Source: Bacilli bacterium
GTDB taxonomy: Bacteria; Bacillota_I; Bacilli_A; RF39; UBA660
Assembly (NCBI GenBank): GCA_028693035.1
Contig: JAQUWE010000016.1
Location: forward strand, 1-35,268
Length of the DNA stretch: 35,268 nt
Reading direction: 5' to 3'
The notes beneath the pieces are model-generated. The model was not told the DNA's origin and made no database searches. It worked only from the letters and a program-made list of their open reading frames with translations. Position 1 is the first letter of the stretch; each line of letters begins with the position of its first letter. Below, piece by piece: positions 1-35,268 of the stretch. The translations under genes and the position numbers were made by a program.

Positions 1-84
1 ATTTATTATTTTAATAATGAAAGACCCTCATATGCATTAGAATATAAAACCCCAATTCAATTTAAACTTGAATCAGGGTTTTAA
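1..84 (+). CDS. IS3-family transposase, C-terminal end only (partial)
   Basis: Reading from base 1, 27 codons run to a TAA stop and give a peptide containing YYFNNERPSYALEYKTPIQF. This is the typical C-terminus of the IS3/IS150 OrfB integrase-core (rve) transposase, where a YYNNERxHxxLGYKTPxEY-like motif follows the catalytic Glu. The body of the gene lies outside the window, so intactness cannot be judged. The last codons overlap an AAAACCC/GGGTTTT inverted repeat (46-82) that could help termination. Confidence 0.75.
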   Translation: MYYFNNERPSYALEYKTPIQFKLESGF

Positions 85-126
85 TAGTCCTTTTTATAAA
101 CTGTCTACTTTTACTTGACTAGTTCA
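85..126 (+). mobile_element. Probable right end of the IS3-type element
   Basis: The short non-coding stretch just after the transposase stop contains CTGTCTACTTTTACTTGAC followed by a stretch ending in CA. Right ends of IS3-family elements usually sit within about 50 bp of the orfB stop and end in CA. The left inverted repeat is outside the window, so the exact end is inferred. Confidence 0.4.
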
Positions 127-214
127 CACTCACCCTTTTTTTACTTTACAGATGATATAAAATTTCTAAAAATATGTTATACTAATGAAAACAAAGTATT
201 TATAGAATTTTAAC

Positions 215-244
215 TTGTTAGATTTTTTCAGAGTATGATATAAT
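215..244 (+). promoter_or_regulatory. Sigma-A-type promoter for the 271-1377 gene
   Basis: TTGTTA (215-220) and TATAAT (239-244) are separated by 18 bp, followed by a short leader and a GGAGGG ribosome-binding site at about 257-262. Confidence 0.65.
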
Positions 245-270
245 ACAGAAAATTTACGGAGGGCTTTATT

Positions 271-1377
271 ATGTTTGGAAGCAATACCTTTTTTCATAAC
301 AAAAAAGGAAGAAAAAATGAAAATGCAGTTTCAAATTTACACATTGAAGAAATCATCAAAAAATTAGCACAATACAATATCATTGATACTTTTTTATCAA
401 AAGAAGAAATACAACAATGGATAGCAGAATTAAACGCTTTAGAAATAAAAAATATTTTAGGTTTAAATATAGATCCTGCAAATATAAAATTTGATGCTGC
501 CTTACTAATAAATAGAGATTTATTGAACACTACCGATTACAACCAAAGAATAGAAGCATTAGTAAGTATTGAAAATGCAGATGGTTGGTATCATTTGTTT
601 GAAAACCTGTTAGCACCAGAATTTTTACATAGTGATAAATTCTACCCAGATATTGAAACCATGAAAAGAGCCGAAAGTGCACAAATGCCACTATGGATTA
701 TTGGTGATCCAAATTTTATAAATAGCCCCTATCATGATGAAGACTTTCAATTATTGGTAACTTCAAAAGATACAAGCGGAAAAGATTGTGATTTTCTTGT
801 ATGGGATGCTATAGCAACTGTCGCTAGAAATCCAGATTCAATCAGAAGTCCTTATCATAAACAAGATTTACAAACGATAATAAAATATTCAGCCCCCTCT
901 CTTCAGGGATCTCATTCCTATCCAAAAAGTCGTATCAATAATTTGGCCATTCATCCAATTTCTCTAAAAGACAAATACCATTTAGAGAATATGGAGATTT
1001 TAGCAAACCATATTGAAATAGGAAATTTCTTATTTGCCGTTATGACAAATGCAGAAGTTATAGAAAGAAAAGATTACAGAAATATAATTAGAGAAATGAT
1101 GGAAAATAAAAATAATATAAGTTATGTATTCTTAGTGTGCTATTATGCTGTAGGAGAAAAGAATGCTGTAGATGCCCAAAATATGTGCTTACATAATTAT
1201 TTTTATGAAATAACAAACCATTATAACATCGATGAATTAATTCAAAAAGTAGACGAAAAAATGAATGTGGTAGAGGGAGAATGCAAAGAAATAGTAAGCA
1301 ACACATTAGAAGATAACAATTCTATCAAACAAAAAAAGATGTTCTTAAAAAAGCAAAAAAAGAAACATATCAATTAA
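271..1377 (+). CDS. Uncharacterised protein with repeated SPYH motifs
   Basis: Not recognised as a known enzyme. The 368-residue protein is soluble-looking, with no signal peptide or membrane segment. Its middle carries at least two related units built on SPYHDEDFQLL (about residues 151-161) and SPYHKQDLQTI (about 190-200), each preceded by a D/NPxxI(N/R) step. A third, more degenerate unit may follow (KDKYHLENMEIL). The C-terminus is very Lys-rich (QKKMFLKKQKKKH). The start is supported by a strong GGAGGG site and an upstream promoter. It is a stand-alone gene, closed by a terminator that overlaps its last codons. The repeats suggest a scaffold or binding role, but that is inference only. 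Confidence 0.75.
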   Translation: MFGSNTFFHNKKGRKNENAVSNLHIEEIIKKLAQYNIIDTFLSKEEIQQWIAELNALEIKNILGLNIDPANIKFDAALLINRDLLNTTDYNQRIEALVSIENADGWYHLFENLLAPEFLHSDKFYPDIETMKRAESAQMPLWIIGDPNFINSPYHDEDFQLLVTSKDTSGKDCDFLVWDAIATVARNPDSIRSPYHKQDLQTIIKYSAPSLQGSHSYPKSRINNLAIHPISLKDKYHLENMEILANHIEIGNFLFAVMTNAEVIERKDYRNIIREMMENKNNISYVFLVCYYAVGEKNAVDAQNMCLHNYFYEITNHYNIDELIQKVDEKMNVVEGECKEIVSNTLEDNNSIKQKKMFLKKQKKKHIN

Positions 1378-1389
1378 GTTTCTTTTTTT
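1355..1389. terminator. Bidirectional terminator between convergent genes
   Basis: An AAAGAAAC arm pairs with GTTTCTTT, with an A run before it and a T run after it, so it can stop transcription in both directions. It overlaps the end of the 271-1377 gene and faces the broken ABC exporter gene. Confidence 0.65.
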
Positions 1390-1397
1390 CATATACT

Positions 1398-3005
1398 CTA
1401 TTTTTTTACACTTGTTTCACTTTTCAATATCATTTCCTTATTTGAAAATAGATAATGCTTATTACATATTTCTGTTAGCTTTGGACGGTGCGTTACAATG
1501 ATACAAGTTTTATCCTTTAAATACTTTTCAATCATAGAGGCAATTCTATCTTCAGATACACTATCTAAATTTGAAGTAGGTTCATCTAATATATAAATTT
1601 CTTTATCAAGCAAAATTCCCCTAATGATATTCAATCTTTGTTTTTATCCTGCTGATAACTTAGTACCCTTTTCTCCTACCACTGTATCTAATCCTTTATC
1701 CAAACGATTGACCCACTCTAACAAGCCAGCATCCTCCATGTACGCATTTAATGTTTCTATAGAAACCTTCTTTCCTAAACATAGGTTTTCTTTAATCGTC
1801 AAATCAAACAAATCTGATTCTTGTGATATATACGCAACATCCGGTATTTTAGAGGTAGGTACGGAATCCACTAAATACTTTTCTTTTTCTATATTATAAA
1901 ATCTACAAAATAAAGAAAGAAATGTTGATTTACCTTGTCCTGACTCTCCTACAATACTTACTTTATCATTTTTTTCTAATAAGAAATCAGAAATTTTTAT
2001 AATACTTTTTCCTTCGTTTTTATATTTGAATGCAACATCTTTTAAAGCAATGGTTGTCCAGTTTCTAATTTTATTTTGTGGTTCCTCTTCAATAAGTATC
2101 TTTTCTATTTGATTATTAGCAGATTTAAATTTATTATAATGCTGAAATAAAGAAGCAATACTACTTAATTCAACACGAAGACCTTCAAACATAGAAGCAT
2201 AAAAAACCAAATAACTAAACACATTTTCTCCTTGTTGCATTCTTATAAATAAACTAACTAAAATAATGACATACATAATATGTACCAATGCATTGATACC
2301 ATCAAACCGTATAGAGTCGAAAATATGGGCCTTTTTCAAAGGTTTTTTTACAACTTCAAAATCACGTTCCATTGTATTGGTAGCATAATTTAATGCATCA
2401 AAATTTTTAACAATCTTCACATTTTGTAAGAAGTCAACTGCTGTAGCATTGTATTTAGCATTGGTATCATTATACTCTTCCTGTATCTTTACATTGGCTT
2501 TTGTAATCACAATATTATATATAACAATCACAATAACAAACCCTATACAGAGGAAGAACATAGGAATGCTTTGTGTCCAAACCTGAAATAAGAAAATAGT
2601 AACCGCTACAAAAAAACCATTAATTGTCATTAATATTTCTTGTAAAAGAGAAACAGCCTCATCCCCTACAATATCTAATTGTTTCTTCAAATATCCCGTA
2701 TGTGTATTATTTATTCTAGAAATATTCATATTACATAATCTTTTAAAATAAGAAATTTGTAAATCCTTTTTACTAAACTCTAAAAAGGGATTTACTTTTA
2801 TACCCCATAATGCGTTAAAAAGAATTTCAAATACTTTAACAATAATAGTACATATAATTAACCATTTGAATTTTTCTAAACTAAACGGTACTGATAAAAA
2901 TATAGATAATATCAATGGCATCATATATAAACATACATTTTCTAAAAAAGCATTTATAAAACAAAGTAGAAATTTTTTCTTATTAAGGACCTTAAATGGA
3001 TACAT
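1398..3005 (-). pseudogene. ABC exporter (fused permease-ATPase) interrupted by an in-frame TAA
   Basis: Read through one internal stop, this is a 535-residue half-size exporter. It has an N-terminal six-helix-type membrane domain (about residues 1-310) and an ATPase domain with Walker A GESGQGKST, a signature start KLSAG, Walker B IYILDEPTSNLD and the H-loop THR. The stop (1644-1646) falls exactly where the Gln of the LSGGQ-type signature should be: the frame continues as LSAG-stop-KQRLNIIRG, so a single CAA to TAA change explains it. No frameshift is needed, because the two open parts share one frame. The upstream part keeps the membrane domain and Walker A but lacks Walker B, so it should not hydrolyse ATP. 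The substrate is unknown. A GAGGTG site precedes the ATG. Confidence 0.85.
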
Positions 3006-3118
3006 ACTTATACACCTCTACCCTTATTTTACCATAAAGTCATAATTTTGAAAAAGATTATAGCAATATTTCGTTGGCTTTATACTATGCAGCAATACTT
3101 TTCTAACATAAAATATCT

Positions 3119-3478
3119 ATGAAAGGAGATGAAATATGGATCAAACATATGTCCTCTTTAGGTGTTACATTAGCAAATAATACCATTATCATAGAGGATG
3201 ATGGTACATATAGAATTGACTACCTTCTCAGTTTGGCTTCTGGTGGTTTGTCATTTGGAATACAAATTGGTGTATTACAAAACGGTATAGAAATACCTTC
3301 TACTTATACAAATTCCGTTACGCCAGGACAAGCGATTGATTCGGTATCAGTAAGTAGCTTTGTCGCACTTACAGCTGGCGATGTTCTCACCTTAGAAGTT
3401 TACAGCGTTACTGGAGGTACACTCGTTTTTGCACCTGAACTCTGTGCTTCTTTATCAGTAATGCGATTAAACAATTAA
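3119..3478 (+). CDS. C1q/BclA-like jelly-roll domain, probably N-terminally truncated
   Basis: The 119-residue frame resembles the C-terminal C1q/TNF-like domain of collagen-like surface or exosporium proteins (BclA type): alternating beta-strands, a TYRIDY strand, VLQNGIEIPST and a hydrophobic C-terminal strand. No Gly-X-Y collagen repeat precedes it. The start is doubtful. The good ribosome-binding site (AAAGGAGATG, 3121-3130) is placed for an ATG at 3136 in another frame, which reads MDQTYVLFRCYISK and then stops. The ATG at 3119 has no ribosome-binding site. This looks like the remnant of a longer gene that lost its 5' part or suffered a frameshift near the start. Confidence 0.55.
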   Translation: MKGDEIWIKHMSSLGVTLANNTIIIEDDGTYRIDYLLSLASGGLSFGIQIGVLQNGIEIPSTYTNSVTPGQAIDSVSVSSFVALTAGDVLTLEVYSVTGGTLVFAPELCASLSVMRLNN

Positions 3479-3537
3479 AAACAGTTCTTACACTTATACT
3501 ACCCTTTTATAACTAAATATTTTTATCAATATTCTAT

Positions 3538-3599
3538 ATCATGCAATCCTTGTGATGATTCAAATATAATTTCATCCAAAAAGATTGCATGATTTTTTT
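3538..3599 (+). terminator. Terminator after the C1q-like frame
   Basis: An 11-bp perfect stem (ATCATGCAATC with GATTGCATGAT) encloses a 34-nt loop, and a run of seven Ts follows. The loop contains a smaller GATGA/TCATC stem. Confidence 0.7.
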
Positions 3600-3675
3600 A
3601 TAGTTTGCAGTAAAAATATATAGAAAGACTAGTTTTACTTTGTAAGGTTGTGTTACTATATAAATAGGTGATAAT

Positions 3676-4461
3676 ATGTGGGGATCTGTATCTGGGGACA
3701 TCAGTGGCTCTATTTATGAATATAGCCAGCTTAAACTTATAAAGGAAATAAAAGATATTTTAGAACTTATTACAAAACAAAGCTTTTTTAGTGATGACAC
3801 AATTTTTACAGTAGCGATTATTGAAGCAATTATAAAAAAGCAAGACTATGAAAAATGCCTAAGACAATATGGCCTAGAATATATTGATTACAAGCCAGAC
3901 TTTACTCCCTATTTTAAAACATCATTTTCTCCAAGTACTATGCTGTGGTTGAAAAAGAAAAAAATAGGAGATAGCAATGGAAGTGGTGCTATGATGAAAA
4001 TTGCACCTATTGGATACCTTTTTAATACAGAAGAAGAAGTCATTAAACAAGCAAGACTTGCTACGATTCCTTCCCACAATAGTAAAGAAGCCATTGATTG
4101 TGCTACTATAATAGCAAGAATTATCTTTTTAGCAAGAAAAGGCTATTCTAAATTGAATATAATAAAACATTTGCACTTAAATATTACATCCGCGCCTTTC
4201 CTTAAATTCAATACCACTTGCTATGAAACCATAAACAACTGTCTATATGCTGCCTTTACTTCCAATTCCTATGAAGAAAGTATACGAAAAATTTTAGCTT
4301 TTGGTGGAGATACAGATACCAATGCATGTATTGTTGGTGGTATGGCAGAAGCTTTATATGGTATGGACTCTTATTTGATTGAACAAATCAAACCTAAATT
4401 GCCAGAAGCATTTGTAACTAAAATAGAAGAAGGATACAGTTTAATAAAAAAACTAAGGTGA
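3676..4461 (+). CDS. ADP-ribosylglycohydrolase family protein (DraG/ARH type)
   Basis: The 261-residue protein carries the metal-binding motifs of the family: GDISGSIYE near the N-terminus, FSDDT (residues 38-42), NGSGAMMKIAPIG (101-113), the SHN step (133-135) and GGDTDTNA (210-217), with the paired Asp residues that hold the metal centre. Such enzymes remove ADP-ribose from proteins or small molecules in the cytosol. Length is close to the family norm. AGGTGAT sits just before the ATG. The stop lies 4 nt before the next ATG, whose ribosome-binding site overlaps this gene's end, so the two are probably co-translated. The true substrate cannot be told from sequence. Confidence 0.9.
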   Translation: MWGSVSGDISGSIYEYSQLKLIKEIKDILELITKQSFFSDDTIFTVAIIEAIIKKQDYEKCLRQYGLEYIDYKPDFTPYFKTSFSPSTMLWLKKKKIGDSNGSGAMMKIAPIGYLFNTEEEVIKQARLATIPSHNSKEAIDCATIIARIIFLARKGYSKLNIIKHLHLNITSAPFLKFNTTCYETINNCLYAAFTSNSYEESIRKILAFGGDTDTNACIVGGMAEALYGMDSYLIEQIKPKLPEAFVTKIEEGYSLIKKLR

Positions 4462-4465
4462 TAAC

Positions 4466-5644
4466 ATGTATGATGTAATTGTAATAGGCGCTGGACCTGC
4501 CGGAATGATGGCAAGTATTATAGCAAGCAAAACAAAGAAAGTATTATTATTAGAAAAAAATGATATAGCAGGAAAAAAGCTACTTATTACAGGGGGTGGC
4601 AGATGTAATGTAACCAATTTAAAAGACACCCGCTCATTTCTTGAAGAAGTAGAATATAATAAAAAATATTTATATAGTGCAATCCATCAATTTGGACCTA
4701 AAGACATATATGACTTTTTTACATCTAAAAAAATACCTTTAAAAGAAGAAAAAGAAAACCATATATTTCCAGTTGATAATAAAGCAAGTTCTATTTTATA
4801 TGGACTCCTTCAATCTATGAAAAAAGTGGATATAAAATATAGAGAAAACGTAATAGATATTAAAATAAAAGAGGATAATAAAGAAGTCATTACACAAAAA
4901 GGAACTTATACAGCTAAAAAGATTGTAATCGCAACCGGTGGGACAAGTTTTAAAGAAACAGGATCTACAGGAGATCACATGAGATTTGCCAAAATAATAT
5001 CACAACCTACTATAAAACTATTTCCAGCAGAAACCTATTTAGAATTAAAAGAGGCTTTACCCGATTTAGCAGGTACCTCTTTTGAGGAAGTAGAAGTTGC
5101 CTTTTTGAAAAAGAAAAGAACTGGTAATTTAATTTTTACACACAAAGGTGTCAGTGGTAGTGCAATTATGAAGATAAGTGAATTTGTTTATTTAAACAAA
5201 GAGAAAACAATTACGATAGATTTACTTCCTAAGATATCAATAGAAGCTTTGGTACAAGAATTACAGGCATTTGATAGAGAAAAGGAACTTGCTTCATTCT
5301 TAAAAAAATACTTTTCAAAACGATTTAATACCTATATCTTAAATAAATATAATATGACTGGTAAAATAAAAGCTTATCATATAAAAAATATTATCCGTTT
5401 ATTTGAAAATTTAAAAGCATTCAAACTAGAAGTTAGCAATGTTGGATCTATAGAAAAAGCCTATGTAACAGGTGGTGGAATTGATTTAAAATATATAGAT
5501 ACCAAAAGCATGGAATCAAAATTAAGTAAGGGAATTTATTTTGTAGGAGAAGCTTTAGATATACATGGACCTATTGGAGGCTATAACATTACACTTGCTC
5601 TATCTACCGGATATGCAGCCGGTATACATATTTCAGATCATTAA
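4466..5644 (+). CDS. YhiN/BaiN-family (HI0933-like) FAD-dependent flavoprotein
   Basis: The 392-residue protein opens with the dinucleotide-binding motif VIGAGPAGMMAS (residues 6-17), the acidic strand end LLLEKN, and the family hallmark KKLLITGGGRCNVTN. Near the C-terminus are YVTGGG and FVGEALDIHGPIGGYN, which close the FAD site. Homologues are aminoacetone- or bile-acid-linked flavoproteins or are uncharacterised, so the reaction is unknown. It is coupled to the upstream ADP-ribosylglycohydrolase gene through the overlapping AAGGTGAT site. Confidence 0.9.
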   Translation: MYDVIVIGAGPAGMMASIIASKTKKVLLLEKNDIAGKKLLITGGGRCNVTNLKDTRSFLEEVEYNKKYLYSAIHQFGPKDIYDFFTSKKIPLKEEKENHIFPVDNKASSILYGLLQSMKKVDIKYRENVIDIKIKEDNKEVITQKGTYTAKKIVIATGGTSFKETGSTGDHMRFAKIISQPTIKLFPAETYLELKEALPDLAGTSFEEVEVAFLKKKRTGNLIFTHKGVSGSAIMKISEFVYLNKEKTITIDLLPKISIEALVQELQAFDREKELASFLKKYFSKRFNTYILNKYNMTGKIKAYHIKNIIRLFENLKAFKLEVSNVGSIEKAYVTGGGIDLKYIDTKSMESKLSKGIYFVGEALDIHGPIGGYNITLALSTGYAAGIHISDH

Positions 5645-5646
5645 AA

Positions 5647-5680
5647 AAAGAAACTTTCCTAGTTTCTTTTCTTTTTATTA
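5647..5680. terminator. Terminator between convergent genes
   Basis: AAAGAAACT pairs with AGTTTCTTT around a 5-nt loop. It is T-rich on the plus side and has an A run before it, so it can act on both strands. Confidence 0.65.
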
Positions 5681-5725
5681 TTTTTTTATAAATAAAATTT
5701 ATATACCATTCGTCGGCATCGCTTT

Positions 5726-5968
5726 TTAATCATCGTCTACTTCATTTTCACGAAGTGTATCATATTCGTCCATTACTTTTTTAGCTTCTGTTTCCAAATT
5801 TTCAATCTGTGAGCTCGTTTGATTCAATACTTCTTGTATCTCTTCATAGGTAAGATCCTTAAGACTTCCCTCTTCATATCCTTGCGTAAAGATACGGAGT
5901 TCCTCTTTTTTGTCTTTTATTTGAGCAGTTAGTACATCCCACTTCTTTAATAATTCTTCTTTTTCCAT
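5726..5968 (-). CDS. Small acidic coiled-coil protein
   Basis: Unrecognised 80-residue protein. Almost the whole length has heptad spacing of hydrophobics with abundant Glu/Lys, which suggests a long helix or helical hairpin, and the tail is acidic (ENEVDDD). No Cys, signal or membrane segment is seen. A strong AGGAGGT site stands before the ATG. It is monocistronic and divergent from the superoxide dismutase gene. Confidence 0.7.
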   Translation of the reverse strand: MEKEELLKKWDVLTAQIKDKKEELRIFTQGYEEGSLKDLTYEEIQEVLNQTSSQIENLETEAKKVMDEYDTLRENEVDDD

Positions 5969-6098
5969 AATAGACCTCCTAATCGTATTATAGCATAAAA
6001 TATTTTTTTTACAACCTGCTATTTTTTAGGATTGTATTATAGTGTTAAACTTCATTCACATAATGGGCTCTATTACGTACTATATACTAGGTGATAAT

Positions 6099-6554
6099 AT
6101 GAATCAATTTAATCAAAATGAAATGATATTTGCTGTTATAGAAGGAAATGAACTTGCTCCTAATTTAAAAGGTGCCATGTATTTATACCCACACAGAGAA
6201 GGTACATTAGTGGAAATAGAGGTAACAGAAATGCCTAAGGATAGAACGCATCCCTATGCACTCCATATTCATGAAGGCATGGAATGCACTGGAACCAACT
6301 TTGCAGATTCTAAGGGACACTACAACCCTAGCAACCAGGCACATCCAATGCATGTAGGTGATTTACCACCCCTATTTTCCAACAATGGATACAGCTATAT
6401 GGCTGTTTATACCGACCAGTTTACACCCGAAGAAGTAGTAGGAAGAACTGTTATTATTCATAAAGGGGCAGATGACTTTCATACACAACCATCTGGAAAT
6501 AGTGGAGAAAAAATGGCTTGTGGAGTTATTAGGAAAGTAATAAACGGGCAATAA
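6099..6554 (+). CDS. Cu/Zn superoxide dismutase family protein, no signal peptide
   Basis: All metal ligands of Cu/Zn SOD are visible in the 151-residue protein: H56 and H58 (HIHEG), H74 (GHYNP, bridging), H82, H85 and D88 (AHPMHVGDLP), and H121. The disulphide pair is C63 and C141. A conserved Gly/Pro-rich active-site loop follows (KGADDFHTQPSGNSGEKMACGVI region). The chosen ATG follows AGGTGAT directly; the longer frame from 6042 has no site. With this start there is no signal peptide, unlike most bacterial SodC proteins, which are exported. The active-site Arg that normally lies about 23 residues after the last His is not in its usual context (a Lys or Arg sits in GVIRK). Confidence 0.85.
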   Translation: MNQFNQNEMIFAVIEGNELAPNLKGAMYLYPHREGTLVEIEVTEMPKDRTHPYALHIHEGMECTGTNFADSKGHYNPSNQAHPMHVGDLPPLFSNNGYSYMAVYTDQFTPEEVVGRTVIIHKGADDFHTQPSGNSGEKMACGVIRKVINGQ

Positions 6555-6564
6555 GAAAATATAG

Positions 6565-6596
6565 AAATGAGTTTAAAAAAATTACTCATTTTTTTG
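6565..6596 (+). terminator. Terminator after the SOD gene
   Basis: AAATGAGT pairs with ACTCATTT around an A-rich loop and runs into a T tract. Confidence 0.75.
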
Positions 6597-6613
6597 TGAA
6601 AATAAAAATCCAT

Positions 6614-7339
6614 TTATCCTTTATTGTCCTGAATTTCATAACCTATTTGTGCAAAATACTGCTGGCCATAGAAAAGATCAAAATGATTCTTTTGCCAGTA
6701 TAATACCGTCTGTAAATACCCCAGTAAATCAGCATTATAAAGACCTATCACACGTTGTAAAGTGGCAAGCTCATAGATACCATCCCCATTTATGTCTAAC
6801 GGAAACAATTGATTGAGATCTGATACATCTCCAAAAATCGGTTTTATTAATTGACCATTTTTTTGGTAAATTTGGTTTAAATATTCTGGACCTCTATCTT
6901 TTATATCTAACATATACTTTCTTTTTAATGTTTGATTTAAAACTTCTACCTGATACTGCTTTAAATAAGGCACTACATAAGAAAACATCTTATTAAACTG
7001 CGAAGTATCAAATATTTTTTCAAACTGGTTTCCCTCATATCCATACAGATAGAAATACCCAAAAGCACCGCTGCCACCAGATTCTATGGAAACAAAAATA
7101 TCTTCTATTTCTTTATTTCTAAATGGCAATAGTAACAAGGTGGGCTGATACCCTATCACATCTGGAATAAATATTTTTTGTACCAATCTTTTCCTTTGAT
7201 CTCGCACCTCTATTTTAAGACTTTCTACCATTTGCGTATTTTTTTTATCTACATACTTGCCAAGAAGATCTATCTCGTAAAGCATTCCCTTTCCAGTTAC
7301 ATCCCCTACTTTTTTGTCTATTAAAAAATATTCTTTCAT
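6614..7339 (-). CDS. FG-GAP/VCBS-like protein of unknown function
   Basis: The 241-residue protein has two Ca-loop-like segments typical of FG-GAP/VCBS beta-propeller blades: VGDVTGKGMLYEIDLLG near the N-terminus and DINGDGIYELATL at about residues 184-196. No signal peptide is seen, so it may be cytosolic or spore-associated; this is not resolved. The start at 7339 is chosen because AGAGGTGAT lies just ahead of it; a GTG three codons upstream is part of that ribosome-binding site. No operon partner. Confidence 0.7.
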   Translation of the reverse strand: MKEYFLIDKKVGDVTGKGMLYEIDLLGKYVDKKNTQMVESLKIEVRDQRKRLVQKIFIPDVIGYQPTLLLLPFRNKEIEDIFVSIESGGSGAFGYFYLYGYEGNQFEKIFDTSQFNKMFSYVVPYLKQYQVEVLNQTLKRKYMLDIKDRGPEYLNQIYQKNGQLIKPIFGDVSDLNQLFPLDINGDGIYELATLQRVIGLYNADLLGYLQTVLYWQKNHFDLFYGQQYFAQIGYEIQDNKG

Positions 7340-7372
7340 ACAAATCACCTCTTTTTATTATATGTAGTTAAA

Positions 7373-7552
7373 AAAAGAAAAGGTCTTTTAAAAGAAATTC
7401 ACTCTAATATGTTAGTTGCTCTTGCTAAAATAAAAACAGAGCTTAAAAAGGACATTCCTCTTATTCATATCAATGATATCATTTGGTTATTGGGTCAATC
7501 TAAAAAAGAAGGAAGAAAACCTTATCATCTTACTAGAACCACTTCTTATTAA
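7373..7552 (+). pseudogene. C-terminal remnant of a larger gene, possibly queuosine-salvage-like
   Basis: In one plus-strand frame the stretch reads as a protein C-terminus: KEIHSNMLVALAKIKTELKK, then IHINDIIWLLGQ, ending KPYHLTRTTSY-stop, followed by a terminator. The pattern of a D-x-x-W-x-x-G step and a closing PxHxTRTxxY resembles the end of the queuosine-salvage (DUF2419) family, but this is from memory. No start codon with a ribosome-binding site exists here, so it is a leftover, not a working gene. Confidence 0.35.
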
Positions 7553-7566
7553 ACTATACTTCCAAA

Positions 7567-7596
7567 CAAAAAAACTGCTTTTCTTGCAGTCTTTTT
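7567..7596. terminator. Bidirectional terminator, mainly for the phosphohexomutase gene
   Basis: AAAACTGC and GCAGTCTTTTT form a short stem. On the minus strand it ends in a run of Ts just after the phosphohexomutase stop. Confidence 0.7.
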
Positions 7597-8968
7597 ATTT
7601 GTTATATTTTTCTATTTGTTCTGTAAATTCTCTTTGTATTTGTTCTAATCTTTCTTTGGTATTGGCTTCAAAACGAGCTGTAATATTAGGTCCTGTATTA
7701 GACATTCTTACAAGAGCCCACCCATCTTCAAATTGTACACGAATGCCATCGATCGTTAACATGCTATATCCTTTTTCTTCACAGTAGAGACGTACTTTTT
7801 CTACAACAGATGCTTTGATATCATCTGGAGAAGCAAACTTGATTTCTTCGGTAGAATAATAAGTAGGAATGCCTTCCAAAAGCTCTGATACACTTTTGTC
7901 TGTTTTAGATAAAAGTTCTAGTAAACGAAGTCCCGCATATAAACCACTATCAAATCCTGGAAATTTATCTCTAAAGTAAACATGCCCTGATAATTCTCCA
8001 CCAAAAGCTAAGTCCATTTCAGCTACTTTTGCTTTGGTATAAGAATTCCCTGTTCGGTAGCAGAAAGGGGTTCCTCCTAGACGAATGATTTCATCTTCTA
8101 AGGCTTTTGAACATTTTACATCATATAGGAAAGTCTTATTAGATACCTTATCTATAATATTTCTAATAATTAAAACCATAAATAAGTCTGTTGGAATGTA
8201 TTCTCCTTTTTCAGATACAATACCAAGTCTATCCCCATCACCATCAAAACCAATTCCTACATCAGCACCTAGCTCTAAGACTTTTTGTTTCAATCCTGTT
8301 AAATTGCTTTCTACACAAGGATCTGGATGATGATTTGGGAAAGTACCATCACTTTCTCCATAAATTACAGTTACATCAATTGGGAACATTTCATACATTT
8401 CTTTGGCTATAATACTTGTGGTTCCATTTCCTAAATCAATGACTGCTTTGACTTTTCTGTCACCAAAAGAAAGTGATTTCTTCATAAGTTCTAAATAAGA
8501 ATTACGAATATTATATTGTTTTAAAGTGCCTTTACCTTCTTTGAAATCGCCTTTGATTGTGTACTGATAAAAAGCTTCAATCATTTCACCTTTAGCGTTC
8601 CCACGTTCATCAAATGAGAATTTAAAGCCATTGTCATCTTTTGGATTGTGACTAGCCGTTACCATGATGCCTGATGGGATATCAAGTTCTATCCAAGCGT
8701 CATAATACATAGGGGTTGTAACCAAACCTAAATCAGTTACATGTACGCCTGTTTCTAAAATTCCCTGTATAAGCGCATTTGTAAGTGCTTCTGAAGAAAG
8801 ACGATTGTCATGTCCGATTACACATTCTTTTTTTCCTAAATCTTGAATGTAACTTCCATACGATTTACCTACTGTATAAGCTACATCTTCATTGATGGTT
8901 TCTGGATAGACACCTCTAATATCATATCCTCTAAATATATATGGATTTATATTTTGTATAATTTGCAT
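7595..8968 (-). CDS. Phosphomannomutase/phosphoglucomutase (alpha-D-phosphohexomutase)
   Basis: The 457-residue enzyme has the four-domain phosphohexomutase layout. FRGYDIRGVYP is near the N-terminus. The phosphoserine loop is TASHNPKDDNG (Ser about residue 101). The metal loop is GFDGDGDRLG, the sugar loop is GGELSGH, and the C-terminal phosphate-binding loop is RMSNTGPNITARFE. The family interconverts hexose 1- and 6-phosphates for cell-envelope sugars and glycogen. The start follows AGAGGT and gives the usual MxxINPYIFRGYDIRG opening; an upstream in-frame extension lacks a ribosome-binding site. It has its own promoter and terminator. Confidence 0.92.
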   Translation of the reverse strand: MQIIQNINPYIFRGYDIRGVYPETINEDVAYTVGKSYGSYIQDLGKKECVIGHDNRLSSEALTNALIQGILETGVHVTDLGLVTTPMYYDAWIELDIPSGIMVTASHNPKDDNGFKFSFDERGNAKGEMIEAFYQYTIKGDFKEGKGTLKQYNIRNSYLELMKKSLSFGDRKVKAVIDLGNGTTSIIAKEMYEMFPIDVTVIYGESDGTFPNHHPDPCVESNLTGLKQKVLELGADVGIGFDGDGDRLGIVSEKGEYIPTDLFMVLIIRNIIDKVSNKTFLYDVKCSKALEDEIIRLGGTPFCYRTGNSYTKAKVAEMDLAFGGELSGHVYFRDKFPGFDSGLYAGLRLLELLSKTDKSVSELLEGIPTYYSTEEIKFASPDDIKASVVEKVRLYCEEKGYSMLTIDGIRVQFEDGWALVRMSNTGPNITARFEANTKERLEQIQREFTEQIEKYNK

Positions 8969-8993
8969 TATATACCTCTTTTCTACTATCTTT

Positions 8994-9022
8994 ATTGTAC
9001 CAAAAGAAACTATTAGAAACAA
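8994..9022 (-). promoter_or_regulatory. Sigma-A-type promoter for the phosphohexomutase gene
   Basis: On the minus strand TTGTTT (9017-9022) and TACAAT (8994-8999) are separated by 17 bp, a short leader before the AGAGGT ribosome-binding site. Confidence 0.6.
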
Positions 9023-9042
9023 CAAGTAGACCCTTGGTTTAC

Positions 9043-9076
9043 AAAAAAAGAATTACCCGTTACAGATAATTCTTCG
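9043..9076 (-). terminator. Terminator overlapping the NlpC/P60 gene end
   Basis: On the minus strand AAGAATTA and TAATTCTT form an 8-bp stem around the stop codon and run into seven Ts. Confidence 0.75.
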
Positions 9077-9952
9077 AATTGTAATAATTGGTGCATAGTT
9101 GGCTTTTTGATATCCAAGATCATTGGCATCATCAATGGCTGCCAAAAGCTGATTGTTTCCAGCATAAAATCCTACATGGCCAGGATATACAATAATATCT
9201 CCAGGTTTGGCGTCCGCTATGCTCTCTATGCGTTGCCCTACACCACCCTGTGCATCAGATACCCTTGGAATTTGAGCACCAAATTTAAGTAAAATCTGTT
9301 GCGTAAAGCCTGAGCAATCCACACCCGTTTCTAAGCTAGTACCACCCCAGTCATAAGGAATTTTCCCAACATAACTGTTGGCTTCTTTAATGATTTCGGC
9401 ACCGATGTCGACTCCACTCGCATAAGGTCTACCCGTATTCACACAGGTACCATCTATGACCCCAATAGGAGTTCCCTCATACATAATGCCTCCATTATCT
9501 GAAGTCGAACTTTTAAAAGAAATACCAGTTCTTAAATTTAAAGCATCTTTTCTTTTTTGTTCCTTTTCTTCATTCCTTGTTTTTGTCATATTCTCTTCTT
9601 CTTCTCTTGCTGCTTTGTCTTCACTCACTTTTAAAGACGCGATGGTTTCTTTTTCAGCATTGGTCCAACATTTTGATAGCTGTAAAGAAGTATGATTTCC
9701 TAAAAGAGACATACCTGTATTGATTAAAGGAATCGCAAAGAAGATAAGGACAGCCGCTAAGGCACGGTTGATGATTTTTTTTATTAAATCTCCTACTTTT
9801 ACTTCTGCTCTAACAATCATTTTTACAACATCAATCATACACATTACAAGCAGAATAATAGGTGCGGCTATTTTAATTATATTAAGGGCTGTTTTAATTA
9901 AATATATAATATTTAAAATGCCTGAACTATTACATAAACTCTCATTAAACAT
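9053..9952 (-). CDS. Membrane-anchored NlpC/P60 cell-wall hydrolase with a pilin-like N-terminus
   Basis: The 299-residue protein has two hydrophobic segments (about residues 20-45 and 66-86) separated by a short basic loop, an arrangement seen in TrbC/VirB2-like proteins. A charged Glu/Lys-rich linker follows (about 100-140). The C-terminal NlpC/P60 domain has catalytic Cys in DCSGFTQQIL, the His in PGHVGFYAG, and the substrate-loop start YDWGGTS. Such domains cut peptidoglycan stem peptides. A GGAGTGAG site precedes the ATG. It follows the DUF3298-like gene by 10 bp, so the two form an operon. No conjugation genes are nearby. Confidence 0.8.
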   Translation of the reverse strand: MFNESLCNSSGILNIIYLIKTALNIIKIAAPIILLVMCMIDVVKMIVRAEVKVGDLIKKIINRALAAVLIFFAIPLINTGMSLLGNHTSLQLSKCWTNAEKETIASLKVSEDKAAREEEENMTKTRNEEKEQKRKDALNLRTGISFKSSTSDNGGIMYEGTPIGVIDGTCVNTGRPYASGVDIGAEIIKEANSYVGKIPYDWGGTSLETGVDCSGFTQQILLKFGAQIPRVSDAQGGVGQRIESIADAKPGDIIVYPGHVGFYAGNNQLLAAIDDANDLGYQKANYAPIITIRRIICNG

Positions 9953-9962
9953 ATTCTCACTC

Positions 9963-10682
9963 CTATTTTTCTAAAGGAAATATAAAGTCTTCTCTTACGA
10001 AATAGTCTTTATCTCCTAAAACGGTATCAATTGTAAACCCTCTATATAGTACAAGTTTTTTATCTTTTATAAATAAAGATACATTTCCTGCCATGTTATT
10101 TGGATCAAAATCATGATTCAAAAGATAATCACTAAAAGTACAGTTATAAGTATCTAAATATCCTTTTTTATTACTATCTTTATAATAATTTTTCATTTTA
10201 TTTGTAATACTGTTACTGACATTTGCTATTGTAAAACCATATTTAGATAAAACATCTTTATTTTCTAAAATTTCTCCTGTTTTTAAATCAAAATTAAAGG
10301 AAACAAAACGGGTATTCATCGTATGATTGGTTATATCATCAAAATCAATACGAATAAGCAAATATAAGATGTTTTTATCCAATGTATATTCGTATGCAAA
10401 AGTATTTTTTTTATCAGCTGTAATTTTATGATAAAGTTCTTGTACACTATCGTTATACTCTGCTATATCCTCAAAATCTAGATTAATAATAGGTAATTTT
10501 GACTCTACTCCCTTTTCATTTTGGGTGCTTTTTAATGTATACACATAGTCTTCGCTGTTTATCTTTTTGTGTGCGGTAGTTCCCTTTGAAATGGTATCAA
10601 TAACAGTCAAAAGAACAAAAAGTAAGATGATGACAGCAACCGTTATTACTAATGGTTTTTTTTCTATTAAAAGTTCTTTCAT
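9963..10682 (-). CDS. Membrane-anchored protein with DUF3298/RsiV-like outer domain
   Basis: The 239-residue protein has one N-terminal membrane helix (about residues 12-32) and an extracellular domain. The part SFNFDLKTGEILENKDVL matches the step of DUF3298-type domains found in RsiV anti-sigma factors and PdaC-like deacetylases, and KLPIINLDFEDIAEYNDSV resembles the preceding DUF4163 part. No catalytic residues can be claimed. It is the first gene of a two-gene unit with the NlpC/P60 hydrolase, which suggests an envelope role. A strong AGGAGGT site precedes the ATG. Confidence 0.7.
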   Translation of the reverse strand: MKELLIEKKPLVITVAVIILLFVLLTVIDTISKGTTAHKKINSEDYVYTLKSTQNEKGVESKLPIINLDFEDIAEYNDSVQELYHKITADKKNTFAYEYTLDKNILYLLIRIDFDDITNHTMNTRFVSFNFDLKTGEILENKDVLSKYGFTIANVSNSITNKMKNYYKDSNKKGYLDTYNCTFSDYLLNHDFDPNNMAGNVSLFIKDKKLVLYRGFTIDTVLGDKDYFVREDFIFPLEK

Positions 10683-10753
10683 ATGTACCTCCTATATACT
10701 AACAATATTGTAACATATTTTTGCAAAGAGTTCTTTATAAATATTGAATATTT

Positions 10754-10780
10754 AAAAAAGAAATGGTTTTTTCATTTCCT
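10754..10780 (-). terminator. Terminator after the Nudix gene
   Basis: On the minus strand GAAATG and CATTTC form a stem with a 7-nt loop, followed by six Ts. Confidence 0.75.
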
Positions 10781-10797
10781 TTTACTAAAATATAAAT

Positions 10798-11343
10798 TTA
10801 TTTTAAGATACTACAAATGGTAGGAGTTCCTTCTTTAAAGAAAAGTTGTTTTCCATAATATTGGTTATAATAATTTTGAAATAAAGCAAAGGCTGTTTCG
10901 ATCGCAATTCCTTCTTGAATCATTTTTTCATAAGAAGCAATGGTTACCCACTTTACGGCTTGTACTTCTTCTTTTTGTAAGTTTAATTCTTCAAGTAAAA
11001 TATTGCTTTTTAAAACCCAAACTTCTACAAAATCATTGTATCTGATATAAGAACCAATAAATGTTAAATCCTTTATATCTGGTTGGATGCCTAATTCTTC
11101 ATCAAGTTCTCTTAGGATACCATTTAGACTTGTATCACCCTCTGTAGCACCACCTGATACTGTTTCCCACATATTGGGAGCATTTTTAGCATTTTCTGTA
11201 CGTTGCTGAATAAGAATTTCATCTTTATCATTGATAATCCAGGCGAAACAAGAAAGTCTATATTCTCCTGTTTTAAGCTCTTTTCTCCCTTTTGTATAAT
11301 TTAACTTCTCATGTCTATTATTATAGATATCTACCTTTTCCAT
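10798..11343 (-). CDS. Nudix hydrolase, IDI-like subgroup
   Basis: The 181-residue protein starts MEKVDIYNNRHEKL and has the opening of IPP-isomerase-like Nudix proteins (LSCFAWIINDKDEILIQQR). Its Nudix box GGATEGDTSLNGILRELDEELGI fits the consensus except for Asp in place of the first Glu. The RELDEE metal site is intact, so it is probably active on a nucleoside-diphosphate-linked substrate not defined by sequence. The start at 11343 is preferred because AAGGAT lies 7 nt ahead. It follows nrtR on the same strand but is separated by a terminator. Confidence 0.85.
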   Translation of the reverse strand: MEKVDIYNNRHEKLNYTKGRKELKTGEYRLSCFAWIINDKDEILIQQRTENAKNAPNMWETVSGGATEGDTSLNGILRELDEELGIQPDIKDLTFIGSYIRYNDFVEVWVLKSNILLEELNLQKEEVQAVKWVTIASYEKMIQEGIAIETAFALFQNYYNQYYGKQLFFKEGTPTICSILK

Positions 11344-11423
11344 ATTGTGTATCCTTTCTATTTGCATTTATTGTATCATAATTTATATTTGAGGGCTTAT
11401 TTTACTACAGTATTTTTCTTAAT

Positions 11424-11452
11424 ATAAAAGAAAACCTAGTAATTTTACTAGA
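11424..11452 (-). terminator. Terminator after nrtR
   Basis: On the minus strand CTAGTAA and TTACTAG form a tight 7-bp stem with a 2-nt centre, followed by TTTTCTTTT. Confidence 0.75.
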
Positions 11453-11453
11453 T

Positions 11454-12278
11454 TTATTTTTTACCTTTATATTTAAAGAGTGCGGATGGTCTATGCCCTG
11501 CCCCAGTTTTTACCTTTTTTGTTTTTTCAACTTTATTGGCAATGATTCTTCTAAAAGCAGGATCTAATAATTTTTTACCTAAAATAATTTCATATACTTG
11601 TTGTAAGTCACCAAGTGAAAAATATTCTGGCATCATATTGAATACGATATCTGTATATTCTATTTTATTTTTAAGTCTTTCTATCCCTGAAACAATTACA
11701 AGTGGATGATCAAATGCTAAGGCATCATTTTTAAGTATCGTAAAATCATCTCTATCAGTTGTCATATGTCTTGGACTCTTCCCTACTGTAAATTTGATTT
11801 GCTCATTTCCATTGTCTAAAATAACATCAATAGAATCTTTTTCTTCCATTATATTTAATGTAAACCAAGAGGCATTTTCTCCAAGCGTATCTCTTAGTCT
11901 ATTCTTATCCACCAAAGCCATATAAGAAGTACTAATAACACGCATTCTAGGATCTCTTTGTGGATTTCCAAAAGTATAGAGTTGTTCCATATAAATATTA
12001 CGTAAATTGGTTTCTGTTTCAAGAACTCTAGCAGCTGCATCTTCCAGTGTTTCCTTTTCTCCAACAAAACCACCAGGCAAACACCATTTATCTTTGTATG
12101 GATAATTATTTCTTTTGATTAGTAATACACTAAAATGTTTCTCATTTAATTTTCTGTAATTTGTATTTACTTCATTAGAAACACTTAATATTAATATATC
12201 TGTTGTTACTGAAAAAGGGGCAAATGCATTTGGATTATAGTCTTTTAAAAATTCTTCTTCTGTTTTATAGTCTTTCAT
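11454..12278 (-). CDS. nrtR: NrtR: Nudix-related repressor of NAD metabolism
   Basis: The 274-residue protein has an N-terminal Nudix-fold domain (about residues 20-170) and a C-terminal winged-helix part (about 200-274, with YSLGDLQQVYEIILGKKLLD and the basic RRIIANKVEKT tail). The Nudix box reads GGFVGEKETLEDAAARVLETETNL: the catalytic REUxEE is degraded to RVLETE, as expected for a sensor that binds but does not cleave ADP-ribose. Known NrtR proteins repress NAD synthesis genes and are released by ADP-ribose. It lies in the same direction as the NAD salvage genes. AGGTGATA-like sequence (GGTGATAAA) precedes the ATG. Confidence 0.9.
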   Translation of the reverse strand: MKDYKTEEEFLKDYNPNAFAPFSVTTDILILSVSNEVNTNYRKLNEKHFSVLLIKRNNYPYKDKWCLPGGFVGEKETLEDAAARVLETETNLRNIYMEQLYTFGNPQRDPRMRVISTSYMALVDKNRLRDTLGENASWFTLNIMEEKDSIDVILDNGNEQIKFTVGKSPRHMTTDRDDFTILKNDALAFDHPLVIVSGIERLKNKIEYTDIVFNMMPEYFSLGDLQQVYEIILGKKLLDPAFRRIIANKVEKTKKVKTGAGHRPSALFKYKGKK

Positions 12279-12392
12279 TTTATCACCATATCTTACTATT
12301 GTATATCACCATATAAATAAAGGCTCTATCACTTATAAACATTGTATCATAAAATAGTTAAAATTTTAATATTTGCTTTTAAATTCCTGTAT

Positions 12393-12977
12393 TTAAAGAT
12401 ATAGTTTCTTTGTTTTGATATACTTTAGTACATCTCTATCCGTCATTTCAATTACATTTTTCCTATTTTCTTTTATCATTTTTCTTATCATTGTAGAAGA
12501 TATATCTTCCTTTTCTATATCTGCAACCACAATATTTTCTTTGTATTTTTCATAGAGTTGCAGCTCTTTATCAATCGCAATATGTTCTCTTTTTACAAGG
12601 AGTATTTTGTAGTGTTCCAATATATATGCACTTTTTTTCCAGCTATGAAAATCTTTTAGATGATCTGCACCACAGATAAAATAAATTTCATCTAAAGGAT
12701 ATTTTTGTTCAAAGTACTCTAAGGTTTCGTAAGTATAGGTGAGTTCTCCATATAATTCATGATCACTTACTTCTAATTGTGCAAATTTATCTGTGACTAT
12801 TTTAAGCATAGTATATCTGTCTATAGCAGGCAATAATCCTTCTTTGTTGTAATGATCCCCTGCAGGTACAAAAATAACTTTATCAAGTTTCTTCTGCTTA
12901 ATTAATTCTAATGCCATACCTATATGCATTTTATGCGGAGGATTAAAACATCCTCCTAATATACCTATTTTCATCAT
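12393..12977 (-). CDS. nadD: NadD: nicotinate-nucleotide adenylyltransferase
   Basis: The 194-residue enzyme has the nucleotidyltransferase opening ILGGCFNPPHKMH (residues 5-17), the FVPAG step, YFICGADHLKDFHSW, and the C-terminal ISSTMIRKMI. It makes nicotinic acid adenine dinucleotide from NaMN and ATP. Two adjacent ATGs (12977, 12974) follow GGATGTGAT, so either may be used. It sits between nadE and nrtR in the NAD locus. Confidence 0.93.
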   Translation of the reverse strand: MMKIGILGGCFNPPHKMHIGMALELIKQKKLDKVIFVPAGDHYNKEGLLPAIDRYTMLKIVTDKFAQLEVSDHELYGELTYTYETLEYFEQKYPLDEIYFICGADHLKDFHSWKKSAYILEHYKILLVKREHIAIDKELQLYEKYKENIVVADIEKEDISSTMIRKMIKENRKNVIEMTDRDVLKYIKTKKLYL

Positions 12978-13028
12978 ATCACATCCATTTTCTATTTCTG
13001 GTTTTAGGAATGTTAGTATCTTTATATA

Positions 13029-13793
13029 TTAATCTCTTTTATACGTTGGTGTTGTAAATTTGTGGAACGCATTTTGGTGAAATATTTTTATTTTATTTCT
13101 TGCACTTTCCTCTACTCTCTCAGGCTCCTCTATATAAGAAGCAATTTCCTTGTAGGTAACACCAAGTTTTTCTTCATCTGTTGCGTGACTTAGTCCATCA
13201 CTAGGTGCTTTAAACAATACCTCGTTTGGCACCTGTAAGTATTTTCCTATTTCTATCACTTCTTCTACAGTGAAGTCTGCAATAGGAGAAATATCATGGA
13301 CAGAGTCTCCTCCTTTTGTGAAATAACCAACATAGAGTTCACATTTGTTTGAAGTACCAATAACCAAGTAAGGTTTCTTTTCAAGTTCTGTTAAAAGGGC
13401 TGCAAAGTAATACACAGAAGCCATTCTAAGTCGTGGTTTTAAATTGATATCAGCATTTTTTACATCGGTTTCTTTTAAATCACTATAAAGAGTATCGATG
13501 TTGGTTTTAAATTGATCAAATATTTTTGTTAAATCAAAATCAAACAATCTAAATTCATAAAAATCACTAATCAATTTTGCATGATTCTTATCTGTTTCAA
13601 TAGAATGACATGGAAGTGTAAGACCGACTACGTTTTCTTTTCCAAGTGCTTTTACAAGTAAGGCAGAAACTACTGCACTATCTTTACCACCTGATATACC
13701 AAGTACAGCACCACCTAAACTATATTTTTGATAATAATTTCTAATAAATTCTATTATATTATCCGTTTCTTCTTTTGCATTAAATTTTGTCAT
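13029..13793 (-). CDS. nadE: NadE: ammonia-dependent NAD synthetase
   Basis: The 254-residue protein has the ATP-pyrophosphatase P-loop SGGKDSAVV (residues 34-42), LPCHSIETDK, GTSNKCELYVGYFTKGGD and the C-terminal PSDGLSHATDEEKLG. There is no glutaminase domain, so it should use ammonia. It amidates NaAD to NAD. The ATG overlaps the stop of the PRPP-synthetase-like gene by 4 nt (ATGA), a sign of translational coupling. Confidence 0.94.
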   Translation of the reverse strand: MTKFNAKEETDNIIEFIRNYYQKYSLGGAVLGISGGKDSAVVSALLVKALGKENVVGLTLPCHSIETDKNHAKLISDFYEFRLFDFDLTKIFDQFKTNIDTLYSDLKETDVKNADINLKPRLRMASVYYFAALLTELEKKPYLVIGTSNKCELYVGYFTKGGDSVHDISPIADFTVEEVIEIGKYLQVPNEVLFKAPSDGLSHATDEEKLGVTYKEIASYIEEPERVEESARNKIKIFHQNAFHKFTTPTYKRD

Positions 13794-14611
13794 TTTTCAT
13801 TCTCCTTATTTATATATTCTTCAATTTTAAATGGTAATATTTCTATTTTTTCATGCTTTTTAGTAAGTAAAGAATCTGTTGTATATATTTTATCAACCGG
13901 TGAGTTTTCTTCTGTGATGGGATTGATTGTAACTGCATTTTCTGTATGTACCACCAATACATATACTTTAGCGGCTCCTTTTTGTTTTAAAATTTGGGCA
14001 GCTTTATAAACCGTTGTACCACTTGCACATAAATCATCAATAATGATATATTGACTTCCCTTTTGTACATCGCCTGTTTCTAAATATAGTTCTTTTATTT
14101 TGGTGCTGGCTTCATCTCTTTTTTTGTTAAATATAAGTACATTTTTTTCTTTTTCATTGAAATATCTTTTGTAAGAACCTTTATCTGGAAAAACAAGGGC
14201 ATCGGTATCTTTGAAACCTTTTTTTTCTTTTACCATGTTCGTTAAGAGTTCCATAGGTCGGATGGCTTTCACTGGATGTAGAAGATTTACAGTTGCTTCT
14301 GAATGGGGTTCTAATACATATACTTTTCTAAACTTTAATTGGTTAATGATATTAGTCATGTATTTTAATAAAAATAAATCATTTTCAAATTCTCTATCCA
14401 TTCTACTGTAAGGCATATATCTGATATATAAATCTGCTTGGTATCCTTTGTCAGCAATACTATTTTTTAAAAAAATAAGTGCCATAATATCATCAGAAGT
14501 TTCGTACTTGAATTCAACCAGTGCATTTTCTTTATATGTAATATTTCTTATTCTGATTTCCTGGTTAGGAAAATATTCTATTTCAATATTTTGATTGTTG
14601 TATTTTATCAT
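13790..14611 (-). CDS. Short PRPP synthetase-like enzyme in the NAD operon
   Basis: The 273-residue protein has the two phosphoribosyltransferase-fold halves of ribose-phosphate pyrophosphokinase: RYMPYSRMDRE (flexible-loop and active-site region of half one) and the PRPP-binding loop YIIIDDLCASGTTVYKAA (about 190-207). It is shorter than housekeeping Prs (about 315) and its binding loop differs (DDLCASGTT instead of DDMIDTGGT). This type accompanies NAMPT or NAPRT genes, including in phage NAD pathways, where it supplies PRPP. Here it lies 6 nt after the Nudix gene and overlaps nadE, so a dedicated PRPP supply for PncB is likely. Confidence 0.85.
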   Translation of the reverse strand: MIKYNNQNIEIEYFPNQEIRIRNITYKENALVEFKYETSDDIMALIFLKNSIADKGYQADLYIRYMPYSRMDREFENDLFLLKYMTNIINQLKFRKVYVLEPHSEATVNLLHPVKAIRPMELLTNMVKEKKGFKDTDALVFPDKGSYKRYFNEKEKNVLIFNKKRDEASTKIKELYLETGDVQKGSQYIIIDDLCASGTTVYKAAQILKQKGAAKVYVLVVHTENAVTINPITEENSPVDKIYTTDSLLTKKHEKIEILPFKIEEYINKENEK

Positions 14612-14617
14612 TTTCTT

Positions 14618-15226
14618 CTATCTCCTTCTTATGTATTGTTTTGCTCTCTCTAGAGTGATAGCACCACCGGAACCTGCTATATACCCTTTATCTAATAATT
14701 CATAAGCTTCTTTTATTGTACATTCAAATATTTTCATAAATTCATCTTTGTCTCTATGTAAAACACCTGTTTTGGTACAATTCATTGCTAGAAAAGAATA
14801 ATTATAAGAATCAGAGCAGCCATCGTCTTGGTACCACCCATTTCCTAACTGGTACCACTGCTCGGAAAGATGTGCGGTTTCTTCTTCTAATTCTCTCATA
14901 GCTGCTTTCAAAGGATGTTCATTTTGATCTATATAACCAGCCGGAATTTCTACTCCCACTGTAGACCTTGTGAATACCCTAGGTTGCACGACCAAGAGTA
15001 CATTTCCTTCTGTAGTTATAGGAAGTATGATAGAGGCCCCTGGATGGGGATTGTCACTTCTTCCTTTGACAATTTTTTCTCTAATGATACTTTCTCCATT
15101 TTGTAGAGTTACCTGGTACGCTTCTGCCGATAAAAAGCGTGTAGGTTGATTTTCTTTTTTTACTATTTTAATTGTTTGCAATTCCTTTATGTAGTCATTT
15201 AATTCTTCCCATTTTTCTTTTCTCAT
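14618..15226 (-). CDS. Nudix hydrolase, ADP-ribose pyrophosphatase-like
   Basis: The 202-residue protein has the Nudix box GYIDQNEHPLKAAMRELEEETAHL (GX5EX7REUXEE, only the closing Gly replaced by Ala), preceded by VGVEIPA, as in ADP-ribose pyrophosphatases. Cleaving ADP-ribose would recycle NAD breakdown products and remove the NrtR effector. Its ATG overlaps the pncB stop by 4 nt. The substrate is inferred from the family and the operon. Confidence 0.85.
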   Translation of the reverse strand: MRKEKWEELNDYIKELQTIKIVKKENQPTRFLSAEAYQVTLQNGESIIREKIVKGRSDNPHPGASIILPITTEGNVLLVVQPRVFTRSTVGVEIPAGYIDQNEHPLKAAMRELEEETAHLSEQWYQLGNGWYQDDGCSDSYNYSFLAMNCTKTGVLHRDKDEFMKIFECTIKEAYELLDKGYIAGSGGAITLERAKQYIRRR

Positions 15227-16680
15227 TTTACTTTTACCTTTGGAGGGTCTACCTCTTCTACTTTATAAAACTCTATCAATTCTTGTTTTAAAGAAGATAA
15301 TTTTTCACTCAAATCTACATAGTATTCATGGGGATTGGTAACTCTTTGTATCTCTGGATATAAGGTATCAAATTGTTCTTTAGAAAAATCTCTTCTTTTA
15401 TGAATATTTGGTTGTCTATAAACTTGTTTTCCATTCTTAAAAATGGGTACTTGCAATTCGTGTACTTCATAATTACTTAATTCTTGTTTTTTATATTTCT
15501 GTTCTGGATGCACCAATGTGTATTTTTCTTTGTCAATTATTTCATCAGAAAGAGCGATGACATCTCCTAATGCATATCCAGTATCCTTGTCATAAAATCT
15601 ATATACTTTTTTATAACCAGGATTGATTGTTTTGATAGCATCATTGCTGATTTTTATTCTTGGTACAATTTGATCGTCTTCCTCTACCGCTACCAGTTTA
15701 TACACGCCGCCTACTCTTTCTTTAGCGGCTGCAATATTGTTACCTGCACCAATCGTATCAAAAGGAGTACCTTGTTCTATTAAACTTGTAATCGTGTATT
15801 CATCTAAATCACTGCTTATACATATCTTGGTATCTTTAAAAGAAGCATCATCTAACATTTTTCTAGCCATTTTGCTTAGGTACGCCAAATCCCCACTATC
15901 AATACGAATTCCTTTAAAGGGATACCCATTTGGAATTAGAAAATCCTTTGCAACTTTAATCGCATTTGGAATTCCACTTTTTAAAGTGTCATATGTATCT
16001 ACTAGAAAAATTGCATTATTTGGATTTGCTTTCGCATAACTTAGAAAAGCATCATATTCACTTTTGGATTCGGTAACCAAACTATGTGCCATCGTACCCA
16101 TAAGTGGGACCCCATAGTCCATACCTGCTTTGGTATTGGAAGTTCCTACGCACCCTGCTATATACGCATATTTACTAGCCCCAATCGCAGATTCTACTCC
16201 ACGGGCTCTTCTGGCACCAAATTCCATAACTGGTTTATCTTTAGCTGCATGAACAATTCTTTTTGCAGCTGTCATAACAAGTGAACCATGATTGAAATCT
16301 GTTAAAAGGGCTGTCTCTATAATGGAAGCTACAATTATATTGGCTTTAATTGTAACCGCTGGTTCATTTGGAAAAACAGGTGTTCCATCTGGTACCGCAT
16401 AGATGTCTCCATCAAATTTCAAATTTTTTAAATATTGTAAAAATTCTTCACAAAAATTACCTAAACTTCTTAAAAATTGTATTTCTTTATTTGTAAATTT
16501 AAAGTTCTTAATATACTGAATTATATTATCTAAGCCTCCTGCAATTGTATATCCTCCATCAAAAGGGTTTTTCCTGAAGAATAAATCAAAGTATACTTGT
16601 TCATTCTCTTTTCCATCGTGGAAATAGGTCTGTGCCATTGTTAATTCATAAAAATCTGTCATTAGTGTATTATTTCTCAT
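15223..16680 (-). CDS. pncB: PncB: nicotinate phosphoribosyltransferase
   Basis: The 485-residue protein opens with LMTDFYELTMAQTYF and carries EFGARRARG, the catalytic-region MGTMAHSLV (phosphorylatable His), FLVDTYDTLKSG, IRIDSGDLA and SSDLDE. It converts nicotinate plus PRPP (with ATP) to NaMN. A TGTTAATATCA box, one mismatch from the pncA-promoter boxes, lies 30-40 bp upstream of the ATG. Confidence 0.95.
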   Translation of the reverse strand: MRNNTLMTDFYELTMAQTYFHDGKENEQVYFDLFFRKNPFDGGYTIAGGLDNIIQYIKNFKFTNKEIQFLRSLGNFCEEFLQYLKNLKFDGDIYAVPDGTPVFPNEPAVTIKANIIVASIIETALLTDFNHGSLVMTAAKRIVHAAKDKPVMEFGARRARGVESAIGASKYAYIAGCVGTSNTKAGMDYGVPLMGTMAHSLVTESKSEYDAFLSYAKANPNNAIFLVDTYDTLKSGIPNAIKVAKDFLIPNGYPFKGIRIDSGDLAYLSKMARKMLDDASFKDTKICISSDLDEYTITSLIEQGTPFDTIGAGNNIAAAKERVGGVYKLVAVEEDDQIVPRIKISNDAIKTINPGYKKVYRFYDKDTGYALGDVIALSDEIIDKEKYTLVHPEQKYKKQELSNYEVHELQVPIFKNGKQVYRQPNIHKRRDFSKEQFDTLYPEIQRVTNPHEYYVDLSEKLSSLKQELIEFYKVEEVDPPKVKVK

Positions 16681-16709
16681 TTTTCATCTCTTCTTTCTTA
16701 TTAATAATT

Positions 16710-16720
16710 TGTTAATATCA
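16710..16720. promoter_or_regulatory. Candidate NrtR box upstream of pncB
   Basis: TGTTAATATCA differs by one base from the TGTTAATAACA boxes at the pncA promoter and lies in the 60-bp pncA-pncB gap. Confidence 0.5.
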
Positions 16721-16740
16721 TATTTTAAAAAAATAAATAC

Positions 16741-17472
16741 TTATATCTTTTGTTTTATCTTTATGCCACCTTGCTCCATAAATCTGAATGACATGCGATT
16801 CCATTCTTCCCTATTATGCATAGGAGCATCATACGTATCTGCAAGATCCTTAAGTGCGGTTACTTCTATATCTAAATCATTTTGATCCAGAAATTTTTTA
16901 GTAGATAGAACAGCTTCCATATAACATATATCTGTAACGCCTCCTGCGAATAAAATATTTTTTAGATTCGGAAATATGGTTAGGAAATCTAGAAAACCTG
17001 GTGCAAAAGCTGCCATCGTTGTATTTTTTTCAAAAACAACATATTCGCTAAGTATCCACTTTAGTGCTTCTGCATATTCTGCTTCTTCTGTATTTTCTTT
17101 GCAGTGTTCTGGAAAGGTTTTAAATTCCTGACTTCCTTCATGATGCTTTTCATTGATTGCGATTATAAATTTATTGGGTGCATTTGCAAATTCTTGCGCC
17201 ATTTTATTGGTAGGTTCTATAAGAGCTTCCATATATGGATTTTTAAAGGCTCCCTTTGTTGTAAAACCTACATTTTCATCTACTATAACGAGGATTTCAT
17301 CAATAGCATTTGTAAATTTAATAACACTTTCGTCTTTTAGTAATATCCTTAGTTTTGCAACTTTTTCAATGTATTGTTCAAGATCTTGTGTTACCAAACG
17401 GTTGTCACTTCTAATCTCTTTAAATAGTTCACCTATCTTTTTGATTTTAGATAATACTTCTTTTTTAATCAT
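16741..17472 (-). CDS. pncA: PncA-like nicotinamidase (isochorismatase-fold cysteine hydrolase)
   Basis: The catalytic triad of the family is visible: D65 in VIVDENVGF, K149 in FEKNTTMAAF, and C183 in GGVTDICYMEAVL. The metal and substrate region NEKHHEGSQEFKTFPEHC lies between them. Nicotinamidase gives nicotinate for PncB. The protein is 243 residues with an N-terminal helical extension of about 55 residues not seen in minimal PncA. It is the first gene of the NAD locus and stands behind the box-flanked consensus promoter. Confidence 0.85.
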   Translation of the reverse strand: MIKKEVLSKIKKIGELFKEIRSDNRLVTQDLEQYIEKVAKLRILLKDESVIKFTNAIDEILVIVDENVGFTTKGAFKNPYMEALIEPTNKMAQEFANAPNKFIIAINEKHHEGSQEFKTFPEHCKENTEEAEYAEALKWILSEYVVFEKNTTMAAFAPGFLDFLTIFPNLKNILFAGGVTDICYMEAVLSTKKFLDQNDLDIEVTALKDLADTYDAPMHNREEWNRMSFRFMEQGGIKIKQKI

Positions 17473-17496
17473 GTTTTTTCTCTCTTTCTAATATTT

Positions 17497-17507
17497 TGTT
17501 AATAACA
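17497..17507. promoter_or_regulatory. Candidate NrtR operator box 1
   Basis: TGTTAATAACA, a near-perfect inverted repeat (TGTTA-A-TAACA) in the leader just before the pncA ribosome-binding site. Confidence 0.6.
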
Positions 17508-17551
17508 GAAGTTTTAATAAATAGAAGAATTTATTTTCTTCCGTTTGCATC

Positions 17552-17562
17552 TGTTAATAACA
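17552..17562. promoter_or_regulatory. Candidate NrtR operator box 2
   Basis: A second exact TGTTAATAACA, directly abutting the -10 element of the pncA promoter, a typical repressor position. It starts 55 bp from box 1. Confidence 0.65.
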
Positions 17563-17590
17563 TTATATGAATAACATAACGTTTTGTCAA
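17562..17590 (-). promoter_or_regulatory. Consensus sigma-A promoter of the NAD salvage operon
   Basis: On the minus strand a perfect TTGACA (17585-17590) and a perfect TATAAT (17562-17567) are 17 bp apart. A promoter this strong needs repression, consistent with the flanking boxes. Confidence 0.85.
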
Positions 17591-17606
17591 CCTCTTTTTA
17601 ACATTT

Positions 17607-17617
17607 TTTTAATAACA
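17607..17617. promoter_or_regulatory. Candidate NrtR operator box 3
   Basis: TTTTAATAACA, one mismatch from the other boxes, lies upstream of the -35 element and starts 55 bp from box 2. Confidence 0.45.
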
Positions 17618-17696
17618 AAACAATTATTTATGAAAAATCCTATATATATAAAGGAATTTATATATAAAAAAATATTATAATTTATTTCATATAATC

Positions 17697-17723
17697 ATAA
17701 AAAAACTGCTCTTTTAGCAGTTT
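17697..17723 (-). terminator. Terminator after the CYTH-HAD gene
   Basis: On the minus strand AAAACTGCT and AGCAGTTTT form a stem with a 5-nt loop, followed by a T run. It separates this gene from the NAD promoter. Confidence 0.8.
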
Positions 17724-17773
17724 TCATATCTGTATAAATTTATTTGGATACCTTTACTTATTTAAGTTTCTAT

Positions 17774-19027
17774 TTATTTTAGATAATTCATTAAGAAAAA
17801 TAAAATCCTACTCACTGAATCTACCGTAAATATTTTCTGATTGTCTTGTTTTATAAGATTAAAGCCATCTACCTTAACAGTCTTTATCTTTGAAGCACGT
17901 GCTGCCTCTATTCCTCTATCTGAATCTTCTATTGCTATACAATGAGCAGAGTTTTCTTGTAGTGCTTCAAGTGCTTTTAGATAAGCATCTGGACTGGGTT
18001 TTAAATTTGAAACATCATCTCTAGTTACTATTACATCAAAAAGTGTATCAATTTTTAGAGTTTGCACTAAAATATCAATAAATTTTCGCTTTGAAGTAGT
18101 TACCAATCCTAACTTAATATTTTTTTCTTTTACTCTTTTTAATAATTCAAAATTTAAAATAGTTTCAGGTTCTAAAAGTAAGTTTTGGAATCTATTTTCG
18201 TATTCATTATAAACGAATTGGATTATTTCTTCATAGCTAACTTCCTTTGAAATTTTACCTATATTTTTTAAATAAGGAATTAGCTGTGCATTTTGCTTAA
18301 GTTCATATTGTTGATACTCTTGCATAGTAATTTCTACATTGTAAATTTCCTTCAATATTTTTTTAAAACTAGTAAAGAATGCCAATTCACTATTGATTAG
18401 CGTTCCATCCAAATCCAAAAAAATGGTTGTTAAAGTGTCAGAAGGTAGAAGTTTTTCATACATACTTTTTGCTACAAAATCTCTGTAAGGTAGATCTGCA
18501 GATTCTAAATGAATAGATGCAAATTTTTCAATAAAATGATCTAGTTTTTCTTTCAAACAGTGCATATCTTGATTATCATCTGTACTTAGTATTTCAAACT
18601 CTACAAAATTTCCTAATTCGTTTATTTGATCAATCATAACATTATAAGTTAAATCATTATCAGTATGAGAATATGTAAGTCTTTTCTTATTTACTATTGC
18701 ATAACTATAATATCCTAAAGTAGACAAAAAACCTATTGTATCCTTGTATTCCTTTATATCTAATGAAATATTGTTTTCTGTTTTGGCATACAAATTCGTA
18801 AGTTCCTTTGATTTTCCTTTAAATGTTAATTCCATTCTTTCCTCATTGGTTTTTCTAATTCTAAGGCATGTTCTATTTTTAATAAATATACTATCTATAT
18901 CCGTAAAATATTCATCTGTTTCATGACTCGTTTCAACCAATTTAAATCCAGTATCCATTACTACTTGTTCTAATTTCTTTATGTTTTCACAATAAAATTT
19001 CTTTTCTATTTCTACTCTCTTTGCCAT
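17774..19027 (-). CDS. CYTH-domain / HAD-hydrolase fusion protein
   Basis: The 417-residue protein joins two enzyme families. Residues 1-190 are a CYTH (triphosphate tunnel) domain with the ExExK signature in VEIEKKF (E6, E8, K10) and the basic strands CLRIRK and MELTFKGK. Residues 200-417 are a beta-phosphoglucomutase-type HAD hydrolase with motif I FLDLDGTLINSE (D205, D207), motif II VTTS, the Lys in LKPSPDAYLKAL and motif IV IEDSDRGIEAA. Both active sites look complete. The CYTH part could cleave a triphosphate (thiamine triphosphate-like or polyphosphate) and the HAD part a phosphate ester, but the substrates are unknown. AAAAGGAGA precedes the ATG. It is a single gene with its own terminator. 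Confidence 0.88.
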   Translation of the reverse strand: MAKRVEIEKKFYCENIKKLEQVVMDTGFKLVETSHETDEYFTDIDSIFIKNRTCLRIRKTNEERMELTFKGKSKELTNLYAKTENNISLDIKEYKDTIGFLSTLGYYSYAIVNKKRLTYSHTDNDLTYNVMIDQINELGNFVEFEILSTDDNQDMHCLKEKLDHFIEKFASIHLESADLPYRDFVAKSMYEKLLPSDTLTTIFLDLDGTLINSELAFFTSFKKILKEIYNVEITMQEYQQYELKQNAQLIPYLKNIGKISKEVSYEEIIQFVYNEYENRFQNLLLEPETILNFELLKRVKEKNIKLGLVTTSKRKFIDILVQTLKIDTLFDVIVTRDDVSNLKPSPDAYLKALEALQENSAHCIAIEDSDRGIEAARASKIKTVKVDGFNLIKQDNQKIFTVDSVSRILFFLMNYLK

Positions 19028-19182
19028 TTATTCTCCTTTTAAATCATTTATATATATTTCTAGTATACCATAAGTTATAGGGTTATTAAAATACGTATAT
19101 TTTATACTTTGCGCAAATGCACCACTATTTTAATAAAAAAAATAACTACCATTTTCATGATAATTATTTTAATAAACTATAC

Positions 19183-19228
19183 TGGTGTTCCCGAGAGGAA
19201 TTGAACCTCCGACCTATCGCTTAGGAGG
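19183..19228 (-). pseudogene. 3' half of the host tRNA-Arg(CCU), cut in the anticodon loop
   Basis: On the minus strand the stretch runs from the anticodon-loop core CCTCCTAAG through the stem half GCGAT, a variable loop AGGTC, a full T-arm (GGAGG, TTCAATT loop, CCTCT) and the acceptor strand CGGGAAC to A-CCA. The D-arm and 5' acceptor strand are missing here. They are found 6.5 kb away at 25,731-25,770, and the joined halves give a perfect tRNA. Confidence 0.9.
19220..19228. repeat. Attachment core, left copy
   Basis: CTTAGGAGG, the anticodon-loop sequence shared by both junctions of the element. The same nine bases recur at 25,731-25,739 and inside the element-borne tRNA (25,584-25,592). 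Confidence 0.85.
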
Positions 19229-19343
19229 GGGTAAGAATTTAATTTAGTATACCATTTATTTCTATAAATTCGTTGTTTTTTCAAATATACTTTTTTAAAT
19301 TTTTGATGTTTTTTTCGATTATTTTAAATACTGTATAATGAAA

Positions 19344-19362
19344 GTCGCCCCAAAATCGCCCC
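19344..19362. repeat. Putative integrase arm-type sites, left end
   Basis: Two direct TCGCCCC units start 11 bp apart, about one helix turn, with a related TCGCCAA further inside (near 19,431). Paired arm sites are expected for lambda/Tn916-type integrases with N-terminal arm-binding domains. Confidence 0.4.
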
Positions 19363-19459
19363 TTTTAGTTTTTAAATCCTATCCATAAGATAATTATAGT
19401 ACTTTTACTTTATTTTTTTTATATCAATTGTCGCCAACTTGAATAAATTTTTAAACTCT

Positions 19460-21274
19460 TTAATTTTCTTTTTTATAATACTTATTATATAACTTCAACA
19501 TATATCGTGAAGGTGTAACCGTTTTATCCCAAAATGTACCATCTTTTTTTTGTATTCTATTTATGGAAGAACCTACTAATATACATGTCTTTTTCGCCCG
19601 ACTTACACAAACATAGCATAGTCTATTATCTTCTGATAATGCTTCTTGATCACCTAAATGAGAATGATACGGGAAGTTTCCTTCCTCCATTCCTAATAAT
19701 ACAATTACCTCAAATTCTAATCCCTTTGAACTATGTCTAGTTGAAATAGTTACTTGATTATCTGGTTTTCCTATTTTTGAAAATTTTGAAATATCGTAGA
19801 TATTAAATGGGTCCTTATCTAGTTCCTCTAGGAGTAGTTTTAAATTATCCATTTCATTAGGATATATTAAACTATTATCGAATATTGAATAAATATCTAA
19901 TTTGTCTATCATTTCAACAATCCATAATTTTAGATTATTTTCTTTAATTTTACTATTGGTTAAGATTTTATATAATTTTTTTATCTCATCTTCTTGAAGA
20001 ATAATATGAAAGTCATCTGCCTCATTCTTAATCATTAATAATTGAATCCAAAAACTAAATATATCATCAAAACTTGCTAGTGATCCATCAACTACCCATT
20101 GTGCACATTCCTCTAACCATTTTATTAAATCGGTACGTTCAAAAACCTGCTTAGATATATAATTAGGGATGTCTTTATTGCTAAATAAAAGACTTAGTTC
20201 CTTCGCTTGCGTATTGTTTGCAATTAGAAAGGCAATTTCTTCTAACGGAATTCCTTCCTTGATATAGTGAGGAACTATTTTATCTGCACAATATTTATAT
20301 TGATCTTCTATTGTTTCTCCTTCCCGCCACACAAAATAGTATTCCGCATTCTCTTCCACCTTATTTACTGATACACAATTTCTCTGCTTATCTAAAACCA
20401 GTTCTGAGCCATCTACAATATCTTGGTTGCTTCGATAATTATTTTTTAGTTCTATTCTAATAACATCATCACGGTTATATAACTCGTTTAAATAATCAGG
20501 AATTGCTCCAGTAAATCCATAAATGGACTGTTCTGGATCTCCAACTGCAAATATTTTAACAGTTGTATTTGTGTATAATGCTAAAATCATCTCATGTAGA
20601 GGTCTACCTAAATCTTGATACTCATCTATTAATATCCAAGGAAATTTTGCCACCAATGACTTTCTAACGTAATTTTGCTCTTGAATCATAAGAGTCGATA
20701 TTTTTATTATACCTTCATAATCTATTACACCAGCCAATTCTAATTTTTTCTCGTATAATTCCGCAAGCTCACATATAGCACTATTAGATTGAAATTCTAC
20801 TTGACTTATTCCATCAATATTTAAAGTTCGCTCTCTATTGATAGATTCAATTTTTATATTATTAAATCCTAGTTCTTCCTTAGCCTCGTTAAATATCTCT
20901 TTTTTCTGTCTATCAGAAACAATTCTAATTGGTAATGTCAGTCCATAATCATATATATCACCAAATTTATTTAATATTTCTTGAATACAAAATGAATGAA
21001 CAGTACCTAAAAATACATTTTCTCTTTTTGGATATCCTAATTTATTTAACTTATCCTTGAAATCTCTTGCGGATTCTTTGCTATAAGTAATACATGCTAC
21101 TCCTCTAGGAGATAAAACCTTTTCTCTTAATAATCGAATAATTTTCAATGTTAGAACAGTTGTTTTTCCGCTACCGGGTCCTGCAACTACTACAGTACTA
21201 TCATTAGATAAATATGCTTTATATTGATTTTCATCAGATTTTATTTGTCTTAATTTTCCCTCATAATAAGTCAT
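19460..21274 (-). CDS. gajB: GajB: UvrD-like superfamily-1 helicase of a Gabija system
   Basis: The 604-residue protein shows the full SF1A helicase set: Walker A AGPGSGKTT (31-39), motif Ia ITYSKESARDF, GTVHSFC, motif II LIDEYQD (215-221), motif III VGDPEQSIYGFTGA, motif IV ELKNNYRS, motif V STRHSSKGLEFEVIVLLGMEEG and motif VI YVCVSRAKK. In Gabija, GajB is thought to assist or signal to GajA when DNA ends or nucleotide depletion appear during phage attack. Its ATG overlaps the gajA stop by one base (TGATG), so the pair is translationally coupled. It is longer than the reference GajB (about 500), with an acidic insertion before motif V. Confidence 0.85.
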   Translation of the reverse strand: MTYYEGKLRQIKSDENQYKAYLSNDSTVVVAGPGSGKTTVLTLKIIRLLREKVLSPRGVACITYSKESARDFKDKLNKLGYPKRENVFLGTVHSFCIQEILNKFGDIYDYGLTLPIRIVSDRQKKEIFNEAKEELGFNNIKIESINRERTLNIDGISQVEFQSNSAICELAELYEKKLELAGVIDYEGIIKISTLMIQEQNYVRKSLVAKFPWILIDEYQDLGRPLHEMILALYTNTTVKIFAVGDPEQSIYGFTGAIPDYLNELYNRDDVIRIELKNNYRSNQDIVDGSELVLDKQRNCVSVNKVEENAEYYFVWREGETIEDQYKYCADKIVPHYIKEGIPLEEIAFLIANNTQAKELSLLFSNKDIPNYISKQVFERTDLIKWLEECAQWVVDGSLASFDDIFSFWIQLLMIKNEADDFHIILQEDEIKKLYKILTNSKIKENNLKLWIVEMIDKLDIYSIFDNSLIYPNEMDNLKLLLEELDKDPFNIYDISKFSKIGKPDNQVTISTRHSSKGLEFEVIVLLGMEEGNFPYHSHLGDQEALSEDNRLCYVCVSRAKKTCILVGSSINRIQKKDGTFWDKTVTPSRYMLKLYNKYYKKEN

Positions 21275-23247
21275 CAGTATTCATCAACTCTTTGGTAAAT
21301 TGCTTCTATAGCTTCTACTATTATTGAAGAAATATTTTCTAAAATACAATTTTCTGAAAATAATTGTGCAAATCTGCCTTTACCAATACCATTTGCTTCT
21401 ATTTTACTTAAGCATTTAATAAATTGACCACTATCCAATTCACTAGCAAAATTATTTTTCTGTCTTTGTCCTCCATCAGTCAACGAGTTAAATGTATTAC
21501 ATATTTTCTCTTTTGCCTCTAAACTTAAAGAAGTTTCCATCATATCTGTTTCGAATGTATATTTTCCAATAAAAATTCCATACTCTTTTGCGGTGGTTCT
21601 ATTTACTTCTATTTTATTTTCTTCTTCAATTCCGTCATTTATGATTTTATCAGCAATATCAACTCCTAAATATCCTGTTGTCTTACTATCGCCTTGAATA
21701 TCTAAAATATGGAATTTTTTTATTTCTTTCCCCTCTGAATCTTTCTCAATGCAATAGAAGTCCCCATCTGTAATAATTATGTATGGTATGTTGAGATTTT
21801 TCAGCAGCTTTGCATATGGTTTGAAATTGGTTGAGTTAATATTACAAACTATTATACCTTTTTCGTCTAATGGTTTATTCATTAACTTTGCGTATTGTGG
21901 AATCAAATATTCCTCTGTTACCCCTTCAACAAGAATTACTCCTTTACTAAGATATATTTCTCCCCTTTTTATATCTAAATACCTTTCAACATCTTTTCCA
22001 TCATCACCTAGATTTAGTAATGCTGATGTATTAACCTTTGTACCGTCATTTGTAGTTGAATGAAGATGAATAATAGTATTTATTGGAGAAATTGATGTAA
22101 TATGAGTTGAGTGGGTTGTCATCAGAACTGATCTGCTATTTTTTTGAATAATATCCTTATATATTAATCTTTGATATATCGGATGTAAATGAGCCTCTGG
22201 TTCTTCAATAGCTAGGAGTGTAACACCTTTGTTGTTAGAATTATTCTCATCCATAAAATTATGTAATTTCAATTGTTTATCATTATCAATATTAGTATTT
22301 AAAACATAATTACCTTTTTCTGTCTGAGTGTAGGTGTCATTAATTATTTCAAAACCTTTGATTGTTGAAAACTCATCATATTTATCCTTTTTTAATAAAC
22401 TAGGTATTGTTGTATCTTGCAATAATTGAATCATAAGGGAAATATATACAATATTATTTAATCCTAAACTAATATCGTTAATATTTCTATTTGCTAACAT
22501 AATTTTCATTGATGATATAATCTTGTTAGGATCTATTTCTTGAGTTCCAAAAGTAATATTAAGCTCATCATTTCCTAATATTTCTGAAAATCTCATATTA
22601 AGTTTTCTAGTTATATCTTTTATTTCATCTAGTGATAAAATTTTATCACTACTGTTTGAAAATGATGATGCGATTTCCTCTAAATCATTTGGATCAAAAT
22701 TATATTCTTTTAAAATTTTATTAATTGGAGAGATTCGATAATTTTTCAATTCAGTCTCAACATCTCTTAATGGCTTAATTACTTTAAGATTTAAATATTT
22801 TCTCTCAGAAAATGTAAAGTCCTTATTATGTTCAGGATTTCCCTTCAAAATAGTATATATATATTCCTTTTTCCCATCTTCATATTCATAAGGAAAATAT
22901 CTATAAGTAAGTAAAATTTTCTCTTCTTCACCCTCTATGACTATCGCATCATTTAACATTGCTAGGATTGTCTTATTATCAGAAAAATTACTAATATATA
23001 CTTGTATTAGAATTTCTTCATTATGTTCAACTGGATTCTCTATAGTATCATTAAAATCTGTGTCATTTAGACTACGATCATCATCAGATAAAGATGGATC
23101 TAGAATTAATTGTAATGCTCTTAAGAAATTTGTCTTACCAACATTATTTTCACCGATAATAATTCCTTTATGACTTAATTGAATATCTACATTCTTAAAA
23201 TTCCTAAAGTTCTTAATTACTACTCTCGATATGAATAAACTCTGCAT
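21274..23247 (-). CDS. gajA: GajA: OLD-family ATPase/TOPRIM nuclease of a Gabija system
   Basis: The 657-residue protein has an N-terminal ABC-type ATPase: Walker A GENNVGKTN (32-40), Walker B LLAIEEPEAHLHP (344-356) and the H-loop TTHST (H379). A TOPRIM nuclease follows: the acidic VILVEG (E441) and TDGD (D494, D496). This order defines OLD nucleases, and the adjoining UvrD-like helicase places it with the class 2 OLD/Gabija pair, where GajA nicks DNA when nucleotides fall. RecF- or SMC-like proteins lack the TOPRIM part. A GGGAGG site precedes the ATG. It is longer than the reference GajA (about 580), mainly in the region between the ATPase halves. Confidence 0.88.
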   Translation of the reverse strand: MQSLFISRVVIKNFRNFKNVDIQLSHKGIIIGENNVGKTNFLRALQLILDPSLSDDDRSLNDTDFNDTIENPVEHNEEILIQVYISNFSDNKTILAMLNDAIVIEGEEEKILLTYRYFPYEYEDGKKEYIYTILKGNPEHNKDFTFSERKYLNLKVIKPLRDVETELKNYRISPINKILKEYNFDPNDLEEIASSFSNSSDKILSLDEIKDITRKLNMRFSEILGNDELNITFGTQEIDPNKIISSMKIMLANRNINDISLGLNNIVYISLMIQLLQDTTIPSLLKKDKYDEFSTIKGFEIINDTYTQTEKGNYVLNTNIDNDKQLKLHNFMDENNSNNKGVTLLAIEEPEAHLHPIYQRLIYKDIIQKNSRSVLMTTHSTHITSISPINTIIHLHSTTNDGTKVNTSALLNLGDDGKDVERYLDIKRGEIYLSKGVILVEGVTEEYLIPQYAKLMNKPLDEKGIIVCNINSTNFKPYAKLLKNLNIPYIIITDGDFYCIEKDSEGKEIKKFHILDIQGDSKTTGYLGVDIADKIINDGIEEENKIEVNRTTAKEYGIFIGKYTFETDMMETSLSLEAKEKICNTFNSLTDGGQRQKNNFASELDSGQFIKCLSKIEANGIGKGRFAQLFSENCILENISSIIVEAIEAIYQRVDEY

Positions 23248-23301
23248 ATGAACCTCCCAAAAAATATAATTTGATTAAATTTAATATTTTAATTATACCA
23301 T

Positions 23302-24696
23302 TTATTTCCAATCAAAGACAGAGATTACCTCCTTTTTCTTAGTTAAATTTGCATGAGTATATCTAAGAGTAGTAGAAATCTGTGAATGCCCCATTAGTTT
23401 TGAAACATCTGCAATAGATAAATTTTTATTATTATTGACTTGCATACTACAATAACTATGTCTTAATCCATGTACTGTGACATCCTTTAACTTATATTTA
23501 GTTCTAACTTTCTTCCATAAGTGAGTAATTGTATTCGGATTTATTATATTTCCATTTCTATTTAAGAAAACATTTTTATTCTCTGAAGTAATATTTCTTC
23601 GTTCTTTAATATAGTTTCTTAGTAAATTCATACAAAATTCCGGTAAAGGTACAACTCCTTGACTATTTTCAGTTTTAGTTGTTCTATTTATTACTTTATT
23701 TTTATTTTAATCCCAAATTGCGTTTCTTCTTATAAAAATACTACTATTATCAAAATCTATATTCTCTGGATATAAACCAAAAAGTTCACTCCTTCTAATA
23801 CCTGAGCATATTAAAACTGTAAAAACGGTTTGAGCAAATAAATCTTCATCCTCCAGTAATTTAATTATCTCTGTTAATTCTTCTTTGCTGTATATGAGTT
23901 TTTCTTTAGATTTAATTGCTATTCCTTTAACCTTATTTATAGGATTGCATTCTAGATAATCCCAGTATACAGCTTTATTTAAAACATTTCTTATCAATCT
24001 ATAAACTCCGCTAGTCGTATTCGTTGATAATAGTTCATATTCTCCATTACTATTCGGTCTAATCTTCCTACGAAGCTTTAAATCAGAAAAAAACATTTGA
24101 AGATCTTTAGTCGTTATTTTTGATAACTTCTTTGAAGCAAATGATGGTAGTATATAGTTATTCATAAAGGTCTTAATTCCAGTTAAGGTAGTTGGACTCA
24201 ATTCTTTCTCACAATAGTTTTTATACCAATAGTTTGTAAATTCATAAAAAGTTATTCCATCATTCTTAATTTTTCCTTTATTTAGTGTTAACTCAGCTAA
24301 TTTTTTGTTTCTAATTTCTTTTGCTCTCTTCAAACTATTTATTCCGCTTATTGAATAATAGTTATAACTTGTAGATGTTTTACTACCTTTTTTTATCACG
24401 ACTCTATATTTACCATTTGATTGCGTGTAAATATATTTATCGACCTTTTGTGGTTTAAATATTAGGTTTTTCTTTATTTGAGTTTTAGTTCTTTTCTTAG
24501 AAAATAACAAAAGTTTTTCATTCTTCTTTGTTTTATATAATTCAATATAATTTTCTTTTAAAATTTTATTTCTTATTTCTACTGCCTCTTTTAAACTGCA
24601 ATGAATCCTTTCATCATATTTAAACTTTGGATTTTCTCTTATTATTCTAATTCGATAATAATTATCATTCAAATAAGATATAAATTTTTCTTTCAT
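23302..24696 (-). pseudogene. Tyrosine integrase with one in-frame TAA
   Basis: Read through one stop (TAA at 23,707-23,709), this is a 464-codon integrase. The N-terminal part has two related arm-DNA-binding (AP2-like) repeats, about residues 10-45 and 95-140 (the latter with NGKYRVVIKKG). A SAM-like core-binding domain with TTLTGIKTFMNNYILPSF follows, then the catalytic domain with Arg I in CSGIRRSELF (R301), then HGLRHSYCS (HxxR) and the nucleophile in TTLRYTHANL. The stop separates Arg I from the HxxR and Tyr, so neither fragment should recombine DNA. Frame and sequence are otherwise intact, which suggests a recent nonsense mutation. Confidence 0.9.
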
Positions 24697-24725
24697 TTTT
24701 CTTCACCTCGTAATTTAGATTATAG

Positions 24726-24757
24726 GAAAAGAAAAACTACCTAAAATTAGGTAGTAA
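24726..24757 (-). terminator. Terminator after the coiled-coil cargo gene
   Basis: On the minus strand CTACCTAA and TTAGGTAG form an 8-bp perfect stem with a 2-nt centre, followed by TTTTTCTTTT. Confidence 0.8.
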
Positions 24758-24818
24758 ACGATCACAAATATTCTATTATAAATTTTGTATATGCAGGGGT
24801 AATATTTTTATTTATTAA

Positions 24819-25409
24819 TTAGCTCAAGACTTGCATGACAATAGGAATAAATGCAATACCAACTTCAACACTCTTATCTGCTAACCATACAAGAATTTTT
24901 TTTGCAGTTTCCCATTTCTTTTTTCTAGACTCACTTGAATTATTAATAGTCTCCAATTCTTTTAATTTTTGCAAAGCTTCAGTTGTTTCTTCATCTGTTA
25001 ATGATTCCATGTTTTTAATTTGCTCTTCAACGTCTTTAAAATTTATTTTTATTTCTGTTATATTACTAGCAGTATTTTGATTATTATTAGTATTATATAC
25101 TATAAAGGGATTTGCAAAATTTTGTTTAGAAACATTGAAAGTTTGTAGATAACCTTCTAATTTACCTTTCATAATTAAAAGATTATGTTCCATTGAGCCA
25201 CTATCTATCATACTGTATGCGAATCCGTGTTTTTCCATCCATCCATAAAAACTATGTCCCCAATTATTAATTTTCGATTGATATTTACTATCAATTTTCA
25301 TATGTAATTTTTTGACTTTTTCAGAATCATCAGAATTTTTTTCAAGAAGAATTTCTATTTCTTCTATATCTTTTTTTATATCTTCTTTTACTTTATCTCC
25401 ACTATCCAT
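24819..25409 (-). CDS. Unknown coiled-coil cargo protein of the element
   Basis: Not recognised. The 196-residue protein has an N-terminal charged helix (about 1-45), a middle part with HSFYGWMEKHGFAYSMIDSG, an Asn-rich spacer (NTNNNQNTASN, about 110-120), a second helical region (125-165) and a hydrophobic C-terminus (about 175-196) that may insert in a membrane. Helical, Asn-spaced proteins of this kind occur next to defence genes, but no family match can be claimed. It has a strong GAGGAGG site, a TATAAT box 20-30 bp ahead of the ATG and its own terminator, so it is expressed apart from the integrase. Confidence 0.7.
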   Translation of the reverse strand: MDSGDKVKEDIKKDIEEIEILLEKNSDDSEKVKKLHMKIDSKYQSKINNWGHSFYGWMEKHGFAYSMIDSGSMEHNLLIMKGKLEGYLQTFNVSKQNFANPFIVYNTNNNQNTASNITEIKINFKDVEEQIKNMESLTDEETTEALQKLKELETINNSSESRKKKWETAKKILVWLADKSVEVGIAFIPIVMQVLS

Positions 25410-25473
25410 ATCAATGCCTCCTCATTTATATACATTATACCATAAATTGAATTGTGTTTGTTTTAGATAATAC

Positions 25474-25506
25474 TCAAAAAAAGCACATTCATATAAACAA
25501 ATGTGC
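25474..25506 (-). terminator. Terminator after the element-borne tRNA-Arg
   Basis: On the minus strand GCACATT and AATGTGC form a 7-bp stem with a 10-nt loop, followed by seven Ts, 40 nt after the tRNA CCA end. Confidence 0.75.
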
Positions 25507-25546
25507 CTATCTAATATTGAAGTCGATTACCACGACTAATTTCTAA

Positions 25547-25623
25547 TGGTGTCCCCGGGCAGACTCAAACTGCCGACTTTTCGCTTAGGAGGCGAATACT
25601 CTATTCAACTGAGTTACGAGGAC
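25547..25623 (-). tRNA. tRNA-Arg(CCU), complete, carried by the element
   Basis: A full cloverleaf with encoded CCA: acceptor GTCCTCG with CGGGGAC (one T-G wobble), D-stem ACTC/GAGT, anticodon stem TTCGC/GCGAA with loop CTCCTAA (anticodon CCT, reads AGG), variable loop AAGTC, and T-stem GGCAG/CTGCC. The nearly universal G19 and C56 are A and T here, changes that together keep the D-loop/T-loop pair (A19-U56). It differs strongly from the split host tRNA-Arg(CCU) yet has the same anticodon loop. Its own terminator follows. It is likely a replacement for the gene destroyed by insertion. Confidence 0.92.
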
Positions 25624-25648
25624 ATATAAGGTTTTTTTAAGACTGATT

Positions 25649-25667
25649 TTGCCACATTTATTGCCAC
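25649..25667. repeat. Putative integrase arm-type sites, right end
   Basis: Two direct TTGCCAC units start 12 bp apart, similar in core (GCCAC/GCCCC) and spacing to the pair at 19,344-19,362 at the other end. Confidence 0.4.
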
Positions 25668-25710
25668 AATCTTATCGTAATTTTCTGTCCCTACCATAGT
25701 TCAGTGGAAT

Positions 25711-25738
25711 CTCCTAAGGCCCATTAAGGTCTTAGGAG
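25711..25738. repeat. Inverted repeat overlapping the right attachment core
   Basis: CTCCTAAGGCC and GGTCTTAGGAG pair over 11 bp (one wobble) around a 6-nt loop. The right arm contains the attachment core, so the left arm is an inverted copy of the core carried by the element. Confidence 0.6.
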
Positions 25739-25739
25739 G
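25731..25739. repeat. Attachment core, right copy
   Basis: CTTAGGAGG, identical to the left copy at 19,220-19,228. It continues directly into the 5' half of the host tRNA. Confidence 0.85.
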
Positions 25740-25770
25740 CGATTGCTCTATCCGACTGAGCTACGGAAAC
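25731..25770 (-). pseudogene. 5' half of the host tRNA-Arg(CCU)
   Basis: On the minus strand it starts GTTTCCG (acceptor), TA, D-arm GCTC-AGTCGGATA-GAGC with the normal G18G19, then ATCGC and the loop CTCCTAAG, where host similarity ends. The element sequence that follows does not rebuild a tRNA. It pairs with the half at 19,183-19,228: GTTTCCG with CGGGAAC, and ATCGC with GCGAT. Confidence 0.9.
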
Positions 25771-25794
25771 AAAAAAGGATTTATATATCCATTT

Positions 25795-26298
25795 TTACTT
25801 TATGACATTGAATAAAAAAATCAAATAAATATTCATAATATAACTTACTTTATATCCAAATTTCATTAAAAATTCATAACTACCTACTACTTTGTCTGTA
25901 CAACTAACCAACCAGCTTTCTGCATATTTAGGAAGAGCTGTATACAAAGGGAACATGTGTGATTCAATGATGTTCTTTTCTTTATCACTAAGTTCAAATA
26001 AAGAGCCTGCTTTTCTAACCGCAATTCTAGGATGCGTGAAAACAGATATGAATCTTTCTTTTAAAGTTCTTTCTTCATCACTTAAAAAGAAATCGTGTAA
26101 AAGTCCTGCACGTGCGACTTCTCTATAATCTAGTTTTAATACCTTAGAGATTTTATAAGAATAATAAGAAACTCTAATGGAATGATCTAGTCTTGTAATA
26201 CCATGATGTTCTATATTATTTAATTTATTAAATTCTTTATTTTCTAAAATAGGATTCACTATATCTAAATATTTTAAATCATAATTGTATTTTAGCAT
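25795..26298 (-). CDS. HD-domain metal-dependent phosphohydrolase-like protein
   Basis: The 167-residue protein has the HD fold: RLDHSIRVSYYSYKIS (first His), LLHDFF (HD pair), THPRIAVRKAG and SHMFP (further His), and SCTDKVV (last Asp). Such proteins hydrolyse nucleotides or phosphate esters; the substrate is unknown. A GAGGTGA site lies ahead of the ATG. It sits directly beside the right end of the defence element and downstream of rpe, but probably belongs to the chromosome. Confidence 0.8.
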   Translation of the reverse strand: MLKYNYDLKYLDIVNPILENKEFNKLNNIEHHGITRLDHSIRVSYYSYKISKVLKLDYREVARAGLLHDFFLSDEERTLKERFISVFTHPRIAVRKAGSLFELSDKEKNIIESHMFPLYTALPKYAESWLVSCTDKVVGSYEFLMKFGYKVSYIMNIYLIFLFNVIK

Positions 26299-26376
26299 GT
26301 AAATTTTTCACCTCAAACGCTATCTATAACAGTATATCATATTTCATAAAAAATGATTAACACTTTCACACATTTT

Positions 26377-27009
26377 TCATATAAATTTATTCTTTAATAT
26401 TTCTATTTGTTCACTAGGATTTTCCTTGTCTGTTATATAAGACCCAGCTACCAAGATATCTGCCTCTTTACAAAGAAGACAAGTTGTATCATTGATGCCA
26501 CCATCTACTTCAATTTTATATGTACAAGATTCTTTTTCTCTATATTCTTTTAATTCTTTTATTTTAAAAACAGAATTTTCAATAAAGGTTTGTCCTCCAT
26601 ATCCTGGATACACAGACATTACAAGTACCAAATCAATACTACTCAAATAAGGAGTAAGTACTTCTACCTTAGTATCTGGAGAAATAGAAATCCCTACTTT
26701 ACTATTGTATGCTTTAATAAGTTGTATGATATCTCTAACTTCTTGTTCATTTTTACAGGCTTCTATATGAAATGTCATATAAACAGGAGAAAAAAAAGCA
26801 TATTCTCTAATATATTTTTCTATATCCTCTACCATAAAATGAATATCTAAAGGTTTTTGCATCTTTTCTAAAAAAAGAAAGTCTGCTGTATTTTGAACAA
26901 ATTTTCCATCCATAACATCTACATGAATGAAATCTGTATTTATTTTATCTATTTCTGCTATTGCATTTTTATCTTCTTTAATCGTAAGAATAGAAGTACT
27001 AATCTGCAT
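26377..27009 (-). CDS. rpe: Rpe: ribulose-phosphate 3-epimerase
   Basis: The 210-residue TIM-barrel enzyme has FIHVDVMDGKFV (metal His/Asp), HFMVED, MTFHIEA, VMSVYPGYGGQTF and the C-terminal YKIEVDGGI. It interconverts ribulose 5-phosphate and xylulose 5-phosphate in the pentose phosphate pathway. Following rsgA it keeps the usual Bacillota order. It is slightly shorter than typical Rpe (about 215-220). It has its own GAGGTGAT ribosome-binding site; a terminator-like stem lies between it and rsgA. Confidence 0.93.
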   Translation of the reverse strand: MQISTSILTIKEDKNAIAEIDKINTDFIHVDVMDGKFVQNTADFLFLEKMQKPLDIHFMVEDIEKYIREYAFFSPVYMTFHIEACKNEQEVRDIIQLIKAYNSKVGISISPDTKVEVLTPYLSSIDLVLVMSVYPGYGGQTFIENSVFKIKELKEYREKESCTYKIEVDGGINDTTCLLCKEADILVAGSYITDKENPSEQIEILKNKFI

Positions 27010-27100
27010 AATATCACCTCTGTCATTATATCATTTCTAAAAATATATATCAAATTGGAAAACAAGTTATTGTTTGGATGTTTTCCCTTTTTATTACAAG

Positions 27101-27127
27101 AAAAAAGAAAGCTTTAATACTTTCTTT
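27101..27127 (-). terminator. Terminator overlapping the rsgA stop
   Basis: On the minus strand AAAGAAAG and CTTTCTTT pair around the stop codon and run into TTTTTT. Confidence 0.6.
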
Positions 27128-27953
27128 CGTGAATAAATTTTAAATAATTTTCATAGCGGCTTGGTAAAATAGAACCCTCTTTTACCTTTTCTTTGATACA
27201 ACAATCATCTTCCTTATCATGCATGCAATCTTTATATTTGCACATATCCCTATAAAGATTAAAATCTGCAAAACTATCTCTTATAGCAGGAGCTGGAATT
27301 GTCGTTAAATCCATGGAAGAAAAACCTGGTGTATCCGCTACCATACCCCCTAACATAGAAAGAAGTTCTGTATGTCTGGTTGTATGTTTTCCTCTTCCAA
27401 GTGCTTTTGAAATTTCCGCTGTTTTAATTTGTAAATCTAAATCTAAATGATTTAAAAGAGTTGATTTACCAGCACCACTTTGTCCTGTAAATACGCTTAT
27501 TTTATCTTTAAAGATATTTTTTATTGCATCAATTTCTGTGTTATAAAAACAAGCATATCCAATTTTTTTATAATAAGCAATATAGCTTTCTATCTGCTCT
27601 TTTTCTTCCTCTTTTAACAAATCCATTTTGGTAAAGATAATAACGGGTTTTATAGAATTGTATTCAATAACCGTTAATAACTTATCTAAAAGATTGGTAC
27701 TGAAATCCGGATCCTTGACACTTGTAATCAAAATAGCCTGATCTGTATTGGCTACCTGAGGTCTTACAAGTTCATTCTTTCTTTTTTCAATTTTTAATAT
27801 ATAATTGTTTTCAGAATCAAATTCTACTATGTCGCCTACAAGAGGAGATACTTTCATATTACGAAACTTCCCTCTTGCTTTACAGACATACTGCATGGAA
27901 TCTGATAAAACAGTATAATCATTACTAATTTGTTTGATGATTCTTCCTGTCAT
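27114..27953 (-). CDS. rsgA: RsgA: ribosome small subunit-dependent GTPase
   Basis: The 279-residue protein has an N-terminal OB domain (CKARGKFRNMKVSPLVGD) and a circularly permuted GTPase in which the G4 motif TKMD precedes the P-loop GQSGAGKSTLLN. G2/switch follows (GRGKHTTRHTEL), then the G3 motif DTPGFSS. It ends in a Zn-binding part with CKYKDCMHDKEDDCC. RsgA matures the 30S subunit. It starts 4 nt after the prkC stop, so the genes are tightly linked. Confidence 0.95.
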   Translation of the reverse strand: MTGRIIKQISNDYTVLSDSMQYVCKARGKFRNMKVSPLVGDIVEFDSENNYILKIEKRKNELVRPQVANTDQAILITSVKDPDFSTNLLDKLLTVIEYNSIKPVIIFTKMDLLKEEEKEQIESYIAYYKKIGYACFYNTEIDAIKNIFKDKISVFTGQSGAGKSTLLNHLDLDLQIKTAEISKALGRGKHTTRHTELLSMLGGMVADTPGFSSMDLTTIPAPAIRDSFADFNLYRDMCKYKDCMHDKEDDCCIKEKVKEGSILPSRYENYLKFIHERKY

Positions 27954-27956
27954 ACC

Positions 27957-29699
27957 TTATGTACCCGGAGTTGGCGTTGGTGTTGGAGTAGGCGTTGGTG
28001 TTGGGGTTGGTTTTGGTGTTGCGGTAGGCGTTGGGGTTGGCGTTGGTTTTTTAGAAACCGTTAATTGTAACGAAGCCCCACTATATACTTGAACACCTGC
28101 TGTTCTATTTTGTCTAATAACAATACCTTCTTCAGCTGCACTAGTTTCTTCATATGTAATAGAAACACTGATATTGTGTTTACTACAGAAATCTTTTGCA
28201 TCTGCTTCTTTCCATTTTTCTCCTACAAAATCTGGATATGTTGCATAGTATTCAGGTACATAAAGTGTTACTATATCTTCTTTTGATACCTTTTTACCTT
28301 TTGCTGGAGACTGGCTGATAACAATTCCTTCTTTGGCTGTACTATCTGTTACTTTTTTGGTTTCAATAGCAACGATAAGTCCTTTTTTCTCTAAAGAAGT
28401 TTTGATGGCTTCTGCATTTTTTCCTACATAGTCTTCTAATTCGTACTTATCACTTCCCTTAGAGATAACCAAAGTAATTTTTGTTCCTTTTTTTACTTTG
28501 TCTCCTTTTTCAGGATCTGTTCCAATGACCATGTTTTTATCGATTTTATCACTGAATTCTTTTTTCTGTTTACTATTTACTTTTAAACCCTTGTCTTCTA
28601 AGTAAGAAGTGGCTTGTGTTACAGACATTTTAGAAACATCTGGGAGCTTCACTGATTTTCCTCCTAAAAGTTTTGGTACTACAAAGAATATAAGAAGGCA
28701 GAAAAGTGCGAGAGAAGCAGCTATTATAGAAGTTATTTTAAGTGCTTTATTGGTCTTTTTATCTTCTTCATCCTCTTTTTTCTGAGAATTATTTCCTTTA
28801 ATAGATTTCATTACTTTTGTTTCTTCTAAATCTTGCTCTGGATATTCATAAACCACTCTAGCATCGTTTGCATGTTCTTCACTAAGCGCTACCAAAAGAT
28901 CTTCTCTCATAAGATTGACTGAGTCATATCTATTTTTAGGATTTTTAGCACATGCTTTTAAAATAATATTTTCAATACTTTGTGGAATTTCACTATTGAT
29001 TTTACAAACACTTGGAATAGGTTCTTTCATTTGTTTAATTGCTATTTCTACAGCGTTTTCTCCTTTAAAAGGAATCTTTCCTGTAAGAAGTTCAAACATA
29101 AGAATCCCAAGAGAATAAATATCACTTTTGATGGTAGATCCACTTCCATTGGCTTGTTCTGGAGGTAGATAATGGACAGAACCCATAACAGAATTGGTTT
29201 GGGTAAGTTCATTGCTATTTAGTGCCATCGCAATTCCAAAGTCTGTTATTTTGATAGTACCATCTTCTAAAATTAAAACATTTTGAGGTTTGATATCTCT
29301 ATGGATAATATAAGAATCATGTGCACATACAATAGCAGAAGTAAGCTGTAACATAATGTCCACCACTTCTGATAAAATAAGAGATCCTCTTCTTTTGATT
29401 AAACTTTTAAGGGTTTTTCCATCTACATATTCCATTACAATAAAGTAAGAACCATCATCTTCTCCAACATCATATACTTCTACAATATTAGGGTGTGATA
29501 AAGAGGATGCAGAAATGGCTTCTCTTTGAAATCTTCTGACAAATTTTTCATCACCAGCAAGGTCTCCTCTTAATACTTTTACAGCAACATCTCTGTCTAG
29601 AATAATGTCATGCGCTAAATAAACATTAGCCATGCCACCTTCTCCAATCATTCTTAATATCTGATAACGGTCATTAATTTTTTGTCCTTTTACAATCAT
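27957..29699 (-). CDS. prkC: PrkC/PknB-type Ser/Thr kinase with PASTA repeats
   Basis: The 580-residue protein has a cytosolic Hanks-type kinase (about 1-270): GEGGMANVYLAHD, VAVKVLRG (catalytic Lys), HRDIKPQN, KITDFGIA and LPPEQ. A basic linker follows, then one membrane helix (about 323-346) and three extracellular PASTA units (starting near VKLPDVSKMS, KYELEDYVGK and YATYPDFVGE). PASTA kinases sense muropeptides and control wall growth and dormancy. The C-terminus ends in a Thr-Pro dipeptide tail of about 29 residues, unusual for the family. It follows the phosphatase gene prpC by 1 nt. Confidence 0.94.
   Translation of the reverse strand: MIVKGQKINDRYQILRMIGEGGMANVYLAHDIILDRDVAVKVLRGDLAGDEKFVRRFQREAISASSLSHPNIVEVYDVGEDDGSYFIVMEYVDGKTLKSLIKRRGSLILSEVVDIMLQLTSAIVCAHDSYIIHRDIKPQNVLILEDGTIKITDFGIAMALNSNELTQTNSVMGSVHYLPPEQANGSGSTIKSDIYSLGILMFELLTGKIPFKGENAVEIAIKQMKEPIPSVCKINSEIPQSIENIILKACAKNPKNRYDSVNLMREDLLVALSEEHANDARVVYEYPEQDLEETKVMKSIKGNNSQKKEDEEDKKTNKALKITSIIAASLALFCLLIFFVVPKLLGGKSVKLPDVSKMSVTQATSYLEDKGLKVNSKQKKEFSDKIDKNMVIGTDPEKGDKVKKGTKITLVISKGSDKYELEDYVGKNAEAIKTSLEKKGLIVAIETKKVTDSTAKEGIVISQSPAKGKKVSKEDIVTLYVPEYYATYPDFVGEKWKEADAKDFCSKHNISVSITYEETSAAEEGIVIRQNRTAGVQVYSGASLQLTVSKKPTPTPTPTATPKPTPTPTPTPTPTPTPGT
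27961..28052. repeat. Hexanucleotide-type repeat coding a Thr-Pro tail
   Basis: A GTTGG(C/T/A/G)-rich run, complementary to ACNCCN codons, encodes the PT-repeat at the prkC C-terminus. Such repeats can slip, so tail length may vary between strains. Confidence 0.8.
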
Positions 29700-29700
29700 A

Positions 29701-30435
29701 TCAGACAGCCTCCTTCTCTAGTAAAGCAACAGAAATATTATCATTTCCGCCCCTATTATTACTTTTATATATAAGTTTGCGTACGATATCTTCTACTGAT
29801 AAATCTTCCGCTAACACTTTATCAATTTGTTCTTTTTCTAACATATTGGTAAGTCCATCACTACAAAGTAAGATACCATCTATATCGGTTTCAACAGCAA
29901 CGATATCCATCTCTACCGTAGTGGCAGCACCAAGTGCTTTCATTAGGACATTTTTTCTTGGATGCTCTTTGGCTTCTTCTTCTGTAAGTTCTCCTGATTT
30001 TACAAGAAGGTTTACAAGGGTATGATCGGTTGTTACTTTATGTAGGTGTTTGTTTTTAATCACAAAACCTGATGAATCTCCAATGTTTCCAAATAAAAGG
30101 AAATCATTTGCTAGTAGTGCTAAAACAAGTGTGGTTCCCATACCTGTACTTTCTGGATGTTCTTCTGTATATTTATAAATTAAATTATTAGATTCGCTTA
30201 CAACTTCTTTGATCCAGCTAATGGCGTCTTCTTTATTTCCAACACTGCCCATTTCTCTAAATCTTTTTCCAATATGAGAGATAGCTATAGAAGAAGCAAC
30301 TTCTCCTGCTTTATGACCACCCATACCATCGGCAACTGCCATAAAGATTTCACCACTCATATTTTCACTAATAATTACACTATCTTCGTTGTGATCTCTG
30401 ACTTTGCCAGGATCTGTCAAATAGAAATATTCCAT
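29701..30435 (-). CDS. prpC: PrpC/Stp: PP2C-family protein phosphatase
   Basis: The 244-residue protein has the PP2C metal motifs DPGKVRDHNEDS, VADGMGGHKAGEVAS, GNIGDSSGF, TTDHTLV, LLCSDGLTNML and GGNDNISVAL. It dephosphorylates PrkC and its targets. The ATG overlaps the rlmN stop by one base, and prkC follows directly. Confidence 0.95.
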   Translation of the reverse strand: MEYFYLTDPGKVRDHNEDSVIISENMSGEIFMAVADGMGGHKAGEVASSIAISHIGKRFREMGSVGNKEDAISWIKEVVSESNNLIYKYTEEHPESTGMGTTLVLALLANDFLLFGNIGDSSGFVIKNKHLHKVTTDHTLVNLLVKSGELTEEEAKEHPRKNVLMKALGAATTVEMDIVAVETDIDGILLCSDGLTNMLEKEQIDKVLAEDLSVEDIVRKLIYKSNNRGGNDNISVALLEKEAV

Positions 30436-31457
30436 TATTTTTCCTCCTCATAATTTGATCTAAGTTGTCCGCATGCTGCCATAAGCTTACTACCAAATTC
30501 TCTTCTAATTGTTACACTTACATGATTTTTCTTTAATGTATCATAAAATTTCATTATATTTTCAGGACTGCTTTTTTTATAATGAATATAACTGGTTTCA
30601 TTATAAGGAATTAAATTGATATAACAATTCATCCCCTCTGTTAGTTGCGCAAGTTCTAGGGCACATTCTGTAGTATCATTGATACCATCTAACATAATAT
30701 ATTCAAATGTGAGTCTTCTATTTGTCACTTTGCTGTATTCTTTTAAAACTTCCATGAGTGGTTTTAAAGGATATGCTTTGTTAATAGGCATAAGTTCATT
30801 TCTAAGTGCATCATTTGGGGCATGCAAGGAAACCGCTAAGTTTACTTGTTTTCCATCTTTGATAAACTCTTTGATTTTAGGAACCACACCACAAGTAGAG
30901 ACTGTAATATGCCTAGCTCCAATATCAATGCCTTTCCCACTATTGATGACATGAATAAAAGAAATTACATTGTCATAATTATCAAAAGGTTCTCCAATAC
31001 CCATTAAAACAACATGGGAGATTCTGATTTTAAGATCTTCTTCAACTGCTAATATTTGTAAGACCATTTCATGGACTTCTAAATTTCTTTCTTTTTTCTT
31101 TCTTCCACTTTCACAAAAAGCGCATCCCATATTACAGCCTATTTCTGTAGAAACACATAAACTGTTTCCATAGTCATGTTTCATTAAAACAGCTTCTATT
31201 TTATTACCATCTTCTAGTTCAAAAAGATATTTGCAAACATCTTTTCCTTCTAGTTTTTTTAATATAGTAAGTGGTTGCATCTTAAAATCTTTTTCTAAAA
31301 GAGATAATACTTCTTTTTTTACATTGGTCATTTCTGTAAAAGATTTCACTCTTTTTTTATATAACCAATCGTAAACTTGCACCGCTTTGAATTTTTTTTC
31401 ACCTTTTGTGATAAAATATTCTTCTAATTGTTCAAATGTCATATCATATATACTCAT
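30435..31457 (-). CDS. rlmN: RlmN: 23S rRNA (and tRNA) adenine-C2 methyltransferase
   Basis: The 340-residue radical-SAM enzyme has CNMGCAFC (CX3CX2C iron-sulphur ligands), MGIGEPFDNYDN, STCGVVP, LAVSLHAPND and LIPYNE. The C-terminal MAACGQL holds the methyl-carrying Cys. RlmN makes m2A2503 in 23S rRNA. The residues right after the cluster (ESGRKKKERNL) differ from the common ATG/STxxxGxxRNL form. It is the first gene of the rlmN-prpC-prkC-rsgA-rpe block. AGGTGG precedes the ATG, and tandem TATAAT-like boxes lie about 30 bp upstream. Confidence 0.92.
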   Translation of the reverse strand: MSIYDMTFEQLEEYFITKGEKKFKAVQVYDWLYKKRVKSFTEMTNVKKEVLSLLEKDFKMQPLTILKKLEGKDVCKYLFELEDGNKIEAVLMKHDYGNSLCVSTEIGCNMGCAFCESGRKKKERNLEVHEMVLQILAVEEDLKIRISHVVLMGIGEPFDNYDNVISFIHVINSGKGIDIGARHITVSTCGVVPKIKEFIKDGKQVNLAVSLHAPNDALRNELMPINKAYPLKPLMEVLKEYSKVTNRRLTFEYIMLDGINDTTECALELAQLTEGMNCYINLIPYNETSYIHYKKSSPENIMKFYDTLKKNHVSVTIRREFGSKLMAACGQLRSNYEEEK

Positions 31458-31499
31458 GCCCTAACCACCTATATTATATTATAGCAAAATTTCATAAAA

Positions 31500-31525
31500 A
31501 AAAATAGCACTTTTGTACTATTTTT
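31500..31525 (-). terminator. Terminator at the insertion border of the IS4-type element
   Basis: On the minus strand AAAATAGTAC and GTGCTATTTT form a 10-bp stem with an AAAA loop and a T run. The 5' arm contains the 8-bp target duplication (AATAGTAC), so the stem is part host terminator, part duplicated target. Confidence 0.8.
31515..31522. repeat. Target-site duplication, left copy
   Basis: GTACTATT, identical to 34,356-34,363 just outside the opposite inverted repeat. Confidence 0.75.
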
Positions 31526-31539
31526 CAATTCGCAAAGTA
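31524..31539. repeat. Terminal inverted repeat, left
   Basis: TTCAATTCGCAAAGTA, the exact reverse complement of 34,339-34,354. Confidence 0.8.
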
Positions 31540-31542
31540 TTT

Positions 31543-31779
31543 TTATTTAATTTCTCCCATTAAATAATTTCTTGGTAAACCATAAATATCTGACAATTTA
31601 TCCAAGTATCTATCTGATGGTAATGATAACCCATCTTCCCAACTTTCTATAACCGAAATATTTGTATTTAATTTTTTTGCTAACAATTCTTTTGTATACT
31701 TATTATTTTTTCTAATATCTCTAAGTCTTTCACCTATATCTACAGTCGTATATAAATTCCGATTTATTTCACTAATCAT
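31543..31779 (-). CDS. XRE-family helix-turn-helix regulator
   Basis: The 78-residue protein has one HTH of the XRE type: IGERLRDIRKNNKYTKELLAKKLNTNISVIESWEDG, then LPSDRYLDKLSDIYGL. Only the DNA-binding domain is present. It is divergent from the transposase, with overlapping face-to-face promoters between them, so it probably regulates itself and the transposase. It ends 4 bp from the left inverted repeat, hence inside the element. GGAGGG stands ahead of the ATG. Confidence 0.85.
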   Translation of the reverse strand: MISEINRNLYTTVDIGERLRDIRKNNKYTKELLAKKLNTNISVIESWEDGLSLPSDRYLDKLSDIYGLPRNYLMGEIK

Positions 31780-31797
31780 ATAACCCTCCTATAATTA

Positions 31798-31826
31798 TTG
31801 ACTTTCATACTTTATTATATTATAAT
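31798..31826 (+). promoter_or_regulatory. Transposase promoter
   Basis: TTGACT (31,798-31,803) and TATAAT (31,821-31,826) are 17 bp apart, with AAAAGGAGA before the ATG. It overlaps the divergent XRE promoter. Confidence 0.75.
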
Positions 31827-31842
31827 TTGGCATAAAAACCAA
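31814..31842 (-). promoter_or_regulatory. Promoter of the XRE regulator
   Basis: On the minus strand TTGGTT (31,837-31,842) and TATAAT (31,814-31,819) are 17 bp apart. The two -10 boxes are almost adjacent, so one operator could control both genes. Confidence 0.6.
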
Positions 31843-31857
31843 TAAAAAGGAGATTTT

Positions 31858-33216
31858 ATGATTAAAATATGTAAACAAAACCAAGACGACATATTAAAGA
31901 AGATATATTCTAATGAATTTGATAGGGTTGAAATTAGTCAATCTAATTTTGCAGATGATATTATTTTATCTATGTATAATAACGGTATTATTGATTGCTT
32001 GGCCAATTCTATTATTGATAAACGTGCTAAAAATACTACTATCCCATTTAACCTTATAATGATTTTATCAATTGCGGCTAAAATGAAATCAAAAACAAGT
32101 CTTTCTGACATTCCATATGCAATTACAGATCATAGAACTTTATCAAAACTAGGATATAATATTGCAAATACAGAGAATGGAATCATGAGAGAAAGCAGTC
32201 TTCGATTCCTTTTAGGAAAATATGATTCTGAAGAAATTTTAAAGTCATACAACAACACAGTACAAAAATATATTATGAAGAATTCTGGTATTTGTCCAGA
32301 CATTCATATACTTGATTGCACAGAAATATCCGTTAATATAGACAATAAAAATTATGAAGAATCTTCAGTTACTAAAAATAAATACGGAGATGCAGACAGA
32401 GGCTATAAACTTGCAACTTTACGAGGATTAGTAAATGATACTGGAATTATTGAAGAAATACGATTTGGAGCTATGAATATCCATGATTTTAAACTAAGCA
32501 AAGAAATGTTACGAACAACAGCTGTTCTTAAGCCAGGAGATATCCTTATTGAAGACAGGGGATTTCTTGATAGAGATCTCATTAACTATCTTAAAATAAA
32601 GCGTGGAGTAGATACATTTATTCCATTAAAAACTAATATGACTGCTTATCAAATTGCCGTAACAGCAGCTCAATTAGATAATGTCTGGGAAGAACATCCA
32701 AGCCGTAAAAATCATAAAATTGCATTTGTGTCTGATTTAGGACAATATTGGACTGGCAAAAACGGAGATGACGTTGCAATTAATGCAGTTGTTTCTTGGG
32801 ATACGGATTCAGACAATTTTTTTGTTTTTGTAACAACAGATACCAATGTTGATGCCAGACAAATTATTATGACTTATGAACTTCGTCCCGAAATTGAAGA
32901 GGATTATAGACAACTAAAAGATTTTTGGAATTTAGAAGATTTTAAAAGTACCAAATTAAATATGATAACATTTCATATTATAATAACATTATTTGGATAT
33001 CTATTTTTTCAACTTTATATATTGACATCTGATGGAGAAAAATACACTCATAAATCTCTCCCAATTATATTAAAAAATTATCAATCTAAACAAATGCCTT
33101 ATTTGATTTTTTATGCCAACAGTGAGTTTGGTATATTCAGTATTATTGAATTCGCTAAAATTTATTATCATTGTTGTGATAATTCACAAGAAAGACTAGG
33201 ATATCTTCTATGTTAG
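31858..33216 (+). CDS. IS4-superfamily DDE transposase
   Basis: The 452-residue protein has the DDE triad in IS4-type context: D153 (IHILDCTEIS), D233 (ILIEDRGFLDRDL) and E347 within an exact Y-(2)-R-(3)-E-(6)-K signature (Y340, R343, E347, K354). The catalytic core is complete and the frame unbroken, so it may be active. An N-terminal helical part (1-140) probably binds the terminal repeats. A strong promoter and ribosome-binding site precede it; hairpins follow at about 33,251-33,288. Confidence 0.9.
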   Translation: MIKICKQNQDDILKKIYSNEFDRVEISQSNFADDIILSMYNNGIIDCLANSIIDKRAKNTTIPFNLIMILSIAAKMKSKTSLSDIPYAITDHRTLSKLGYNIANTENGIMRESSLRFLLGKYDSEEILKSYNNTVQKYIMKNSGICPDIHILDCTEISVNIDNKNYEESSVTKNKYGDADRGYKLATLRGLVNDTGIIEEIRFGAMNIHDFKLSKEMLRTTAVLKPGDILIEDRGFLDRDLINYLKIKRGVDTFIPLKTNMTAYQIAVTAAQLDNVWEEHPSRKNHKIAFVSDLGQYWTGKNGDDVAINAVVSWDTDSDNFFVFVTTDTNVDARQIIMTYELRPEIEEDYRQLKDFWNLEDFKSTKLNMITFHIIITLFGYLFFQLYILTSDGEKYTHKSLPIILKNYQSKQMPYLIFYANSEFGIFSIIEFAKIYYHCCDNSQERLGYLLC

Positions 33217-33250
33217 GAACCTAGATTTTGTCATGTTCAAGCAAAGAATG

Positions 33251-33288
33251 TAGAGTCATTCTCTCCTTGCACATTACAATGAATGTGC
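33251..33288. terminator. Hairpins between convergent passenger genes
   Basis: AGAATG/CATTCT at the edge and GCACATT/AATGTGC (7-bp stem with a 6-nt loop) lie in the 72-bp gap. T tracts are weak, so termination is plausible but not strong. Confidence 0.4.
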
Positions 33289-33735
33289 TTATTTATATAA
33301 CTTTTGATAACCTAATATTTTGAAGCCATACTTTGGTTTTTTGATTTCTCCTTCATCGCCACTATCATATGTTGTAAACTTACCAACTCCATTAGTAACA
33401 ATTACAATTCTAGTGGCAGTATCTTTTTCACGAGATTCTGAATCTCCACCTGATATAAGCTTTTCTTCCATTATAACAATATAAGTTCCTTTTTTATCAG
33501 ATGAAGTGATGATGCCATCACCATCATAAAAAATACTGTCTTTAGAATAAAGATATCTCTTTGTTGATGTCTTAATGCTAAAGTCACTTATAGCCATTTT
33601 GGTTTTAGGTTTAAGCGATGATGCAAATACTAGTATTGAAATACCCATTGCAGTAACTAATACAGCCATAATGATCATGACTACATAAGGAACTTTAGAA
33701 GGTTTATCACCAGCACCATAATTGAAATCTTCCAT
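33289..33735 (-). CDS. Single-pass membrane protein, passenger of the IS4-type unit
   Basis: Unrecognised 148-residue protein: a short cytosolic N-terminus, one membrane helix (about residues 17-38, VVMIIMAVLVTAMGISILVF), then an outward beta-rich domain of about 105 residues with no Cys and many Asp/Ser/Gly (SGGDSESREKD). Start and expression are well supported by AAGGAGGTG and a TTGCAT-17-TATAAT promoter. No family can be named. Confidence 0.75.
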   Translation of the reverse strand: MEDFNYGAGDKPSKVPYVVMIIMAVLVTAMGISILVFASSLKPKTKMAISDFSIKTSTKRYLYSKDSIFYDGDGIITSSDKKGTYIVIMEEKLISGGDSESREKDTATRIVIVTNGVGKFTTYDSGDEGEIKKPKYGFKILGYQKLYK

Positions 33736-33762
33736 AAATCACACCTCCTTACTTCTATACTG

Positions 33763-33791
33763 ATTATATCTTAAAAATAAGGGTAATGCAA
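33763..33791 (-). promoter_or_regulatory. Promoter of the membrane passenger gene
   Basis: On the minus strand TTGCAT (33,786-33,791) and TATAAT (33,763-33,768) are 17 bp apart. It is divergent from the small Cro-like gene. Confidence 0.65.
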
Positions 33792-33847
33792 GTATCTTAT
33801 TTGCAAATCATAAATAATATAAAATAGAGGTAATAGGACGGTGTTTT

Positions 33848-34051
33848 ATGATTTTAATTAATATCGAAAAACTTCTTAAAAGAAATGGTAAAACTAAATA
33901 TTGGTTATGTAAACAAATGAATATTACTTCTCGTAATTTGAACAGAATAATTAGAGGGGATACAAATTCTATTTCCTTTAAATATATTGAGGAATTTTGC
34001 AAATATCTTGAATGCACTCCTGGGGAATTGATTAGTACTAGTAATAAATGA
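33848..34051 (+). CDS. Small Cro/cI-type helix-turn-helix protein
   Basis: The 67-residue protein is a lone HTH of the Cro/cI family: NIEKLLKRNGKTKYWLCKQM, then NITSRNLNRIIRGD and a C-terminal CKYLECTPGELI, typical of single-domain YozG/Cro-like regulators. It is divergent from the membrane gene and directly upstream of the peptide gene, whose promoter lies in its last codons. The ribosome-binding site is modest (AGGACGGTG). Confidence 0.85.
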   Translation: MILINIEKLLKRNGKTKYWLCKQMNITSRNLNRIIRGDTNSISFKYIEEFCKYLECTPGELISTSNK

Positions 34052-34057
34052 TATAAT
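34028..34057 (+). promoter_or_regulatory. Promoter of the peptide gene
   Basis: TTGATT (34,028-34,033) and TATAAT (34,052-34,057) are 18 bp apart, inside and just after the end of the Cro-like gene. Confidence 0.65.
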
Positions 34058-34118
34058 ATGATTGCTGATTATAAATTATCTCCTCAACATTTATACTTAA
34101 AAAAAGGAGGTAGAGATT

Positions 34119-34199
34119 ATGACAAAAATTGGTTATACTTATAAAAGAGTATGGATCAATGGTAAATGGATCAACATTAAAATACCCGTTTACCGTTAG
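34119..34199 (+). CDS. 26-residue cationic peptide
   Basis: A short frame reads MTKIGYTYKRVWINGKW followed by INIKIPVYR and a TAG stop. A near-perfect ribosome-binding site (AAAGGAGG, 34,103-34,110) lies 8 nt ahead. The peptide is basic (five Lys and two Arg against no acidic residue), has two Trp and two Tyr, and alternates polar and apolar residues, suggesting a beta-strand or membrane-active peptide. It has its own promoter (34,028) and terminator (34,295), giving a transcript of about 260 nt. Function unknown: toxin-like, signalling or RNA-binding are all open. Confidence 0.65.
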   Translation: MTKIGYTYKRVWINGKWINIKIPVYR

Positions 34200-34220
34200 G
34201 AATATGTACGAGTATTCCTA
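34197..34220. repeat. Inverted repeat at the peptide stop codon
   Basis: TAGGAATA and TATTCCTA form an 8-bp perfect stem with an 8-nt loop. The first arm starts with the TAG stop. Confidence 0.65.
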
Positions 34221-34294
34221 ATACGTATCTCGAAAAGCAATGAAAAAAGTAAAAAAGGTGTCAAACAATATATGGAGATAATTTATTTTCAGCC

Positions 34295-34326
34295 AGAGAG
34301 TCTTATCCTCCACTCTCTTTTTTTTA
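34295..34326 (+). terminator. Strong terminator of the peptide transcript
   Basis: AGAGAGT and ACTCTCT form a 7-bp stem with a 10-nt loop and run into eight Ts, close to the right inverted repeat. Confidence 0.85.
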
Positions 34327-34338
34327 TGTTTATTTATT

Positions 34339-34354
34339 TACTTTGCGAATTGAA
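34339..34354. repeat. Terminal inverted repeat, right
   Basis: TACTTTGCGAATTGAA, the exact reverse complement of 31,524-31,539. Confidence 0.8.
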
Positions 34355-34355
34355 G

Positions 34356-34363
34356 GTACTATT
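34356..34363. repeat. Target-site duplication, right copy
   Basis: GTACTATT, the same as 31,515-31,522. On the minus strand it is the 5' arm of the terminator that belonged to the next gene. Confidence 0.75.
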
Positions 34364-34390
34364 AATTTATGTTACTAAAGGTTTCTTTTT

Positions 34391-35074
34391 TTATTGAATG
34401 GGATAGTCATTATATCCTATTTTTCTAATCAAGCGATATTCTTTATGGCGTTTTTCATCTATTTCTATAATTTCATCTAATTCATAGTTTTGATTTTGAT
34501 ATTCCATTTCACTTTGTCTTGCTAAATCTCCAAATTGATACTCTTGCACTATATCTTCCATTCGATATCTCTTTCTGTCTTCTATTATATTATAACATCT
34601 CTTTTTTAAGGCCTTGTATTTATTGTTTAAAGATTCTCTTAATATTTGGAGTTGTAAAATTTCTTCCTCTTTATTTACGCGACTACTAGAATAATAAGAA
34701 TACCCAACAAAAACATCACAATGTGCGATTGGCAAGGAACTAATGTCGATTGGATAAGTAGAAATATCACAGATAATAGCAGTTCTTTTTGGTCGCAATA
34801 TTCTTGTTTTATCTATCTTTTCCGTTGCTGGTATCATTTCCATATAAAGTTGGCCACTTAACTTTTTGATTTCTAATTGTATTTTTTTATCTGGTAAGAA
34901 ATCATTGGAAAAAAAATGCACATTACGTTTGTTTAGAAAGTGGGACATAGAAGTCTCTTCTTCGTTTCCTAACTCTATAATATGATTATATTTCCCTGCT
35001 TGAAATCCGTTTTCCTTTATGAAGTTTAAAAGGTCTAATGAACTTGGCTTTCTTTCGCCGTCTACTACTTTCAC
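34391..35074 (-). CDS. Uncharacterised cytosolic protein, GTG start
   Basis: Not recognised. The 227-residue protein starts (M)KVVDGERKPSSLDLLNFIKE. Its middle alternates beta-strands and loops (HIIELGNEEE, AIICDISTYPID, CDVFVGYSYY). A strongly charged helical region follows (about 140-215, EEEILQLQILRESLNNKYKA). A start further upstream in the same frame is rejected because a perfect TTGACA-17-TATAAT promoter lies inside that extension, and AGAGGTGAT stands just ahead of the GTG at 35,074. Its own terminator was split by the IS4-type insertion. Confidence 0.75.
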   Translation of the reverse strand: MKVVDGERKPSSLDLLNFIKENGFQAGKYNHIIELGNEEETSMSHFLNKRNVHFFSNDFLPDKKIQLEIKKLSGQLYMEMIPATEKIDKTRILRPKRTAIICDISTYPIDISSLPIAHCDVFVGYSYYSSSRVNKEEEILQLQILRESLNNKYKALKKRCYNIIEDRKRYRMEDIVQEYQFGDLARQSEMEYQNQNYELDEIIEIDEKRHKEYRLIRKIGYNDYPIQ

Positions 35075-35098
35075 AATATCACCTCTAAAATTGCGCTT

Positions 35099-35127
35099 AT
35101 TATATATCACAAATATATTTTTGTCAA
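35099..35127 (-). promoter_or_regulatory. Consensus sigma-A promoter
   Basis: On the minus strand a perfect TTGACA (35,122-35,127) and a perfect TATAAT (35,099-35,104) are 17 bp apart. It decides the GTG start at 35,074. Confidence 0.88.
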
Positions 35128-35180
35128 ATTGGTTTAACGAAAGATAGTGTAAAATAGTTTTGGGATTGGGTATACAAAAA

Positions 35181-35233
35181 GGAAGACCTTTTGTTAAAAT
35201 GTAATTGTTACAAAACATTTAAGGAGGTCTTCC
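35181..35233. repeat. Long hairpin covering the ribosome-binding site of the last gene
   Basis: GGAAGACCT (35,181-35,189) pairs with AGGTCTTCC (35,225-35,233), and inside it AAATGT (35,197-35,202) pairs with ACATTT (35,215-35,220). The AAGGAGGT ribosome-binding site (35,221-35,228) lies in the 3' arm. Confidence 0.65.
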
Positions 35234-35235
35234 AT

Positions 35236-35268
35236 ATGAACAGTATACCAAATAATTATATAAATGTC
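35236..35268 (+). CDS. Start of a further gene (partial, cut by the window end)
   Basis: ATG preceded by AAGGAGGT opens a frame reading MNSIPNNYINV up to the last base. Too short to identify. The hairpin around its ribosome-binding site suggests translational control or the terminal repeat of a mobile element. Confidence 0.6.
   Translation, partial: MNSIPNNYINV

Follow-up and report, generated by a model that had tools for sequence, protein, structure and literature searches.

An island of 6.5 kb bearing a predicted Gabija system has, very probably, split a host tRNA-Arg(CCU) gene, rebuilt it at neither end, and now supplies a diverged replacement tRNA of its own. The island lies in a 35,268-nucleotide stretch of DNA from a member of Bacilli, hereafter called the window. 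The features on which this reading is based are listed in Table 1.

Table 1. Features of the island and of the adjoining host sequence in the window
Feature	Position	Strand	Evidence
Host HD-domain gene, upstream neighbour of the tRNA	25795..26298	-	Kept beside tRNA-Arg(CCU) in G002 and G223
Host tRNA-Arg(CCU) 5' half (attL), broken in the anticodon loop	25731..25770	-	Sequence, ARAGORN
Left copy of the 9-nt core CCTCCTAAG	25731..25739	-	Sequence
Inverted repeat CTCCTAAG-12 nt-CTTAGGAG across the attL core	25711..25738	-	Sequence; RNA fold
Direct repeat TGTGGCAA...TGTGGCAA, candidate left arm-type integrase sites	25649..25668	-	Sequence; analogy with attP arm sites
Complete tRNA-Arg(CCU) carried by the element	25547..25623	-	ARAGORN; Rfam RF00005, 59.6 bits
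Terminator-like hairpin and T run, directly after the carried tRNA	25481..25508	-	Terminator scan
196-aa ORF, no named family	24819..25409	-	Pfam, PADLOC and PHROG comparisons
Tyrosine integrase, single in-frame TAA at 23709-23707	23302..24696	-	Pfam PF14659, PF00589; PHROG integrase; read-through alignment
GajA, OLD-family nuclease of Gabija	21274..23247	-	PADLOC 613.5 bits; Pfam OLD-like TOPRIM
GajB, UvrD-like helicase of Gabija	19460..21274	-	PADLOC 658 bits
Direct repeat GGGGCGATTTTGGGGCGACTT, candidate right arm-type integrase sites	19341..19366	-	Sequence; inferred
Right copy of the 9-nt core CCTCCTAAG	19220..19228	-	Sequence
Host tRNA-Arg(CCU) 3' half (attR)	19183..19228	-	Sequence, ARAGORN
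Host CYTH-HAD gene, right flank	17774..19027	-	Pfam; same-genus comparison

Insertion into the host tRNA gene

An earlier note on this DNA had placed the two halves of the host gene and their common core, and we confirmed the positions and sequences of both. The halves overlap only in the core, and the element measures 6,511 bp from core to core. When the halves were joined by script, ARAGORN called a 77-nt tRNA-Arg(CCT) with no non-standard stem pairs and with G18G19 present, whose minimum-energy fold is a cloverleaf, in agreement with the note's description of the joined sequence as a good tRNA. Its statement that the element sits in the anticodon loop and that neither junction rebuilds the tRNA was borne out as well, since ARAGORN found no tRNA at either the attL or the attR junction. 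A core of 9 nt is too short for the gene to be rebuilt at either side, and thus the insertion destroys the host tRNA gene. The note's conclusion on this point stands for the host copy and needs to be narrowed for the cell, which keeps a tRNA-Arg(CCU), the element carrying a complete diverged copy.

The search for an empty site in close relatives, suggested in the note, succeeded on one side. In G002, a genome of the same genus, an intact tRNA-Arg(CCU) follows the genes rsgA, ppe and HD, all of them ordered and oriented as in the left flank of the window. The CYTH-HAD gene of the right flank had no match in five same-genus genomes; it appears to be lineage-specific, which would explain why the right-flank empty site was not found, and the empty site is confirmed for the left flank only. 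In a genome of another genus (G223), an HD gene of the window's family also adjoins a split tRNA, so that insertion at this host locus appears to have happened twice.

The sequence around the junctions contains several repeats. The host 5' half and the left junction form a strong RNA hairpin (region 25739-25687, minus strand; fold z-score -5.0), and the inverted repeat across the attL core is, from its sequence, a candidate integrase site or RNA-processing signal. The inverted sequence was also considered as a decayed tRNA half, a reading that was rejected because it scored no better than shuffles, the hairpin itself being strong. An inverted core copy is present in the left end of the element of G433 as well. 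The TGTGGCAA and GGGGCGATTTTGGGGCGACTT repeats, recognized by their repetition and by analogy with attP arm sites, may serve as arm-type sites; related elements have a repeated TGTCGCGAA at the position equivalent to that of GGGGCGATTTTGGGGCGACTT.

A complete tRNA-Arg(CCU) inside the island

The carried tRNA begins 107 nt inside the left junction (counted after the left core) and includes its own copy of the core. It is identical to the host tRNA-Arg(CCU) at 58 of 77 positions. Five of its stem pairs represent double compensating changes relative to the host tRNA, and the tertiary pair 19-56 is A-U where the host has G-C. Neither this gene, called by ARAGORN as tRNA-Arg(CCT) at 25623-25547, nor the in-frame stop of the integrase appeared in the earlier note.

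Using RF00005 matches, we built a tRNA inventory of the MAG (1.36 Mb, 93% complete, 6% contaminated). Among its 35 tRNA matches, the arginine anticodons are ACG, UCU, CCG and CCU, and the element copy is the sole intact CCU found. Within the limits of this incomplete genome, the element thus encodes the only dedicated AGG tRNA of the cell; given the incompleteness and contamination of the MAG, a second CCU copy could be missing from the assembly. The codon AGG is used 2.5 times per 1000 codons in 17 window genes. Because it is rare and a tRNA-Arg(UCU) that could read it by wobble is present, the host tRNA-Arg(CCU) may not be strictly essential. With a complete diverged tRNA-Arg(CCU) aboard the element, an insertion that does not rebuild its target could be tolerated.

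Cargo and genomic surroundings

The island contains only the integrase, the two Gabija genes and one 196-aa ORF, and is not recognizable as a temperate phage. No phage structural, replication or transfer genes were recognized in it by Pfam, PADLOC or PHROG, and a scan of viral contigs with the integrase returned only distant integrases, with at most 36% identity. GajA lies beside GajB, the arrangement that defines Gabija, and the two genes overlap at 21274. Both match PADLOC models strongly, from which the pair is predicted to be an anti-phage system; the system itself is ordinary, and its vehicle is unusual. At the site of the integrase TAA, homologues have K or A, and conserved motifs are kept on both sides of the stop. 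This points to a recent inactivation of the integrase, or else to a base error in the MAG; with the nonsense codon, the island would probably be fixed in place in this genome.

Elsewhere in the window, translations read by eye point to a cluster of nicotinate phosphoribosyltransferase-, NadE-, NadD-, PRPP synthetase- and NUDIX-like genes (12393-16680), which looks like NAD salvage. A DDE transposase (PF01609; 31858-33216) is located toward the right part of the contig.

Related elements in other genomes

Relatives were gathered by integrase search in the genome family and in named public genomes. Four further elements with both ends were detected in other Bacilli MAGs: G426 (L136), G427 (L140; Candidatus Faecimonas, class Bacilli), G428 (L144) and G433 (L194/L195). 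In all five complete elements, the window included, the joined halves give a tRNA-Arg(CCU), the junctions are not tRNAs, and a complete tRNA with the same anticodon lies inside the left end. The common core, 9 nt in the window, is CTCCTAAG (8 nt) in three of the four others and 14 nt in G433. Three additional elements are incomplete, with only the left end seen: G223 (L141/L103) and G429 (L142) have the host 5' half and a carried tRNA, and G430 (L139) has a carried tRNA and a degenerate 3' half. At many other loci, a 3' half alone was visible, the left end being outside what was seen. The pattern CTCCTAAG-N(110-140)-CTCCTAAGCGA occurred in the window and G223 only among 386 family genomes; the spacers of the other elements are outside this range.

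The cargo of these islands differs. A kinase-like ORF was found in G426, a helicase close to the PADLOC candidate PDC-M23B in G429, and acetyltransferase, ASCH and amidotransferase genes in G428; by sequence comparison, at least two of the islands are predicted to carry defence genes. G428 also has another CCU-like gene, whose acceptor stem is poorly paired. One further locus (L145, tRNA-Thr) was rejected as a case of this design because its left junction is a rebuilt tRNA, and thus both styles occur among related integrases.

The carried tRNAs have diverged from the genes they replace without losing structure. They are identical to the replaced host tRNA at 54-59 of 77 positions (mostly 70-77%), or at 74 of 80 in G426; there are no non-standard stem pairs across eight carried tRNAs, and the differences from the host are mostly double and compensating. 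The tertiary pair 15-48 has changed from G-C to A-U in four other carried tRNAs, and all have kept A20, an arginine identity base in well-studied bacteria. Moreover, carried tRNAs are alike across hosts (71/77 between G427 and G223; 75/80 between G426 and G429), and that of G427 is closer to its counterpart in G223 than to the tRNA of its own host (59/77), the pattern to be expected of a gene that moves with its element. The integrases of G427 and G223 are only 39% identical despite their similar carried tRNAs, and such disagreements between the two relationships suggest module exchange. Together with synteny, the compensatory changes suggest that the carried tRNAs are expressed and functional.

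It would also be conceivable that a dispensable tRNA gene was simply killed and that the island brought an unrelated tRNA along as a passenger, AGG being read by tRNA-Arg(UCU). The presence of tRNA-Arg(UCU) in the MAG, the rarity of AGG and the occurrence of tRNAs aboard many mobile elements are in line with this explanation, which we nevertheless consider unlikely: in all eight tRNA-Arg elements, the carried tRNA has the anticodon of the split tRNA and lies at one and the same end, and double changes have preserved every stem and tertiary pair.

Probable expression of the carried tRNA and proposed mechanism

No promoter-like site was found on the same strand between the left junction and the carried tRNA in the window, where promoter-like matches are at chance level. 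Two terminator-like sites were found versus 0.2 expected, one of them directly following the carried tRNA. The left end is visible in seven elements, and in each of these 92-355 nt separate the core from the start of the carried tRNA, which is read in the direction of the host half. Immediately before the host 5' half, G223, G428, G429 and G433 have TATAAT-like boxes. Since there is no clear promoter between the junction and the carried tRNA, transcription of the latter probably starts at the promoter that originally served the host tRNA, and on the simplest reading of the sequence this promoter would now drive the element tRNA. In G433 and G426, the carried tRNA may have its own promoter in addition.

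We therefore propose a replacement mechanism whose steps are as follows. By means of its tyrosine integrase, the 6.5-kb Gabija island would have recombined with the anticodon loop of the host gene at the 9-nt core. The tRNA function lost in this way would be supplied by the island's own tRNA-Arg(CCU), the complete, diverged copy that lies a short way inside the left junction. Transcription would run from the host tRNA promoter through the 5' half, the 107-nt spacer and the carried tRNA to the terminator. The dedicated AGG tRNA of the host would then come from the island, and because of the resulting dependence, loss of the carried tRNA by deletion would be disfavoured unless the host gene were restored at the same time. 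More tentatively, and with a chance that we place slightly below even, a family of small non-phage cargo islands in gut Bacilli may persist in this manner, by destroying the host tRNA gene and placing a diverged replacement on the host promoter. If true, such a naturally occurring 'destroy and rescue' arrangement would tie defence genes to a translation function, and it may end in permanent replacement of the host tRNA gene.

The same architecture could also be read as a tandem or nested insertion, in which a second element, since lost for the most part by deletion, rebuilt the tRNA at 25623-25547 as its junction, and this tRNA has no rescue function of its own. A conventional rebuilder does exist among related integrases (L145), the complete tRNA holds its own core copy, and a second att-like piece is present in the left end of G433. 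However, seven elements, whose carried tRNAs have diverged, all have the order of 5' half, spacer of about 100-350 nt and complete tRNA, and chance nested deletions would not keep this order; we regard this explanation as very unlikely, although nested insertion could be the origin of the design. An assembly chimera, which must be considered for a window that is a MAG contig, is more improbable still, because MAGs of other projects have yielded assemblies with this layout too, and both the joined tRNA and the flanking HD synteny fit a real locus. The existence of two halves with complete stems recalls the split genes of some Archaea, whose halves are joined in trans as RNA, but this explanation hardly merits credence here given the complete tRNA copy and the whole gene in same-genus G002, and no trans-joining pathway for split tRNAs is known in bacteria.

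Comparison with known systems

The replacement design resembles the tRNA-dependent lysogeny described for actinobacteriophages such as Fionnbharth, Gaia, Cluster L and others (Guerrero-Bustamante & Hatfull 2024, PMC10865867), in which a phage tRNA of the same isotype was shown genetically to be required for lysogeny. Both use a tyrosine integrase and an attB within a tRNA gene, have a short core (8-17 bp in the phages), do not rebuild the target, and encode a tRNA of the same isotype. The phage systems involve whole temperate phages of Actinobacteria that target tRNA-Lys, Ile2 and Leu (PMC10865867), whereas here a four-gene non-phage island of Bacilli targets tRNA-Arg(CCU) and, unlike the actinobacteriophage cases, has its tRNA immediately inside attL. 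The island has the sequence features of tRNA-dependent integration, namely an integrase (with one in-frame stop), a short core without rebuilding and a same-isotype tRNA, and no phage is recognizable in it; it thus appears to work like tRNA-dependent lysogeny without being lysogeny. Rescue by the carried tRNA is proven genetically in the phages and is proposed for the island from its sequence.

How widespread the strategy is beyond actinobacteriophages was left open in that work, which named one possible case outside Actinobacteria, Lj965 of Lactobacillus johnsonii (PMC10865867). As cited there, Lj965 shares with our island an unrebuilt tRNA, an encoded cognate tRNA and a host in Bacillota, a likeness by description, and differs in being a prophage. 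Classical tRNA-gene islands (Islander database, PMC4383910) also have a tyrosine integrase, a tRNA target and short terminal direct repeats, but they restore the tRNA at one junction, and the present island does so at neither. At a Caldiarchaeum tRNA-Thr locus (PMC3293823), a tRNA 5' fragment similarly lies upstream of a complete tRNA with a link to mobile elements; this archaeal locus was read as a rebuilt intron-containing tRNA plus a fragment, with no host gene split at both junctions.

We found no report of non-phage islands of this design in the open-access literature. The principle is known from phages, and the difference lies in small non-phage islands, at least two of which have putative defence genes; the placement of the rescue tRNA just behind the host tRNA promoter would be a further difference from known phage cases. 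The appearance of tRNA-dependent integration in small Bacilli islands that are not recognizable phages bears on the question of prevalence (PMC10865867) and explains why a tRNA gene is present inside such islands. It also suggests how defence islands could be stabilized and how a mobile tRNA gene can take the place of a bacterium's own. Island finders that need a rebuilt tRNA may miss such elements.

Variant arrangements

Several loci depart from the common layout. In G433, the tRNA-Arg halves are about 44 kb apart, so this att design can carry a much larger element. Beside a related integrase in G194, a tRNA-Met 5' half is followed by a complete tRNA-Met, possibly a tRNA-Met version. At L104/L135 and at L198 (G169), a complete tRNA-Glu(CUC) is followed by a tRNA-Glu 3' half on the integrase side, which may be a mirror design; L104/L135 was retained only as a possible mirrored case, as no 5' half was found.

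In G004, a genome of the window's genus, a tRNA-Arg(CCU) near an HD gene (L097, 4583-4507) resembles the carried tRNAs (69/77 to that of G428; variable loop AGATT). There is no integrase among the ORFs listed around it, and it is possibly a replacement tRNA left after loss of the element. Finally, at L147 (7855-7933), a carried-type tRNA like that of L142 lies behind a promoter-like sequence and beside an integrase, without a host 5' half, an arrangement that might have arisen by recombination of two tRNA copies.
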